NCBI RefSeq assembly: GCF_000243335.1
Contig: NZ_JH597773.1
Span: 320,365 to 384,364, forward strand
Direction: 5' to 3'
Length of the DNA stretch: 64,000 nt
From: Leptonema illini DSM 21528
GTDB lineage: Bacteria; Spirochaetota; Leptospiria; Leptospirales; Leptonemataceae
This document shows positions 1-64,000 of this stretch, one piece after another (the first letter of the stretch is position 1; each line of letters starts with the position of its first letter). The position numbers and the translations under genes are program-made. The notes beneath the pieces were generated by a model, which worked only from the letters and a program-made list of their open reading frames with translations, had not been told where the DNA came from and did not search any database.

Positions 1-1181
1 GGCTTTATACGTTTGATCCGGCCCTGAACAACACGGCCATCGCAAAAAGCGCCATCTCGTACATCGACGCGAAGCATGACCGCCTGTTCTATCGCGGTTA
101 TAATATCGAAGAGCTTGTCGAACGATCGACCTTCGTCGAGACTGCCTTTCTTCTCATATACGGTAAACTGCCGAGCGCCGAAGAGCTGGCCCAATTCTCA
201 AACGGATTGAGCAAGCATTCGATGATCCATGAATCGATGCGCAACTTCTTCGATTCCTTTCCTGGCAAAAGCGTCCATCCGCTTGCCATTCTTGCCACGA
301 TGGTGACGGGGCTTTCGGGCTATTACCCCGATTCATTCGAGGAGCATATCAGCAAAGGCGTCGATATTCGCATCCGCCTGCTTGCGAAGGTTCGCACGCT
401 CGCCGCCTGGTCCTACAAGAAATCGGTCGGCCAGCCCATCGTATATCCGCGCGACGAACTTCCCTATTGTACGAACTTCCTGAACATGATGTTCGCCATT
501 CCTGCCGAGGCTCATGTAGTAACGCCGGCCGACGATCGTATTCTCAATCAGATGCTCATTCTATACGCCGATCATGAGATGAACGCCACGACAACGACGG
601 TTCGCGTCGTCGCCTCGGCCCGAGCCAATCTTTTCGCCTGCATCAACGCCGGCATCTGCTCGCTCTGGGGATCGCGCGAATCCGACGCAACGATGCCGCC
701 GGCGCTCATGCTTCTTCGCATGATCGATAACAATCTGACTCCCGATCAATACTTCGAGAAATTCTTACAGGGCCGCGAACAGCTCAAGCTGAACGGCTTC
801 GGTCATGCCGCTTATGAAGGCGAAGATCCGCGAGCGAAGATCAGCCGCCGCATCTTCCACGACTATCTGAAATCGCATCCCGAAGCGAAGTATGATCCGC
901 TCATTCAAAAAGGCCTCGACGTCGAGCACTTCGCCATGAACCATACGGTCTTCAAGCAACTGAAGATGTACCCGAATGTGGAGTTCTACTCAGCGCTGAT
1001 CTTCAAGATGCTCGGTATTCCGCCCGAGATGAATAACGTGATCCGCACCATCGGTAAACTTGCCGGCTGGCTGGGCCACTGGTCCGAAGCTCGGCAGGAT
1101 ACCGAACGCCGCGTCTACAGACCGAGACAGATGTATTCAGGCGATCTCAACCGATCCTACGTTCCCATCGAGCAGAGATAA
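1..1181 (+). CDS. Citrate synthase-like protein, N-terminus outside the window, altered active site
   Basis: Open from the first bases in frame 3; 392 residues are visible, so roughly the first 35 of a type II citrate synthase are missing. The whole length aligns with E. coli GltA as I remember it: YRGYNIEELVE, VGQPIVYPRDELPY, FLNMMF, DHEMNATTTTVR, GFGHAAYEGEDPRA and RPRQMYSGD are family blocks. Several key residues differ. HADHE reads YADHE. The GPAHGG loop holding catalytic His264 reads GSRESD. NVDFYSG, holding catalytic Asp362, reads NVEFYSA. Arg387 aligns with Lys. His305 (GFGH), the DPRA Arg and the RPRQ Arg are kept. It is therefore probably a paralogue with changed or lost activity rather than the housekeeping enzyme. 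The family call is secure; the function is open. Confidence 0.85.
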   Translation, partial: LYTFDPALNNTAIAKSAISYIDAKHDRLFYRGYNIEELVERSTFVETAFLLIYGKLPSAEELAQFSNGLSKHSMIHESMRNFFDSFPGKSVHPLAILATMVTGLSGYYPDSFEEHISKGVDIRIRLLAKVRTLAAWSYKKSVGQPIVYPRDELPYCTNFLNMMFAIPAEAHVVTPADDRILNQMLILYADHEMNATTTTVRVVASARANLFACINAGICSLWGSRESDATMPPALMLLRMIDNNLTPDQYFEKFLQGREQLKLNGFGHAAYEGEDPRAKISRRIFHDYLKSHPEAKYDPLIQKGLDVEHFAMNHTVFKQLKMYPNVEFYSALIFKMLGIPPEMNNVIRTIGKLAGWLGHWSEARQDTERRVYRPRQMYSGDLNRSYVPIEQR

Positions 1182-1183
1182 GG

Positions 1184-1215
1184 CCCGATGCCGCTCTCAC
1201 TCTCATCGGGGGCAC
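1184..1215 (+). terminator. Stem-loop after the citrate synthase-like gene
   Basis: CCCGATG at 1184-1190 pairs with CATCGGG at 1204-1210 across a 13-base loop, three bases after the stop codon. The T-run is weak (CTTTT near 1217), so this is only a probable terminator. Confidence 0.4.
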
Positions 1216-1252
1216 GCTTTTCGGTGAGGGTGGAGGCGCTGCGGGATTTCGA

Positions 1253-1558
1253 TCAGTCTTTCTTTTGTTTTTTGCGCCCCAGCATGCGGGATAGAAACGG
1301 GATGCGAATACCCAGGCGTTCGAGGGCGTAGGTGAGCAGCAGCACAGCGGTGCCTTCGTCAAGCCATCCTACGATGGGGAATGCATCGGTGGGTTCGGGA
1401 ATCACAACATAAACCGCTGAGAGAACGGCGACGGCGATCCAGAACCATTTCAGCCATCCGGTCGGCTTAACAGGGCCTTCTTCGGCGGCGACCGGGACGG
1501 CATCTTTTACGGGAGCCTCGGTATTTGACGGTGCTTCGTTCATGCGATCCTGATTCAT
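1253..1558 (-). CDS. Small membrane protein, DUF1232/YkvA-like
   Basis: This 101-residue protein has an acidic, Pro/Ala-rich N-terminus (about 1-32), a hydrophobic segment beginning WLKWFWIAVAVLSAVYVV, then PEPTDAFPIVGWLDEGTAVLLL and a basic tail ending RKKQKKD. The block PxDxxPxxGWLDE is the hallmark of the DUF1232 (YkvA-like) inner-membrane family, whose function is unknown. Its start overlaps the stop of the upstream recX-like gene by four bases, so the two are translationally coupled. The basic tail suggests a cytoplasmic C-terminus. Confidence 0.6.
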   Translation of the reverse strand: MNQDRMNEAPSNTEAPVKDAVPVAAEEGPVKPTGWLKWFWIAVAVLSAVYVVIPEPTDAFPIVGWLDEGTAVLLLTYALERLGIRIPFLSRMLGRKKQKKD

Positions 1559-2154
1559 ACGTTCTCCTGCCTCTGCTTGAGAAATGACTGAATACGCGAC
1601 GACGAGAATCCCCGTCTCGCAAGGGCCTGTTTTAACGCCGGCCCTTCTTTGCTGCGAATGCTCGACGATTGCATGGCAATGTCAAGCGCCTCGTGCCATT
1701 CGTCTTCTGAGACGGCCTGCAATGCCTGCGAGATGACGGCGTCATCAAAGCCGGCCGCCTTCAGCTCCATCTGCAGACGCTGCTCGCCCTGTCCCTTTTT
1801 CAGGCGACGCCCCACCTCACGCGTGGCCACCCACAGCGTATCATAGGAGTCGCTGCGCACAATATGACGAAAGATTCGCTCGGCTTTCTCACCGGAAAAT
1901 CCAAGAGAGGCGATCTTTGTCTTGAGGCGACCGGGCGTCCACGTTCCTGAGAGCGAAGATTCAAGACGTCGGATGGCCGTTTGTTCTTCAAGGCTGAAAT
2001 CCTCTGATAAAAGATCCGTTGCCTGCTCTGCATCTTGATCACCTGTGGCGCCCGCCTGCGCGTGATGCGATGAAGCCGGATTTCTATTGTCGGGACTGCC
2101 CCACATGTAAGTAACATTGCCTACGGTTACGTGTTTCTGCGCTTTCTCTTTCAT
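1555..2154 (-). CDS. recX: RecX-family regulatory protein
   Basis: A protein of 199 residues. The first 55 or so are low complexity and not family-like. The remainder is made of repeated three-helix units typical of RecX: RRLESSLSGTWTPGRLKTKIASLGF, then TREVGRRLKKGQGEQRLQMELKAAGFDDAVISQAL, then ALKQALARRGFSSSRIQSFL. RecX binds RecA filaments and limits recombinase activity. recA is not in the window. The gene overlaps the following DUF1232-like gene by four bases. The call rests on repeat pattern and length, so confidence is moderate. Confidence 0.65.
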   Translation of the reverse strand: MKEKAQKHVTVGNVTYMWGSPDNRNPASSHHAQAGATGDQDAEQATDLLSEDFSLEEQTAIRRLESSLSGTWTPGRLKTKIASLGFSGEKAERIFRHIVRSDSYDTLWVATREVGRRLKKGQGEQRLQMELKAAGFDDAVISQALQAVSEDEWHEALDIAMQSSSIRSKEGPALKQALARRGFSSSRIQSFLKQRQENV

Positions 2155-2399
2155 GTTATACCCGCCATAGCCCCAGATTGTAGACCCTCACCCGGACATG
2201 GGCTCAGGCCGACAGAAAGCCAGCATCAGATGAGAATTCAAAAAAGTGCGCCCCCACCGTGCCTGAAAGGATTTTTCTTGCAAAATCGCTGTACAGGAAG
2301 AAAAAGGAGCGTTAAGTGACATAATAAGGGCCCCGCTGCGAGCGATTTCTCAAGCAGGCTCTACGCAATTTTACCGCCACGGCGGATTGTGAGGATACC

Positions 2400-5147
2400 A
2401 TGATCTACACCCTGATCCTTCTGAGCTTCCTCGGCTCCGTTGCCGTCGCCTTTGTCGTACGGTATATGGATCGCAGCGAGATCCGCCAGATTCGCCGTCA
2501 GAGCGAGTTACAGCACCTTCAGCTTGAGAAGGTGGCCGACGAAAGGATCAGAGCGATCGACGATGCGACGATCGATTTCGAGATGAAGGTCCGTCAGGCT
2601 CGCTCTGCACGGGAAGAGATGACGGCCCTGCTTGACGAGAATCGCGAGCAGATCGAGATCCTCAAAGAAGACAGCCGCATCATCGACCGCGTTCAATCCG
2701 AGATCCGCCGTATCGCTGAAGAGGCCTCTGAGGTGAATAAACAGGTTCATCTTCTGGAAGCAGGCCTTGAGCGCGTCGGCCGCACACGCACGGTCATCGA
2801 GAATCTGGAGAAACGCACGGCCGACCTCTCTGAAAACCTGCATCTGCGCGGAGAAGAGGTGCGCGAGCGGCTTGAAGAGATCCTCAATCAGATCATCGCC
2901 GAGGCGCGCGATAAAACAAGGGAATTCGTCGAAAAAGAAAACCAGATTCTTCGCGACCTGCATGGACGTCAGGAGACGATCTCGCGCGGCCTTGATGAAG
3001 AGATGCATCAGGTCGATCTCGTTCATGAGCGTGTCGCCGGCCTTCAGGATCAGCTTGAAGAGCGCGTCTCTCTTGAGAACGTAAGACTTGAAGAGCGCTT
3101 TAATGATCTGGAGCGCCGTTTTCAGGAACGCATCCACGGCATGGAGTCCGGACTGGGACAGGTGCGCGAAACGGCTGTGAAGTCGATGAAAGAAGAGATC
3201 GCCCGCATCCGCAACGAGCTCGACAACTTCAGCCTGGAAACGATCGCTTCGCGCGACGAGATCATCAACGACACGCGGCGTATGGCGACCGGACTCGTCG
3301 ATCAGATCGAGGGCTTTCAGGCAAAATTCCTGAACGCCGAGAACCGCCTCACGAAATTGATCGACGACGGAAAATCCGGCCTGAACGAAAAATTCGAAGA
3401 GCTTGCGAATAACTACGACATGACATTCAAGGCTCGCAGCGAAGAGATGCGTTCCTCGCTTGATGAGATGAACGATGAGATCGAGCGCCTGCGCAAAGAG
3501 AAAAGCGCTCAGATCGAAGCGCAGCTGCAATCCGACTACGAGAACATCATCGGCGGCATCGCCACGGCCGGCGAACGTCTGCGCGATAGCCTGAGTACGC
3601 ATGTTGAAAATCTGCGAAGCGAGATCCAGGCGAAGATGACCGGCGATCATGAAGATCTTCTGAAAACTCGCGAGAGCTTTATTCGCATCAAAGAAGAGCT
3701 CGAAGATCGCATCGATAGCCTCGAAGATCAGATTCGCGAGGTGGGCCGGGCCCGTCAGAAGATCGAAGAATTTTCAGAGAAGGCAAAAACCGAGATCACC
3801 GAGAAGCAATCCGATCTCGTCGAAGAGCTCGAACGTCGCGCCTCTAAATTCATGGAAGAGCAGGATCAGAAGCTCGGTCGCCTTAATACGACGATCGACG
3901 AGAAGATCTCAAGACAGCTGACCATGCTTGTCGATCGCGGACAGATCCAGGTCGAAGAGCTGGAACGCCGTACCTCCGACACGATCCGTCGATCGATCGA
4001 ACACATGGAGCGTGAACTCTCTAAAGCAAGGGACGAGTTCGCCGGCATCCGCGCCGAGGTGATCAACGAGACCGAAAAGGGCCGCGATCTACGTGACGCT
4101 ATTCTTAAAGAGATTCACGAAGACCAGGGACGCATGCGCAAGTTTGAAGAAAAGCTCGCGCTCGTCGATACGGCCGAAACGCTGGCGCTGCGCCTCGACG
4201 AGGCCGTGACGGCGCTCACGGCTCGCATGAACGAGGCGCGATCCGAACGATCCGAGATGGACGCCTTCTTCAGCAAGCTCGAAAGCCTGAAAGAGATCAG
4301 ACAGAAGCTCGAGAAAGAGGTCGGATACCTGACCGAACGACGCATTCTGCTCGACGGAGCCGAAGATCGCTTCGCCTCGTTAACAGGACAGATCCAGGAG
4401 CTGGAAGCCCGTTTCGCTACAGTTGAAGGGGCCGACCGCGTTCTTGAACGAATCGAAGAACGCATGCTCAAATTCGACGAATATCGCAAGAGCTTTGAAT
4501 CGTTCTTCCGTGATCTGGCTGATCGTCGCAAGTATTTCGAAACGACGCTGAACGCCGTCGAGAAATCGAAGAAAGAGGCCGCCGATTCGGCGACAATGGC
4601 TAAAGGATTCCTCGATCAGCTCGAAAGGATCGACCTGCGCAGAGATTCGGCTAAAAAAGAGGTAGAGGCGCTTGAAAAACGCGTCGCCGGCCTGCAGCAT
4701 ATGGACCGCGAATTCCAGAAGGTCGAGGCGCGCTTCGAACAGATGGAAACCCTGTTAACCGACCTCGAACAGAAACAGGATCAGATCGCCACGATGTCGA
4801 AGAAGATAGGCGAGATCGCCAAACAGAGCGACTACATGCGCGGCGAACTCGAATCCCTGCTCTCAGAGGCGGGCGAAAAGATGGATCGCCTCTCGGCCTT
4901 CTACGAGACCGTCGACCAGATGCTGCATGATGCCGATAGAGCGTCGGCAACGACAGAATCCAGAACAGAGCCGAAACCTGCCGATCGCAAAAAGGCCGCC
5001 GGACTTGAGGAATGGAAGAAAGAAGGCATCCTCTCCCTCTATGTGAATCATAAGTGGGAGCCCGAACTGATCGCCGAACGCATGAAAATCGACGTTGCTA
5101 CCGTACGCAGCGTAATCGGAACCTACAGGCAGGCCCATCCGGTATAA
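2400..5147 (+). CDS. Giant coiled-coil membrane protein (SpiroCoCo-like)
   Basis: A 915-residue protein with one N-terminal membrane segment (residues about 2-22, ending VAFVVRYMDRSE) followed by some 800 residues of almost uninterrupted charged heptads rich in Glu, Arg, Lys and Leu. The last 45 residues form a compact helical module, WKKEGILSLYVNHKWEP...IAERMKIDVATVRSVIGTYR, resembling a helix-turn-helix. The layout matches the spirochaete coiled-coil family called SpiroCoCo. A structural role tied to the cell cylinder or flagellar machinery is possible but is inference. Its codon pattern matches its neighbours. The start ATG follows a GAGG at 2390-2393. Confidence 0.7.
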   Translation: MIYTLILLSFLGSVAVAFVVRYMDRSEIRQIRRQSELQHLQLEKVADERIRAIDDATIDFEMKVRQARSAREEMTALLDENREQIEILKEDSRIIDRVQSEIRRIAEEASEVNKQVHLLEAGLERVGRTRTVIENLEKRTADLSENLHLRGEEVRERLEEILNQIIAEARDKTREFVEKENQILRDLHGRQETISRGLDEEMHQVDLVHERVAGLQDQLEERVSLENVRLEERFNDLERRFQERIHGMESGLGQVRETAVKSMKEEIARIRNELDNFSLETIASRDEIINDTRRMATGLVDQIEGFQAKFLNAENRLTKLIDDGKSGLNEKFEELANNYDMTFKARSEEMRSSLDEMNDEIERLRKEKSAQIEAQLQSDYENIIGGIATAGERLRDSLSTHVENLRSEIQAKMTGDHEDLLKTRESFIRIKEELEDRIDSLEDQIREVGRARQKIEEFSEKAKTEITEKQSDLVEELERRASKFMEEQDQKLGRLNTTIDEKISRQLTMLVDRGQIQVEELERRTSDTIRRSIEHMERELSKARDEFAGIRAEVINETEKGRDLRDAILKEIHEDQGRMRKFEEKLALVDTAETLALRLDEAVTALTARMNEARSERSEMDAFFSKLESLKEIRQKLEKEVGYLTERRILLDGAEDRFASLTGQIQELEARFATVEGADRVLERIEERMLKFDEYRKSFESFFRDLADRRKYFETTLNAVEKSKKEAADSATMAKGFLDQLERIDLRRDSAKKEVEALEKRVAGLQHMDREFQKVEARFEQMETLLTDLEQKQDQIATMSKKIGEIAKQSDYMRGELESLLSEAGEKMDRLSAFYETVDQMLHDADRASATTESRTEPKPADRKKAAGLEEWKKEGILSLYVNHKWEPELIAERMKIDVATVRSVIGTYRQAHPV

Positions 5148-5189
5148 CCAACTCTGTGAACGACGAGTTTTAACCGTAAGGAAAAAAGA

Positions 5190-5693
5190 ATGAAACCCAC
5201 GACTATCACCATACTGCTTCTCGCAATGAGCACGGGGCTTCTGGCAGCTCCAGAAAAACGAAAAACAGAAAAGGCAGAAAAACCCGCCGAAACGACGATA
5301 AAAGGCAAGAAGCCCGAGCAGATGGTGGCGATCTTCTTTGATCTTTTTCGTAGCCGCGGGCCGGCGCAGGCCGTCGACTATATCTTCTCGAACAACCCTA
5401 ATATTTACGAAAGACAGGACTCTGTGGGCGCCCTGAAAGAAAAAGTGGGAAAGCTTGAAGAGATGCTTGGCAAGGAGCACGGGCAGGTTCTGATTCAGGA
5501 CCGACAGTTTGCCGATACCATCAGGGTCATTTCGTATCTTGTGAAGTACGATCGCCAGCCTTTGCGCTTTACCTTCGTTTTCTACAAGGCTGAAAACCGC
5601 TGGGTGACCTATCAGTTCAACTTCGATGATCCGATGGACGAGGCGACGACGAGAGAAACGCGATCACTTAGCTTCGAGCCGGTCGTACAGTAG
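5190..5693 (+). CDS. Exported hypothetical protein
   Basis: 167 residues. An N-terminal signal peptide (MKPTTITILLLAMSTGLLAA) is followed by a Lys/Glu/Ala-rich linker and a globular part of about 120 residues ending RFTFVFYKAENRWVTYQFNFDD. The pattern of two helices and then a beta sheet ending in W-x-x-Y-Q-F resembles small NTF2-like (DUF3887-type) exported proteins, but I do not recognise the family firmly. It follows the coiled-coil gene by 42 bases with AAGGAAAAAAG as ribosome site, so it is probably co-transcribed. Its 3' end overlaps the convergent Rrf2 gene by 30 bases. Confidence 0.6.
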   Translation: MKPTTITILLLAMSTGLLAAPEKRKTEKAEKPAETTIKGKKPEQMVAIFFDLFRSRGPAQAVDYIFSNNPNIYERQDSVGALKEKVGKLEEMLGKEHGQVLIQDRQFADTIRVISYLVKYDRQPLRFTFVFYKAENRWVTYQFNFDDPMDEATTRETRSLSFEPVVQ

Positions 5694-6104
5694 CTTGGCT
5701 GCCTGGCGCACCGTCATGCGAGCCATGTCGCGGCGGATGCCGTCTTTAAATCGCACCCAGCCATGATGCAGCGGACACGGTTTGTCGTCGCTGCATCCGG
5801 GCCACTCCATCACACATCGATCAAGATGGCGATCGTATCCGGTGAATGCGATGACGTCGTTCACCGTAAGATCCATATTTTCTTCTGGAATATAAAAACC
5901 GCCGGTGGGACCGGTGCTCGATCGCAGAATCTTGTTTTTCACAAGTGACTGGATAATCCTCGCCAGGTAGCTGCGAGAAACGCCCAGCGCCTCTGACATC
6001 TCCTTCACCTTGTAGTAGCGGTTCTCTTCATAGTGCCGGGCCAGGAAAAGCACGGCCTTGAGAGTAAGAATCGTCTGGCGGTCGAAGAGGATTGTTTCCA
6101 TCAA
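5664..6104 (-). CDS. Rrf2-family transcriptional regulator, likely Fe-S
   Basis: The 146 residues have the Rrf2 layout: a winged helix (YYKVKEMSEALGVSRSYLARIIQSLVKNKILRSSTGPTGGF) followed by a dimerisation helix. Three cysteines in CVMEWPGCSDDKPCPLHHGW, spaced C-x6-C-x5-C, sit where IscR, NsrR and RirA bind a cluster, and CPLHxxW is typical of such members. It could therefore sense iron, NO or redox state. The gene lies two bases after the stop of the SRPBCC gene on the same strand, so the regulator is the last gene of a three-gene run. The target promoters are unknown. Confidence 0.85.
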   Translation of the reverse strand: MMETILFDRQTILTLKAVLFLARHYEENRYYKVKEMSEALGVSRSYLARIIQSLVKNKILRSSTGPTGGFYIPEENMDLTVNDVIAFTGYDRHLDRCVMEWPGCSDDKPCPLHHGWVRFKDGIRRDMARMTVRQAAKLLYDRLEAK

Positions 6105-6106
6105 TG

Positions 6107-6787
6107 TCAGATTTTTCTCTCTACCGCACAGCTTCCATTCATTTCAGATGGCGTGGCCCGAAATTCTGCTGTAGGATTAGTCAGGAAACGACGCAGATGC
6201 GTAACGATGCCGGGGGCCTCCTTCCTCATGCCGTATTGAATTAGAGACTCAGGAACAAGTGGCAGGCCCGGATCAAAGAAAACCCTGTAATAAAGCAGTG
6301 TGCTTTTTCCATCCTCTGACTGGTAGAGAGTCCAACTTCCGGAATTTCCCGTTAAGGTTCCGTCTACCCGTTCCCAGGAGAGCGTGCACGTGGAGGGCGA
6401 CTTCACGGCTCGATGCAATGACCAGCGGTCATCAAACGGCCAGGGAAAATCAAAAACGGCCCTTTGTACTTCAGATCCGTCCGATCCGACACGTTCGACG
6501 GCACTGCTTATAACGGAAGGATAGATCGCCTTTTGAAACGACGTATCAGCAAGCGCCTTCCACACCTGTGCCGGAGGGGCCTCAATCCAACCGATTACCG
6601 TTATGGTTCCCCCCTTTTCGTGCCTCTGTAGATGGGTCAGGACGTCTCCCTGGTTCAGACTTCGCCGCTGAATCGTCGTTAGCGGAAGAGCCGAAAGACC
6701 CATAACGGGCCCCCAGAGAACAGCCAGCCCGAAAAGCAAGGTCGCCTTCCGGGCAAGCGAGCCGGTATTACGAAAAAGAGGCATCAC
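6107..6787 (-). CDS. Exported SRPBCC/START-like domain protein
   Basis: 226 residues with an N-terminal hydrophobic segment (LFGLAVLWGPVMGLSAL) that looks like a signal peptide. From about residue 60 it reads as a polyketide-cyclase/START-like fold: GWIEAPPAQVWKALADTSFQKAIYPSVISSAVERVGSDG, then FPWPFDDRWSLHRAV, GNSGSWTLYQSEDGKSTLLYYRVFFDPGLPL and a C-terminal helix. Such domains bind lipids or hydrophobic ligands in a deep pocket. It lies between a lipoprotein gene and the Rrf2 regulator on the same strand. The start could be either of two adjacent ATG codons. Confidence 0.65.
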   Translation of the reverse strand: MMPLFRNTGSLARKATLLFGLAVLWGPVMGLSALPLTTIQRRSLNQGDVLTHLQRHEKGGTITVIGWIEAPPAQVWKALADTSFQKAIYPSVISSAVERVGSDGSEVQRAVFDFPWPFDDRWSLHRAVKSPSTCTLSWERVDGTLTGNSGSWTLYQSEDGKSTLLYYRVFFDPGLPLVPESLIQYGMRKEAPGIVTHLRRFLTNPTAEFRATPSEMNGSCAVERKI

Positions 6788-6790
6788 TGT

Positions 6791-7144
6791 TCAATATACC
6801 TCGCCGTACACCGATGTCGTTACAGGAGTGATAAAAAAACTGATCGGAGGAAGGATGGCCCACCAGTAGGTTTCATCGGTTTGCACAATGACGACCTTCC
6901 GTCCGCGATTCTGTCGGGCCTTTTTCGTGAATTCGTCCATCGTGGCATCGAGCCCCGCATCGAAGTAAACGGGATACACACTGACGAACAGATAAACGCC
7001 GATACGCGAGGTCTTTTGCATACCGATGGGAACGGCTTCCTGCTGTCCCTGCACTCCGTTATAACGTCGGGAAAGCGTCGTTGTGCTGCACGAGGCAAAC
7101 AGGAGAATCCCTATTAGAATACACGGAAATAAGAGTCGGTTCAT
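6791..7144 (-). CDS. Small lipoprotein of unknown function
   Basis: 117 residues. The signal peptide ends in lipobox FASC (MNRLLFPCILIGILLFASC), so Cys19 is the lipidated residue. The mature part has two segments resembling the beginning and end of small TRL-like lipoproteins: RIGVYLFVSVYPVYFDAGLDATMDEFTKKARQNRGRKVVIVQTDETYWWAILPPISFFITPVTT. I do not assign a function. It is the first gene of a tight run with the SRPBCC gene (three bases apart) and the Rrf2 regulator. Confidence 0.6.
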   Translation of the reverse strand: MNRLLFPCILIGILLFASCSTTTLSRRYNGVQGQQEAVPIGMQKTSRIGVYLFVSVYPVYFDAGLDATMDEFTKKARQNRGRKVVIVQTDETYWWAILPPISFFITPVTTSVYGEVY

Positions 7145-7328
7145 TCTGAAACTCCGAAAGAGATGATAAGGCCTGCCCAGAGAAACCCGGTCAGGCCGGA
7201 TTCGACCACCCTGCGCGATAAGCCCCTGTCAGGCAACGACGAAATCCCGCATCCGGTGCGCTTCGTAGTTGACCGCCCCCCGCTTTCTCGCTATACTGGA
7301 CGGAGTATTCTGTACGGAGACCAAGACA

Positions 7329-7550
7329 ATGTCTGAAATGACCCAGGAAAAACGCCAGTTTAGCGCCGACATGAGCGTAGGCGAGGCGATGCAAACGCAT
7401 CCAGAAGCAGGGCTGGTTTTCTCCAGTTATCATCTTGGCGGCTGTTCACACTGCTCCATCAACGAGCTGGAGACCATCGAGCAGGTATGCATGGGTTACG
7501 GTGTTCCCGTTGACCAGCTGCTCGACAGTCTGAACAACCTTCTGGATTGA
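7329..7550 (+). CDS. DUF1858 redox-disulfide domain protein
   Basis: I chose the ATG at 7329, giving 73 residues, because GGAG precedes it by about 10 bases and the family starts near here. The protein reads FSADMSVGEAMQTHPEAGLVFSSYHLGGCSHCSINELETIEQVCMGYGVPVDQLLDSLNNL. This is the DUF1858 / hybrid-cluster-associated disulfide domain with its GGCxxCx10-12EQVC pattern, a probable redox or metal site. Proteins of this type occur beside Fe-S and nitrosative-stress genes. Here it stands alone, divergent from the lipoprotein run and convergent with pepA. Confidence 0.85.
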   Translation: MSEMTQEKRQFSADMSVGEAMQTHPEAGLVFSSYHLGGCSHCSINELETIEQVCMGYGVPVDQLLDSLNNLLD

Positions 7551-7571
7551 TTTCAGGGCTCCGGCCCGTCA

Positions 7572-7592
7572 GCCGCCCGGTCTTCGGGCGGC
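7572..7592. terminator. Probable bidirectional terminator between DUF1858 and pepA genes
   Basis: GCCGCCCG at 7572-7579 pairs perfectly with CGGGCGGC at 7585-7592 across a five-base loop, between two convergent genes. Pyrimidine-rich sequence follows on the plus strand, but there is no clean T-run. Confidence 0.5.
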
Positions 7593-7621
7593 CGCTTCTC
7601 TTCGCTTTGCCTTTGCCCCGA

Positions 7622-9256
7622 TCAGGGACGCTCGTCCATCCGCTCGAAGAAATTCCGCATAAACCGCAATCCCCAACCCGAAGGCCCGCGGGCATACTCA
7701 GGCCCCGAGCTTTTATAGGCCGTACCCGCAATGTCCAGATGCGCCCAGGGAATGTTCGCATCGACAAAACGGGAAAGGAATCGCATCGCCGTAACCGTTC
7801 CTGCGGCTCGACCGGCAATATTACGAACGTCGGCCACATCTGATTTAAGACCCTCGTCGTAGATAGACCAGTGCGGCAGACGCCAGCCCCGCTCAAGACT
7901 GCGTCGGCAGGCGGCGTCGACCTCTGATGCCAGCCCCTCTGAACCGGTCATGAAGGCCGTCGCATCGTTACCGAGGGCGATGACGCAGGCCCCTGTTAAC
8001 GTGGCAAAATCAAGAAGCACCGCCGGATGATACTGCTTGCAGGCCATGGCCAGCAGGTCGCCGAGCACGAGGCGGCCTTCGGCATCGGTATTCTGGACCT
8101 CTACCGTTAAACCGTTATACGCCGTGTACACGTCGCCCGGCTTGATGGCGCGGCCGTCGGGCATATTCTCGGCCAGACCTATCAGAGCGGTTACGGAGGT
8201 TTTGAGCTTCTTCTTCGCGGCCAGAGCGACGGCATGAAGAACAAGGGCCGATCCGCTCATGTCGTATTTCATCTCATGCATGTCGGCGGGCGGCTTGAGC
8301 GAGATGCCGCCCGTATCAAAGGTGATCCCCTTGCCCACCAGAACGATCGGATGACTTCGGCGACTTCCCGTATACTCGACGACAAGCACGCGAGGCGGGA
8401 TCTCAGATCCTTTACCGACGGCGATAACGCCTCCGAATCCCTGTTTCTCGAGGTCGCTTCCTTTGATGACCTTGAGTTTCAGTCCATACTGCTTAACGAA
8501 GCCACGGGCAAACTGTTCGTATTGCTCGGGATTGAGAAAATTCCCGGGAAGCGCCGCTATATGGCGCGAAGAGGCGGCCAGCTCGCCGACAAGCGCCCCT
8601 TCGTGTGCGGCCTTTTTCAAGTCCGTGGAGTTAACCCCTTCGGCAGACAGTATGATGCGTACGCGCTTTCCTTTTTTGCTGCCGTTTGATCCGTTTGTGG
8701 CGTCGCTGTCCCGCTCCGTCTTCAAGATGGCCGTCGTGCTTCCGCCCAGGAACACGGCATAGACGGCCTGAAAGATCACGTCGCTTTCGGTGAAGGGTTG
8801 TAGATAGTCGGGAACCTTGCGCTCCCTGCCTTTTACATGCGGTTGACGAAACGGGTCAGGCGCATTCTCAGCGAGTGCTCCGTATTCCTTTGCAACCGAG
8901 AACAGTGTGGCCGGCAGCTGAATTCCAACGACGGCCGGTCGGATGGACAGAAGCTGTGCGCCCAGAGCGCGAAAGGCTGCCACAAGGGTATCCGGATGAA
9001 ATCGGGCCCGTTCGCCCAGACCGAGAAGGATGGTAGCTCCCGACGGCAGAAGTTCGCCGGGTCGGCCTTTAAAGAACTCGGTCTTCTTGACGCCGCCGAC
9101 CAGCTTCTTCCATTCTTCATCTGAATAATCAGAGAACACGGGAAGCACGGAAGGAACGGCCTCACCGTCAAAGTGAAGGTCAAAGGGAGGAGGCGTAAAT
9201 GTCGGATCAACGGCCTTGCGCTGCTTTTTTTTCAAAGGAGAGGTACTTGAATTCAT
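7622..9256 (-). CDS. pepA: Leucyl aminopeptidase (M17)
   Basis: 544 residues with a complete M17 catalytic half: VGKGITFDTGGISLKPPADMHEMKYDMSGSA carries the conserved Lys and Asp metal ligands, and NTDAEGRLVLGDLL is the family signature with its Asp and Glu ligands. DFATLTGACVIALGNDATAFMT and the C-terminal WAHLDIAGTAYKSSGPEYARGPSGWGLR are also typical. The enzyme removes N-terminal residues from peptides in the cytoplasm using two metal ions. An insertion rich in Ser, Gly and Lys (SDATNGSNGSKKGKR) lies in the N-terminal domain. It is followed on the same strand by nothing close; the upstream neighbour is the peroxiredoxin gene 33 bases away. Confidence 0.93.
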   Translation of the reverse strand: MNSSTSPLKKKQRKAVDPTFTPPPFDLHFDGEAVPSVLPVFSDYSDEEWKKLVGGVKKTEFFKGRPGELLPSGATILLGLGERARFHPDTLVAAFRALGAQLLSIRPAVVGIQLPATLFSVAKEYGALAENAPDPFRQPHVKGRERKVPDYLQPFTESDVIFQAVYAVFLGGSTTAILKTERDSDATNGSNGSKKGKRVRIILSAEGVNSTDLKKAAHEGALVGELAASSRHIAALPGNFLNPEQYEQFARGFVKQYGLKLKVIKGSDLEKQGFGGVIAVGKGSEIPPRVLVVEYTGSRRSHPIVLVGKGITFDTGGISLKPPADMHEMKYDMSGSALVLHAVALAAKKKLKTSVTALIGLAENMPDGRAIKPGDVYTAYNGLTVEVQNTDAEGRLVLGDLLAMACKQYHPAVLLDFATLTGACVIALGNDATAFMTGSEGLASEVDAACRRSLERGWRLPHWSIYDEGLKSDVADVRNIAGRAAGTVTAMRFLSRFVDANIPWAHLDIAGTAYKSSGPEYARGPSGWGLRFMRNFFERMDERP

Positions 9257-9289
9257 CGTTTACTCGCTGATAGTTTTGTCGCAAACTCG

Positions 9290-10000
9290 TTATACAGAGC
9301 GTATCGCCTGTTCGACTTCGCCTGCATGACCGGCAACACGAACCGGAGAGAACACCTTTCGAATACGCAGCTCCCGATCAAGGATAAAGGTAGATCGGAT
9401 GACTCCCATGAAGCTGCGTCCGTACAGCTGCTTCTCACCCCAGACTCCGAAATCGCCACACAGGCTGTGATCTGCATCGCTGATCAGCGGAAAATTTAAC
9501 GACTGCTTCATGGCAAACTTTTGATGCGAGTCGGAGGAGTCGGGCGATACGCCGACTACGGAATATCCCAGTCCGCTCAGTCCTGCCTGAGCATCGCGAA
9601 AGTCGCAGGCCTCCTGTGTGCATCCCGGCGTCGCATCTTTAGGATAAAAATACAGAACGAGCCCCTTCTCGCCCACAAGCGAACTCAGCGAAACCATCCC
9701 GTCACGCACAAGAACGAGTCGATCAGCGATGACCGTACCTTCTTTTACAACGATCGTCGACGGAGCTTTCGCGGTTTTCGGCGCTGTGCCTTTCGTTCCA
9801 TTCGCAGCCGCCTTCTTTACGGATTTCTTAATAGCCTTTTTGCTTGCCTTCTTCGCCACTTTCGTTGTGGATTTCTTTACGGCCTTGCGGGCGGCCTTTT
9901 TTGCGGATTTCTTTGCAGCTTTCTTCACTGATTTCTTTGCAGTCTTCTTTGCAGCTTTTTTCGAAGCCTTCTTTGAAGCCTTCTTCTTTGATGTTGCCAT
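9290..10000 (-). CDS. bcp: PrxQ/BCP-type peroxiredoxin with Lys/Ala-rich histone H1-like tail
   Basis: The chosen start is the ATG at 10000 (MATSKKKASKK), 236 residues; a longer reading adds eight residues. Residues 4-80 are repeats of KKA, KKS and KKT like histone H1 or mycobacterial Hup tails. From about 85 a PrxQ-type peroxiredoxin begins: LYFYPKDATPGCTQEACDFRD holds the peroxidatic Cys127 and resolving Cys132 (C-x4-C), then VVGVSPDSSDSHQKF and STFILDRELRIRKVF. The enzyme reduces peroxides using thioredoxin, and thioredoxin reductase is encoded divergently 158 bases away. The tail probably binds DNA or other polyanions. The fusion looks continuous, with no frame break. Confidence 0.9.
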   Translation of the reverse strand: MATSKKKASKKASKKAAKKTAKKSVKKAAKKSAKKAARKAVKKSTTKVAKKASKKAIKKSVKKAAANGTKGTAPKTAKAPSTIVVKEGTVIADRLVLVRDGMVSLSSLVGEKGLVLYFYPKDATPGCTQEACDFRDAQAGLSGLGYSVVGVSPDSSDSHQKFAMKQSLNFPLISDADHSLCGDFGVWGEKQLYGRSFMGVIRSTFILDRELRIRKVFSPVRVAGHAGEVEQAIRSV

Positions 10001-10158
10001 AGCTACGTTCCCGATCGCTCGCATCGCCTGTCGAGCAAATTAAACGTAGAGACGGGTGAGCATTCGCTTCGTCGCTTGAGCTCAGTCGGCGCAAAATCAC
10101 ATGGACCTCCGTGATTTCTACATAGACGCCAGAGGGGGGATGTGATTATACTGCACTC

Positions 10159-11124
10159 ATGTCTAAAGTTGAGAACGTTATCATCATCGGCAGCGGACCG
10201 GCCGGTCATACCGCTGCCATCTATGCCGCTCGTGCTGACCTTGCTCCCATCATGTTCGAAGGGTTTATGGCTGGCGGAGTGGCCGCCGGCGGACAGCTAA
10301 CGACGACGACGGAAGTCGAGAACTTCCCCGGTTTTCCCGAAGGCATCTCGGGTCCGGAGCTCATGATCAAAATGCGCGAGCAATCCGAGAGATTCGGCAC
10401 CATCATCCACACCGAAACCATTTCTAAAGTAGATTTCAGCCAGCGACCATTCCGCGTCTGGCGCGACGGAGCCGAAGATGCCGAACCTCTTCTCGCACGT
10501 TCCATCATCATCGCCACGGGAGCGACGGCAAAACGTATGCAACTGCCTGGCGAGGAGACCTACTGGCAGAAGGGTATCTCGGCCTGCGCCGTCTGCGACG
10601 GAGCCCTGCCGCTCTTCCGCAACAATCCGCTCGTCGTCATCGGTGGCGGCGACTCCGCCTGCGAAGAGGCCACGTATTTAACGAAGTATGCGTCGAAGGT
10701 CTATCTCGTTCATCGCCGCGATAAACTGCGCGCCTCTCGTATCATGGCCGAGCGCACGGTGAACCATCCGAAGATCGAGATGGTGTGGAACCACATTCCC
10801 GTCGAAACGAAGGGCGACGGCAATCTGTTGAAATCGGTCGTTATCAAAGACGTCGTATCGGGCGAGGTGAAAGAACTACCGGCAAACGGCCTCTTCTATG
10901 CCATCGGCCATAAACCGAATACGGATCCGTTCGTCGGGCAGCTCGATCTCGACGAACAGGGTTATATTAAGACGGTTCCCGGTACGACGCGCACCAGCGT
11001 CGAGGGCGTCTTTGCCGCCGGCGACGTGCAGGACAAGGTCTACAGACAGGCCATCAGCGCCGCCGGCACGGGATGTATGGCCGCCCTTGAAGCGGAACGC
11101 TGGCTCGAATCGCAACCGCACTGA
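10159..11124 (+). CDS. trxB: Thioredoxin-disulfide reductase
   Basis: 321 residues, the usual length. An FAD Rossmann motif opens the protein (VIIIGSGPAGHTAAIYAARADL), the redox-active disulfide is in ACAVCDGALP, the NADPH motif is VIGGGDSACEEATYL, and the FAD-binding end is GVFAAGDVQDKVYRQAISAAGTGCMAALEAERWL. It passes electrons from NADPH to thioredoxin in the cytoplasm. The divergent peroxiredoxin gene is a likely downstream consumer, and the shared 158-base spacer probably holds both promoters. The sequence is well conserved and the call is firm. Confidence 0.96.
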   Translation: MSKVENVIIIGSGPAGHTAAIYAARADLAPIMFEGFMAGGVAAGGQLTTTTEVENFPGFPEGISGPELMIKMREQSERFGTIIHTETISKVDFSQRPFRVWRDGAEDAEPLLARSIIIATGATAKRMQLPGEETYWQKGISACAVCDGALPLFRNNPLVVIGGGDSACEEATYLTKYASKVYLVHRRDKLRASRIMAERTVNHPKIEMVWNHIPVETKGDGNLLKSVVIKDVVSGEVKELPANGLFYAIGHKPNTDPFVGQLDLDEQGYIKTVPGTTRTSVEGVFAAGDVQDKVYRQAISAAGTGCMAALEAERWLESQPH

Positions 11125-11237
11125 ATTTTGACGGGCCAGCAACTGTCGTTCTCGAGTCGGGGCGGCTGAAAACGGCGATACTCAGGATTTCACCAACTTA
11201 TCGAGTTGATTGAATGGCTTTTCATTGAACAGTACAT

Positions 11238-11579
11238 CTACGAAAGCCATTTAATTAACTTAGACTGAACTCGCTCATAGCGGTTATCTGAGATTCTGCC
11301 GATCCTTCCAATCAAGCGGCTTGCTTCGACTACTGCAAGCCTCCCTGTTCTAATTATGCTCTCTGAATGTAAGCCGGATTCTTCGAAATCGCCATCGGTT
11401 GGAGAGATGCTTTCGTCCAATTCAGGTTCGAATTGACGCAACTGTGTTGATATCATGCATACCAGCCAGTCATCGTAAATGCCGGGTAGTCTTTTCAATA
11501 CGAGCGCAGGTCGCAGTTTCCCTTTACCCGCATCCGTGTGAGGAAACTTGATCAGTACGACCTGGGCCTCACCGATCAT
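11238..11579 (-). CDS. MazF/PemK-family toxin
   Basis: 113 residues. It opens with GEAQVVLIKFPHTDAGKGKLRPALVLKRLPG, the MazF/PemK beta-barrel signature (V-x-F-P-T-D...K-x-RPALV), and continues CMISTQ and SIIRTGRLAVVEASRLIGRIGRIS. Family members cut RNA at short sequence motifs. The gene starts 11 bases inside the end of the small upstream gene, which fits an antitoxin-toxin operon. The DNA here is AT-richer than its surroundings, which suggests acquisition. An inverted repeat (AATGGCTTT at 11213-11221 with AAAGCCATT at 11243-11251) overlaps its 3' end and may terminate it. Confidence 0.85.
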   Translation of the reverse strand: MIGEAQVVLIKFPHTDAGKGKLRPALVLKRLPGIYDDWLVCMISTQLRQFEPELDESISPTDGDFEESGLHSESIIRTGRLAVVEASRLIGRIGRISDNRYERVQSKLIKWLS

Positions 11580-11787
11580 GAAACGCCTCCCGGATATCAG
11601 CCATGGAATAATCAGAATCCTCGCCTTCCATGCCCCTCATAGCCGATTCGAGGGAAAGATTCGACCACGCGATCCGTTCCTCTTGAATCGTCCTTGTCTT
11701 CAGATACTCAGAATAATCAAGAACCTGCTTTTGCAGCTCCTCTGGCAAATCCTGGATGGAATTTAACAGTTGCTCTGCGATCGTCAT
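11569..11787 (-). CDS. Antitoxin, DUF2281-like
   Basis: 72 residues opening MTIAEQLLNSIQDLPEELQKQVLDYSEYLKTR, the amphipathic pattern of DUF2281-type antitoxins (two helices around LPEELQxxVLDxxExL). The acidic C-terminal half, RGMEGEDSDYSMADIREAFHDR, would wrap the toxin. It precedes and overlaps the MazF-type gene. Such antitoxins usually repress their own promoter, so autoregulation from the region just above 11787 is likely. The partner relation is inferred from order and overlap. Confidence 0.75.
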   Translation of the reverse strand: MTIAEQLLNSIQDLPEELQKQVLDYSEYLKTRTIQEERIAWSNLSLESAMRGMEGEDSDYSMADIREAFHDR

Positions 11788-11920
11788 AACTCAGAAGGAT
11801 ATAAGAACCCCGCCGTCTGTCGAGTATTTTAAAAAATGACTCGATACAGGCCACCATTTAGTAACCTTCCCACCAGCCACTTCGTTGATTGATCTTGACA
11901 CAGAAGGGGCATTCCGTTCC

Positions 11921-12439
11921 ATGGTTGTTTATCCCTTTTCACAGGACGTGGACATGGCCCGCGAATCCGGCGAATTCCAGATCTCCGAATTACTGAAAAT
12001 CACCGCTCAGAACAAATATGCCGCTGCCGTTGCTGCCTTCGAGGTAGTCGACAACGCTCATATGCTTGATCTTCCTCCAAAATGGGGAACTCGCAAGGCT
12101 GCCGTACAGGCCATGATGGCGCTGTCACGGGACGTAGTCCAGTTTGACTTCATCTCTGATGAACAGCGCGAAAAACTCGAAGCCGAGCTACAGATCAACA
12201 CGCATCGCGACTCGGCCGAGGCGCTTTTTCGGGGCTCTCCGGCATCGGCTCCGGTCCTTGCAGACTCCGAAGACGATCTCGACGAGATCGGCGAGATCAT
12301 TGATGAGCGTATGGAAGGCGGTGCCGACGAGGTTGCCGAAGACGCCTCTGAGTCAGATTCCGAGTCCGATTCGGATTCCGGCGATGATGATGCAGCCGAC
12401 GAAGACGAAGATCTCGACGACGGAGACGACGACGATTGA
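11921..12439 (+). CDS. RNA polymerase omega-like protein with long acidic tail
   Basis: I prefer the ATG at 11921 (172 residues); a TTG start at 11885 would add 12. The segment ISELLKITAQNKYAAAVAAFEVVDNAHML...GTRKAAVQAMMALSRDVVQFDF resembles omega (RpoZ): a K-Y-A-A-V-A-A helix followed by xPAVxAMxExxxGxVxF. The omega family is small and divergent, so this is tentative. After residue 110 the protein is almost wholly acidic (repeated Glu, Asp and Ser, ending DDGDDDD). Its stop overlaps the TTG start of the MAF gene by four bases, so the two are translationally coupled. Confidence 0.5.
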   Translation: MVVYPFSQDVDMARESGEFQISELLKITAQNKYAAAVAAFEVVDNAHMLDLPPKWGTRKAAVQAMMALSRDVVQFDFISDEQREKLEAELQINTHRDSAEALFRGSPASAPVLADSEDDLDEIGEIIDERMEGGADEVAEDASESDSESDSDSGDDDAADEDEDLDDGDDDD

Positions 12440-13758
12440 TCCTGCCCGAGCTCGACGAACCGGTGCGGCTTGAGCCGCCCGTCGGGCTTCCTGCGAATCT
12501 CTGGATTCGAGACAGACCTCTTCATTCTCTGAAAGGAAGCGAGAAAGAGTTTGAACGCTTCCTTTCCACCCTGAAGGCCATCCCCGTAAACGCCCGTATT
12601 CTGCTGATCGGTGCCGGTGCGCTCTTCGACAGACTCGCCGCTTTTCCCGTAACGCTTTACGAACCGCTGCTACAGCTACGACGACTCTATACGGAACGCA
12701 CCACGCTTTCTACTGTCGGTTCCGATATCGACCTCACACAGTATGATGCCGTTATCGTGCATCCGGCCTATCGCCGCATGTTCCCGGAGCTGAACCGTTT
12801 TCACCGAGAATATGGCATAAAGCCAGAAAGCGCACAGAGACGACCGGGCGTTGATGACCGCACGACCGCTCATTTCTTGCGCCAGTGGCTGCGTAATTAC
12901 AGCATCCGATTGAATCAGAGAGAGCTCCATTTCTTTGAAGGCTTTTCACCGGCACCGTCGACCTTTCTTTTCTGCGGCGCCGGCCCCTCTCTTCTCGAAG
13001 ACCTGAACCGCTACAGAGAGCAGTTTGCCGCATCGCAGGAACAACCGATCGTGCTTGCTGCCGATACGGCGGCCGCTGCCGTCCTGCATGCCGGATGGCC
13101 TGTCGATCTTGTGCTCAGCGTCGATAGCGGGTCGGGCACTTCGTATCACTTTGCGCTCTTACGAGAAACGGCAAGACTTCGCGGCATCCCCCTGCCCCCG
13201 GTCTTATCCTGGATGGCCGGATCTGCCTTTGCTGAGCAGGCCGGATTCCCGGTTTATTTTGTGCCTACTCTCTTTCCGCCCGATCAGATCCTTACCGCTC
13301 ATCTTGCTCTCGGCACGCCCTTTGCCAATCCTTACAGAAACGTGCTCGGCTATGCCGTCGCCCTCACCGCCCGCCATGCTGGATCACGTCTGCTCATGGC
13401 CGGCGTGGGATTCAAACCCCGCCAGAATCAGTTTTACGTTCGTGGAACGGGATACGACCTCTTTCATAGCATGCGCCAGAACCGGCTTGATACGGCAGAG
13501 CAATACCATGTTCAACTGACCGACAGACAGCGCCATGCGAACCGATCGGCGCTGGCACGTTTACAGGAGGCCGAGCAACTGGCAGGGGCCGCAGCTCTTC
13601 AGAGTGTGGCCGGTCCGTTTCAACTACGCTCGACAACGTACTCGGGCGCAACACTGAGCAAGACGCTTCTGGCCGCGCATGCCGGGACACTGCTCCGTCA
13701 GGAGTTCGGCGAACCCTTTCACTCTCTGACCCGCAGGCATCTGGCTTTTTGCGATTGA
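12436..13758 (+). CDS. MAF/DUF115 family protein (motility accessory, MptE-like)
   Basis: 440 residues starting at a TTG that overlaps the previous stop (TTGA). The central part, FLFCGAGPSLLEDLNRYREQF...IVLAADTAAAAVLHAGWPVDLVLSVDSGSGTSYHF, is the DUF115 Rossmann-like domain shared by flagellin-modifying Maf proteins and MptE pterin kinases. The end (RLLMAGVGFKPRQNQFYVRGTGY) also fits. In spirochaetes such proteins are annotated as motility-associated glycosyltransferases. A role in flagellin or surface glycosylation is inference; no flagellin gene is adjacent. The N-terminal 100 residues match the usual helper domain only loosely. Confidence 0.75.
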   Translation: MILPELDEPVRLEPPVGLPANLWIRDRPLHSLKGSEKEFERFLSTLKAIPVNARILLIGAGALFDRLAAFPVTLYEPLLQLRRLYTERTTLSTVGSDIDLTQYDAVIVHPAYRRMFPELNRFHREYGIKPESAQRRPGVDDRTTAHFLRQWLRNYSIRLNQRELHFFEGFSPAPSTFLFCGAGPSLLEDLNRYREQFAASQEQPIVLAADTAAAAVLHAGWPVDLVLSVDSGSGTSYHFALLRETARLRGIPLPPVLSWMAGSAFAEQAGFPVYFVPTLFPPDQILTAHLALGTPFANPYRNVLGYAVALTARHAGSRLLMAGVGFKPRQNQFYVRGTGYDLFHSMRQNRLDTAEQYHVQLTDRQRHANRSALARLQEAEQLAGAAALQSVAGPFQLRSTTYSGATLSKTLLAAHAGTLLRQEFGEPFHSLTRRHLAFCD

Positions 13759-13830
13759 CGAGTATCGAATGGCCTGCTTCTTTTTATGAAAAGATAGAGT
13801 AAAGACCGAGCCTGACCTGAAACACCGAAT

Positions 13831-13847
13831 CCCGCCGTGCCGGCGGG
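13831..13847 (+). promoter_or_regulatory. Perfect hairpin just upstream of a start codon
   Basis: CCCGCCG at 13831-13837 pairs with CGGCGGG at 13841-13847 over a three-base loop, ending four bases before the ATG at 13852. It would hide the ribosome site if folded, or could end transcription of the MAF gene. Confidence 0.4.
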
Positions 13848-13851
13848 TCCA

Positions 13852-14343
13852 ATGAAACCAATGAACGAATCACGACAGCGGAAAGAACCCGAACGAAAAA
13901 AGGTAACGGTACGGCTGAGCAAGCCGATCCGCTATCTGTATCGCCCCGAGCTGGGTCGCCTGATTCCCGTTTCAGAGGCCTCGGCCGACGAGTATTCCGT
14001 TACCGTAGAGATGATTTTGCCTTCCGTCGATCTACACACGGAATCATTTGTGCAAAATCTCATGCGTCAGTTCAAGCCCGACACCATCGCCGACCGCATG
14101 CAGAATCTCATGGAACAGAACGTCGAACGCGATTTTCACAGAGCGCTTGATCGCGCCGAGTACGACGTCGTGCGGCTTTCGGCAGCCCGCGTCATTGCCA
14201 GCGATGACGAACCGGGCAGGGTTTACAAGTTCCTGGGCGACGTGCTTAAGATCGCCTCTCGCCGTATGGAGACCGACAGCCGGGGCTTCGTAAACGAACT
14301 CACAATCGCATTACAGAACCGCGGCCTCATGCAAGAAGAGTAG
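13852..14343 (+). CDS. Hypothetical protein, conserved-looking, soluble
   Basis: 163 residues from the ATG at 13852 (a second ATG at 13861 is equally possible, and a GTG lies at 13837). There is a basic N-terminus (RQRKEPERKKVTVRLSKPIRYLYRPELGRL), a strand-rich middle (YSVTVEMILPSVDLHTESFVQNLM), then charged helices with a regular Arg/Glu pattern to the end. No signal peptide or membrane segment is present. I do not recognise the family. It sits between the MAF gene and rpsD on the same strand with base usage like its neighbours, so it is real coding sequence. Confidence 0.55.
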   Translation: MKPMNESRQRKEPERKKVTVRLSKPIRYLYRPELGRLIPVSEASADEYSVTVEMILPSVDLHTESFVQNLMRQFKPDTIADRMQNLMEQNVERDFHRALDRAEYDVVRLSAARVIASDDEPGRVYKFLGDVLKIASRRMETDSRGFVNELTIALQNRGLMQEE

Positions 14344-14566
14344 TGAGATTAACCGTCCGATCCTCAGCGGTTGAACTCTTGCCTTTTTCTTCACCGACCG
14401 TGTGGCTGTCGGTCAGACCACGAAGAGCGGCTCGGGAACGACCCGATACCCGACTGTCCCTTTTTTTGCTTTTCACACGAAAAAGCTCGAAAAATCTGGA
14501 GTTGCGGGCCGGATTAACCGGCTGAAATACCGTAATTCCAAAATTCAGACGGCCGCGGAGTAAACA

Positions 14567-15187
14567 TTGGCTACGATTCGTAAACCACGTCACAAGATCT
14601 GTCGTTCTGCAGGCTACTGCCTCTATAACGACCCGAAATGCCCTTCGATCAAGCGTCCCTTCCCTCCGGGACATCGCCCCGACTCACGTCGTAAGAAGAA
14701 GTCTCCGTATGGCGAGCAGCTGCTCGAAAAGCAGAAACTGCGTCTTACCTACGGCATGATGGAAAAGCAGTTCTATCGTACTTTTGAAAAAGCATCGCGC
14801 ATGCACGGCAACAAATCCGACAACTTCCTGATGCTGCTTGAAACCCGCCTGATGACGCTCGTCTATCGTCTGGGCCTTGCCCGTTCCGTATTTGACGCCC
14901 GTCAGCTGATCACGCACGGCCATGTTACCATCGACGGACGTCGTATGGACATTCCGTCCTATCAGGTGAAGGCCGGCCAGGTAATCGGTGTTGCACCGGA
15001 ATCGAAGGCGCTTGATCGCATCAAGCTGGCAATGGAAGGTCGTCAGAATGCGACGAATCCTGTTCCGTATCTGGAAGTGCAGGAAGATGGCATCTCGGGC
15101 AAATACCTGGGCATGACACATGCCGGCGATATTCCGACCGCCGATCGTATCAACATTGCAAGGATCATTGAATTCTACTCGAAATAA
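14567..15187 (+). CDS. rpsD: 30S ribosomal protein S4
   Basis: 206 residues starting at TTG with GGAG nine bases upstream. The N-terminus [34 protein letters not shown] has three cysteines, a partly kept zinc-ribbon pattern of C-type S4. The S4 RNA-binding domain follows: [51 protein letters not shown]4 starts 30S assembly by binding 16S rRNA. The gene is alone, not in the alpha operon. The 220-base leader holds a T-run at 14464-14467 onwards and a small hairpin (GCCGG/CCGGC at 14508-14522), so leader control is possible. Confidence 0.97.
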
Positions 15188-15209
15188 TTCGAGCGAAACG
15201 ATTCTACGG

Positions 15210-15239
15210 AAAGGCTCCTTCGGGGGCCTTTTCTTTTTT
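15210..15239 (+). terminator. Rho-independent terminator of rpsD
   Basis: AAAGGCTCC pairs with GGGGCCTTT around a TTCG loop and is followed by TTCTTTTTT, 22 bases after the rpsD stop. This is a textbook intrinsic terminator. Confidence 0.9.
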
Positions 15240-15272
15240 CAGGCGGGAAAAGAAAAAGCGAGCATGCCGCTT

Positions 15273-15629
15273 TCAGGCATGCTCTTCAAGCAACAATCCC
15301 GACAGTTCCTGTATACGGGCTGCATAATCGAGCAGCTTGTTTGAAGGAATCTTCTGCATCACCTCACCGGTCAGATAGTTGTAGAGTTCTACCTGAATGC
15401 TGCCGGTATCGGAATGCACCGAATAACGAAATCTCGTATTCGGATGGTTCGGGTTGAAGATATCCAGCGCTCGAATCGCCCGATCGATACGATGTCGGTT
15501 CTCGGGCGTATCGGGCACGTTCGAATACTGTCTGTCGGCCGATTCATGATGCTCCGAATGTGACCGGTTTTCAGGTCGAACAGCCGTTACCGCATCATGC
15601 AGCTCCTTAATCCTGGTGTTGATTTCCAT
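15273..15629 (-). CDS. flaG: FlaG-like flagellar protein
   Basis: I chose the ATG at 15629 (118 residues, MEINTRIKEL) because AGAGGA lies eight bases upstream; the open frame extends 26 codons further without family similarity. The C-terminal 60 residues match FlaG: RFRYSVHSDTGSIQVELYNYLTGEVMQKIPSNKLLDYAARIQELSGLLLEE, with the FxVxxxTGxxxVxxxxxxTGEVxxxIPxxxxL pattern. FlaG affects flagellar filament length or assembly in other bacteria. It lies next to the flagellar sigma factor gene on the same strand, separated by 170 bases. Confidence 0.8.
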   Translation of the reverse strand: MEINTRIKELHDAVTAVRPENRSHSEHHESADRQYSNVPDTPENRHRIDRAIRALDIFNPNHPNTRFRYSVHSDTGSIQVELYNYLTGEVMQKIPSNKLLDYAARIQELSGLLLEEHA

Positions 15630-15799
15630 ACAGATCCTCTTGCTCAGAGTATCGGAGAAAGAGGGGATCTGCATTAGGGTCGACAGAGCGGTGCACGGAC
15701 AGGGCAATGCCTCCCTTCCTCAGAAAAAAGGTCGCGTTGCCGTTCGTTGAGCCTCCCACAACAGGCGAATCATCGGCTGAAAGAGCGGTTCTGGGAGCC

Positions 15800-16597
15800 T
15801 TACTTCTTGAGAGCGTTTTTCATGCGGATGAGCTTGCCCCGCAGGCGCATGATGGCCTTCGTGTGCAGCTGCGAGATACGGCTTTCGGTTACTTCGAGCA
15901 CCTCGCCGATCTCTTTCAGGGTCAGATCTTCATAATAATAGAGTACAATGACCTTTTTCTCTTTGTCGGGAAGCTGTTTGATGGCCTCGACGATGACGCT
16001 TTTGATCTCTTCTCGCTCGATCAGGTTGTCGGGATTGAGATTCTCGGGGCTTTCAATGGTATCAATGAACGATACCTGATCGTTATCGTCGCCCATGAAC
16101 CATACGTCGTTCAGCGAAACGATGCTGGTGCCCGAGATCTGCGTCAGCAGCGTCTGCAGTTCGTCGGTGGAGATGCCCATTTCCCGGGCAATATCCTCGT
16201 CTTCGACCGTATGGCCGAGGCGGTTTTCGAGAACTGAGATGACCTCTTCGATCTGTCGTGCCTTCTGCCGAATCGATCTCGGAATCCAGTCGATGCTTCG
16301 CAGCTCATCAAATATGGCGCCACGAATTCGAGTCATAGCATAGGTTTTGAACTTGATGTCCCGATTCGGATCAAATTTTTCTATTGCGTCAAGCAGGCCA
16401 AAAGAGCCATAGCTGACCAGATCGTCGAATTCGACGTTATGGGGCATGCCAATGGCCACCTTGCCGGCCACGTATTTGACAAGGGGGGCGTATTTGATCG
16501 TGAAATACTCCCGGATCTCCTGATCCTTCCCTTTCAGGTACTTCCGCCAGAGCTTCAGCTCATCTTCATCTTTATATTTTTCAAAAACTCTCGACAT
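15800..16597 (-). CDS. whiG: Flagellar RNA polymerase sigma factor (WhiG/FliA)
   Basis: 265 residues from the ATG at 16597, preceded by AGAGG; in-frame ATGs at 16618, 16636 and 16645 are alternatives. Region 2 is clear: [80 protein letters not shown], the form shared by FliA, WhiG and SigD. Region 4 is [48 protein letters not shown]. It directs transcription of late flagellar genes. It follows flhF, flhG and a membrane protein gene in one operon. Confidence 0.93.
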
Positions 16598-16641
16598 GTG
16601 CCGGCGGCCTCTGATCATATTATGGGAAGCTCCCATTTTGA

Positions 16642-17094
16642 TCAATCATCTTTTGCAAGCAGGGTGCGAATGGCCTGAGCCATCAGGCGGGGCTCGTTTT
16701 TAATCTTGACTTTATCGACAAGAATATGGTCGCCGAAGTGTTTCGAATTGCCGTCCGCCGCGGCGGCAAGGGCATCGGCCGCCTGTCTGTCTGCCTCAGA
16801 ATCCGTTTCGGCCGCATAGTCGTTCAGCTCATCCTCTGAGAAATCAGACGCAGAACTTCGAGAACCGCTCAATGAAAAACCGGCCATTCCCTCGAATATT
16901 TCAAAGAATTCAGGGACTTTTGCCTTGAGCACCGCATACACTACGGCGCCAAGAACGCCCGAAAGCAGGGTACAGAACAGCACGACAGAGAGGTTATGCT
17001 CCCATCGGTTTCCCGACAGAAGGGCAAAGACGGCCGAAACAAGCAGGCCGGGAAAGGCAAATGCGATCGCAAATTTTGCCGGCAGGGGAATCAT
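16642..17094 (-). CDS. Membrane protein of unknown function in the flhF-flhG-whiG operon
   Basis: 150 residues with two hydrophobic segments (about 8-27 and 35-56, the second [22 protein letters not shown]), then a short helix, an acidic Ser/Asp/Ala-rich linker, and a basic C-terminal helix [32 protein letters not shown]. Its start overlaps the flhG stop by one base, and its stop is close to or within the start region of whiG. This tight position argues for a flagellar role, possibly linking FlhG to the membrane or to the sigma factor. I do not recognise a named family. Confidence 0.65.
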
Positions 17095-18071
17095 CAGCCC
17101 GAAGTCTCTTTCTTCGTTTCACCGCCGAAAAAGTGAGCCAGCTTCGTGAAGAAGTTGCCGATGCCTGCATTCTCAGCATCGTCGGTATCGACGTTGAGAA
17201 GACGCATTGCGATGTGCTGCACGCAGGCCGAGCTTTTTGAGCCCGGATAAACGACGACGTAAGGCCTTTGATTACGAATGCTCTTTTGAACGATCTCTTC
17301 TTCAAAGATAAATCCAAGGCTCTCTACTTCGGCCTTCAGGAATTGCGAAGAGATGCTGATCAATCGGTCGGCCACTCGTTTCGCTTCAACGGCCGAATCC
17401 ACCCGATTCACAAGAAGCTTGATACGTTTATCCTGCCGGTTCACGACGATGCTTTTGATCATGCCGTAGGCGTCGGTAATGGATGTCGGCTCGGGCGTCG
17501 TGACGATGAGCACCTCGTCGGCCGGCTTGACAAGGCCGACGACGTTAGCGCCCACTCCGGCACCTGTATCAATGATCAGGATGTCATAGCCTTTCAGCTC
17601 TTCAAGGCCGCGCAGAAAATTCTCGCGCTGCTCATCGTTGAGGTTTGCGAGCTGGGTGATGCCGCTTGCTCCGGCCAGCAGATCAATGCCGTAGTTTGTG
17701 CGCAGGATGACGTCCTGAATGCGCTTTTTACCTTTAATGACTTCGTAGATATTGTGCTCGGGAATGATACCCAGGAGAACGTTGACATTGGCGAGGCCGA
17801 GATCCCCGTCCATGAGCAAAACCTTTTTGCCCATACGCGCCATGCTGATGGCAAGGTTGACCGAAACCGTCGTCTTGCCCACCCCGCCCTTTCCCGACGT
17901 GATGGCGATGACGCGAGTTTCGTCTCTGGGAGCTGCCTGGATTTCGCGGCCTGTTGTTGTTTCGGTGCTTTCGGAAAGATCCATCGTTTGTTCCATGAGA
18001 AGGGAACTACTCTGTAAAAGACGACCGGCATTCGCAAGACGTAATCCCGCTGCCTGTTCCAGATAGTACAT
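17094..18071 (-). CDS. flhG: FlhG/YlxH MinD-like ATPase
   Basis: 325 residues. The first ten, MYYLEQAAGLR, carry the DQAxxLR-type motif with which FlhG activates FlhF. A deviant Walker A (ITSGKGGVGKTTVSVNLA) is followed by LLMDGDLGLANVNVLLG and YDILIIDTGAGVGANVVGLVKPADEVLIVTTPEPTSITDAYGMIK, typical of MinD/FlhG. The amphipathic C-terminal helix (AGIGNFFTKLAHFF) should bind membrane. FlhG sets flagellar number and place with FlhF. The gene lies 23 bases after flhF. In spirochaetes the pair governs periplasmic flagella at the cell ends. Confidence 0.92.
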   Translation of the reverse strand: MYYLEQAAGLRLANAGRLLQSSSLLMEQTMDLSESTETTTGREIQAAPRDETRVIAITSGKGGVGKTTVSVNLAISMARMGKKVLLMDGDLGLANVNVLLGIIPEHNIYEVIKGKKRIQDVILRTNYGIDLLAGASGITQLANLNDEQRENFLRGLEELKGYDILIIDTGAGVGANVVGLVKPADEVLIVTTPEPTSITDAYGMIKSIVVNRQDKRIKLLVNRVDSAVEAKRVADRLISISSQFLKAEVESLGFIFEEEIVQKSIRNQRPYVVVYPGSKSSACVQHIAMRLLNVDTDDAENAGIGNFFTKLAHFFGGETKKETSG

Positions 18072-18094
18072 AAGCCCCTCTCAGCTAAAATAAT

Positions 18095-19618
18095 TCAACT
18101 GTTCAATCCGAGCACCATCCTCGCCAGATCTTCCGGCCCCGCATTCATGAGCGGGCTTGAAACCTCCGGACTGTTATTCAGAAACGAGAAAGGTCTCTTC
18201 CATTTATCGGCAACTTCAATGAAATTAGCGAGAAAATCCGCTTCGTCGAGTCGTGTGAGAAGGATTTTTTCGAATCCCGTGGGCTCAAAGAATTCCAGAT
18301 ATTTTTCGGTCAGCGACGGCGAGATGGACACGGGAAGCACAAGATGCACTTCAACGGAGTCCTTCACACATTCGATAAAGCGCACAAGCTCATCCCGCCG
18401 ATCGGCATTACGAAGGCCCATGCCCGACGTATCGACAAAGATGAGCTGCGAGCCATCGCGATCCAGATACTCTCGAAAATCCGACTCGAAAAGCGGCGAA
18501 AAGAACGGAACTTGCAGAACGGCGGCGTAGGTTTTCAGCTGCTCGGTGGCGGCCACACGATGCAGGTCAAGGCTGTACAGACTGATAGCGGGCGCTTCTT
18601 CGAGCTGGTAGCGATAGGCAAGCTTGGCAAGGCTCGTCGTCTTGCCCGAGCCGTTCGGACCGACAAAAAAGACGATCTTTCGCTCGCCATGCTCCCGCTC
18701 GATGACGGGCGTCACGCGGATCATATCTTTCATCTTCTCGATGGATCGGCTGCGCACACGGTTTGGATGCAGTCGGTCTTCCTCTGAAAGGGAACGCTCC
18801 AGGCGCTGTAAAAACCGATCCACAAAGGCAACGGAGCCCTGATTCTCGATCAGGCGATCCCGAATGCGCGCCAGCGGATTGCGGTCCTGATGCCGCTCCC
18901 CGCCGGTCGGGCGTACAGCAATCGGCTCAGGTTCCTCTTCTGCATCGACGCGAAACAACGCCTCAAGCTCTTCTCTGGTAGGCGCTTCCATCACGTCATT
19001 CAGGGGAGCTCGAGCCGGACGCACCGGCGAAGTCAGGATCGGCGAAACAGTATCGGCAGGGGCGACAGGAGTCTCCTTTACAGGCTCTTGATACGGATCT
19101 CTGGAAGGCCTGGTTTCAACGGTACGCGTCTTCAGCGCCTTTAAGGAATCAATCAGCGCATCGAGGTCATTCAGATTCGTCTCCATTGTCGAACCAGACG
19201 TCGAACCAGACGTCGAACCAGTCCCTGATGCAGATGAGGATAAAATGTCCCGACGCGCCTCTCGACTCTTTGTCGCCTCGGGCTCACTCCGTGCCGCAGC
19301 CACAACAGTACTCGGCCTGACGGCACCTGCCTGAACGCCCGATCCCCCCTCGCCTCGTCGCTCGGACAATGTCGGCAAGGAGCGCTCAAGGACGGTGCGG
19401 CCTGCCGGGCGTTGCGGCTTTGCTTTGCCATACGGAGCATCGCCCTCGCTCACCATGTATTCGATTTCATACTGTTTTTTCGCCAGCAGGTCTGATCCGA
19501 ACAGGCCGCCCTGTTTGATCTCACGAGTCTGGATAATGTAGACCGATTGACCGTACTGGCTGCGTAGCTGCATCATCATCTCGGCGATGCTGCTTCCTCT
19601 GATTTTATCGTATTTCAT
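18095..19618 (-). CDS. flhF: Flagellar SRP-like GTPase FlhF
   Basis: 507 residues. The N-terminal B domain opens MKYDKIRGSSIAEMMMQLRSQYGQSVYIIQTREIKQGGLFG, typical of FlhF. A variable Pro/Ser/Thr-rich linker of about 200 residues follows, including repeated GSTSGST. The NG GTPase domain has the G1 loop FFVGPNGSGKTTSLAKLAYRY, FVDTSGMGLRNADRR as G3, and LTRLDEADFLANF as the G4 region. FlhF recruits early flagellar parts to the pole. It is the first gene of flhF-flhG-(membrane protein)-whiG; flhA and flhB, usual upstream partners, are absent here. Confidence 0.92.
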   Translation of the reverse strand: MKYDKIRGSSIAEMMMQLRSQYGQSVYIIQTREIKQGGLFGSDLLAKKQYEIEYMVSEGDAPYGKAKPQRPAGRTVLERSLPTLSERRGEGGSGVQAGAVRPSTVVAAARSEPEATKSREARRDILSSSASGTGSTSGSTSGSTMETNLNDLDALIDSLKALKTRTVETRPSRDPYQEPVKETPVAPADTVSPILTSPVRPARAPLNDVMEAPTREELEALFRVDAEEEPEPIAVRPTGGERHQDRNPLARIRDRLIENQGSVAFVDRFLQRLERSLSEEDRLHPNRVRSRSIEKMKDMIRVTPVIEREHGERKIVFFVGPNGSGKTTSLAKLAYRYQLEEAPAISLYSLDLHRVAATEQLKTYAAVLQVPFFSPLFESDFREYLDRDGSQLIFVDTSGMGLRNADRRDELVRFIECVKDSVEVHLVLPVSISPSLTEKYLEFFEPTGFEKILLTRLDEADFLANFIEVADKWKRPFSFLNNSPEVSSPLMNAGPEDLARMVLGLNS

Positions 19619-19798
19619 AAGTATATGCCGTAATGCGAAATTGTGCAGATTATGTCACATAGTGCCCTTTCCCTGGCAATCGTTTTTCTGAATCAGCACA
19701 TTTTTATGGAAAATAGAGGAGGCTTCTGTACCGGAGCGGAAGCATCGAAACGCTAAATTTTTGCTTGCATACTCAGGCGACATAATAAGTCTAATCGC

Positions 19799-20425
19799 AT
19801 GATACGCATGACCCGCTTTACTACTTACCTGCTGAGCCTCACTACCGCCTTCCTGCTCCTTGCCTGCAAGTCTGAAGGCAAGGGACCTGTCGAACGTATC
19901 GCCCTGAAAGAGCTTCCCTTTGAAGCCGATAGAGTCACGACTGAATCCTTTTTCCAGAAAAGCGGATGGCAGAAGCTCGAACAGTCCGATGATCGGATCG
20001 TCTTCTTTTTCCCGGCCGCCGTTCCCGAAGAGCTGCGTAAACTGCCGGTGATGGGAGAAGAAGGCCCGGCTCCGGAACCTTACACTCTCCAGGTTTTTTT
20101 TAATCCCGAAGGCAAAGCTGCCATCATGATCCTGCACCGCTTCGATACTTCGGATCGGATGGAATCGTTTTTCAAGGCCATCAGCGAGGACTACGGATTG
20201 AGCGGACTCAAGTTTTCTGAGGTAAGCGAAACAAGCGGCCTGGGGAATCAACTTATCGAGTCGCGAGGCGTACTCGATACGGGCGATACACTCTTTCTCG
20301 TTCTGCGCTCAAAGGTTCTGCCAGTCGAAGAAAAGCTGAAAAACGGCATGAACGACGAAATCGAGATTCGCATCTTCCCGAAGAAGCTCAACGAAGGTAT
20401 TACGGCCGACGCCCTGCTCGATTGA
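19799..20425 (+). CDS. Lipoprotein of unknown function
   Basis: 208 residues with signal peptide and lipobox LLAC (TTYLLSLTTAFLLLACKSEG). The mature part alternates strands and helices: FEADRVTTESFFQKSGWQKLEQSDDRIVFFFPAAVPEELRK, then PYTLQVFFNPEGKAAIMILHRFDTSDRMESFFKAISEDYG. There is no family I know. It is divergent from flhF. TAATAA at 19784-19789, 17 bases after TTTGCT, could be a promoter, which would give a nearly leaderless message; there is no clear ribosome site, and the second ATG (19808) may be the true start. Confidence 0.6.
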   Translation: MIRMTRFTTYLLSLTTAFLLLACKSEGKGPVERIALKELPFEADRVTTESFFQKSGWQKLEQSDDRIVFFFPAAVPEELRKLPVMGEEGPAPEPYTLQVFFNPEGKAAIMILHRFDTSDRMESFFKAISEDYGLSGLKFSEVSETSGLGNQLIESRGVLDTGDTLFLVLRSKVLPVEEKLKNGMNDEIEIRIFPKKLNEGITADALLD

Positions 20426-20478
20426 TCTCGATTTTTGCTTTACGAACGGCCTTTTCTCTGATAGAATTCAGCCCTGTT

Positions 20479-20497
20479 GCTCATCTCGCCGATGAGC
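20479..20497 (+). other. Small hairpin in the leader of the aldolase gene
   Basis: GCTCATC at 20479-20485 pairs with GATGAGC at 20491-20497 over a five-base loop, about 95 bases before the aldolase start. It may end the preceding lipoprotein transcript or lie in the aldolase leader. Confidence 0.35.
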
Positions 20498-20592
20498 CGC
20501 CTGGCGTTTTTGCGCCTCTTCAAAGCGCGGGGACGTCACAGAAGCCCATGCATGAGTATCGAACTGCATAACTGAAATACAAGGAGAATTCC

Positions 20593-21645
20593 ATGGATAC
20601 ATCAAAGATCAGAGAACTGCTTGGCTCCGATGCCGACGACCTTCTGAACCATAAAGCTAAAGTGAATAAGGAGATGCTGCATCTTCCTTCGCCCGATTTT
20701 CTGGATCGGGTATGGGCCTATTCAGATCGCAATCCGCAAACGCTGCGCTCGCTGGCCGCCATTCACAACAACGGACGCCTGGCCGGCACCGGGTACGTCT
20801 CTATTCTGCCCGTTGACCAGGGTATCGAACATTCCGGCGGCGCTTCTTTCGCTCCGAACCCGATCTATTTCGATCCCGAGAACATCGTAAAGCTCGCCAT
20901 CGAAGGCGGATGTAACGCCGTGGCCTCAACGTTCGGCGTTCTTGGCAGTGTAGCTCGCAAATACGCGCATAAGATTCCCTTTATCGTCAAGATCAATCAC
21001 AACAACTTCATCACCTATCCGAGTAAATATGACCAGATTCTTTTTGCTCAGGTAGAAGAGTCCTGGAATCTCGGCGCCGTCGCCGTCGGTGCAACCATCT
21101 ACTTCGGTTCCGAAGAGGCCGACCGTCAGATTCAGGAAATCAGCGAGGCCTTCGCAAGGGCCCACGAGCTCGGCATGGCGACGATCCTCTGGTGCTATCT
21201 GCGCAACAACGCCTTCAAGGCCGATAAAGACTATCACACAAGCGCCGACCTGACAGGACAGGCGAATCATCTTGGCGTAACGATCGAGGCCGACATCATC
21301 AAACAGAAGCTACCGACGAATAACGGCGGATACAAGGCCATCAAGTTCGGTAAGACGCATGATAAGGTTTATACAGACCTTTCAAGCGATCATCCGATCG
21401 ACCTCTGCCGCTATCAGGTGCTGAATAACTATGCCGGTCGCGCCGGACTCATCAATTCAGGGGGCGAATCGAAAGGAGCCGGCGACCTTGCCGAGGCCGT
21501 CCGCACCGCCGTAATCAACAAACGTGCCGGCGGTATGGGTCTGATCTCGGGCCGTAAGGCCTTCCAGCGTCCGATGAATGAAGGCGCAGCACTGCTTCAG
21601 GCCATTCAGGACGTGTATCTGAATAAAGACATCACGATTGCCTGA
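20593..21645 (+). CDS. fbaB: Class I fructose-bisphosphate aldolase (DhnA type)
   Basis: 350 residues beginning at an ATG with AAGGAG seven bases upstream. [51 protein letters not shown] is the hallmark opening of the archaeal-type class I aldolase, and [35 protein letters not shown] and [12 protein letters not shown] follow in family order. It splits fructose 1,6-bisphosphate through a Schiff base lysine in glycolysis and gluconeogenesis. The gene stands alone and is followed by a long hairpin. Confidence 0.94.
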
Positions 21646-21652
21646 TTCAAGC

Positions 21653-21687
21653 CTCATAGATCGATTTCTGCGAAATCGATCTATGAG
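21653..21687. terminator. Perfect 16-bp stem-loop between aldolase and HAD genes
   Basis: Bases 21653-21668 pair without mismatch with 21672-21687 over a TGC loop. A second, smaller stem (AAGCCG at 21688-21693 with CGGCTT at 21703-21708) follows. The position between two convergent genes suggests a two-way terminator, though no T-run is present. Confidence 0.65.
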
Positions 21688-21708
21688 AAGCCGCTATTGA
21701 GACGGCTT

Positions 21709-22350
21709 TCAAAGCAAGCCGTGTTCGCGCAGAGCCTCTTCGATGATCTGTGCGGCACGGTCCTTCTTTATTAGAACCGTATGCCAGCCAAGTGTCGCCG
21801 GTTCGATTAAGTTTTCTTCTCTATCATCAAAGAAGATGATCTCGCTCTGATGGTTTACTCGCCGCTCTATCAGGGCTTCGTGCGCCGTCTGAAAGAAGGC
21901 CAATTCGGGCTTGCGGTGGCCGATCTCACACGAAAAGAAAAAATAATCAAAGAACTGCGGTAAATCTCGACGCTTCTGGAAGATATCACGATACCAGAGC
22001 GAATAATTCGAGGCCAGCCCCATCGGTTGCCGGATGCGACGCAACAACTCGGGAATACCAGGCAGCCAGCTCACCTCTTTCATCATCTCTTTTTTCAGCC
22101 TCTGCGGAGTCGGTAGCCCCGCTATGTCGGCATCGGGCTGAAAGAATTCGCGATAATAGCGGGCCTCACCGATCAATCCTGCCTCGAAATCGAGAAAGGC
22201 CTGTGCATTGCGCAGACGGGCCCATCTACGCAGCTGAGCATCGTCCATCAGCCTGTGCACGGCGCGAAAAAAGGGATCATCGAGCAGCGTGTCCATCATG
22301 TCAAAGAGTAGAAGCACAGGTCTGTGTAGTAGACGTGGAGCTGCAGGCAA
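21709..22350 (-). CDS. HAD-superfamily hydrolase
   Basis: 213 residues with the HAD subfamily IA layout. Motif I is FDMMDTLL, where the nucleophile Asp is kept but the usual DxD is DxxD, a form I recall from a plant/cyanobacterial HAD subfamily with FDVMDT. Motif II is LASNYS, motif III is CEIGHRKPELAFFQTAHEAL, and motif IV is EIIFFDDREENLIEPATLGWHTVLI. It is probably a small phosphatase; the substrate cannot be read from sequence. It diverges from waaA at its 5' end and ends close to a strong hairpin. Confidence 0.8.
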   Translation of the reverse strand: MPAAPRLLHRPVLLLFDMMDTLLDDPFFRAVHRLMDDAQLRRWARLRNAQAFLDFEAGLIGEARYYREFFQPDADIAGLPTPQRLKKEMMKEVSWLPGIPELLRRIRQPMGLASNYSLWYRDIFQKRRDLPQFFDYFFFSCEIGHRKPELAFFQTAHEALIERRVNHQSEIIFFDDREENLIEPATLGWHTVLIKKDRAAQIIEEALREHGLL

Positions 22351-22393
22351 TCGATTTGCTTTTCATGCTGCGCTCGCAAAAAAAAACGGAACG

Positions 22394-23629
22394 ATGCGCC
22401 TGCTCTACTCCCTTCTGCTCATATTCCTTCTGCCCGCATACGGTCTTGCTCGCATCTTTTCGAAGCAGGCCCGTCTGTTTGCAAAGACAAGGAGCGAGGG
22501 AAAGCATGTCATCCGTAAAGCGCTTCTTTATGACGGGCCGCTTTTCTGGCTGCATGGCTCTTCTGCCGGAGAGCTCGATCAGGCGCTTGCTATCGCCCGC
22601 GAGATACGGCGGCGCAAGATGGAAGGGAAGATTCTGATTACGGTATTCAGCCTGAGCGTTAAACGCCTGCCTGCCGCCGACGCCGATTTTACCGCCTATC
22701 TGCCGATCGACTTTCCCTGGGCGTGGCGAATGATCCAGACCCGAAAGAATGCGCTGACGTTTATTACGTTTACGTGGGATGTTTATCCGAACCTGTTACG
22801 CAGGATTCGCAAAGCCGGAGGTTCGGCTTATCTGTGCTCGGCGGCGCTGCCTGCAAATTCCTGGCGAATCAAGCACAGCCGCTGGCTGCGTCCGGTTTAT
22901 GCCGATTTTAACGGCATCGGTGCCGTTGACGAAGCGAATCGAACCCGATTCTTACAACTGCTTCCCGACGAGAGCCGCGTGGCCGTTACCGGAGATACGC
23001 GTTACGATACGATCTTTTACAAGCTCGAACATGCGCCTCTTGCTCCGGACGATGCGTCAAGGTTAACATCGGCGCAGCCGCTTCTCATTCTGGCATCCAC
23101 ATATGAGGCATGCGACGAACGGCTGCTACCGCATACGAAGCAGTGGCTTGACAATCACCCCGACCTCGACCTGTGGCTCTTCCCTCATCATGTAGACGAG
23201 CATCGCCTTGCTGAATGCGAACGCTCGCTAAAGCGACTGCAGATCGACTTCAAGAGATATAGCGAAGGACCGGCGCGCGTCGTTCTTGTCGACCGACTCG
23301 GTCTGCTTGCCAGGGCGTATGAGAAAGCCCGCTATTGTTACGTCGGAGGAGCCTTTCATCATCGCGTGCATAACACGGCCGAGCCTGCCGCCCTGGGTGT
23401 TCCCGTGCTCACCGGTCCGCAGATCGAAACGAGTCCGATCGCCCTGCAACTCGAATCTGAGGGAACACTCTTTCGCCGCGACTCTGGAGCCGAAATATTC
23501 GCGACACTCGACGATCTTGAAAAAGACGAAAAACGGCGGCTTCTGCTTTCACAGAAGAGCCGCCGTTATATGCTCTCGCAGAGAGGAGCGTCCGAAGTTT
23601 TCCTCGACGCCTTTCGCGTTGGTCAATGA
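22394..23629 (+). CDS. waaA: 3-deoxy-D-manno-octulosonic acid (Kdo) transferase
   Basis: I take the ATG at 22394 (411 residues, MRLLYSLLLIFLLPAYG) since the membrane anchor of WaaA begins here; the frame is open 35 codons further upstream inside the divergent HAD gene. FWLHGSSAGELDQALAIAREI includes the catalytic Glu region of the GT30 family. TWDVYPNLLRRIRKAGGSAYL, VAVTGDTRYDTIF and CYVGGAFHHRVHNTAEPAALGVPVLTGP follow in family order. It adds Kdo to lipid A at the inner membrane, so the organism makes LPS. The number of Kdo units added cannot be told. Confidence 0.9.
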   Translation: MRLLYSLLLIFLLPAYGLARIFSKQARLFAKTRSEGKHVIRKALLYDGPLFWLHGSSAGELDQALAIAREIRRRKMEGKILITVFSLSVKRLPAADADFTAYLPIDFPWAWRMIQTRKNALTFITFTWDVYPNLLRRIRKAGGSAYLCSAALPANSWRIKHSRWLRPVYADFNGIGAVDEANRTRFLQLLPDESRVAVTGDTRYDTIFYKLEHAPLAPDDASRLTSAQPLLILASTYEACDERLLPHTKQWLDNHPDLDLWLFPHHVDEHRLAECERSLKRLQIDFKRYSEGPARVVLVDRLGLLARAYEKARYCYVGGAFHHRVHNTAEPAALGVPVLTGPQIETSPIALQLESEGTLFRRDSGAEIFATLDDLEKDEKRRLLLSQKSRRYMLSQRGASEVFLDAFRVGQ

Positions 23630-23674
23630 TTCAACGCATACTCCGAAGTCCGATGAAGACTCGAAGCCATGAGA

Positions 23675-24211
23675 TCAGTTCACGATGAACTCGCTGAAAT
23701 AGACCTCTTCCACCTTGCCCTCTGAAAGCACATGGTTGATCGAGGCCTTGATCTCTTCGCGCAACTCCAGCTGTCCCTGAATCGTCGTAAGCTCGTCGCG
23801 CGACTTGCCCGCCAGGATCAGGTTGATGATGTTCCGAAGCTGAGGCATGCGCTGCGCCAGCTCCGCAGAGAGCGCTTTATTTCCCATCTCAAAGCCAAGC
23901 GACAGCTTCAACTTGATGAAGTGCGATTCGCCGCGGTCATTTGTATTCACGCGAAAGTCTTCTGAGAAGTTGAAGCTTTCCAGCGGCGGAGGCGGCTTGA
24001 CGACGGCAATCGACGCCACCTCTTTATACTGCTGCGCCGAGGCGAACCGCGCAACATAATAGGCGATCACCGACATGACGATCACCCCCACGGCGCCCAG
24101 GGCGACATAGATCAGGATTTTTACGACGCGATTCAGGCCTGTGGCCGCCGAAGGTTGGTACCCCCCGCCGTCTTCCTGCCCTTCGTCCAGATCATCATCT
24201 GCTACTGCCAT
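23675..24211 (-). CDS. fliL: Flagellar basal body protein FliL
   Basis: 178 residues: an acidic cytoplasmic N-terminus, one membrane segment (VVKILIYVALGAVGVIVMSVIAYYVA), a Pro-rich linker (VVKPPPPLESFNF) and the FliL periplasmic domain ending REEIKASINHVLSEGKVEEVYFSEFIVN, a near-invariant end of the family. FliL sits around the stator and in spirochaetes helps periplasmic flagella turn correctly. It is the last gene of flbD-motA-motB-fliL; fliM, often next, is not here because waaA is convergent. Confidence 0.93.
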   Translation of the reverse strand: MAVADDDLDEGQEDGGGYQPSAATGLNRVVKILIYVALGAVGVIVMSVIAYYVARFASAQQYKEVASIAVVKPPPPLESFNFSEDFRVNTNDRGESHFIKLKLSLGFEMGNKALSAELAQRMPQLRNIINLILAGKSRDELTTIQGQLELREEIKASINHVLSEGKVEEVYFSEFIVN

Positions 24212-24284
24212 CTCTTACTCCCACAGATCCGGCTTCGTGCCGGACTCACATCTTTCTCGATGAGGCTTGAAGCCCGATACTCTA

Positions 24285-25109
24285 TCATCGATCAGGTATT
24301 AAATATTCTGCACCAGGAATTCTTGTGCCCGGCAGGCCCTCTGAAGCCTCCGATCGGCTGCGATCGGGCTCTTTTTCGGGCAGGATCACGATATCGATGC
24401 GGCGGTTATGCGCCTTCGCTTCGGGCGTGCCATCCTCTCCCTCGTTTCTAAGGGGACGGTACGAGCCATACGACATGCCCTGAAGCAGATGCGGCTTCAC
24501 GCCCTTTGCCTGCATGAACACGATACTGTTGATCGCCCTTGCTCCGGCAAGATCCCAGACGTTTGCGTAGTCGCGCTCCTCGTCGCTGGCGGCGCGCAGT
24601 CGTGCTTCATCAGCCGACGCATGCCCTTCGACGCGGGCGTAACGATTGAGCGAATCAATCAGCCCCGCCGCCTTCGCCAGGGCGTCTTCCATGGCCGGAG
24701 TCGGCAGGGCGCTACCCGGCTCGAAATAATCGGCCCCGACCAGTGATATGATAATACCGCGTTCATCTTCGTCAATGCGCACCTTACGTGCCTCGATCTC
24801 GGGCTTGAAGATGCTTTTCGCCTGCGCCTTCGCGCTGGAAAGCGAACGACCGGCAGTCTGCGAAGGCAGGCTTTCAAGATTCATACCCATCTCTTCAAGA
24901 CGACCCTTCGACAGAGTCTGGCCTCCTTCAAACATGCCGAGGCTGTTTGAAAAGGCCGAGAGAATCAGCTGAATCTCCTGCGGTGTAGCCTTACCGATAC
25001 TGAAAAGCATCACAAAGAAGGTAAGAAGCAGGGTAACCATGTCGCCGTAGGTGGTAAGCCAGACCGGTACCTCTTCGCATGTCGGACATTCCTGTTTTTT
25101 TGAGGCCAT
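24285..25109 (-). CDS. motB: Flagellar motor stator protein MotB
   Basis: 274 residues. The single membrane helix is TTYGDMVTLLLTFFVMLFSIGK, with the proton-carrying Asp23, preceded by CPTCEEVPVWL. The periplasmic OmpA-like domain has YARVEGHASADEA...NVWDLAGARAINSIVFMQAKGVKPHLLQGMSYGSYRPL and NRRIDIVIL, which anchor it to peptidoglycan. It pairs with MotA to form the stator. Its start lies two bases after the motA stop. The C-terminal tail after NRRIDIVIL is long and low in complexity. Confidence 0.95.
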   Translation of the reverse strand: MASKKQECPTCEEVPVWLTTYGDMVTLLLTFFVMLFSIGKATPQEIQLILSAFSNSLGMFEGGQTLSKGRLEEMGMNLESLPSQTAGRSLSSAKAQAKSIFKPEIEARKVRIDEDERGIIISLVGADYFEPGSALPTPAMEDALAKAAGLIDSLNRYARVEGHASADEARLRAASDEERDYANVWDLAGARAINSIVFMQAKGVKPHLLQGMSYGSYRPLRNEGEDGTPEAKAHNRRIDIVILPEKEPDRSRSEASEGLPGTRIPGAEYLIPDR

Positions 25110-25111
25110 TC

Positions 25112-25900
25112 TCAGCCTCCGCCAACGGCTTCATCAAGAGCTGCTCGGTCGGACGGCGGTAAGAACGAGGCAAGCTTGTCTTTTACGATACGGGGGTTGT
25201 CGCCCGACTGAATACTTAAGATGCCCTCGATCATAACGGCCTTCTCAAGCATCTCATCCTGGTCCCGGCGCAGCAGCTTATCTTTGATCGGCATGGCGAT
25301 CAGGTTCGATCCGAACGAACCATAGAGCGTAGTAATAAGGGCGGCGGCCATACCGGCACCAATCGCCGACGTATCGCCTGTTCCGAGGTTTTTAAGCATC
25401 TGAATCAGACCGATCAGAGTCCCGAGCATTCCGAAGGCGGGCAGATAGACGCCCATCAATCCGAAGAACTTCGCGTTCGCTTCGTGGCGGGCGTGAATAT
25501 TCGACATATCGGTTTCAAGGATATTGCGAACAAGCTCGGGGTCCGTGCCGTCAACGACAAGCTGAAGACCCTTTTTTAGAAAGGGCTCGTCTACGTTTGC
25601 AAGATCATCTTCAAGAGAAAGAAGGCCTTCGCGGCGAGCCCGTTCCGAATAGTTTACAAGGCGGGTGATCATCTGTGCGATATTCGCTTTTTTCTCGAAG
25701 ATGGCAAAGCGTGCGTATTTGGGGATTGTCGTGAGTAAATAGAGCGGGTTACCCATCACCGTGGCAGAAAGTCCACCGCCGAAAGTAATGAGAACGGACG
25801 GAATGTCGATGAGGTCTCCGGCAGAAAGACCGGCCACCAGAGATCCGAAGATAACGAGCCCTACGCCGAGCAAAAAGCCCAATATTGTTGCGATATCCAT
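25112..25900 (-). CDS. motA: Flagellar motor stator protein MotA
   Basis: 262 residues with four membrane segments: DIATILGFLLGVGLVIFGSL and IDIPSVLITFGGGLSATVMG at the start, then a large cytoplasmic loop with charged residues, then FFGLMGVYLPAFGMLGTLIGLIQML and GAGMAAALITTLYGSFGSNLIAMPI. The conserved LGTLIGLIQM and AAALITTLYG blocks are diagnostic. MotA and MotB form the ion channel that drives rotation. It follows flbD by six bases. Confidence 0.96.
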   Translation of the reverse strand: MDIATILGFLLGVGLVIFGSLVAGLSAGDLIDIPSVLITFGGGLSATVMGNPLYLLTTIPKYARFAIFEKKANIAQMITRLVNYSERARREGLLSLEDDLANVDEPFLKKGLQLVVDGTDPELVRNILETDMSNIHARHEANAKFFGLMGVYLPAFGMLGTLIGLIQMLKNLGTGDTSAIGAGMAAALITTLYGSFGSNLIAMPIKDKLLRRDQDEMLEKAVMIEGILSIQSGDNPRIVKDKLASFLPPSDRAALDEAVGGG

Positions 25901-25906
25901 ACCGGT

Positions 25907-26128
25907 TTACCCTTCTGTCTTCTCTTCGGCTGAACGGCGCAGAAGATCTCGAAAAATTTTGCTCTCAAAATCGATGATCTTCTGCGAGATTTCGTTCGGT
26001 TTTTCCAGAACGATATAGCGGCGATCGTTATGAAGCGTGATCACCGTATCGGGATTCGCCTCCACAACCTCAATCTGTCTGTGATTCAGGAAAAAGGCCT
26101 GGCCGTTCAATCGGTGTAACTCGATCAT
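25907..26128 (-). CDS. flbD: FlbD family flagellar protein
   Basis: 73 residues, IELHRLNGQAFFLNHRQIEVVEANPDTVITLHNDRRYIVLEKPNEISQKIIDFESKIFRDLL. The opening I-x-L-x-R-L-N-G and IExxPDTVITLxxxxxYxVxE are the FlbD/SwrD signature. SwrD raises stator function in Bacillus, which fits its place directly before motA. It is the first gene of the motor operon; the promoter should lie in the 179 bases up to 26307. Confidence 0.93.
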   Translation of the reverse strand: MIELHRLNGQAFFLNHRQIEVVEANPDTVITLHNDRRYIVLEKPNEISQKIIDFESKIFRDLLRRSAEEKTEG

Positions 26129-26307
26129 CAGTGTCTTTATCGTCGATCGATGGCCTGGAGCCCTGAATCATTTTTTCGGATGCATCAAGAAACCCAGACT
26201 ATTCATTCCCTCTCTCTGGCCTTTCTCCGCGCCCTCGGCGCCCTCTGAGGTTCATTTTCCTGATATAGAACACAAAGCGGGGCGTTTTCCGGATTCCTTG
26301 ACAGCAG

Positions 26308-27132
26308 ATGCCGCATTCTGGAAATCCTATCGTGGGCCTTTTCATGCTATTTTTTCTGAGCCTGGTCTTCATCCTGGCGATCGTCGGTTCTGGCATCGTG
26401 CAGACCGTCGTACTCTCGCTGAACATCCTGCCCGTCAGCAAGTTCGATATTCTGAAGCTCACGATGGCTCCGGGCTTCATGGCAGCGGCTTTCCTCTGTG
26501 CCCTGCTCTCGCTTCGGTATCTGCCCGGAAAAGGTCGACTGAATGGACCCGCTTATCTGGCCATCGGCCTGCTTCCCCTGCTTTTGCAGATCGTCGCCAC
26601 TCCGCTTTACAACCTCTCGTTAATGCTCTTCCCGCCGGGTGAGCTCTTCTTCTCGCTCATGGAAACATTGAAGCCGACCGGACATCCTCTCGATACGTTT
26701 GGAGCTTTTTTCTCGATCGTGCTCGTCGGGCCGATCTGTGAGGAGTTCGTCTTTCGCGGGGTGATGATGGAGCGCGCCCTTCGCGAAAGGCGTAACGTTC
26801 ATATGATCGTACTGCTTCAGGCGCTTCTTTTTGGAATCGCCCACATGAATCCCTGGCAGTTCTTCTATGCCGTAGCCTTCGGAGCCTTGTTCGGTTATCT
26901 ACGCGTATGGAGCGGTGGAATCTCTTTGACCGTTCTGCTTCACATTTTCGTTAACGGATGGTCTGTGCTTAGCATGTACGTATCTCTGCCCCTATTTCAG
27001 GAGGCCGACGACGGGCGGCCCGTTCCGATCGAATGGTGGCTCGTTCTGCTCGCACTGGCAATCGGCGCAGGCCTGGTTTTTGCGTTATACAGAAGACGGC
27101 AGCTGCCTGTAGAGGAGTCCGCCGTTAGCTGA
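26308..27132 (+). CDS. CPBP-family intramembrane metalloprotease
   Basis: 274 residues with about seven hydrophobic segments. The catalytic motifs of the CPBP (CAAX/Rce1-like) family are visible: CEEFVFRGVMME (EExxxR), FGIAHMNPWQF (HxxxN-like) and LLHIFVN. Members cut or process membrane proteins or peptides; in bacteria some give bacteriocin immunity. The target is unknown. It is alone and ends at a strong hairpin shared with the convergent oxidoreductase gene. Confidence 0.88.
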   Translation: MPHSGNPIVGLFMLFFLSLVFILAIVGSGIVQTVVLSLNILPVSKFDILKLTMAPGFMAAAFLCALLSLRYLPGKGRLNGPAYLAIGLLPLLLQIVATPLYNLSLMLFPPGELFFSLMETLKPTGHPLDTFGAFFSIVLVGPICEEFVFRGVMMERALRERRNVHMIVLLQALLFGIAHMNPWQFFYAVAFGALFGYLRVWSGGISLTVLLHIFVNGWSVLSMYVSLPLFQEADDGRPVPIEWWLVLLALAIGAGLVFALYRRRQLPVEESAVS

Positions 27133-27158
27133 GGCCTCATATCGAAGAAGGCCTCAGC
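27128..27158. terminator. Bidirectional terminator between CPBP and oxidoreductase genes
   Basis: GCTGAGGCCT at 27128-27137 pairs perfectly with AGGCCTCAGC at 27149-27158 over an 11-base loop. The stem begins inside the stop codon region of the CPBP gene and lies 10 bases from the end of the convergent gene. Confidence 0.75.
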
Positions 27159-27168
27159 CCATCCCTTT

Positions 27169-28179
27169 TCAGTCGACTCGAATACAGACCTTACCGAAAT
27201 GTGAACCGGAACGCAGATAGTCGAATGCCGCCTGTGCCTCGCCAAACGAGAAAACTCGATCAACAACGGGGCGCATGCCGTGAAGCTCTATCGCTCGGTT
27301 CATCTCGTTAAAGGCGCGACGATGCCCCACAACAACGCCCTGAATGCGAATGTTCTGCATCAACACCGGCGTCAGATCGACCGGAGCCGAACGGCCGGCC
27401 AGGACTCCGATCAGATAGATCGAGCCTCCCGGACGCACGCTTTTCACCGAACGCTCGAGCGTGCCCATTCCGCCTACCTCGATCACATGGTCGACGCCGC
27501 GCAGCCTGGTGATGCGGGCTACCTCCTTCTCCCAGTTCGGCTGCGTCTTATAGTTGATGCAGTGACGGGCGCCCAGCTCTTTCGCTCTGGCGAGCTTATC
27601 ATCCGAGCCCGACGTAATCACGACCTCGGCGCCAAACATCACCCCGAACTGAAGGGCAAAGACCGACACCCCACCTGTTCCAAGGGCCAGAATCTGCTCG
27701 CCGGCCTTTACCGGTCCCTTTTCCACAAGGGCCGACCATGCCGTTAGTCCCGCACAGGGTAACGTCGCCGCCTCTTCATCAGTCAGATGCTCGGGCGCCT
27801 TCACGGCATCGACTGCCTTGAGGCGCATATACTGTTGCAACGTTCCATCGGCCGGTCCACCGATCGCTCCACGCAGATGTGTCCGTTCCGGATCGCCGTC
27901 ATACCAGCCTGGAGCAAAAACGGGCATGGCGCGTTCGCCGATCTTCCAGTCTTTCACGTTAGAACCGACGGCGCTGACGACTCCTACGCCATCGGAACAG
28001 GGAACGACGGGCAGCTTCATGCGCGGATTGTAATTCCCCTCCACCATCAGCAGATCACGAAAATTCAGCGAAACCGCCTTCATCTTCAAAACGATCTCGT
28101 CGGAAGCGGGCTCGGGAACGGGACGCTCCACCATCTTCAGCTTTTCTCTACCGAACTTCTCGAAAATATATGCCTGCAT
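27169..28179 (-). CDS. MDR-family NAD(P)-dependent alcohol dehydrogenase/quinone reductase
   Basis: 336 residues of the medium-chain dehydrogenase fold. The N-terminal GroES-like part includes KAVSLNFRDLLMVEGNYNP...LPVVPCSDGVGVVSAVGSNV. The cofactor part includes ILALGTGGVSVFALQFGVMFGAEVVITSGSDDKLARAKELGA and HVIEVGGMGTLERSVKSVRPGGSIYLIGV. The catalytic zinc ligand usually in the GHE block is absent (NFRD replaces C-x-x-D), so it is more like the zinc-free quinone oxidoreductase branch. The substrate is unknown. Confidence 0.85.
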   Translation of the reverse strand: MQAYIFEKFGREKLKMVERPVPEPASDEIVLKMKAVSLNFRDLLMVEGNYNPRMKLPVVPCSDGVGVVSAVGSNVKDWKIGERAMPVFAPGWYDGDPERTHLRGAIGGPADGTLQQYMRLKAVDAVKAPEHLTDEEAATLPCAGLTAWSALVEKGPVKAGEQILALGTGGVSVFALQFGVMFGAEVVITSGSDDKLARAKELGARHCINYKTQPNWEKEVARITRLRGVDHVIEVGGMGTLERSVKSVRPGGSIYLIGVLAGRSAPVDLTPVLMQNIRIQGVVVGHRRAFNEMNRAIELHGMRPVVDRVFSFGEAQAAFDYLRSGSHFGKVCIRVD

Positions 28180-28304
28180 AGGGCAAAGGTTTCTTGAACG
28201 CAGTATCTGAAAAACCTTTTTCCTGACAATACGGACGGCTCCAGAACCTTGTCTGCGTCACGGAGTAGACTCGACGTTCGTCGCTGTCTGAGAATCGTGG
28301 ATTC

Positions 28305-28736
28305 GTGGAATTCTATCTTTTCTGTGACGGCGCTTCGCGCGGAAACCCGGGCCCCGCTGCCTGTGCCGCTATTATCTATAAAAATTCGCCCGATTCTGAC
28401 GCCCTGCTCCGGCTTGGAAAGGTACTGGGGACGGCCACCAACAACGTAGCCGAGTACCAGGGCCTGATCCTTGGCCTTGAGGGCCTCCTGGATCATCTCG
28501 CGAAAGACGGAGTGGCCCCTGCCTCTGTGTCCTTGCACATTCGCATGGATTCCGAGCTGATCATAAGGCAGCTGACGGGTCAGTATAAGGTTAAGCATGA
28601 GGCGATGAAGCCGCTTTTCGCGAGAGCGAAGGGCATGCTCTCACAGTTTGCCGCAGTCCGGCCCGAGCATGTGCGGCGCGAATTCAATAAAGAAGCCGAC
28701 CAGCTCGCAAACAGGCACCTTGACGGCCTGGCCTGA
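28305..28736 (+). CDS. Ribonuclease HI-like protein
   Basis: 143 residues from a GTG start (the frame opens only here). FYLFCDGASRGNPGPAACAAIIY holds the first catalytic Asp, TNNVAEYQGLILGLEGLL the Glu, HIRMDSELIIRQLTGQYKVKHEAMKPL the second Asp, and RREFNKEADQLANRHLD the last Asp, the order seen in the short RNase HI branch without the basic protrusion. It cuts RNA in RNA-DNA hybrids. No partner gene is adjacent; ompL1 follows 221 bases later. Confidence 0.9.
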   Translation: MEFYLFCDGASRGNPGPAACAAIIYKNSPDSDALLRLGKVLGTATNNVAEYQGLILGLEGLLDHLAKDGVAPASVSLHIRMDSELIIRQLTGQYKVKHEAMKPLFARAKGMLSQFAAVRPEHVRREFNKEADQLANRHLDGLA

Positions 28737-28957
28737 ATCCGCCTTAAAATAGATTGCCAGTGCTGCCGGTCTTTTTCGGGCAATTGGTTGCCACATCCAC
28801 CATCTATGGTGCAGAGCAAAACAATCTGTCAAAAATTCTTAAACAGAATTAAATCACGTTCATTTTTCGCTTGACCCGCGATCCCGGAGGACGAAGCTCC
28901 AAGCAAGCCTGTTAAAGGCAAAAACAGATTCTTTTACGGATATCTGGAGGGTAACAA

Positions 28958-29836
28958 ATGAGAAATGCCAGAAAGCTCCTCGCGCTGGCCGTCGTCTCTT
29001 TAGCGGCGACGAGTGTTCATGCTGAGGGTTCTTACCTCGGTCTTGGCCTTGGTCTTCAGTTCGACCTTGGCGACCTTGGTGGAACGATTACAAAAGACGG
29101 CCTGGATTCAAACACACCGGGCAGGCAGATGATCGTCGCCGAAAACAAACTCGATGTGCTTTCAAAATCAAGCATCATGCGAGTTGAACAGAACAGCGCC
29201 ATGACCGGCGGTATTCTGTCAATTTTCTGGGAGAAAGAAGGCCAGAACTCCTTCTGGAGAGTTGGTGTTGATCATACTCGCAAGATCATGGGCGGACATA
29301 CTGAAGCAACCTTCATCGGCCACAAGATGATCGATATGACCTGGTCCTATCAGGCCACTCATATTCCTTTCTACTGGGGAATGAAGGCAGGTGTAGGCGA
29401 GTCGGCTTCGGTCTATGGCGGTCTCGGTCTGCACTACTACCGTGGCGGCTGGGGCATCGACGGCGATTCTAACGGGCAGCTTCTGTATGAACTGAGCGGT
29501 GGTGCTATCTCTGTCGGTCCGCACTCCAACCAGTATATCCTGACCCAGGGTCAGACACATGCTGGTGGCGCTGGTAACAACTTCCCGGTAATCGGCGAAC
29601 AGGTACGATTCGACGTCAACGGCATCGGTTTCAACTTCCTTGTTGGTATCGAGCGCAAGCTGCAGTCGGGTAACAAAACCTACTTCGAGATCGAGCACGT
29701 AATCGGTGGCAAGATGGACAACGCTCCGGTGCGTACCTATGGTACGGTCAGTTCGCTGGCTTCTACTGGTAGCCTCTCGTATCCGATCAACCTGAGCGGT
29801 ACTCGCTTCAAGTTCGGCTACAAGATCGCGATGTAA
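28958..29836 (+). CDS. ompL1: Outer membrane porin of the OmpL1 family
   Basis: 292 residues. A signal peptide ends SVHA-EG, and the mature start YLGLGLGLQFDLGDLGGTITKDGLD is nearly the same as Leptospira OmpL1 as I remember it (GFGLQLDLGQLGGTITKDGLD). Alternating hydrophobic strands with aromatic girdles run to the end, FKFGYKIAM, a beta-barrel end in the OmpL1 style. It should be a surface-exposed porin. GGAGG lies eight bases before the ATG, and an intrinsic terminator follows, so it is a single-gene unit. Its GC and codon use suggest high expression. Confidence 0.9.
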   Translation: MRNARKLLALAVVSLAATSVHAEGSYLGLGLGLQFDLGDLGGTITKDGLDSNTPGRQMIVAENKLDVLSKSSIMRVEQNSAMTGGILSIFWEKEGQNSFWRVGVDHTRKIMGGHTEATFIGHKMIDMTWSYQATHIPFYWGMKAGVGESASVYGGLGLHYYRGGWGIDGDSNGQLLYELSGGAISVGPHSNQYILTQGQTHAGGAGNNFPVIGEQVRFDVNGIGFNFLVGIERKLQSGNKTYFEIEHVIGGKMDNAPVRTYGTVSSLASTGSLSYPINLSGTRFKFGYKIAM

Positions 29837-29860
29837 TTCCGATCGATCTGTAACTTACAG

Positions 29861-29893
29861 AAAGGCAGCTTCGCAAGAGGCTGCCTTTTTTTA
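29861..29893 (+). terminator. Rho-independent terminator of ompL1
   Basis: AAAGGCAGC pairs with GGCTGCCTTT across a short purine-rich loop and runs into seven T residues. The end reaches the stop of the convergent gene. Confidence 0.92.
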
Positions 29894-30322
29894 TTGCGTT
29901 TGCGGTATTTGCCCGCCCGATTCGAGCCGAAAGAAATCGGCCTCGCTGATCGGCACGGCACGGGCATAGAGGTCCGTTAAACAGAGCATCTGATGCACCG
30001 GATGCTCGGCGTCGTCGGCGACCTCTTCGCGCTCCCTGTAGATATCGTCTTCGTGCAGCCAGGAGGTCCGCAGCTGGCCTCCCTTTGTGTCAAGGCGAAC
30101 ACAGACATAGAAAAGACCGTCTTCGAGTCGGCCGAGAAGCACCGTTACAGCGGAGGGCTGTGCGACCGATACGGCGCGGCGCATGAAGTGTGAATGATCG
30201 AGACCGGCAAGATTCGTCCGTTCATCAAAGCGAAGCAGCAGGCCGAGTATCTGCTGGAACGGTTCGACATCGAGCAAATGCCGCAAATCGCAGGCAGAGG
30301 ATGGATTGACTTCATATTTCAT
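29891..30322 (-). CDS. Hypothetical protein
   Basis: 143 residues without signal peptide or membrane segment. It opens MKYEVNPSSACDLRHLLDVEPFQQILGLLLRFDERTNLAG and has a strand-rich centre (SAVTVLLGRLEDGLFYVCVRLDTKGGQLRTSWLHEDD). I do not recognise a family. It is convergent with ompL1, whose terminator touches its end. The start region overlaps the open frame of the divergent pseudouridine synthase, but not its likely start. Confidence 0.5.
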   Translation of the reverse strand: MKYEVNPSSACDLRHLLDVEPFQQILGLLLRFDERTNLAGLDHSHFMRRAVSVAQPSAVTVLLGRLEDGLFYVCVRLDTKGGQLRTSWLHEDDIYREREEVADDAEHPVHQMLCLTDLYARAVPISEADFFRLESGGQIPQTQ

Positions 30323-30440
30323 GGCAACTTCCTTTCATAAAGAGTTGTTCGCCCTTCGGCCTCTCGTCAGTATCGTGTTCACAGGCCCGGGCGTTTTCAG
30401 CTGGCATAACAGCCAGCCTGTTATCCTTCTGGTTCAGGAA

Positions 30441-31472
30441 ATGGGCGATCCGAACGAAAAAAAATCCGACTCCGGCGTAGAAGAGGCGGAATTTCGACAC
30501 GTTGAGCTTGTCGTTGATCGCTTCCAGGCCGGGCGCCGCATGGATCTTCTTTTGACCGCACGGTATCCGGCTCTGTCGCGCTCGTCCTGGCAGCAGAGAA
30601 TCAACGACGGCGAGGTGACCCTGAATGAAAAACCGACCCGCCCTTCAAGGGTTGTTCATGAAGGAGAGGTGATTCGATTCTCTTATAGAATGCGCCCGGA
30701 GCCCGATGTGGATCGCAACATCGGCATCATCTATGAAGACGACGATCTGCTCGTCATCGACAAGCCCGGCGACCTGCCCATCCATGCCTCGGGCGGTTAT
30801 CGAAAGAATACGTTGAACGAGGTTCTCATCGAACTATTTCGCAGTCGTGGACAGGAGGACTTCGTCTGCCGGCCGGCGCACCGGCTGGATCGTGAAACCT
30901 CGGGCCTGATCGTGTATACGAAATCGACGCAGATGGCTCGCAAGGTGACGAAGGCCTTTCTCTCAGGCGAGGTTGATAAGTACTATACGGTCTTTGTGTT
31001 CGGCAGCTTTGCTGAAATCCGCAGCTGTGAAGGATGGATCGGGCCCGATGGCGGTTCGACCGTTCGGCGCAAACAGCGTTACCATGAAGGCGAACCGGGC
31101 CCCGATGATGTCCGCTGCCGCACAGATTTTGAACGCATCCAGGAGGTCACGATCGATGGTCGTCTTATCACGGCGCTGAAGGCCCGCCTTTTCACGGGGC
31201 GTATGCATCAGATTCGCGCCACGCTCTGCAGCCTCGGTTATCCTGTCGTCGGGGATCGCCTGTACGGACCGGACGAAACGATCTACCTCAGACGGTTAGA
31301 AGACGCCGAAACCGAAGCCGATGCCAGAACACTTCTTCTTAAAAGAACGGCGCTACACTGCACGCGCCTCGAATTCCGGCATCCTCGCACCGGGCAGCGG
31401 CTTCTTCTTGAAAGCCCCCTGCCCGATTCTCTTGTAACATTGCTGACTCCGGACGCCTCACAGGATAGCTGA
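30441..31472 (+). CDS. RluA-family pseudouridine synthase
   Basis: I use the ATG at 30441 (343 residues), preceded by CAGGA; the frame is open 45 codons further upstream but without family content. An S4-like domain (RMDLLLTARYPALSRSSWQQRINDGEVTLN) precedes the catalytic domain, with RPAHRLDRETSGLIVYTKS holding the catalytic Asp, then VDKYYTVFVFG, FTGRMHQIRATLCSLGYPVVGDRLYG and ALHCTRLEFRHPRTG. It changes uridines in rRNA or tRNA to pseudouridine; which site cannot be told. An extra loop near SIGPDGGSTVRRK is unremarkable. Confidence 0.92.
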   Translation: MGDPNEKKSDSGVEEAEFRHVELVVDRFQAGRRMDLLLTARYPALSRSSWQQRINDGEVTLNEKPTRPSRVVHEGEVIRFSYRMRPEPDVDRNIGIIYEDDDLLVIDKPGDLPIHASGGYRKNTLNEVLIELFRSRGQEDFVCRPAHRLDRETSGLIVYTKSTQMARKVTKAFLSGEVDKYYTVFVFGSFAEIRSCEGWIGPDGGSTVRRKQRYHEGEPGPDDVRCRTDFERIQEVTIDGRLITALKARLFTGRMHQIRATLCSLGYPVVGDRLYGPDETIYLRRLEDAETEADARTLLLKRTALHCTRLEFRHPRTGQRLLLESPLPDSLVTLLTPDASQDS

Positions 31473-31512
31473 GGCAGATGAGCTCAGACCGCTTGCGCTG
31501 GACCGGCGCCTT

Positions 31513-32268
31513 TCAAGAAGGCATCGGTCCTGTAAGCTGGGCCCGCATCTTCTGCAGTTCGGTCTGGATGATCTCTCGGGACAGCTCGATCAGCTCATCG
31601 ACCGAAAGCGCCTTCACCTTCTCAATCGGGATCGGATCAAGCACATGAATACGAATGCGATGCAGGCCTTTCAGGATGAAGCTGCCCACCGGAAGCGCCT
31701 TTGAAGAACCGTCAAGCACGACAGGCAGGATGGGAATCTCAAGCTTCTTTGCCAGCTCGAAGGCTCCTCTCTTAAAAGAACCCAGCTCGCCGCTTCGCGA
31801 TCTCGTTCCTTCGGGAAAGATGAAAACCGAGCTGCCTTCTTTGAGAGTGGCCTCGGCCTTGCGCATCATGCTGACGCTTCCCCGTGTTGTGCCGCGATCG
31901 ATTTCGATATAGCGGTTCAGGCGCATATTCCAGCCGATAAACGGGAATTTGAAGTTTTCGGACTTACTCACCCACTTGAAGTGAAAGAACGTGCGAAACA
32001 GAGCGAAGATATCGACCATCGATTGATGATTCGAGATCATCATATACGGCTTCCGGGGATCGATCCTCGTCTTTTTTACAAGAGTCACCCTCCAGAACGG
32101 ATTCAACCATGTATAAAGAGAGGCCCAGAACGATGTGAAGCGATGAAGAAGCACCAGTCGTCGGTCAAACAGACCCGTAATAGCACGGATCAGGACGGCG
32201 ACAGGAAAAAACAGTATGCAGGTCACTGCGAAAAACATCCAGAAAAGGATGGATGCTACGGTATTCAT
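31513..32268 (-). CDS. plsC: 1-acyl-sn-glycerol-3-phosphate acyltransferase
   Basis: 251 residues. An N-terminal hydrophobic stretch (ILFWMFFAVTCILFFPVAVLIRAI) precedes the PlsC domain with NHQSMVD (HX4D catalytic motif), WNMRLNRYIEIDRG, VFIFPEGTRSRSGELGSFKRGAFELA and ILPVVLDGSSKALP. It makes phosphatidic acid at the inner membrane, or acylates a related lysolipid. It is convergent with the pseudouridine synthase gene and alone on its strand until trkA, 109 bases away. Confidence 0.92.
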   Translation of the reverse strand: MNTVASILFWMFFAVTCILFFPVAVLIRAITGLFDRRLVLLHRFTSFWASLYTWLNPFWRVTLVKKTRIDPRKPYMMISNHQSMVDIFALFRTFFHFKWVSKSENFKFPFIGWNMRLNRYIEIDRGTTRGSVSMMRKAEATLKEGSSVFIFPEGTRSRSGELGSFKRGAFELAKKLEIPILPVVLDGSSKALPVGSFILKGLHRIRIHVLDPIPIEKVKALSVDELIELSREIIQTELQKMRAQLTGPMPS

Positions 32269-32376
32269 CTATTGATCCTCTTAAGTTCAATATGCTGTAG
32301 CTTCTAAGACAGACAGAGAGCCGGATGGTTGCAAAATTTTGTTTTTTTTCAGGCATTCGAGCATCCCGAAAACCCG

Positions 32377-33048
32377 TCAACCATGATCATTCAAAAATTT
32401 CTCGATATCATCAAGCGTTCCAAAGAGAACGAGGATATCGCCTTCATGAATGATCGTATCACCGTCCGGGATTCCGAGGATGGTCTCTTTGCCTTTTTCC
32501 TGACGCTTGATCGTCACAATATTCAGGTTGTATTCTTTCTTGATATTGGTGCGAAGAAGCGGCTGCGCCTCATACACGCGAGGAGCGACAGCCTCCACAA
32601 GTTTGTATTCATCTGACAGAATCATACTTCTTCGTATAGACTGATGACTGAGCTGCTCGGCCATGTTCTCGGCGGCCGCTTTCTCAGGATTAAAAAGGTT
32701 CTTCACGCCGATCATCGTAAGCACTTTGCGCTGCATTCCCGTTCTGTAGCGAACGATAATATCGCCCCGACAGTGTCGTTTCAATATATCGGTCGTGACG
32801 ACAAGGGTTTCAAAACTCTCGGCCGATGCGAGGATAACGACATCCATCTCGTCGATGCTCTGCGCGACAAGGGCCTTCTCGTCGGTGGAATCGAGGCAGA
32901 CGGCATGCGTGCATTCGTCTTTGATCTCTTCGATCGTGTCGAGGTCCTTATCGATGGCGGTAACCTCATGTCCCTCTTCGTAAAGACGGCTGACGACCGC
33001 TCTGCCGAAATCGCCGATACCTATAACGCATATCTTTTTTCTAAGCAT
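32377..33048 (-). CDS. Trk/Ktr potassium uptake regulatory subunit (TrkA/KtrA)
   Basis: 223 residues. The RCK N domain starts KICVIGIGDFGRAVVSRLYEEGHEVTAIDKD, a GxGxxG nucleotide-binding loop with a terminal Asp. VDVVILA-type core, then DIIVRYRTGMQRKVLTMIGVKNLFNPEKAAAENMA is followed by the RCK C domain ending GDTIIHEGDILVLFGTLDDIEKFL. It gates the adjacent transporter in response to ATP/ADP or c-di-AMP. It begins one base after the stop of the transporter gene. Confidence 0.93.
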   Translation of the reverse strand: MLRKKICVIGIGDFGRAVVSRLYEEGHEVTAIDKDLDTIEEIKDECTHAVCLDSTDEKALVAQSIDEMDVVILASAESFETLVVTTDILKRHCRGDIIVRYRTGMQRKVLTMIGVKNLFNPEKAAAENMAEQLSHQSIRRSMILSDEYKLVEAVAPRVYEAQPLLRTNIKKEYNLNIVTIKRQEKGKETILGIPDGDTIIHEGDILVLFGTLDDIEKFLNDHG

Positions 33049-33049
33049 A

Positions 33050-34891
33050 CTAACCTACCACAACATACTCGGACGGATACCTGTAACGCTCCTCTTTCGC
33101 CGCAGGAACGATCGAAATCAAGAACGTCAGAACGCCGACTCGGCCGATTAACATAATCAAACTGAGAGTGATCTTCGACGGTACTGTCAGGTCCGCCGTA
33201 ATGCCGCGCGAGAGGCCGACTGTTCCATAAGCCGATACCACCTCAAAGGCAATGTCGAGAAATTCCTTTCTCTCGAAAATGGACATGGCGAAAATACCAG
33301 CGAAAATTACCATGAGAGAAAGTAACACGGTCGAGTACGCTCGGATGATCGTCGTTTCGCTGATCGACCGCTTGAATATCTCGATACGGGTCTTTCCGCG
33401 CAGAAGATTGAAGATGTGAATCACGGCTACGGCCATCGTCGTCGTCTTGATGCCACCGGCCGTCGACACGGGAGATGCGCCGATCCACATGAGAAGCAAC
33501 GTAAAAAAGGTAAGTGGAATGCCGAATTCCGATACTGCAATCGTATTGAAACCGGCGGTTCGCGGCGTAACCGTATAAAAAAGCGAATGAAGCCAGTACT
33601 GCTCCGTGGAAAGGCCGGCCAGCACTCCGTCATCTTCGAGTATGATGAAACCGAAAAAGCCGACGACGAGCAAGATGCCTGTCGTAATCAACACGATGCG
33701 CGAAGTAAACTCGAGTCGGCGAGGCATGACGCCGCGCCGTCTGGGTCGCAACACCGATACGATATCACGAAGCACGGGGAAGCCCAGGCCGCCGAACAGA
33801 ATCAGCAGCATAACCGTATAAATCGAATACGAGGAATGCAGAGAAAGGTTATACAGGCTATCAGGGAACAGGCTGAACCCGGCGTTACAGAATGCGCTGA
33901 TACTGGTAAAGATGGCGATAAAAAGGCGGTCGCCCGAATCAGGAACAAGCGTGGAAGGAATCGAGAAGAAAAGATTGATCGCACCGAAGGCCTCAATTGA
34001 AAAAGTCATGAGTGCGATACTGCGAATGATCTTTTTCGCTTCAGCAACGGAATCCTCGCTGAGCAGCTCCTTCATAAAGACCTGCTGCGTAAGGCTGGCC
34101 CGACCGGCCAGGTAGAAAGAGAAGAATGAGGTCAGCGTCATGAGGCCCAGACCTCCGACCTGGATCAGACCGAGCAGAATGACCTGACCCGTTCTTGTCA
34201 GTCCTGTCGTAATATCAAAGGTTGCCAGGCCCGTCACACAGGTTGCCGAAACGGCGGTAAAAAGCAGATCGATAAGCGGTATCTCAGGTAAAGAGGCCTT
34301 CGGCATGCGCAGAAGAGCCGTCCCGATTATAATGATTATGGTGAAGCTCTGCATGAAAACGACAGACGGGTGGATTTTCATGCTCTGCAAAAAGCCCGCC
34401 TTGCGAGAGGCATGGATGACCTGATTCAGAAAAAAAAGCAGCTGCGAACCGGCGAGAAAGAGTAACGCCGCTCTCTCTCCTCCTTCTTTAGAATCCCTTT
34501 CAAAAAAGAAATCTACGAAAACGTCGCGAAAGATCAATTGAACGGCGACGATAACCGCCAGTATCAGCTCAACCCTGTGCTGGCGCAGATGCTCCCGGAA
34601 CGTTCCGTCGGTAAAAAGCCAGCCGAGAAACTCGTAGAGCACAAAGATGAAAAGCACGATCTGAACTGTAAGAAAAACGAGGATCTCATACTTCTTTGGA
34701 TACTCGAAACCGAAATCGAGAATCAATACCGCTCCGGAAATCAGGCCAGAAAGGGCGAAAAGAATACGAAAGTAGGGTAACAGATGATTGCGGTATTTCT
34801 GACCGATCCTGTACAGCAGCAGGTGAAAAGAATCGATCCCTGACGGCTTCCAACCCGTCGGCGAGCCTGAATCCTTCGGCTCCGAAGTCAT
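33050..34891 (-). CDS. TrkH/KtrB-family potassium transporter with N-terminal extension
   Basis: 613 residues, longer than KtrB (about 450) because about 150 residues with three to four membrane segments lie before the core. The four selectivity loops are visible: VSATCVTGLA, ISAFCNAGFS, VTPRTAGFN and VSAYGTVGLS. The end FLISIVPAAKEERYRYPSE fits KtrB. It takes up K+, probably with Na+ or H+, with the adjacent RCK subunit. A hairpin at 34893-34911 ends two bases upstream of the start codon and could block translation. Confidence 0.92.
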   Translation of the reverse strand: MTSEPKDSGSPTGWKPSGIDSFHLLLYRIGQKYRNHLLPYFRILFALSGLISGAVLILDFGFEYPKKYEILVFLTVQIVLFIFVLYEFLGWLFTDGTFREHLRQHRVELILAVIVAVQLIFRDVFVDFFFERDSKEGGERAALLFLAGSQLLFFLNQVIHASRKAGFLQSMKIHPSVVFMQSFTIIIIIGTALLRMPKASLPEIPLIDLLFTAVSATCVTGLATFDITTGLTRTGQVILLGLIQVGGLGLMTLTSFFSFYLAGRASLTQQVFMKELLSEDSVAEAKKIIRSIALMTFSIEAFGAINLFFSIPSTLVPDSGDRLFIAIFTSISAFCNAGFSLFPDSLYNLSLHSSYSIYTVMLLILFGGLGFPVLRDIVSVLRPRRRGVMPRRLEFTSRIVLITTGILLVVGFFGFIILEDDGVLAGLSTEQYWLHSLFYTVTPRTAGFNTIAVSEFGIPLTFFTLLLMWIGASPVSTAGGIKTTTMAVAVIHIFNLLRGKTRIEIFKRSISETTIIRAYSTVLLSLMVIFAGIFAMSIFERKEFLDIAFEVVSAYGTVGLSRGITADLTVPSKITLSLIMLIGRVGVLTFLISIVPAAKEERYRYPSEYVVVG

Positions 34892-34892
34892 A

Positions 34893-34911
34893 CCCGATCA
34901 GAGGGATCGGG
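34893..34911. promoter_or_regulatory. Hairpin overlapping the potassium transporter ribosome site
   Basis: CCCGATC at 34893-34899 pairs with GATCGGG at 34905-34911 over a five-base loop. On the minus strand it ends two bases before the start codon of the transporter. The GCCGC/GCGG stem next to it adds structure. Confidence 0.4.
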
Positions 34912-34982
34912 GAGCCGCTGTAAAGCGGAATCACAAACCGAACTTTACTTGTCAGATTTTTTTTTTATGAAATGCTGTATCT

Positions 34983-37057
34983 ATGCTTCTTGAAAAGCCA
35001 CAGGGATTCCGGGTTTTACAGTCCTACAGAGCTCTGCTGCAGTTGATCCGCGAGAAAAATCCCTCCGTCGATCTACGCACTATTCGGCGGGCTTTTCTCT
35101 TCGCTCACCGCGCCCATAAAGATCAGCGCCGGCTTTCGGGTGAGCCCTACATCATCCACCCCGTAGCCTGGCCGAGATGGGGCTTGATACGGCGACCATC
35201 GCCGCCGCCCTGTTGCATGACGTCGTCGAAGATACGTCGTTCGGCGAAGACAGCATCAGACGCGAATTCGGCGAAGAAGTCAATATGCTCGTGCGAGCCG
35301 TAACGAAAATATCGCTCGTTAAAAAAGACAGCATGAAGGATCAGAAGCCTTCGTCCGAGCTGAAGGCCCGCGAGGCGGCCGAGAACATCCGCCTCATGCT
35401 TCTTGCCACGACTCGCGACGTGCGCGTCATTCTTATCAAGCTTGCAGATAAGCTGCATAACATGCAGACGCTTGGATTCCAGAAGCCTCATAAAGTCGAG
35501 CGCATCGCCCGCGAGGTCATCGACATCTATGCGCCCATTGCCGGTCGTCTCGGCATGTTCCGCATGAAGTCCGAGCTGGAAGATCTGGCATTCGGCGCTT
35601 TACAGCCCGAGGAATTTGAAACCCTACAGAGCGAACTGAAACACAGTCGCGGCGATCTTGAGGTCTTTTTAAAAAAGATCACGAGCATACTAAAACAGCG
35701 TCTTGCCGACATTCAGTTAACGGCGCGCATCGACGGTCGTGCAAAGCATCTTTACTCCGTCTACAGTAAGATGCAGAAGTACGGCAAGGGCATCCATGAG
35801 ATCTACGATCTGCGCGGCGTGCGTATCATCGTCGACGAGATCCGCGACTGCTACGGGGCGCTCGGTATCGTGCATACGCTCTGGCCGCCTCTGCCGGGGC
35901 GCTTTAAAGACTATATCGCCATGCCGAAATCGAACGGCTATCAGTCTCTGCATACGACGGTCGTCGGTCCGGACGGACGACCTCTTGAGGTGCAGATCCG
36001 CACACAGGAGATGGATGAACGGGCCGAACACGGCATCGCCGCACACTGGTTATACAAGAACGATATGCGCGCCGAGCGCGGAGATCAGGGCAAACTTGAA
36101 TGGCTGCGCACGCTTTCTCGCATCACGCAGGAATTCCAGGGAGACTCGAAGGATTTCATTGAAGATCTTCGCGACGAACTGAACCCGAAAGACGTCTATG
36201 TCTTCACTCCGAAAGGCGACATCATCAATCTGCCTCAGGGATCGACCGTTCTTGACTTCGCCTTTCGCATTCATACCGACATCGGCCTGCGCTGCAAGTC
36301 GGCCAAAGTAAACGATCGCATCGTGCCGCTTCGCACCGAGTTGCGCAGCGGTGACCGTATCGAGATCGTTACGCACGGCGAGCCAAGACCGTCGCCGGTC
36401 TGGCTGCGTTACCTGAAATCCCAGGGGGCGAGGCAGAAAGTACGCGGATTCTTTCGTCGCATCGAAGACGAAACTCCCCTTCCCGGTGACAGTCGCACCG
36501 AGGTGCCCGATCGACCGGCGAAAACGCGCGATCTGAAAGAGCTGCGCGAGATTCGCATTCGCCGCAAAACGTCGACGAATCCAAAAGACGTTCCGATCGA
36601 GGTCGCGGGCAATACCGACATCCCCGTGCGTTATGCAGGATGCTGCTCTCCCGTTCCGGGGGACCGCATCGTCGGCTTCATCACGCGCGGACGCGGTGTG
36701 ACGATTCATCGCGCCGACTGCAAACATCTGCCCGCCGAAAAAGGAGATCAGGATCGCTTTATACAGGTGCGCTGGGAAGGCCTCACGGAAACCTATCCGG
36801 TCGGCATCGAGATCAGCGCACGCGACCGTCAGGGGCTTTATCTTGATCTGGTGCAGGCCATCTCGCGCACGCAAACGAACATCCTCAAGGCCGAAGCCGA
36901 TATTCCCAAACATCAGAACGGCACGATGAAGGCGCGCTTCCTCGTCGAAGTGGAGCACGTCGATCACCTGAACGAGATCATCGAAAGCATGTCGCAGGTT
37001 TCGGGCGTCGTCGATGTGAAGCGTCAGGCCGAACGCAGGGAAGAAAAGAAGGCCTGA
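34983..37057 (+). CDS. relA: RelA/SpoT (p)ppGpp synthetase/hydrolase, interrupted by a frameshift
   Basis: Two frames join to make a standard Rel protein. The first (34983 to about 35168) reads AFLFAHRAHKDQRRLSGEPYIIHPVA, the second (from about 35171) AEMGLDTATIAAALLHDVVEDTSFGED. One base is missing between them, inside the HD hydrolase domain between the two His motifs. From the second frame an ATG at 35177 gives 626 residues: synthetase (YDLRGVRIIVDEIRDCYGALGIVHTLWPPLPGRFKDYIAMPKSNGYQSLHTTV), TGS (DVYVFTPKGDIINLPQGSTVLDFAFRIHTDIG) and ACT (the end). The C-terminus is complete. Either the base was lost in sequencing or the strain makes an N-terminally truncated enzyme. Confidence 0.88.
35165..35177 (+). 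other. Site of the one-base frameshift in relA
   Basis: GTAGCCTGGCCGAG: one base added after GTAGCC (for example G, giving GTAGCCGTGGCCGAG) restores VA-x-AEMGLDT, the expected Rel sequence. No slippery heptamer is seen, so programmed frameshifting is unlikely. Confidence 0.8.
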
Positions 37058-37059
37058 GT

Positions 37060-38754
37060 CTACTCAAAGCTGTGCAGGATCTTATTCTCGACGGGATCAA
37101 GGGCAAAGCGTCCGGGTAACGCTACGGGGCGACGATCGATGCGGTATTTGCGAATACCGTACCCGAACGAGACCTCGACGTTCGGATACACCGTATCGCG
37201 ATAAAGGATCTCGGCCTGACGATCGGGCGTGATGGCCGCCTGTATCGTCTCGCGCTGCCGGTCGAGGTTGGCGATGATTTCGAGAAACTTATTCTCAAGC
37301 GAAACAAGCTTGTCGTAGGTCGAATCCTGCTGGCTTGTAGACGGTCCGCGACGGCGCGCCTCGTCGATATGCCGGCGGTGCTGCTGGATCTTCTGTAACG
37401 TCGTGCGATTCCGATCGATCTCCTGCTCCAGTTCGCGAAGCCGCCGGAAGGTCTCGGGATCGATGCCGAGCGTCAGCCGCGTTTCGGGTTCGGCCTTCGA
37501 GCCGATACGATTGGCCACAAGCAGCTTGCCCGAAAGAGTCGATCCTCCGATCAGATCGCCCCGACCGCCATCAAGCAGGATCTCCACGCCGGCCATGAGT
37601 CGCGAATGCATGGCCGCCTCTTCGATATAGATGCCATGCCCGGCCGATACGGTCGTCTCCTGCACGAACTTAGCATAGACGTCATGCCCCGCTTCGATAA
37701 AGCCCGCTCCGCGACCGACCGCTCCGCCCATAAGCACGATATCGCCTTCGGCCTGTAAAAAGGCGCTCGAAACCGTGCGCTCGACGATGATATCGCCGCG
37801 GGCTCTCACCTGAAACCCGTCGGCGACCGTATCATGAACGACGACCGTGCCTGGAAAATCCACATGCCCCGTTCCGTAGTCGATGCGCTCCACATCGAGC
37901 ACCTCGACGACCTCGATCTTCGCGTAGTTCTTCTCTTCGTCGTATCGGATGATCACCTGCCCCGTCGACTGCGAGTATAACTTCTTCTCTTTCAGAACGG
38001 CGTTGCGACCGGCCTCAAGGCGTGCTGTTGCAGGCTTTTCACCGTATACGGGGTTGCCCGAAACGTCGAGTCCGGGCCTCCCTTCGACCGGATCCAGCAG
38101 CTCGGCAAGCAGCTGGTCCTTCTCGCAAGTCTGTATAATACCGAGCTTCTTAAAATCCACGCGGGCGTTGGGCGAATCACCGAGCAGAGCGGGTCGCGCC
38201 CGGGGATGTGGATCATAATAAAACTTAATGCTGCCGTTTGTGGGGGGGATGGGATCGACCGATCGTGCAATCGTATAACTCTTTCGAAACGGACCCTTCT
38301 CTTTCAGCTCGTCGAGCGATCGCGAGGCGATGGCTTCGAGAAGACCATCATCGACGCCCGCTCGAATACCCGCAGAAAGAATGGCCGCATCAAGTTCGCC
38401 GCGGTCAAGCCAGCGTCCGCGAAAGATCGGGCCCTCTACGGTTAACGTGGCGCTTTTTTTATCGGCGGCGAGCTCAAGCGAGAAGCGAGCATCCTGCGAC
38501 TCGGGCTCTTTCCAGGTTCCGAGCTCGTGCCAGTTGCCGTCTGGCACAAGAAGCAGCTCTTCCAGACCTTTCAGATCATAGTCTTCGATTCCAAAAAGCT
38601 TGAGCCGGGCAAGCACGTCGGCCTTGCGCACGGGCGCTCCTCCCGGACCGGGCGCGTGGATGCAGATCCACGCTCTGTCGTTCCGGTTCTCGATGAGGAA
38701 GTGACCGTCGTCCTTCCTTTCAATGCTGCGAATCAGATCGTCGACGGATGACAT
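37060..38754 (-). CDS. FapA/DUF342 family protein
   Basis: 564 residues. The N-terminal alpha/beta part is followed by the right-handed beta-helix DUF342 core, with repeated short Gly-rich turns: VDFPGTVVVHDTVADGFQVRARGDIIVERTVSSAFLQAEGDIVLMGGAVGRGAGFIEAGHDVYAKFVQETTVSAGHGIYIEEAAMHSRLMAG. A coiled coil (FRRLRELEQEIDRNRTTLQKIQQHRRHI) and a C-terminal strand domain follow. FapA-like proteins are polymerising or scaffold proteins linked to cell-surface or signalling functions; the role is not known. It overlaps the aroA stop by 22 bases and abuts relA. Confidence 0.85.
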   Translation of the reverse strand: MSSVDDLIRSIERKDDGHFLIENRNDRAWICIHAPGPGGAPVRKADVLARLKLFGIEDYDLKGLEELLLVPDGNWHELGTWKEPESQDARFSLELAADKKSATLTVEGPIFRGRWLDRGELDAAILSAGIRAGVDDGLLEAIASRSLDELKEKGPFRKSYTIARSVDPIPPTNGSIKFYYDPHPRARPALLGDSPNARVDFKKLGIIQTCEKDQLLAELLDPVEGRPGLDVSGNPVYGEKPATARLEAGRNAVLKEKKLYSQSTGQVIIRYDEEKNYAKIEVVEVLDVERIDYGTGHVDFPGTVVVHDTVADGFQVRARGDIIVERTVSSAFLQAEGDIVLMGGAVGRGAGFIEAGHDVYAKFVQETTVSAGHGIYIEEAAMHSRLMAGVEILLDGGRGDLIGGSTLSGKLLVANRIGSKAEPETRLTLGIDPETFRRLRELEQEIDRNRTTLQKIQQHRRHIDEARRRGPSTSQQDSTYDKLVSLENKFLEIIANLDRQRETIQAAITPDRQAEILYRDTVYPNVEVSFGYGIRKYRIDRRPVALPGRFALDPVENKILHSFE

Positions 38755-40055
38755 ATCCTCTCGAAATCCTCGAAGTATCGCGGATACGTTTTGTTCACAC
38801 AGGCCGGATCAAGAATCACCAGATCGGTGCGAATGGCGGCCAGCGAGAAGGCCATCGCCATGCGATGATCACGATAGGTCTCGACCTCCGCGCCATGCAC
38901 GATCTGCGGCGGATGCACGCGCAACCCGTCCTGAAACTCGTCTACGGCGGCGCCGAACTTTTCCAGCTCGGTGCGTAATCCGCGAATGCGTTCGGATTCT
39001 TTGACGCGCAGGTTTTCCACGTTCCGTATCTCAACAGGTTTATCGGCAAAAAGGCCCGTAACCGCAAGCGTCATCGCCGCATCGGGCATATCGTTCATGT
39101 CGACGGTGATACCGCGCACCGGGCCCTGATGCTGCGTTTCGATCCAGTTTTTTCCCGTTTTCACGCGCCCGCCCTGAGCCCGTATGATATCAAGATAGCG
39201 GATGTCTCCCTGAATGGAGCTTTCATCAAGACCGTGGATGCGCACCGGTCCGGACAGCATGCCTGCCGTCATAAAATACGTCGCCGCCGTTGCATCGCCT
39301 TCGATGTAATAGGTGCCAGGACTCTCGTAGCATTGCTTCTCGGGCACGATAAACTGTGTATAACCCTCACGTTCCGTGCGCACGCCGAACTGTTCCATCA
39401 TGCGCAGCGTCATGTCGATATAGGGGCGGCTGACGGGCTCGCCGGGCAGAGTTATCGTCACGCGGCGCCTCGATAGCGGTGCGGCCAGAAGCAGGGCCGA
39501 GATAAACTGCGACGACGTCTTGCCCGAAATCGTGAAGTCGGCGCTTTTCCAGCCATCCGTGCGCATCGTAACGGGCGGCGTACCCTCTGCCGAACATTCG
39601 ATCGCCACACCGGCCGTGCGGACGGCGGCGACAAGATCGGCAACAGGCCGACGGCGCATCTGCTCGTTCCCGTCGATGGTGTAAGATCCCTGTCCGGCTG
39701 AGAGAACGGCGACAAGCGGCCTCAATGCCGTACCGGCATTCTCCACATCAAAAAGCCCTTCTTTAATAGAGAACGGGCCGCCGGCGCCGACGACCCGGTA
39801 GCTGCCCTCGATCTCGTTCATAAGACGATAGCAGTCCACGCCCAGAGCCGGCATCTGCTTCAGCATGACGCTCACATCGTCGGAGTCGGGAACGTTCTGT
39901 AAGATGGTCTCGCCTCTCGCCAGAGCTGCAAGCAGCAGCGCCCTGTTTCCGATCGATTTTGATCCGGGCAGGCGCACCTCGCCGAAAAAGGTGCCGATGC
40001 GGGGGATCTCAAGCCGCTCTATGCCGGCTGCCGACGTGCGTTTGAAAAGAGACAT
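38733..40055 (-). CDS. aroA: 3-phosphoshikimate 1-carboxyvinyltransferase (EPSP synthase)
   Basis: 440 residues. RLPGSKSIGNRALLLAALARGET, NAGTALRPLVAVLSAGQGSYTIDGNEQMRRRPVADL, ISGKTSSQFISALLLAAPL, YYIEGDATAATYFMTAG, DMNDMPDAAMTLAV, LRVKESERIRGLRTELEKFGA and YRDHRMAMAFSLAAI are conserved family blocks, including the Lys, Asp and Arg contacts to substrate. It adds PEP to shikimate 3-phosphate for aromatic amino acids. The stop overlaps the start of fapA. The NAG-TAL motif is of the glyphosate-sensitive class I type in part. Confidence 0.95.
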   Translation of the reverse strand: MSLFKRTSAAGIERLEIPRIGTFFGEVRLPGSKSIGNRALLLAALARGETILQNVPDSDDVSVMLKQMPALGVDCYRLMNEIEGSYRVVGAGGPFSIKEGLFDVENAGTALRPLVAVLSAGQGSYTIDGNEQMRRRPVADLVAAVRTAGVAIECSAEGTPPVTMRTDGWKSADFTISGKTSSQFISALLLAAPLSRRRVTITLPGEPVSRPYIDMTLRMMEQFGVRTEREGYTQFIVPEKQCYESPGTYYIEGDATAATYFMTAGMLSGPVRIHGLDESSIQGDIRYLDIIRAQGGRVKTGKNWIETQHQGPVRGITVDMNDMPDAAMTLAVTGLFADKPVEIRNVENLRVKESERIRGLRTELEKFGAAVDEFQDGLRVHPPQIVHGAEVETYRDHRMAMAFSLAAIRTDLVILDPACVNKTYPRYFEDFERICHPSTI

Positions 40056-40111
40056 GCAGCTCTACAAAAAACTTGTAGCGTATTGCCACAACCATTTCCC
40101 TGATTCTCAGA

Positions 40112-40579
40112 ATGAGCGAATCTCAAAATCCCGATAACCGTGAGACGTCGACCGCCGTGTCATCTCACGAAGTCTCTCACGAAATTATCGAAGAAGGCGC
40201 CGAGCTACATCTTGATTTTGACAAGCTTCTGGCCGTATCAAAGGGCGGCGAGCCTGTGCTTCCCGTCGTAGTGCAGCATGCGCGCACGCTTGAGGTGCTC
40301 ATCCTCGCCTACGTCAACCGCCCTGCCCTCGCTCGCAGCATCGAACTCGGTCAGGCCGTCTTCTATTCAACAAGCCGGCGCGAGCTCTGGCATAAAGGGG
40401 CGACGTCGGGCGATTATCTGAAGCTCGAAGAGATCCGCGTCAACTGCGAGCAGAACTCCCTGCTCTTTCTTGTCGTTCCTGAAAAGGGCGGCGTCTGCCA
40501 CACTAAGGACGCCGCCGGAGACACCCGTCGCAGCTGCTATTATCGCTCGGTGAAAGACGGCAAGCTCAAGTTCTTGTAG
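40112..40579 (+). CDS. hisI: Phosphoribosyl-AMP cyclohydrolase
   Basis: 155 residues. The core LPVVVQHARTLEVLILAYVNRPALARSIELGQAVFYSTSRRELWHKGATSGDYLKLEEIRVNCEQNSLLFLVVPEKGGVCHT is HisI. The metal cysteines are in NCEQNS (replacing the more usual DCDxDA, as in Bacteroidetes-type enzymes) and GVCHT...RRSCYYR. It opens the purine ring of PR-AMP in histidine synthesis. The N-terminal 30 residues are extra, rich in Ser and His. It stands alone; no HisE domain is fused. Confidence 0.92.
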   Translation: MSESQNPDNRETSTAVSSHEVSHEIIEEGAELHLDFDKLLAVSKGGEPVLPVVVQHARTLEVLILAYVNRPALARSIELGQAVFYSTSRRELWHKGATSGDYLKLEEIRVNCEQNSLLFLVVPEKGGVCHTKDAAGDTRRSCYYRSVKDGKLKFL

Positions 40580-40589
40580 ACAAACCCAC

Positions 40590-40970
40590 TCAGCATTTTC
40601 CGGTCGGGCAAGGCATCGACGACTGGTTGATGCCGTTAAAGGCCTTGGTGTAACCGGCGCGGCGCACCTGATCAAGCGCTATGCCCGAACGGCGACCGGA
40701 ACGACAGTAGAGCACGATCGGGCGGTTCGTATCGGCGCCAAGTTCGTTCATACGGCGATCGATCTCATCAAGCGGGATGTTCACTGCTCCAGGATAGTGT
40801 CCCGATGCAAACTCTGCCGGAGTACGCACATCGACAATGAGCGCCCCGTCTTTAATCGCCTGCTCGATGGCAGAAGGTCCGGACGGGGACGCCCCGGAAG
40901 GGTTCGAAGAATTCGAAGGGCTGCACGAAGCAAGAGAAACGGCCATAACAGCAAGAACAAGGAAACGCAT
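40590..40970 (-). CDS. Rhodanese-domain lipoprotein
   Basis: From the ATG at 40970 (126 residues), preceded by AAAGAGG eight bases upstream. The signal peptide ends in lipobox LASC (MRFLVLAVMAVSLASC), then a Ser/Pro/Asn linker, then a single rhodanese domain: ALIVDVRTPAEFASGHYPGAVNIPLDEI, IVLYCRSGRRSGIALDQVRRAGYTKAFN. The active Cys is in YCRSGRRS. It would carry sulfane sulfur at the periplasmic face. A palindrome 18 bases before the start looks like a CsoR/CstR operator. It ends 10 bases from hisI. Confidence 0.88.
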   Translation of the reverse strand: MRFLVLAVMAVSLASCSPSNSSNPSGASPSGPSAIEQAIKDGALIVDVRTPAEFASGHYPGAVNIPLDEIDRRMNELGADTNRPIVLYCRSGRRSGIALDQVRRAGYTKAFNGINQSSMPCPTGKC

Positions 40971-40987
40971 ACACACCTCTTTCGGGA

Positions 40988-41006
40988 TATACCCCCGATG
41001 GGTATA
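40988..41006 (-). promoter_or_regulatory. Putative CsoR/CstR-type operator
   Basis: TATACCC at 40988-40994 and GGGTATA at 41000-41006 form a perfect inverted repeat with a five-base spacer. This matches the pattern of CsoR and persulfide-sensing CstR operators. It lies 18 bases before the start codon of the rhodanese lipoprotein, an expected CstR target. Confidence 0.5.
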
Positions 41007-41261
41007 AAGAACAGAAGGCATCGCCGCCCGTAAAGCATTTTTTCAGGCCTGAAGTTACGGCCGCTCAAGGCAGGAGTCGGAGCATCAGGCGATTGATTAC
41101 CGGATACAGAGTCACCGCACCAGACGGAAGCTGTGGAAACGGTTTCATCAGATCTGCTCCTGTTACCTCTACAGGTAGAAAAGCAGTCAGATGTACAAAA
41201 ATTATTTTGCCGTCATGTACGCCGGTAAGACCGGTGTCTCATCACCCTGACGGGCCCCGAC

Positions 41262-41879
41262 CTACTTAAAATCGCGATCAAACATCTCTTTGAGAATACG
41301 ACGTGCCTCGACCTCAGAAGCGTTGTGCTCCTCGGACGACACGGGCCCGAATTCGCCTTTTTCGTAGCGGCGGGCCAGCCTGATATATTCAAGGGATCCC
41401 ATTACGGTTAACAGCGTACGGGCCTTATTCTCGTAAACCTTCACATCGCCGTCTTTCGCCACGACAAGGGCAAAGGGCGGGATTTTCATGCCGCCGCGAA
41501 TCAGACATCCGGCGGTGATCATCGCCCCGTCGCCGATCTGTGCGCCGTCGAGTACGATCGTACCGATACCGACAAGACAGGCTCGCCCGATCGAACATCC
41601 GTGCAGCATCACCTTATGCCCGACTAACGTATAATCGCCGATGGTCAGACGGCCGCCTGAATCCGTATGCAGGATGCTGCCGTCCTGTATGTTCACACCA
41701 CGACCGATCTCGATTGCTCCGAGGTCGGCACGCAGCACCGTCGACGGCCAGATCGAGCAATGCTCGCCCAGCGTCACGTTCCCTATTACGCTCGAAGACG
41801 GATGCAGAAAGACGCTGTCGGGTTGCGCATTCACACAGCGATGATTCGGCGAATCTTCAAGCGAGAAGCCTTTGCTCAT
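41262..41879 (-). CDS. Gamma-class carbonic anhydrase-like protein
   Basis: From the ATG at 41879 (205 residues), preceded by AAGGA; a TTG 10 codons upstream is also open. A left-handed beta-helix of hexapeptides runs from SVFLHPSSSVIGNVTLGEHCSIWPSTVLRADLGAIEIGRGVNIQDGSILHTDSG to GHKVMLHGCSIGRACLVGIGTIVLDGAQIGDGAMITAGC. The metal His residues are in ILHTD and GHKVMLHGC, and the Arg and Asp of RADLGAI are typical. It is of the short YrdA/CaiE-like group, so real anhydrase activity is not certain. It precedes a large AAA gene on the same strand, in the downstream position. Confidence 0.88.
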   Translation of the reverse strand: MSKGFSLEDSPNHRCVNAQPDSVFLHPSSSVIGNVTLGEHCSIWPSTVLRADLGAIEIGRGVNIQDGSILHTDSGGRLTIGDYTLVGHKVMLHGCSIGRACLVGIGTIVLDGAQIGDGAMITAGCLIRGGMKIPPFALVVAKDGDVKVYENKARTLLTVMGSLEYIRLARRYEKGEFGPVSSEEHNASEVEARRILKEMFDRDFK

Positions 41880-41924
41880 GTTATTTATCCTTAATTCTCC
41901 GTTAAACAATGCAGCGATGCGCTA

Positions 41925-44900
41925 TCAGATCTCATGATATCGATGTATCAATGAAGAGATCTCCTGAGCAAGCATCGATGGAAGCGACGTGTAGTTCACA
42001 TCGGTGATCGACAGATGATGACGGAACAGCGCCTGCGAGAGGTTGCGCGGACCAAGGCCCACTCCAAGCATAATAATGCCCCGAGATTCGAGTCTATCGA
42101 TCTGCTCTTTCAGCTCACGCGTATCGCGCGACGAAAGATCCTTCTCGACGGTGACGCGGGCCCTCGCCCCTCTGAAATCCGAGCTCATCACGAGAATGCG
42201 CGTCTTTGCGTCGGCCGAGAACATCGTCGACAGCTCGTCGAGGATCTGGAACTCCGACACCGTATCGCCGTGCCAGTCGGCGGCTAACCCATGAAAAAGC
42301 TCGCTCTGGCGATCGGGGCCCCAGATGTCGTCGATCAGCTTATGCCATTGCAGATCGATGTCGATCTTCTGATTGGTCAGATCGGAGTAGCCGATCGCGC
42401 CGAAGGCGATGCGATGTGTGTCGAGGATTTCGGCCGCGCTCATGATGGCGACAAGCACGGCGACGGAGTATTCAAAGTTAAAGATGCGGCGGCCTTTATT
42501 CAGGGCGAACAGCACCTCCACTCCGCGCAGGCGATCCTCGTCTATGCGAATCGTCGTTTTATCAAAGATGCGATCATCGCCTTTGCCCGATAGATACGAC
42601 AGATACTTGCGCGCATCTACGCGGGAGCCTTCGGCTCGATGACGTCGACGGATCTGCACGTCCGGATCGAGAAGATGTTCGAGATCAAGGCTGACGCGCT
42701 CGAGTTCAGGAGCGAAGATCTCGATGAACTCTTCAAGCGAAACGCCGAGATTGTAGCTCCACAGCGGACGGCGCTTTTTCAGGAACTCTTTGTAAAGCTC
42801 TTCGGTACGGTAGCCCCATGCGCCGCCGCCCTGACCCGGTTCGCCTACGCCTTTATTGCCCTTAGTGTCGGCACCATACCAGGCATCTTCGCCCTCTTTC
42901 GTCGAGCCGCCCGTTTCGGGAGTGTTGAGGTTGATGCCTTTTTTCAGCTTCTGCGGTTCTCTGTTCCAGGAGGCCTTGCCGGTCGTCGCATCACGCCAGT
43001 GTTCCTCCTGATTCCAGTTCACCTTCCCTTTAACGGGCGGCTTCAGGTTGAGGCTTTTTTTTTTCGATACCGATTCAAACTCCCGAAGCAGGGTGTTCAG
43101 ATCGGTACCGTCAAGCATCTTCTCAAGAGCCTGAAGCATCATCTGCCGCTCCGGCGGATCGCCGATCTCATTGATGTAGGCGATCGACGCCCCTTCGCTG
43201 ATCGCCTCTCGCAGCTTCTCGGCGGTGAGGTTCTCGGGTTCGGCGGCGGCCCATCCGACAAGGTCGACGAAACGCAGAAGGTTTGTCAGGCCGTAGCGAT
43301 ACGGCTGCATGCGCGTCGCGCCGATCTCACGTTTCTCGGCCTTCGTGCGTGCAAAGACATGATACTGTAGAATGAGCGTCGTAAGAGAAGATCCCTCGCC
43401 TTCTTCAAGCGACAGTGCATGTTCGATGATGCCGCGCAGGCTTTCTGCGTCGACGACGGGCGGAACGACAAAGGCCGAGAAGCGATTTCGAAAGGCCCGC
43501 GAAACGGTCGGCGTCGTCTTCTGTAAACGAAAGTATTTCACGCCGAACACATGGGCGCCGTCTTTCAGCTTTAAAGGTTCCGATTCTCCGCTTTCTGCCG
43601 GAAGCGACATCGCACGCGCATCGTCCATGAGCATGTTCATCTTCTCGACAAGCTCCGGACCGGCGGCCTCAAGGCCCTGGATCAGGAGCACTCCGCCGCT
43701 GCGCAGGCCGTCGGTTAACGGTCCGTCCACCCATTCGACCTGATCTTTGCCGGCCGGCTTGAGACCGCCGAGAACGTCAGAGGTGTGCATGCCGCGCGAA
43801 AGCGAGATGGCGTGCACGGGCAGACCGGCGAGGTCGGCGAAGAAACGGGCGTAGGCGTCGGGCTCTACGTCGGCGTCGGATTCAAGCAGCACGTTCTCTT
43901 TAAACTGTAACGAACGGGCTACTGCCTCGGCCACATCAAGGCGGGCCGGCACAAGGGCGAAATTACCCAACGCTCGCTCCACGCGCTCCTGACGATCCGA
44001 TCCGAGAAGCGGCAGACGCGCTCGCCCGATGTCGATACGTCCGCCTTCGATATCGACGTGGATCTCGATCCTGCGTTTTGCCTTCGAGATGTAAGAACCG
44101 AATCCGTCTTCTTTCAGAACGTCTTCGATCGTTTCACGAAGAAGCGCACGATCCTCTTCGGTGCGAAACGGCCTGATAAAGATATCGTTCAGTTCAAGCA
44201 TCAGATGCTCGGGCTGTCCTTCGAGTCGGGCGGCCAGGCGTTTCAGATTGCGCAGATTAAAATGAAAACGCTCGAGGTCGCGCGTGCCCACCTTCTTACG
44301 CACGACAAGCTCTTCAACGGAGCGACAGATGCGCACAATCGTTCGCAGCACATCTTCGGGGATGGCGTTATACAATCCGGCGAGGATAGAGACGAGCTCT
44401 TCGTCGGGATACGGATCAAGGTAGACGGTTGTGAAATACTTCTGAATCTCACGCGGAAGCGGCTTTCGTCCCTCAAAACCCTCGGACGGGTTCTGCGTCG
44501 CCACAAACGAGAATCCCCGGTGCGGCTCGATGACGGAGCCATCGCCTTCGAGGATCTGCAAACGACGCTCTGTGAACACCGACTGAAAGCGCTTGAGGAC
44601 TTCAGGCGAGGCGAGGTTCATCTCATCGGCCACAAAGGTAGCTCCCTGACGCAGGGCAGCTGACAGGGCGCCATCCGACCAGACAAAACCGCCGGGCTGA
44701 ATACGGTAGGAACCGACCAGGTCTTCGGGAAGCGTATCTTCGTTAAAGCTGTAGCGAATCGTCGGATGCTTGCGCAAGGCGTTGATATAATAGATAAGAG
44801 CGTTTTTACCGACGCCTGCGTCGCCCACAAGCAGCAGGTTATGGCCTCGCAGAAGCGGCGGCAGGATCTTGCGCAGGTTGGCACGCGTGGCCGGCGTCAG

Positions 44901-44993
44901 AACGATGTCGGTCTGAGGAATCCATCCCGGATCACCCTGAAATACAGGCAGGCGAAGGCCTTCCAGCTCGATAAAATCTACGGAATCACTCAT
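41925..44993 (-). CDS. Midasin-like AAA/VWA protein
   Basis: 1022 residues from the ATG at 44993, chosen because AGAAGGAG precedes it by six bases; ATG 45038 and TTG 45056 are longer options. The first AAA_5 module has Walker A GDAGVGKN (57-64), Walker B FVADEMN (120-126) and sensor FVATQNPSEGF (163-173). A second, decayed module follows from about 365, with ESDADVEP in place of Walker A and IQGLE for Walker B. After a Trp/Gly-rich linker (about 670-740) a VWA-like end (about 850-1020) lacks the DxSxS metal motif but keeps GDT and SSDF. This matches midasin or CobS/CobT-like chaperones in order. The target is unknown. Confidence 0.75.
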   Translation of the reverse strand: MSDSVDFIELEGLRLPVFQGDPGWIPQTDIVLTPATRANLRKILPPLLRGHNLLLVGDAGVGKNALIYYINALRKHPTIRYSFNEDTLPEDLVGSYRIQPGGFVWSDGALSAALRQGATFVADEMNLASPEVLKRFQSVFTERRLQILEGDGSVIEPHRGFSFVATQNPSEGFEGRKPLPREIQKYFTTVYLDPYPDEELVSILAGLYNAIPEDVLRTIVRICRSVEELVVRKKVGTRDLERFHFNLRNLKRLAARLEGQPEHLMLELNDIFIRPFRTEEDRALLRETIEDVLKEDGFGSYISKAKRRIEIHVDIEGGRIDIGRARLPLLGSDRQERVERALGNFALVPARLDVAEAVARSLQFKENVLLESDADVEPDAYARFFADLAGLPVHAISLSRGMHTSDVLGGLKPAGKDQVEWVDGPLTDGLRSGGVLLIQGLEAAGPELVEKMNMLMDDARAMSLPAESGESEPLKLKDGAHVFGVKYFRLQKTTPTVSRAFRNRFSAFVVPPVVDAESLRGIIEHALSLEEGEGSSLTTLILQYHVFARTKAEKREIGATRMQPYRYGLTNLLRFVDLVGWAAAEPENLTAEKLREAISEGASIAYINEIGDPPERQMMLQALEKMLDGTDLNTLLREFESVSKKKSLNLKPPVKGKVNWNQEEHWRDATTGKASWNREPQKLKKGINLNTPETGGSTKEGEDAWYGADTKGNKGVGEPGQGGGAWGYRTEELYKEFLKKRRPLWSYNLGVSLEEFIEIFAPELERVSLDLEHLLDPDVQIRRRHRAEGSRVDARKYLSYLSGKGDDRIFDKTTIRIDEDRLRGVEVLFALNKGRRIFNFEYSVAVLVAIMSAAEILDTHRIAFGAIGYSDLTNQKIDIDLQWHKLIDDIWGPDRQSELFHGLAADWHGDTVSEFQILDELSTMFSADAKTRILVMSSDFRGARARVTVEKDLSSRDTRELKEQIDRLESRGIIMLGVGLGPRNLSQALFRHHLSITDVNYTSLPSMLAQEISSLIHRYHEI

Positions 44994-45131
44994 TCCAAGC
45001 TCCTTCTGCTCGCCGCGAGGCGAATCCAGCAATCTCATCTTTGACTTTTCAGTCAATCCGCTTTGCCCGGAAAAAGAGGACGCCTGAGAGCAGGAGTTCT
45101 GTCCTTGCGGGCAGTACCAGCTAAATTCTTA

Positions 45132-45147
45132 TAGACCGTTCGGTCCA
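45132..45147 (+). promoter_or_regulatory. Putative TetR-type operator
   Basis: TAGACCGTTCGGTCCA is a palindrome with one mismatch (GACCG-TT-CGGTC inside). Such motifs are typical TetR-family operators. It sits 139 bases before the SDR gene and after TTCTTATAG, a possible promoter part. Confidence 0.45.
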
Positions 45148-45177
45148 CTTTTTTGTGAGACTCTGGAGGTCTGTCGG

Positions 45178-45255
45178 TGGGTTTTTCTACCTGGGTTTTC
45201 TAAGCGGATTTTTCTGATTCGGTTTTTATACGTGGTTTTTCTGTGTGGGCTTTGA
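45178..45255 (+). repeat. Degenerate 14-base tandem repeat with core GGTTTTTCT
   Basis: Cores at 45179 (GGGTTTTTCT), 45193 (GGGTTTTCT), 45206 (GGATTTTTCT), 45220 (CGGTTTTTAT), 45233 (TGGTTTTTCT) and 45247 (GGGCTTT) recur every 13-14 bases. Six units lie in the leader of the SDR gene. No coding function is seen. Confidence 0.75.
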
Positions 45256-45285
45256 CTTCTGCCACCATCTTCCGTTGTTTGACGC

Positions 45286-46059
45286 ATGACTCTTTATACT
45301 CTGATCACCGGAGCCTCAAGCGGCATCGGGCTTGAGCTGGCAAAAATCTTTGCCGAAAACGGACATCCTCTGATCCTCACCGCACGCAGCACTGACCGTC
45401 TGGAGGCGATAGCGAAAGAGCTGCGCAGCCGGTTTGATATCGAGATCCATGTGATCCCCGCCGATCTGAGCCAGCCGCAGGCACCGAAGAAGCTCTATGA
45501 TACGATTAAGAGGAAGAAGCTGGCCGTCGAAAACCTTGTGAATAACGCAGGCATTGCCACGCACGGGCCTTTTATCGATACTCCCTGGGAGCAGGAACGG
45601 GGCATGCTTCAGCTGAATATCGTCAGCCTGATCGAACTGACGCATCTCTTCCTACCGCAGATGAAAGAGCGTCGTAGCGGGTCGATCCTGAACGTCGCCT
45701 CGACGGCGGGCTTTCAGCCGGGGCCGTATATGACGAACTATTACGCCTCAAAATCGCATGTGCTTTTCTTTTCAGAGGGCCTTGCCGTTGAACTCAAGCC
45801 CCATCGCATCAGTGTGACGGTGCTCTGCCCCGGACCGACTGAAACGCCTTTCTTCGATGCTGCCGGCATGCGCGATACGCAGCTTGTGAACAGTCCGCTT
45901 GTGATGTCGGCCGAAAAGGTGGCACGGATCGGCTATGACGCCTGGCTGCGCAAGAAGCTGATCGTCATTCCGGGCTTTGTGAACTGGTTCATGGCGACTA
46001 CGGTCGGACTCATGCCCCGTTTCGCCGTGCGCGCCCTTGTTGGATACCTGAATCGATAG
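45286..46059 (+). CDS. Short-chain dehydrogenase/reductase
   Basis: 257 residues with TLITGASSGIGLELAKIFAENGHPLILTARS (TGxxxGxG), NLVNNAGIATHGPF (NNAG), ILNVASTAGFQPGPYMTNYYASKSHVLFFSEGLAVEL (catalytic Ser, Tyr and Lys in YYASK) and CPGPTETPFF. The Arg after TGASS-loop (TARS) favours NADPH. It resembles the DltE/YqjQ-like classical SDR group; the substrate is unknown. A TetR-like palindrome and a T-rich tandem repeat lie upstream. It is convergent with rpmF. Confidence 0.92.
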   Translation: MTLYTLITGASSGIGLELAKIFAENGHPLILTARSTDRLEAIAKELRSRFDIEIHVIPADLSQPQAPKKLYDTIKRKKLAVENLVNNAGIATHGPFIDTPWEQERGMLQLNIVSLIELTHLFLPQMKERRSGSILNVASTAGFQPGPYMTNYYASKSHVLFFSEGLAVELKPHRISVTVLCPGPTETPFFDAAGMRDTQLVNSPLVMSAEKVARIGYDAWLRKKLIVIPGFVNWFMATTVGLMPRFAVRALVGYLNR

Positions 46060-46091
46060 CAGGATTTTTGCGATACTTTCGATAGAAACGC

Positions 46092-46118
46092 AGAAAGAGC
46101 AGACCAGCTGCTCTTTCT
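46092..46118. terminator. Bidirectional terminator between SDR and rpmF genes
   Basis: AGAAAGAGCAG at 46092-46102 pairs perfectly with CTGCTCTTTCT at 46108-46118 over a five-base loop. The A-rich left arm and T-rich right arm serve both strands. Confidence 0.75.
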
Positions 46119-46144
46119 CGCTTCTCGGATGCTGAAAATGAAAA

Positions 46145-46339
46145 TCAGCCGCGTTCTACGGTCTTGCTGAAGACGTGATGCACACGGTCTTTGTAGAAGC
46201 CACAGGTCGGACATACGCGATGCGGTTTAATGAAAGAACCGCAGTTTTTGCAGGCGACCAGATTCGGCTTGCCCAGAGCATGATGCGCTCTACGCGAACG
46301 GGTTTTCTGTTTCGATATTTTACGTTTGGGCAGTGCCAT
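46145..46339 (-). CDS. rpmF: 50S ribosomal protein L32
   Basis: 64 residues, [64 protein letters not shown] when read from the ATG at 46339; key parts are [17 protein letters not shown] and the zinc knuckle CKNCG...CPTCG. In many bacteria yceD (DUF177) sits directly before rpmF; here no such gene is present because a group II intron and dispersed repeat lie 117 bases upstream. A further in-frame start 12 codons upstream (46375) is unlikely. Confidence 0.96.
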
Positions 46340-46502
46340 GGTCTCAATCCGATTTGGAGTTTCGGACCAGTTCAACGACGGCAGGCATCAGAGCAACCTT
46401 TTTTTCACCCGATTGCCGCCCGCTGGCCCGTTAAAGCCGACAGCAGAAGGAAACCAGTAGAGTAGAGAGGGTGCCGGAAGCCCGGCAGCCCTCCCCCTCG
46501 TC

Positions 46503-46534
46503 AAACCGGACGTGCAGATTTCCCGCATCCGGCT
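46503..46534 (-). ncRNA. Group II intron catalytic domain V
   Basis: On the minus strand this reads AGCCGGATGCGGG-AAAT-CTGCACGTCCGGTTT, a 32-base hairpin with the AGC catalytic triad, GAAA-like loop and two-base bulge of domain V. Domain VI (GAGGGGGAGGG...CCCTCTC) follows to the 3' end. Confidence 0.85.
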
Positions 46535-46564
46535 TTCCCGAAAACAGACCATCCCAGAGCGTAT

Positions 46565-47945
<1,381 letters not shown>

Positions 47946-48394
47946 TCTTATCCAAACTTGTTTTCGGCAGAGTCCCTTCGCTCCACCGGAATTACCCGAC
48001 TTCCTCGCTACTATGGACTCCTCCGACTCCCGATGAGGATGAGTCACAGTTATGGATTCCTGTCACTCGTTGCCGAATCCCTCACCGGGCCTCCCAGGTT
48101 CCTCATGTCTTCCTTCTGCAAGTGCTATCCGCTCTGACCCCGAGCAGCCAGTCGGGTGCTAACCATTGCTTCCCCGACCGTGTCAGGCTTCACCAACTCC
48201 GAGAGGCTGGCCGCTGCTAATGGTGTAACGAGGCTCATGTCGGTTCACTTTTGTTACGGCCCTTACATTTGATCCGCGTGGCTTCACCCAAATGGATTAC
48301 TCCAGCAGATGCACGCTTCACTACCCGCCGAATGGCTAATTGCGGGGTGGGTACCTTTCAACCCACGGGAGAACACAGGCTTATCCTGGCGCAC

Positions 48395-48412
48395 CGGAGG
48401 CACGGAGGAGAA
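48395..48412. repeat. Half of a dispersed repeat split by the intron
   Basis: CGGAGGCACGGAGGAGA continues AAACCA at 46451-46456 on the other side of the intron. Together they give AAACCACGGAGGCACGG, the same core as the repeat ends at 48438-48457. Confidence 0.75.
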
Positions 48413-48437
48413 CCGTGGCGTAGTGGAAGAAGAAATG

Positions 48438-48608
48438 AACCACGGAGGCACGGAGGAAATCCAGAAGGAAAGTCGGGAGCAGGGGTAGGATGGTCGGTAT
48501 CGGTGCCGTTGGATTCTTTGATCTTTTCTTTGTTCGCGCTTTTCGAGTATTTCGTGGACTGAGGAACTCTTTCTCCTCCCTGCCTTCCTCCTCCGTGCCT
48601 CCGTGGTT
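48438..48608. repeat. MITE-like element with 20-bp terminal inverted repeats
   Basis: Bases 48438-48457 (AACCACGGAGGCACGG plus AGGA) are the exact reverse complement of 48589-48608. The 171-base unit holds no gene; its inside includes TTCGAGTATTTCGTGGACT, a piece I recall from dispersed repeats in other genomes. It lies 121 bases before pheS. The stretch 48395-48729 holds nothing else I recognise. Confidence 0.75.
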
Positions 48609-48729
48609 AAATCCCTTCAATTTACGGCTACCGATCTTATCGAAAAGACTTTACACGTTAATGCTCTCTTCGAGCTTGAAAAAGAAGTCTTCCTCTCTTA
48701 CTTCAACCATCCGCAACTCTGAGGGCGCC

Positions 48730-49755
48730 ATGTCGTTAAAACAGGATATTGAACTCATCCATTCTTCTGCACTGCAGACGCTGGAAACTACCGATCTTGC
48801 CGGTCTGCGCGATCTGCATCAGGAGATCCTCGGCAAGAAAGGTCGCCTCACCGAAACCCTGAAATCCCTCAAAGATCTATCGGTCGATGAGAAGCGCGAG
48901 ATCGGATCGCTGGCCAACCGCTATCGCGAAGAGCTTGAGACGCGCTTTCGGGAACGACAGTCCGAGCTTGAAAGAAAGGCAGAGGCGGATCGTCTTTCCA
49001 CCGAGCATTTTGATGCGCTTCGTCCCGTCGCTCGCTCGCACGGGCATATGCATCCGATGTCGCGCATCCAGTACGAGGTCGAAGATCTTTTTCTTCAGAT
49101 GGGATTCCGTCTGATGGATGGCCCCGAGGTCGAAACCGATGAGAATAACTTCGGCAACCTGAACTTCTCGGACGATCATCCCGCCCGCGATATGCAGGAT
49201 ACGTTCTGGACCGAAGAGGGCTTCCTTCTGCGCACGCATACGTCGTCGGTGCAGGTGCGCGCCATGCAGTCGCTCAAGCCGCCGTTTCGCATCGTGGCGC
49301 CCGGCCGCGTCTATCGCTATGAAGAGACCGACGCATCGCATGAGAATACGTTCTATCAATGCGAAGGCATGATGGTCGATCGTAACATCTCAACGGCGCA
49401 TCTCATTCACGTGATGAAGACCTTTCTTTCGGCCTTCTTTGAGCGCGAGGTGACGGTGCGTCTGCGACCGGGCTACTTCCCTTTCGTCGAGCCCGGCTTC
49501 GAGCTCGATATTCGCTGCCTGATCTGCGGCGGCGACGGCTGCCCCGTATGCAAGCACTCGGGCTGGGTGGAGCTGCTTCCCTGCGGCCTTGTGCATCCGA
49601 ACGTGCTTCGTGCCGGCGGTATCGATCCCGAAGAGTGGAGCGGATTCGCCTTCGGTATGGGACTTTCGCGTCTCGTCATGATGCGTCATGAGATCGAAGA
49701 CATCCGACATTTTCTTTCGGGTAACCTTCGCTTTTTACAGCAGTTCTCAGGGTAA
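48730..49755 (+). CDS. pheS: Phenylalanine-tRNA ligase alpha subunit
   Basis: 341 residues from the ATG at 48730, preceded by GAGGG; the frame is open 80 codons upstream but crosses the MITE-like repeat. Coiled-coil N-terminus (LHQEILGKKGRLTETLKSLKDL), motif 1 region (HPMSRIQYEVEDLFLQMGFRLMDGPEVETDENNFGNLNF), motif 2 (RTHTSSVQVRAM...FRIVAPGRVYRYEETDASHENTFYQCEGMMVD) and motif 3 (FGMGLSRLVMMRHEIEDIRHF). A cysteine cluster, CLICGGDGCPVCKHSGW, is an insert seen in some bacteria. It charges tRNA-Phe together with PheT, which follows. Confidence 0.96.
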   Translation: MSLKQDIELIHSSALQTLETTDLAGLRDLHQEILGKKGRLTETLKSLKDLSVDEKREIGSLANRYREELETRFRERQSELERKAEADRLSTEHFDALRPVARSHGHMHPMSRIQYEVEDLFLQMGFRLMDGPEVETDENNFGNLNFSDDHPARDMQDTFWTEEGFLLRTHTSSVQVRAMQSLKPPFRIVAPGRVYRYEETDASHENTFYQCEGMMVDRNISTAHLIHVMKTFLSAFFEREVTVRLRPGYFPFVEPGFELDIRCLICGGDGCPVCKHSGWVELLPCGLVHPNVLRAGGIDPEEWSGFAFGMGLSRLVMMRHEIEDIRHFLSGNLRFLQQFSG

Positions 49756-49824
49756 CGACTCTGAAACTCGGCCCCCATTCAAATTGATAACTCATTCCCG
49801 AAAAGGCATTACGGATAACGCTCT

Positions 49825-52395
49825 ATGAAACTCTCTCTTTCCTGGATTTCGGATTACGTCGACATTAAAGGCATCAAGATCGAAGACCTCGTACACCGGC
49901 TGACGATGTCTACGTGCGAGGTCGAAGAATACTTTGACACCCTGCCCTTCTTCAAGCAGCTGATCGTCGCCGAGGTGCGACAGTGCGAGAAACATCCGGA
50001 TTCCGACCATCTTTCGAAATGCGTCGTCTTCGACGGCACCGAGGAACGGTCGGTCATCTGCGGAGCGACAAACGTGCGAGCCGGCATCTTCGTCGCCTTT
50101 GCTCCAGTCGGCGCCGTGCTGCCCATGGCAGACGGCGAGCTGCGCATTGAGAAGCGCAAGATTCGCGGCGCGCTTTCTGAGGGCATGATCTGCTCGGCAA
50201 AAGAACTGAAGATCGATTCGGTGCTCGGCGACAACGGCGGCATCATCATACTGAACGAGCTTGATCCGGCGTATTTCGGAGCCTCGCCGGCCGCGACGAA
50301 AGCGAAGAAGGTCGAGCTGAAGGCCGGTCTGCCGCTCGACGAAATCTTTCCGTATAACGATACGGTCATCGACATCGACAACAAGTCGATCACGCATCGC
50401 GCCGACCTTTGGTGTCATTTCGGATTCGCCCGCGAGATTGCCGCCATCTTCAAGAAGAAACTGAAACACGATCCCGTCGCCGAGGCGCTTGCCCAGGCGA
50501 AAGAGATCAAGGCCGTCGCCTCTTTGCCGAAGAAAAACATCGAGATCGTCGGTGATGCGGCGTTAACCTATCAGGGCATGCACTGTGACGGCGTTCAGGT
50601 AACGTCGGCGCCGGTATGGATGAAGCTGCGGCTCTCTGCGATCGGCCAGAAGAGCATCAATAACGTCGTCGACGCCTCGAACTATGTCATGTTTGAGATC
50701 GGGCAGCCGAATCACTGCTTCGATGCCGCCAATCTGAAAAGCGATACGATTCTCTGCTCGGCGGCAAAGGCAAAGACATCGTTTGTCGCTCTTGACGAGC
50801 AGACCTACGAGTTGCCTGCCGGTTCTATTTTCGTTTACGATGGAAAGGCTGAGGCTCAGTCTGCCGTCGCCCTTGCCGGCGTGATCGGCGGACAGACATC
50901 GTCCATTCAGCCGACGACGCAGAGCATCTTCATCGAATCGGCGACGTTTCCGCGCGATCGCATCAGACGGGCGCTCTCTGCCGGAGCGCCTCGCACGGAA
51001 TCGGCCCGTCGATTCGAGAAAGGCCAGGACCCGGTGAAGGCGCCGGCGGCGATCTATCGTATCGTATCGCTGCTGACAGCGACAAGCCCCGATCTGCGTT
51101 GCGGAGCGTTAACCCAGGCGTGGACCGTCGACAAGAAGCCCCGTCAGAATCACATTCCGATCACGCTTGAGTTTTTACACAACCGCCTCGGCTTCGCTCT
51201 GAAGCCCGAACAGTTCGCCGACATCCTTCACCGACTGCATTTCGAGGTGAAAGAGAAAGGGACGAAGTTCGACGTTATCGTTCCGTCTTTTCGTTCGTAT
51301 TTCGACGTGCAGATTCCCGAAGACCTTGTTGAAGAGATCGGTCGTATCTATGGCTACGACAATATCACGCCCGTTCCGGCGCCCGTTGCCGTTGAACAAC
51401 CCACGCCCAATCGTCGCCGTGTTTTCGAGCGCCTGCTGAAAGAGCGCATGATCCGTCAGAGCGGCTACGACGAGACGATGAACTACAGCTTCGCCTCTTC
51501 AGAGGATAACGCCCTCTTCGGCGGACGCGGCATCACGCTGCGCAATCCGGTCCAGAGCGATCGCAGCGAGATGCGTCGGTCACAGCTTCCCGGGCTTCTT
51601 GCTCAGGCCGTCATCAATCAGGACCGTTTCGCCTCCGTATCGCTCTTTGAGCTGGGTCGCATCTTTATTCCATCGGGAAAAAAAGGCGTGCTTCCCGAAG
51701 AGCCCGTGAAGCTTTCGCTTGTGCATCTTGAAGACGGCGCTGACGCTCGCGACACACGCGTTACGGGCACAGAGCGTACATCGGATAACGCCCTCGCCGT
51801 CTTTCTGGAACATCGCCGGCGTATGGAAGAGGTGCTGCAATCGTTGAACATTCCCTTCTCGATGCATCTAACGGGGGATGATGCGCGCACATCCGGAGCT
51901 TCCGTCGAGCCCGCGTTTTATCTTCATCCGAAATGTCAGGTTGCCTTTGTTTCGGGGAATCAAACGCTGGGCAGCATCGGTCTGTGTCATCCCGACTTCA
52001 GTCGTCGGGCCGGCATCAAACGCCCCATCTGCGTGATCGGCGACTTCGACTTCGAAGCCCTCTTTCAACTGTGGAATACGAACCGCACGCATAATACGTA
52101 TCGGCCGCCTTCCGTGCATCCGGCATCGGAGTTTGATCTTACGCTGATGCTTGCAGAGAACGCGTCCACGGCAGCGCCGGTCGCCGTGATCGAATCGCTG
52201 AAGATTCCCGAACTGCGATCGATCGAGCTTCTGACGATCTACTCCGGCGATCCCATTCCCGCCGGAAGCATGGCCGTCAGCTACCGAGCTCGACTGCAAT
52301 CCGATGCAGGCGGTATCTCGGGCGAACGACAGCATGAGATCCTGATGTCGGCCGTTGCAGCGCTGGAGAAGGCCGGTTATCCGCTAAGGAAATAA
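49825..52395 (+). CDS. pheT: Phenylalanine-tRNA ligase beta subunit
   Basis: 856 residues. MKLSLSWISDYVDIKG opens the protein, then the EMAP-like tRNA-binding domain (FFKQLIVAEVRQCEKHPDSDHLSKCVVFDG), the B3/B4 editing domain (VVDASNYVMFEIGQPNHCFDA), the B5 domain (DVQIPEDLVEEIGRIYGYDNI), a synthetase-like domain and an FDX-ACB anticodon domain at the end (PPSVHPASEFDLTL...YRARLQSDAGGISGE). It begins 69 bases after pheS, forming the pheST operon. Slightly longer than average. Confidence 0.96.
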   Translation: MKLSLSWISDYVDIKGIKIEDLVHRLTMSTCEVEEYFDTLPFFKQLIVAEVRQCEKHPDSDHLSKCVVFDGTEERSVICGATNVRAGIFVAFAPVGAVLPMADGELRIEKRKIRGALSEGMICSAKELKIDSVLGDNGGIIILNELDPAYFGASPAATKAKKVELKAGLPLDEIFPYNDTVIDIDNKSITHRADLWCHFGFAREIAAIFKKKLKHDPVAEALAQAKEIKAVASLPKKNIEIVGDAALTYQGMHCDGVQVTSAPVWMKLRLSAIGQKSINNVVDASNYVMFEIGQPNHCFDAANLKSDTILCSAAKAKTSFVALDEQTYELPAGSIFVYDGKAEAQSAVALAGVIGGQTSSIQPTTQSIFIESATFPRDRIRRALSAGAPRTESARRFEKGQDPVKAPAAIYRIVSLLTATSPDLRCGALTQAWTVDKKPRQNHIPITLEFLHNRLGFALKPEQFADILHRLHFEVKEKGTKFDVIVPSFRSYFDVQIPEDLVEEIGRIYGYDNITPVPAPVAVEQPTPNRRRVFERLLKERMIRQSGYDETMNYSFASSEDNALFGGRGITLRNPVQSDRSEMRRSQLPGLLAQAVINQDRFASVSLFELGRIFIPSGKKGVLPEEPVKLSLVHLEDGADARDTRVTGTERTSDNALAVFLEHRRRMEEVLQSLNIPFSMHLTGDDARTSGASVEPAFYLHPKCQVAFVSGNQTLGSIGLCHPDFSRRAGIKRPICVIGDFDFEALFQLWNTNRTHNTYRPPSVHPASEFDLTLMLAENASTAAPVAVIESLKIPELRSIELLTIYSGDPIPAGSMAVSYRARLQSDAGGISGERQHEILMSAVAALEKAGYPLRK

Positions 52396-52428
52396 GGCGA
52401 ACCCGCCCCGCACCCTCGACCCGGCGGG
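52396..52428 (+). repeat. 33-base palindromic repeat, copy 1 (left edge of the Rhs array)
   Basis: Starts GGCGAACCCGCCCCGCA and ends GACCCGGCGGG; ACCCGCC and GGCGGGT can pair. A second copy with one mismatch lies at 57004-57036 in the same orientation. The 384 bases 52396-52779 hold only this repeat and the next one. Confidence 0.85.
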
Positions 52429-52439
52429 TGGTGAATCAC

Positions 52440-52520
52440 GCCTGCACCGCACTCCTCACCCCGCGGGTGGCACTTTGTTATCTGGTTGAGTGCCAGGCGG
52501 GGATTCGGGTGGGTGCAGGC
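52440..52520. repeat. Imperfect 81-base inverted repeat
   Basis: GCCTGCACC at 52440-52448 pairs with GGTGCAGGC at 52512-52520, and TGGCAC at 52468-52473 with GTGCCA at 52490-52495. Its left arm (52440-52470) is also a degenerate tandem copy of the 33-base repeat next to it. Confidence 0.65.
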
Positions 52521-52779
52521 TTGATGGCCTTTGCGGCTAACGTTTACGGGCGCATCGGTTATCAGATGTTCTCTGCGCATATACGAATGCCTCCAACCGT
52601 CGGGCTCTTGCGTCGAGCGACTCCCCGCTGTCGGCAAAGGCGATTGGAAGGGCTGGCAGGTTAAGCAGCGGGTCCCCTCTTCGCCGCGGCGATCCCTTGC
52701 GCGGGCTTTACGGGAGCATATTGAATTTGCCTGAAGATGCATACCGATCGGAAATGATGTGATTCAACGAGGGAAGTAA

Positions 52780-53457
52780 TTACCGCGGAACCTTCCATAT
52801 GTGGTTTTTTTCTTCAACAGAGCCAGTCGAACGTATTTGCAGGTACTTTGCTGCGACGTTTTGGATTCGTCGATCAACGGGATCTGGCTTTGCGCAAGCC
52901 CCTTGGCGCTCGTAGCAGACCAGCAGATCAACGTTCTTCCTAACTGCATCTTGTATTGCCTCACGCGTGACCACAACTAAAGGAAGACGGGCTGAGCCAG
53001 TCTCACCGCCCGATATCCTATCTGACTGACTTTCTACGGTTATGATACTGCCGTCAGGATCAATTATCTTGAAGCTGATAGTCGCGGTACTTTGTGCTTC
53101 AGCCATAACGACAGCAACATATGCCGAATATTGAAAATCAACGATAGCGACATTGAGTCGTTTTTCATTTCCCAGACAATTCCCGGCATTTATTCTACGG
53201 ACTTCGTAAAAAGCTGATAACTCGCCGACTACAATATCTTCTAAGAATAGTCCAGGCTGAATGAATAATCCGAAATTCCCGTTTAAAGGATATTTATCAT
53301 TCGTACCATCAATGGCAAGACAGAGGTGCTTCTGTCGCATCGGCTGATTGGCTTTCTGTACTGGTAATCTTCCCAGCGTCATCGTCGTCGAACATGAGGT
53401 CAAAAGCAAGCTCAGTATTGCGATAGTTGAGCTAAGTCGAATTTGATCGAGATTCAT
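52780..53457 (-). CDS. Lipoprotein, putative immunity protein 3 of the Rhs array
   Basis: 225 residues with lipobox LLTSC. It is a paralogue of the lipoproteins at 53969 and 54902: all share a T-x-L-G motif after the Cys, a LC-L/I-D motif, Y-x-x-x...G-x-F-x-x-P-x-x-F-x-E-x...E-L-x-x-Y/F and, near the end, LVVVTREAIQDAVRKNVDLLVCYERQGACA (AI-x-DA-x-K). Its ATG overlaps by four bases the stop of a 38-codon Rhs-tip remnant. A small sub-periplasmic or outer-membrane role is likely from the lipobox. The DNA is AT-richer than the core genome. Confidence 0.7.
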   Translation of the reverse strand: MNLDQIRLSSTIAILSLLLTSCSTTMTLGRLPVQKANQPMRQKHLCLAIDGTNDKYPLNGNFGLFIQPGLFLEDIVVGELSAFYEVRRINAGNCLGNEKRLNVAIVDFQYSAYVAVVMAEAQSTATISFKIIDPDGSIITVESQSDRISGGETGSARLPLVVVTREAIQDAVRKNVDLLVCYERQGACAKPDPVDRRIQNVAAKYLQIRSTGSVEEKNHIWKVPR

Positions 53458-53570
53458 AAACGCCTCTCATACATGCGGTAAATACCTTCAAACAAGTCTC
53501 CCGCCCCGTTCCAAACGAAATATGGGACACCGAGGATTCCTATCGCATCACTCTGTGTTGGCATGTCCAT
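53454..53570 (-). pseudogene. Remnant of an Rhs C-terminal tip (copy 3)
   Basis: A 38-codon frame from ATG 53570 reads MDMPTQSDAIGILGVPY, then FVWNGAGDLFEGIYRMYERRL. The last 28 residues match the end of the Rhs protein (LLGVPLFGWKALAFALDRIYDEYERRL) and of the 98-residue tip. A stop codon lies directly upstream, so the rest of the domain is lost. Its stop overlaps the ATG of the lipoprotein at 52780 in the same ATGA manner as the other two copies. Confidence 0.7.
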
Positions 53571-53649
53571 CTACAGGATTCGCTGACTCAAAAAGCATTC
53601 AAGAAGCCTTTTTCAAGCGAAAAAGGCTCCTATTCTGGTCGGATCTTCC

Positions 53650-53720
53650 GTAATTCCTCTCTAGTTTCGCGTCCAGAACGCCATTGCCCGAGGGATTCCA
53701 TTGTATTTCAGCCCGAAACA
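53650..53720 (-). repeat. Dispersed repeat with hairpin ends, copy 1
   Basis: Shares about 70 aligned bases with 53868-53939, including TTTCGCGTCC, CCATT-CCCGAG and ATTTCAGC-CGAAACA. The two copies lie 218 bases apart in the same orientation. Confidence 0.65.
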
Positions 53721-53867
53721 TTGCTTTTGATATGTGACAATTCCATTCACCAAATATCGAGCTTACGACCGGGTGGGCCAACGTGTTCATTCGTATGATT
53801 TCCAGGCTCCGAACATATCTCCATGATCCATCCCACCCGAAAGATTATCCTTGTATCGGCGGAACAC

Positions 53868-53939
53868 CCGGAATTGTTCTCCATTTCGCGTCCCGATCAC
53901 CATTCCCCGAGAGGTTCCTGTGCATTTCAGCGCGAAACA
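53868..53939 (-). repeat. Dispersed repeat with hairpin ends, copy 2
   Basis: TTTCGCG at 53884-53890 and CGCGAAA at 53931-53937 form perfect inverted ends of a 54-base unit. The stretch 53571-53968 between tip copy 3 and the next lipoprotein gene holds these two repeats and otherwise only broken frames. Confidence 0.65.
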
Positions 53940-53968
53940 CTCCTGATGAGACAGGACAACAGCAATAC

Positions 53969-54652
53969 CTACTGAGAATTGCGCGGAACAGTCCATAAGT
54001 ATCGCTGAACAACGGGTTCATCGCGGCGCTGAAGTTCGCCGTACTCTTTTGCGATTTCCAGACTATCAACCTCGTTTTTCGTTATACTTCCTTCCGGACA
54101 TATAGCCAGGCCATCCATGCATGCAACTTTTTGTGCATGTTTAGTGGCTGCATCTATTATTGCCCATCGAGCGACAATAATCAAGGGCGGTTCAGAGCGG
54201 ACCAGATAGTCTCCATGAAATATGGCCGACTGTGTCTCCATTTTCACGAGACTTCCGTTCTTTCCTGTAATATCAGATGACACAGCAGCCCTGGCCTGCA
54301 CCGAATACACTGGAACGAGCGAGCCTATGGACCACGTATGGAACGATACCTCTCGCAACACAATGACAATACTTCGAACCGAGTTGTTGCATTCTTCTGA
54401 TTCAAACACTGAATAGTATTTCGACAGTTGCTGCTTTATTACTTCCTTGAAGAAGGGGAAAGGAAACAAAAAAACACCAATACTTCGATCAGCTGGGTAG
54501 ACAGTATGATCGTTGGAAAAATCGATACACAATGCCTCTGATGACTGTCCTGAAGGGTAAGGAGCTCCCAGCGTCCCAAGCGATTTAACGGTCGAACATG
54601 ATGAGACAATGACTGCGAATGCAGTGAACACAACGGTCCTATTCAGTTTCAT
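53969..54652 (-). CDS. Lipoprotein, putative immunity protein 2 of the Rhs array
   Basis: 227 residues; lipobox VSSC (VVFTAFAVIVSSCSTVKSLGTLGAP). Shared with its paralogues are LGxP after the lipid Cys, ALCIDF, the VYPADRSIGVFLFPFPFFKEVIKQQLSKYYSV block and LIIVARWAIIDAATKHAQKVACMDGLAICPEG. It ends EPVVQRYLWTVPRN, close to IWKVPR of the 52780 paralogue. It overlaps the stop of the 98-residue Rhs tip by four bases. Pairing with that tip as immunity protein is inferred from order only. Confidence 0.7.
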   Translation of the reverse strand: MKLNRTVVFTAFAVIVSSCSTVKSLGTLGAPYPSGQSSEALCIDFSNDHTVYPADRSIGVFLFPFPFFKEVIKQQLSKYYSVFESEECNNSVRSIVIVLREVSFHTWSIGSLVPVYSVQARAAVSSDITGKNGSLVKMETQSAIFHGDYLVRSEPPLIIVARWAIIDAATKHAQKVACMDGLAICPEGSITKNEVDSLEIAKEYGELQRRDEPVVQRYLWTVPRNSQ

Positions 54653-54945
54653 AATTTCCTCTCATATTCGCTGTAAACTTTTTCGAGCACCAAGCCTAAT
54701 CCCTTCCAGACGAAGAAAGCAACGCCCAGCAATTCAAAAATATCATCAAGGCCGAGCTGAGCCATTGAATAAAGATGGCTAACGGTATTGCCGGCTATAA
54801 CATCGTAGACCATGCCAGCGTGTCCCAAGCAAATAAACCCCAGCTTCAGGCCCAGCCAGAATGGCTTATATTTCAACAAGATAAGACCGGACAACCGTTC
54901 TTCAAAACCACGAACTAAAGGAATACCCAAAGATCGAATACTCAA
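54649..54945 (-). CDS. Orphan Rhs C-terminal tip (copy 2)
   Basis: 98 residues with no Rhs core. Residues 45-98, MVYDVIAGNTVSHLYSM...LLGVAFFVWKGLGLVLEKVYSEYERKL, match the end of the Rhs protein at 55591 (MVYDVASLSMDGHVYTM...LLGVPLFGWKALAFALDRIYDEYERRL). Two hydrophobic segments (about 27-42 and 72-88) suggest membrane contact. It overlaps the upstream lipoprotein by 44 bases and the next one by four. It is probably a displaced tip that could replace the tip of an Rhs protein by recombination; it may not be translated on its own. Confidence 0.6.
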   Translation of the reverse strand: MSIRSLGIPLVRGFEERLSGLILLKYKPFWLGLKLGFICLGHAGMVYDVIAGNTVSHLYSMAQLGLDDIFELLGVAFFVWKGLGLVLEKVYSEYERKL

Positions 54946-55594
54946 CCTTTGGCTCCCCGGCCATTTTGATCTTATTGTACTCGGCGATAGCCCCCTTTAT
55001 TGTTTGCTGCTCATCTTTTTGATTACTACATTCAGTTAGTCCTTTGCTGCACGCCAGTTGTTGAACACTTTTTTTTGCAGCATCACGAATCGCTGCTCTG
55101 GCGACTACTATCATTACAATCCTGGAACTTGCCAATTCATGAATTGTGTAAGTAGCTGATGTTGCTGTTACCTTGCGCCGAGAATGATCAGGTGCAATCA
55201 TATTCAACTCAATGGTTGCATAGCTTTCAGCTTCGGAAACGGGGAATGGGCCAGCCGATCCACCCATTCCCTGGAAGTGAAGATTCTGTAATGAGGCAGA
55301 TACAATAGTATCGTCAACGGCACAATCTGTCCCTGTATTTACTCGGAAGTACGAGCGTAATTCTGTATTCAGAGTTGCTTCAAAAAACTCTGAAGGATCA
55401 AAATAAAAACCGAGACCCTTTCCTTCCTCATACCGCCTCTCTTTGTCAATAATGTCGAGACAAATCGATTCATGAGCAGGCAGTTCCTTCGGCGTAAATT
55501 CAACCGGTGCCCCCAGCGTCACCGTTACTCGACAACCAGAACCCAATAAGACGGCTGCAACCAGAAGCGGTATCAAACAATTGGACTTATTCAT
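54902..55594 (-). CDS. Lipoprotein, putative immunity protein 1 of the Rhs array
   Basis: 230 residues with lipobox GSGC (LLVAAVLLGSGCRVTVTLGAP). The shared paralogue blocks are TVTLGAP, ICLDIIDKERRYEEGKGLGFYFDPSEFFEATLNTELRSYFRV and MIVVARAAIRDAAKKSVQQLACSKGLTEC. Its C-terminus differs from the other two (YSIFGYSFSSWF), as if exchanged. The start ATGA overlaps the stop of the Rhs gene. A lipoprotein next to an Rhs tip fits immunity against a toxin acting at the envelope. Confidence 0.72.
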   Translation of the reverse strand: MNKSNCLIPLLVAAVLLGSGCRVTVTLGAPVEFTPKELPAHESICLDIIDKERRYEEGKGLGFYFDPSEFFEATLNTELRSYFRVNTGTDCAVDDTIVSASLQNLHFQGMGGSAGPFPVSEAESYATIELNMIAPDHSRRKVTATSATYTIHELASSRIVMIVVARAAIRDAAKKSVQQLACSKGLTECSNQKDEQQTIKGAIAEYNKIKMAGEPKVEYSIFGYSFSSWF

Positions 55595-57135
55595 AAGCGT
55601 CGTTCATACTCATCATAAATTCTATCAAGAGCAAAGGCAAGTGCCTTCCAGCCGAACAATGGAACACCCAGGAGGGATAATTTTTCGGAAAATGCCAACT
55701 GTAGCATAGTATAGACATGGCCGTCCATGCTCAGCGACGCCACGTCATAAACCATCAAAGCGTATTTAAGGTATGTTAAACCAGTCTGTAGATAACCCCA
55801 TGCAGTAGGACATGCTGCCGAAGCCCACTCCACAAATTCCAATCCCCCTGCATATCCAGAAAGAATTGCTATCGCTAATACCTGTATTGCTCCACCGAGA
55901 AAAGCTCCCGCCCTTGCGCTACTCTCATTCCAGTGAATGTTGTTAAAGCTCGATGTGCCGAGTCCGCCGAGGCCATATCCTACCGTACACCCGAGGCAGA
56001 GCATGAGTGCAAGGGATTGTACGGTGAGGGCAGCGGCTGCCGCTGTGACGACTGTGGCAGAGACAAGAAACGCTGCTGTCATCACCGTTCCCAGAGCGCC
56101 GGCAGCACCGAGAGCTACACCGGCTGAGGCCATAGAAGCGGCAAATGCTCCGGCTCCCAGAGCTGCCCCGGCCACTGCAAGGCCGGTGGCGCCGGTGATG
56201 GCCAGGGCTGCTGTTCCAAGACCGGCGGCGCCCGCGCCTGCGAGAGCTATTCCGGCCGAGGCCATAGAGGCACCAAATGCTCCGGCACCGAGAGCAGCTC
56301 CCGTTACGGCAAGGCCGGTGGCGCCGATTACGCCCATGGCCGCCGAGCCAATGCCTGCGGCACCTAATGCACCTGCACCGGCAAGTGCTACGCCAGCCGA
56401 TGCCGTAGATGCAGCAAAGGCTCCTGCGCCGAGGGCTCCTCCCCCTACGGCAAGGCCGGTGGCGGCGATGGGGAATGCGGCCATGACGCCTAAGGCTGTG
56501 CCGAGTCCGCGACCGAAACTTGCCCAGCGTTTACTGCTGACAAAGGTCATCCGCTGAGCCCAGTTGCCTTTAAACCGGCTGCTGAGCCAGCTTTCTCCCG
56601 TTGGATCTGTAAAGTTGACGGGGTTGTTATTGGCATACTGGTATCTATCCCAGTTATCAAAGCCGGCACGTTCTGTATGCACGGGATCAGGCTGCAAGAA
56701 ACGTCCCGTTTCTGGATCATAGAGTCGTGCTTTGTAGTTATACAGGCCGGTCTCGCGTTCCAACTCCTGTCCGGTAAACATGAACGTCTCGCCATAGTGA
56801 ATGCCGTTTCTATCGGGATCGAGATCGGTGAGGTCCGAGTTCACCCTGCCAAAGGGCTCGTAGACGAATCGTGCCACGGCTACTCCGTCACTGTTTGTAA
56901 CGATATCTGTAGATCCGTTATGGGTTGAGATAAAATAGAAGGCTCCGAGTACCGACATGATATTGCTCTCGCCGCCTTCTGAGCTTCCCTTGAAGAGGCC
57001 GTTGGCGAACCCGCCCCGCATCCTCGACCCGGCGGGATCAGTGTGACGGAAGAGGATGATACGGGAAAACATACCAAATGCTTCGCTCCTGGTAACACAA
57101 ACCAGACGGCTATATGCGTTTGTCGGATAAGCCAT
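55591..57135 (-). CDS. Rhs-family protein fragment with Ala/Gly-rich membrane domain and variable tip
   Basis: 514 residues, far shorter than full Rhs proteins. Residues 66-100 (FYFISTHNGSTDIVTNSDGVAVARFVYEPFGRV) and 120-180 (FTGQELERETGLYNYKARLYDPETGRFLQPDP...QYANNNPVNFTDPTG) are the end of the Rhs core. Residues 225-360 are three repeats of an Ala/Gly-rich hydrophobic unit. Residues 400-514 are the tip, hydrophobic, ending IYDEYERRL. The first 60 residues lack core repeats and include a dispersed repeat, so the N-terminus is lost or displaced. Such proteins deliver a C-terminal toxin; the membrane-like tip suggests a pore-former, which is inference. Confidence 0.8.
   Translation of the reverse strand: MAYPTNAYSRLVCVTRSEAFGMFSRIILFRHTDPAGSRMRGGFANGLFKGSSEGGESNIMSVLGAFYFISTHNGSTDIVTNSDGVAVARFVYEPFGRVNSDLTDLDPDRNGIHYGETFMFTGQELERETGLYNYKARLYDPETGRFLQPDPVHTERAGFDNWDRYQYANNNPVNFTDPTGESWLSSRFKGNWAQRMTFVSSKRWASFGRGLGTALGVMAAFPIAATGLAVGGGALGAGAFAASTASAGVALAGAGALGAAGIGSAAMGVIGATGLAVTGAALGAGAFGASMASAGIALAGAGAAGLGTAALAITGATGLAVAGAALGAGAFAASMASAGVALGAAGALGTVMTAAFLVSATVVTAAAAALTVQSLALMLCLGCTVGYGLGGLGTSSFNNIHWNESSARAGAFLGGAIQVLAIAILSGYAGGLEFVEWASAACPTAWGYLQTGLTYLKYALMVYDVASLSMDGHVYTMLQLAFSEKLSLLGVPLFGWKALAFALDRIYDEYERRL
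56056..56463 (-). repeat. Three tandem coding repeats of an Ala/Gly-rich unit
   Basis: Units start at ATGLAV (residues 225, 272 and 316 of the Rhs fragment) and are 44-47 codons long. Each reads ATGLAV-x-G-x-ALGAGAF then ASxASAG-x-ALAGAGA, with few differences. Confidence 0.85.
57004..57036 (+). repeat. 33-base palindromic repeat, copy 2 (right edge of the Rhs array)
   Basis: Identical to 52396-52428 except for one base, same orientation. Here it falls inside the N-terminal codons of the Rhs fragment (DPAGSRMRGGFANG). Confidence 0.85.
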
Positions 57136-57454
57136 GTATCAACACAATCTTCGGTATGAGCGGTATATTGATTTCGTTCTCACATTTGCTCTTTCTATTC
57201 AGGTATTCAAGGCAGGACAGCATCGCAGCCTTTTCTGCGGCGGCGCACGTACCTGGCGCTATCGTCCCGGCGAGTTCTCTCTGCAAACAGACTTCGTAAG
57301 AGCTACCCGAAAGTCCCAATATGCAGATTCTCTCCCAACCACTGGGATCTCTATACTGTTCACAGGACGCCCTTGGAGAGATGCACCCATTCATCACGCA
57401 CACCAGTATAACCACACCGACCATTAATAGGGGATGAATGTTAAACCTCTCCAT
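57110..57454 (-). CDS. Cysteine-rich lipoprotein of unknown function
   Basis: 114 residues with lipobox MNGC (LLMVGVVILVCVMNGCISPRASC). Eight or so cysteines follow in the mature part (CEQYRDPSGWERICILG, EVCLQREL, GTCAAAEKAAMLSCLEYLNRKSKCENE), which suggests disulfides. It is not a paralogue of the three array lipoproteins. The 3' end overlaps the start of the Rhs fragment by 26 bases. Function unknown. Confidence 0.55.
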   Translation of the reverse strand: MERFNIHPLLMVGVVILVCVMNGCISPRASCEQYRDPSGWERICILGLSGSSYEVCLQRELAGTIAPGTCAAAEKAAMLSCLEYLNRKSKCENEINIPLIPKIVLIHGLSDKRI

Positions 57455-57649
57455 CTATTCCCTCCATTCTTTCGGAATATTCTCTACAGGCAAATCTGAC
57501 ACAGTAGCATCCGTGTCGGTTTGCAAAGGTTCTCTTGAAGTTGAGCTTCAAAAGTCTTACGTCAAAGTCGATTTTGTAGAAATCGCCCTGGGAGGCTACA
57601 TCCGGTAGCCTTAAACAAGCATCCTTACAAAACAGAACGGACCCGAAGC

Positions 57650-59028
57650 GATTATGTCCCGAATTTAGTTAGAGTTTGAAAAGGCGGAACCCTGGCCCAA
57701 AATGGGCCGAACAACCACATTCCCTTACGGAGGGTTCCAAGTGAAGAAGAACGAACGGGCAGAAAACAGTCAAACACAAAGCCTGGCGGCCGATGAGTTT
57801 CGGGATTATATTCGAACCAGCCTCGATTCCCGTGTGCGCGAATTTGCACTCGGCTACGTAGGAGCTTTGATTCTCGAAGAAATCGAAACGTTATGCGGCA
57901 AGACAGGGGAGCATAAGAGAGGCCGTGGATTTGCTCATCGAGGCGGCAGCCAGCGAGGTTCCATTGTGCTCGATGGAGAAAGGGTGGCCATCCAGAAGCC
58001 CAGAGCTCGACGTAACGGCAAGGAGGTGAAGCTGGAGCGATATGAGATCCTTCAGGATCGCTCTGATCTTCGCGAGCATGTTGAGCGCCTGATGCTGGCG
58101 GGCATCAGCACCCGGAACTATGAAAAGACGCTGAGAAAGACAGAAGCCTCTCTCGGCCTTTCGCGGAGTGCGGTTTCGCGGGAGTTTGTGAAGTCCAGCC
58201 GTGAGTCGCTCAATCATTTGAATTCACGCAGGTTTCCTGATCAGACATTCTGGTGTATTGTTCTTGATGGCATCGTATTCGGCGGCTCTGTCGTAATCGT
58301 TGCTCTCGGGGTCGATACGGCCGGAAACAAGCATTTTCTGGGCATTTCTGAGGGGTCTACAGAGAATGCTGATAGCGCACTCAGTGTCCTTCAATCAATC
58401 GAGAGCCGTGATATCCGCTTCACAGATCGTGTGCTTGTCGTCATGGATGGATCAAAGGCTCTTGAAAAAGCGGCCAGAGAGTTCTTCGGAAAGAAGGCAG
58501 AGATCCAACTCTGCTACCTTCATAAACAGAGAAATGTTCTTGCCAAGCTCCCACGGAAGTATCATGCAGAATTCTGCAAGAGATACAAGCAGGCATTCAG
58601 CGCTAACAGTTACGAAGATGTCGCAAGCGAGATGCGGTCCGTTCTATCATGGCTCGAATCCATCAGCTACAGTGCCTCTCAGAGTCTTCAGGAGGGTTTA
58701 GAGGCACTGTTAACGCTGCATCGCATCAATATGCCGCCGAAATTGAGAACATCCTTTTACACAACCAATCTGATCGATTCGGCATTCTCGAATCCCAGAT
58801 CTCAGCTTAACCGGGTTAAACGGTCAAGGCCTCAGACAGACCAGGTGCTCCGATGGGTCGGCAGTCTCCTGCTATCACAGGAGGAACAATTCCGTAAGGT
58901 GCGGTCATACACTCATATCCATGAGTTCTTAAACAGCTTCCTGGATAAAAAGATTGACGAGCGGATCTCGGCATAGGATGCATTCAGTGGGTCCCGCCTC
59001 AAAGTCTAACTATCACTGGGACATAGTC
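57650..59028 (+). mobile_element. IS256-family insertion sequence, complete
   Basis: The ends are GATTATGTCCC (left) and, inverted, GACTATGTCCC (right), followed inward by TTAGTTAGAGTTTGA against TAGTTAGACTTTGA and GCGGAACCC against GCGGGACCC. The element is 1379 bases. An 8-bp direct repeat CCCGAAGC flanks it at 57642-57649 and 59029-59036, the target duplication size typical of IS256. It holds one intact transposase gene. Confidence 0.9.
57741..58976 (+). CDS. IS256-family (Mutator-type) transposase
   Basis: 411 residues from the GTG at 57741, seven bases after GGAGG; a GTG/ATG-like start further upstream (57702) lacks a ribosome site. DDE residues are likely the Asp in WCIVLDGIVFGG, the Asp in VLVVMDGSKALEKAAREFF, and the Glu/Asp region near SFYTTNLIDSAFSNPRSQLNRVKRSRP. 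LCYLHKQRNVLAKLPRKYH is the family C/H motif. It moves the element by cut or copy steps through a circular form. No frame breaks are seen. Confidence 0.9.
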   Translation: MKKNERAENSQTQSLAADEFRDYIRTSLDSRVREFALGYVGALILEEIETLCGKTGEHKRGRGFAHRGGSQRGSIVLDGERVAIQKPRARRNGKEVKLERYEILQDRSDLREHVERLMLAGISTRNYEKTLRKTEASLGLSRSAVSREFVKSSRESLNHLNSRRFPDQTFWCIVLDGIVFGGSVVIVALGVDTAGNKHFLGISEGSTENADSALSVLQSIESRDIRFTDRVLVVMDGSKALEKAAREFFGKKAEIQLCYLHKQRNVLAKLPRKYHAEFCKRYKQAFSANSYEDVASEMRSVLSWLESISYSASQSLQEGLEALLTLHRINMPPKLRTSFYTTNLIDSAFSNPRSQLNRVKRSRPQTDQVLRWVGSLLLSQEEQFRKVRSYTHIHEFLNSFLDKKIDERISA

Positions 59029-59108
59029 CCCGAAGCCACGAACACTGATGGAATCCACCGGGGGTTCCATAAACCCGATGCCGGCGTAAGCATACCTTTC
59101 CCCAGCCT

Positions 59109-59215
59109 GCTCGCTCCCCCTGCGTAGCGAAGCAGGAGTGCGAAGCGACGGCGCCTGGCGCAGCCTGGGCCCTGCGGGTCGATCGCGCCACGCGCCGGAC
59201 GCAGGGGGAGCGAGC
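59109..59215. repeat. GC-rich inverted repeat, 16-bp arms
   Basis: Bases 59109-59124 (GCTCGCTCCCCCTGCG) are the exact reverse complement of 59200-59215. The 75-base inside has further short stems (GGCGCC, CGCGCC). It lies between the IS and the phasin-like gene and looks like a dispersed palindromic element. Confidence 0.7.
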
Positions 59216-59225
59216 GGGCCTTGCC

Positions 59226-59738
59226 TTACTTCTTATGCTCGGGTTCTTCGGATTCAGAGAAAACGATGGAGACCATGCGCTCTTCGTCGGAGTGCGCCGG
59301 TTGGAAGGGATCGGTGCCGCCTTCTGTTCCGGCGATGAGCTTCTCGATGCTGTGACGGAATCGGTCGGGCGCCTGCTCTTTCAGCGATTGAGCGAGTGTC
59401 TGCATGCGATCACGCACTCCGCCCATCTCCTTTTCTCCCTGCTTCTTAATGGTATCAATCTGCCCTTCAAGGCCCGAAAGCAGCTGTTCATAGTTGCGTC
59501 CGGCCTCCTGAACGAGGCCCTGGAGCCGGGTCTCAGCCTTTGATGATACCTGACGCAGGCTTGCGATGGTTTGATCGAGGGTCTGGCGCAGGCGCTCGGC
59601 CGTTTCGGATTGATCAGCCTCTCCCTGTCGTTTCAGATTGTCATAGGAGGATTGCAGATGCTGCAGGGCCTGCCGCAGTCCCTTTTCTCCTTCTTTATAA
59701 AGGCCGATTCCGGCGTTCAGGATATCATGAATGGGCAT
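59226..59738 (-). CDS. Phasin-like coiled-coil protein
   Basis: 170 residues. MPIHDILNAGIGLYKEGEKGLRQALQHLQSSYDNLKRQGEADQSE opens like phasin/PhaF-type proteins (a hydrophobic helix with GLGLxxxGE, then a long amphipathic helix). The middle is helical coiled coil (LRQVSSKAETRLQGLVQEAGRNYEQLLSGLEGQIDTI), the end acidic. Phasins coat storage granules, but no PHA gene is in the window, so a general scaffold is as likely. Annotated only by pattern. Confidence 0.5.
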   Translation of the reverse strand: MPIHDILNAGIGLYKEGEKGLRQALQHLQSSYDNLKRQGEADQSETAERLRQTLDQTIASLRQVSSKAETRLQGLVQEAGRNYEQLLSGLEGQIDTIKKQGEKEMGGVRDRMQTLAQSLKEQAPDRFRHSIEKLIAGTEGGTDPFQPAHSDEERMVSIVFSESEEPEHKK

Positions 59739-59989
59739 GGTCGATCCTCGCTGAGTCCAGGTTCAGGGCTGTGAGTTTCCCGATATCGGGAGAGCTCAGG
59801 CAGCATTCTACCTCCCAGGGAATCCTGGTGCAGCGCAAAAAGCAACCATTTTCGTCGCCAGAACGCCAAAATCAGAGCTGATAGTTGAAAAACGGTTTAC
59901 ATCCGACTGAAAACGGCGTTGTTGACACTTTTCTGACTGGCCGGATGGGTACAGATTGATTATCTGTTCAGCCAGACTGAGAGGTGGAA

Positions 59990-60385
59990 ATGTCCAAGAA
60001 AGAGAATCCCGCTATGCCGAAAAAGAAAGTGGATGAGTTCCGTACCATCCTGCTCAAGGAGCGGGCAGCCCTGCTTCATGATCTTGAGCTCGAACAGGAT
60101 AGCTTCATTTACAACGATCAGGGAGATCTTGTCGATATCGCCGATAGCGTCATCCTGAACGACCTGATCAATCGCCTCTCTGATATGGATGCCGATAAGC
60201 TGAAACAGATCGACAGGGCGCTTGAGAAGATCGAAGACGGTAGCTACGGTATCTGCGAGGGAACGGGCAAGCCGATTCCCGAGGCGCGCCTGAAGGCCGT
60301 TCCGTGGACTCCCTACTCCATCGAATACGCCGAGTCGCTTGAAAAGACAAAGAACCGCAAGTATCCTCGCGCACCTATCGATTGA
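59990..60385 (+). CDS. DksA/TraR-like protein lacking the zinc cysteines
   Basis: 131 residues from the ATG at 59990, preceded by GAGAGG. A coiled coil ([23 protein letters not shown]...[60 protein letters not shown]) fits Dks[22 protein letters not shown] is the family zinc-finger block, but only one of four cysteines is left: C-x-x-T replaces C-x-x-C and Y-x-x-Y replaces the second pair. It may bind RNA polymerase without zinc. A TTGACA lies upstream (about 59923), a possible -35. Confidence 0.82.
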
Positions 60386-60461
60386 CGCCTCGCTTGCATT
60401 GCCGATGTTCCGGGATCTCTTTGCGAAGGGATTCCGGATCAGCATGCGCTCCTTTTCATAG

Positions 60462-64000
<3,539 letters not shown>

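What the first reader, a model, noticed from the sequence alone, without database searches (positions are those of the whole stretch)
52780..57135. Array of Rhs tips, each coupled to a paralogous lipoprotein: a possible undescribed toxin-immunity system
Seen: the Rhs fragment (55591), the 98-residue tip (54649) and the 38-codon remnant (53454) end in related sequence (YDEYERRL, YSEYERKL, YRMYERRL), and each stop codon overlaps by four bases (ATGA) the start of a lipoprotein gene. The three lipoproteins are paralogues with shared blocks around LCxD, the GxF-x-x-P segment and AI-x-DA-x-K. Known: Rhs systems carry orphan tip/immunity pairs downstream of the full gene, and lipoprotein immunity proteins are used against toxins acting in the periplasm. 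Inference: the hydrophobic tip is a membrane-acting toxin and the lipoproteins are its immunity proteins. I know of no described tip family of this sequence.
Basis: partly seen in the sequence, partly recalled or inferred. Interest (0 to 1): 0.9.

Follow-up and report, generated by a model that had tools for sequence, protein, structure and literature searches.

The report
Orphan Rhs tips with lipoprotein partners
This spirochaete carries a row of decaying toxin tails, each joined to an intact membrane-anchored protein that probably protects the cell against that toxin; the arrangement is a known kind, but this toxin-tail family and its protector family are new, and lipoprotein partners turn out to be common beside Rhs genes in this bacterial family.

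Summary
Three related tails (514, 98 and 38 codons) each overlap by ATGA an intact 225-230-aa lipoprotein gene, and both tails and lipoproteins are true paralogues. The 514-codon ORF is an orphan Rhs 3' cassette: 352 bp that are 82% identical to the genome's full-length SpvB/FG-GAP/Rhs gene, 2.1 Mb away, end at the DPxG motif. Two more lipoprotein arrays of the same style lie in the genome. Related tips occur in two other genera; two of the three found there are followed by a lipoprotein of unrelated sequence, one by the same kind of 4-base overlap. In the family, 11 of 21 other Rhs tips are followed by a lipoprotein gene, against 4 of 108 background genes. The lipoprotein is predicted to have the LptE/PelC/CsgG/PqiC fold. 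Best explanation: an immunity array left by successive toxin replacement, as in Vibrio and CDI/Rhs loci, using lipoproteins as immunity proteins. Toxicity and a membrane mode of action are inferred, not shown. New tip and immunity families within a known kind.

The parts
55591..57135 (-). Orphan Rhs 3' cassette (514 codons): end of the Rhs core, DPTG motif, Ala/Gly-rich hydrophobic tip
   Evidence: TIGR03696 Rhs_assc_core 6.1e-23 at aa 92-180; no signal peptide or delivery part
56611..56962 (-). Core segment 82% identical to the full-length Rhs gene (L008:9621-9972) and 79% to a second orphan; the identity ends at the DPxG motif (56596-56607)
55951..56523 (-). Ala/Gly-rich hydrophobic part of the tip, with a 132-bp repeat of 1.8 copies (56109-56351)
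55882..55980 (-). Conserved module GYGLGGLGTSSFNNIHWNESSARAGAFLGGAIQ shared with tips in two other genera
   Evidence: alignments A3-A5
55591..55800 (-). C-terminal part of the tip (69 codons plus stop), the part kept in the two orphan remnants
54902..55594 (-). Lipoprotein 1 (230 aa, lipobox GSGC), proposed immunity protein of the 514-codon tip
   Evidence: AlphaFold core with pLDDT about 90 and LptE/PelC/CsgG/PqiC fold
54649..54945 (-). 98-codon ORF holding orphan tip remnant 2 (homology 54652-54858)
   Evidence: 43% identity to the Rhs tip over its last 70 residues, E 2.5e-11
53969..54652 (-). Lipoprotein 2 (227 aa, lipobox VSSC)
53760..53960 (-). R element copy a, directly 3' of lipoprotein 2
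53556..53745 (-). R element copy b, running into the start of the 38-codon ORF
   Evidence: only three places in the genome match it, each beside lipoprotein genes of such an array
53454..53570 (-). 38-codon ORF; the last 31 codons (53457-53549) are tip remnant 3
52780..53457 (-). Lipoprotein 3 (225 aa, lipobox LTSC)
57110..57454 (-). Lipoprotein 0 (114 aa, Cys-rich), of the family that accompanies a second tip family; preceded by a tip-like tail ...ENIPKEWRE*
   Evidence: weak matches to lipoproteins beside Rhs tips in another genus (L052c 5e-5, L050 0.006)
57702..58976 (+). Mutator/IS256-type transposase beside the array; 465 bp around its start are 99.8% identical to the copy in the main Rhs locus
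   Evidence: PF00872 1.5e-33

Best explanation
This is an orphan toxin-tip and immunity array of an Rhs polymorphic toxin system. The active carrier is the exported SpvB/FG-GAP/Rhs protein coded 2.1 Mb away. The 514-codon ORF is a spare 3' cassette whose core end is homologous to that gene, so it could be moved onto the carrier by recombination. Each lipoprotein is the immunity protein for the tip whose last codons overlap its start codon. Successive replacement of tips left older immunity genes intact and older tips cut down to 69 and 31 codons, which still carry the overlapping start site and, in two cases, the ribosome-binding site of the immunity gene. The tip most likely acts on the envelope of the target cell, since it is hydrophobic and its partner is a lipoprotein exported beyond the inner membrane. 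Shown: anatomy, paralogy, core homology, recurrence of lipoproteins beside Rhs tips, predicted lipoprotein fold. Inferred: toxicity, immunity, the site of action, and recombination into the carrier.
For: Paralogy and junctions. Core fragment 82% identical to the full-length Rhs gene and ending at DPxG. All three lipoproteins are intact while two tips are truncated. Related tips in two other genera, one with the same 4-base overlap to a lipoprotein. The lipoproteins beside related tips are not homologous in sequence, so the partner changes with the tip, as immunity genes do. 11 of 21 Rhs tips in the family are followed by a lipoprotein gene against 4 of 108 background genes, p=1.3e-7, or 2.7e-6 after removing near-identical pairs. 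Two further lipoprotein arrays in the same genome with tip remnants. Leptospira weilii plasmid: an Rhs gene followed by three lipoprotein-like ORFs and an orphan tip fragment. The same array architecture is documented for CDI/Rhs (PMC3150448) and Vibrio T6SS (PMC5361080); a lipoprotein immunity protein is documented for TslA/TilA (PMC10730906).
Against: No toxicity or binding data. The lipoprotein family was found nowhere else: the one other hit among 393 spirochaete genomes (G085, 2.4e-4, 29 positions) lies in a 40-codon frame over an unrelated gene and is judged chance, so co-inheritance of this exact pair cannot be tested. The G187:C17 tip is not followed directly by a clear lipoprotein. 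GxxxG motifs are not enriched beyond composition. The tip model is of low confidence. The rule for picking the next gene was changed after a first pass that gave 7 of 17 tips against 4 of 59 controls.
Confidence: 0.72

Rival explanations
1. The lipoproteins are export, assembly or surface-anchoring partners of the Rhs protein rather than immunity proteins, in the manner of LptE, PelC or CsgG, whose fold they appear to share.
For: Predicted fold matches outer-membrane assembly and export lipoproteins; the carrier has no detected T6SS TssB in its genome and needs some export route.
Against: A general accessory should be the same for every tip, but tips of one family are followed by unrelated lipoproteins, and lipoproteins are kept beside tips too short to be exported. 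The fold is common among periplasmic lipoproteins, and a shared fold shows no function.
Confidence: 0.13
2. The tips are effectors against eukaryotic hosts or protists, like the Tc toxins that the carrier resembles in domain make-up, and the lipoproteins have another role.
For: The full-length gene has SpvB, FG-GAP and RHS domains, as TcB/TcC proteins do; the closest solved relatives of its core include TcdB2-TccC3 and insect salivary gland surface proteins.
Against: Effectors aimed only at eukaryotes need no immunity gene, so enrichment of a partner gene just downstream is unexpected; orphan tip arrays are typical of antibacterial systems (PMC3150448).
Confidence: 0.08
3. Functionless debris: a tandemly duplicated 3' end of an Rhs element now decaying.
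For: Two tips are truncated, and IS elements and dispersed repeats surround the array.
Against: All three lipoprotein ORFs are intact at only about 25% mutual identity, with a third-position excess of differences, so they were under selection for most of their divergence.
Confidence: 0.07

Closest known systems
Orphan CdiA-CT/CdiI and Rhs-CT/RhsI modules (E. coli EC93, Dickeya dadantii 3937; PMC3150448)
   Same: Orphan toxin 3' ends with some carrier homology, each followed by its immunity gene, IS elements nearby, immunity gene expressible while the toxin fragment lacks its delivery part
   Different: There orphan tips in one array are unrelated to one another; here the three are one family. 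The paper does not mention lipoproteins; here the partners are lipoproteins
Immunity gene arrays of Vibrio cholerae T6SS clusters (PMC5361080)
   Same: Old immunity genes retained, and an effector 3' end shifted back, when a new effector-immunity module is inserted
   Different: Carrier is VgrG/T6SS; no TssB was found in this genome
TslA/TilA of Staphylococcus aureus (PMC10730906)
   Same: Immunity protein is an extracellular lipoprotein with tandem paralogues at the locus
   Different: Toxin is a T7SS-secreted phospholipase; different proteins
EsxX, TelE and TspA membrane-depolarising toxins (PMC12744356)
   Same: Hydrophobic Gly-rich toxin part
   Different: Immunity by polytopic membrane or soluble proteins; no glycine-zipper enrichment was found here
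LptE / PelC / CsgG / PqiC lipoproteins
   Same: Predicted fold of lipoprotein 1 (Foldseek E 1.7e-7 to Cj1090c; VIA Z 10.8, 2.6 A over 117 residues to PelC) and a lipobox
   Different: About 8-14% identity, no Pfam match, found only in this array

Membership tests
Rhs polymorphic toxin system | Rhs-associated core domain directly before a variable C-terminal tip | tested here: met
   TIGR03696 6.1e-23 at aa 92-180, DPTG at aa 177, tip of 334 aa
Rhs polymorphic toxin system | Orphan tip cassette shares core DNA with a full-length carrier in the same genome | tested here: met
   352 bp at 82% to L008:9621-9972 inside a 2354-aa ORF
Rhs polymorphic toxin system | Specific small gene directly downstream of each tip, differing with the tip | tested here: met
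   Three ATGA-overlapping lipoproteins; unrelated lipoproteins beside related tips elsewhere
Rhs polymorphic toxin system | Tip is toxic and the downstream protein neutralises it | not testable with these tools
   needs a bench assay
T6SS Rhs effector | T6SS sheath protein TssB coded in the genome | tested here: not met
   PF05591 absent from G000, found in the E. coli control; G000 is 95% complete
TcB/TcC of Tc toxins | SpvB, FG-GAP and RHS domains in the carrier | tested here: met
   for the full-length gene, not for the window's fragment
TcB/TcC of Tc toxins | Partner TcA subunit | not tested
   no search for TcA was run
LptE / PqiC (DUF330) families | Sequence match to the family model | tested here: not met
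   No such Pfam family at E up to 1 for any of the three lipoproteins
LptE / PelC / CsgG / PqiC fold group | Shared fold over most of the domain | tested here: met
   117 residues at 2.6 A, Z 10.8 to PelC; other members Z 9-11; predicted model from three sequences
Glycine-zipper membrane toxin | GxxxG repeats above what composition gives | tested here: not met
   7 observed against 7.4 expected in the first 190 residues of the tip

The most novel reading that the evidence does not exclude
Leptospirales have a Sec-exported Rhs/SpvB toxin system, without T6SS, whose immunity proteins are mostly lipoproteins that meet the toxin outside the inner membrane; here a periplasmic lipoprotein fold known from LptE, PelC and PqiC has become a family of immunity proteins, and the toxin's last codons hold the start site of the immunity gene, so that toxin decay stops there.
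Probability: 0.4. Interest if true: 0.68.

Novelty: new variant of a known kind. Interest (0 to 1): 0.55.

Why it matters
Rhs systems are known mainly through the T6SS of proteobacteria. A spirochaete version in which lipoproteins are the usual partners would point to toxins acting in the envelope and to a delivery route other than T6SS, and it would give a likely function to many unannotated small lipoproteins in Leptospira and its relatives. The array also allows a clear test of why truncated toxin tails persist: they may be kept because they carry the start site of the immunity gene.

Tried and rejected
Pfam, NCBIfam, PADLOC and PDB sequence searches gave nothing for the tip beyond the Rhs core and nothing credible for the lipoproteins. 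A NCBIfam 'putative T6SS immunity periplasmic lipoprotein' match to lipoprotein 3 (E 0.058, 13.5 bits against a cut-off of 43) covers only residues 11-55, the signal-peptide end, and was not used. Viral contigs and plasmids hold no relatives of lipoprotein 1, and viral contigs none of the tip module. The G085 hit to the lipoprotein profile was read as chance. AlphaFold of the tip C-terminus gave pLDDT 50 and was not searched. Glycine-zipper enrichment was tested and not found. The 135-bp repeat that touches both ends of the array is a dispersed repeat with 21 matches in the genome, so it was rejected as an array boundary. A first version of the downstream-lipoprotein count picked spurious longer ORFs in two loci; the rule was changed and both counts are given.
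Full report
Setting. The window lies at C1:320365-384364 of a 4.52-Mb genome in three contigs. Its relatives in the searches are Leptospiraceae; the size suggests Leptonema, which is inference. The array lies on the minus strand between a pheT-like gene (by eye) and a Mutator/IS256-type transposase.

Observation. The three stop/start overlaps are exactly as described. The three lipoproteins are 24-27% identical over 198-229 residues (E 1e-18 to 1e-21) and score 28-36 standard deviations above shuffles. The tips score 12-21 standard deviations above shuffles. Third codon positions differ most in all tip and lipoprotein pairs, so all diverged as coding sequence. The 38-codon ORF begins inside a separate repeat, and its tip homology is 31 codons; the 98-codon ORF begins inside lipoprotein gene 1, and its homology is 69 codons.

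The carrier. The same genome has one full-length gene at L008:3589-10653, 2354 aa, with an apparent N-terminal signal peptide (by eye), SpvB (1.5e-7), FG-GAP and RHS repeats. Window 56611-56962 is 82% identical to it, and the identity ends at the DPxG motif that normally separates core from tip. The 514-codon ORF is therefore an orphan 3' cassette. It has no delivery part of its own.

Two more arrays. Array B follows the full-length gene: two orphan tips of a second family, with small Cys-rich lipoproteins of 82, 83 and about 103 aa. The 3' tails ...SIRKWRL* and ...KNLNKISKWRL* that stand just before two of these lipoprotein genes are separated from their cores by an IS3-type and an IS256-type element respectively, so those tip genes appear interrupted. 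Array C (L066:13013-14592) has three lipoprotein genes and no Rhs core; a tip-like stretch (32% over 41 residues, E 1.4e-4) stands before the third. Lipoprotein 0 of the window (57110-57454) matches lipoproteins beside second-family tips in another genus weakly (5e-5 and 0.006) and is preceded by ...ENIPKEWRE*.

A shared 190-bp element (R). A repeat found at only three places in the genome (E up to 0.001) lies 3' of a lipoprotein gene in each of the three arrays, twice in tandem in the window. Whether it is a recombination site, a terminator or a relic is unknown.

Relatives of the tip. Spirochaete-wide, the tip module is found in this genome, G164 and G187 only (3 of 393 genomes). In G164 the stop codon overlaps a 220-aa lipoprotein gene by four bases (GTGA). 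In G187:C36 a 170-aa lipoprotein starts three bases after the stop. In G187:C17 no clear lipoprotein follows directly. A pattern scan of 84,980 species found only the G164 record again (Leptospiraceae bacterium HKST-UBA05, contig of 8081 bases in both). The partner lipoproteins in G164 and G187 have no detectable homology to those of the window.

How general. Among 21 Rhs core matches in the other genomes of the family, 11 are followed by a lipoprotein gene under a fixed rule, against 4 of 108 controls (p=1.3e-7; 2.7e-6 after removing two near-identical pairs). The rule was revised after a first pass that gave 7 of 17 against 4 of 59, so the p-value is not that of a test set in advance. Two other tips (L040, L043) are followed by multi-pass membrane proteins, the second at a distance. 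A Leptospira weilii plasmid shows an Rhs gene followed by three lipoprotein-like ORFs, at least one of them not in the gene table, and an orphan tip fragment.

Fold of the lipoprotein. The AlphaFold model from three sequences has mean pLDDT 70.6 with a core near 90. It matches LptE (Cj1090c E 1.7e-7; several LptDE entries), PelC (Z 10.8, 2.6 A, 117 residues), CsgG and PqiC. This is a common periplasmic lipoprotein fold and does not itself show function.

Mechanism. The best-supported account is a displaced-immunity array: new tips replace old ones, old immunity genes are kept, and old tips shrink to a tail. That model is published for Vibrio T6SS (PMC5361080) and orphan CDI/Rhs modules (PMC3150448). 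Two points here may explain the persistence of tails. The lipoprotein start codon overlaps the tip stop, and in lipoproteins 2 and 3 the ribosome-binding site GAGAGG is formed by the tip's Glu-Arg codons; in second-family tips TGGAGG is formed by the Trp-Arg codons of the KWRL/DWRI ends. Lipoprotein 1 lacks a clear ribosome-binding site. This is inference from sequence.

What is not shown. Toxicity, immunity, membrane action, and expression of any of these genes. The Gly/Ala-rich part has no more GxxxG motifs than its composition gives, so a glycine-zipper pore is not supported beyond hydrophobicity.

Verdict. Real, and well explained as a new tip family and a new lipoprotein immunity family within the known kind of orphan Rhs toxin-immunity arrays. 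The most valuable part is the wider pattern of lipoproteins beside Rhs tips in this family.

Noticed in passing
window 53556-53745 and 53760-53960; L008:11612-11796; L064:1501-1663: A ~190-bp repeat found at only three genomic places, each 3' of a lipoprotein gene of an Rhs-type array; possibly a cassette-boundary element.
   Followed up: partly
L066:13013-14592 (G000:C1:2365012-2366591): Three tandem lipoprotein genes without an Rhs core, with a tip-like remnant before the third: an apparent immunity-only island.
   Followed up: partly
L008:10653-11351 and L008:12638-13350: Both second-family tips in the main Rhs locus appear interrupted near their 3' ends by an IS3-type and an IS256-type element, with the tail left beside the lipoprotein gene.
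   Followed up: partly
window 52396-52530 and 57004-57036: Dispersed repeat with 21 matches in the genome; copies touch both ends of the array.
   Followed up: partly
L067:6903-9011 (Leptospira weilii plasmid NZ_CP092210.1): Lipoprotein-like ORFs and an orphan tip fragment follow an Rhs gene; the 94-codon one directly downstream is not in the gene table.
   Followed up: partly
L040 (G148:C64) and L043 (G187:C102): Rhs tips with AWAAxGxAGG repeats are followed by multi-pass membrane proteins rather than lipoproteins.
   Followed up: no
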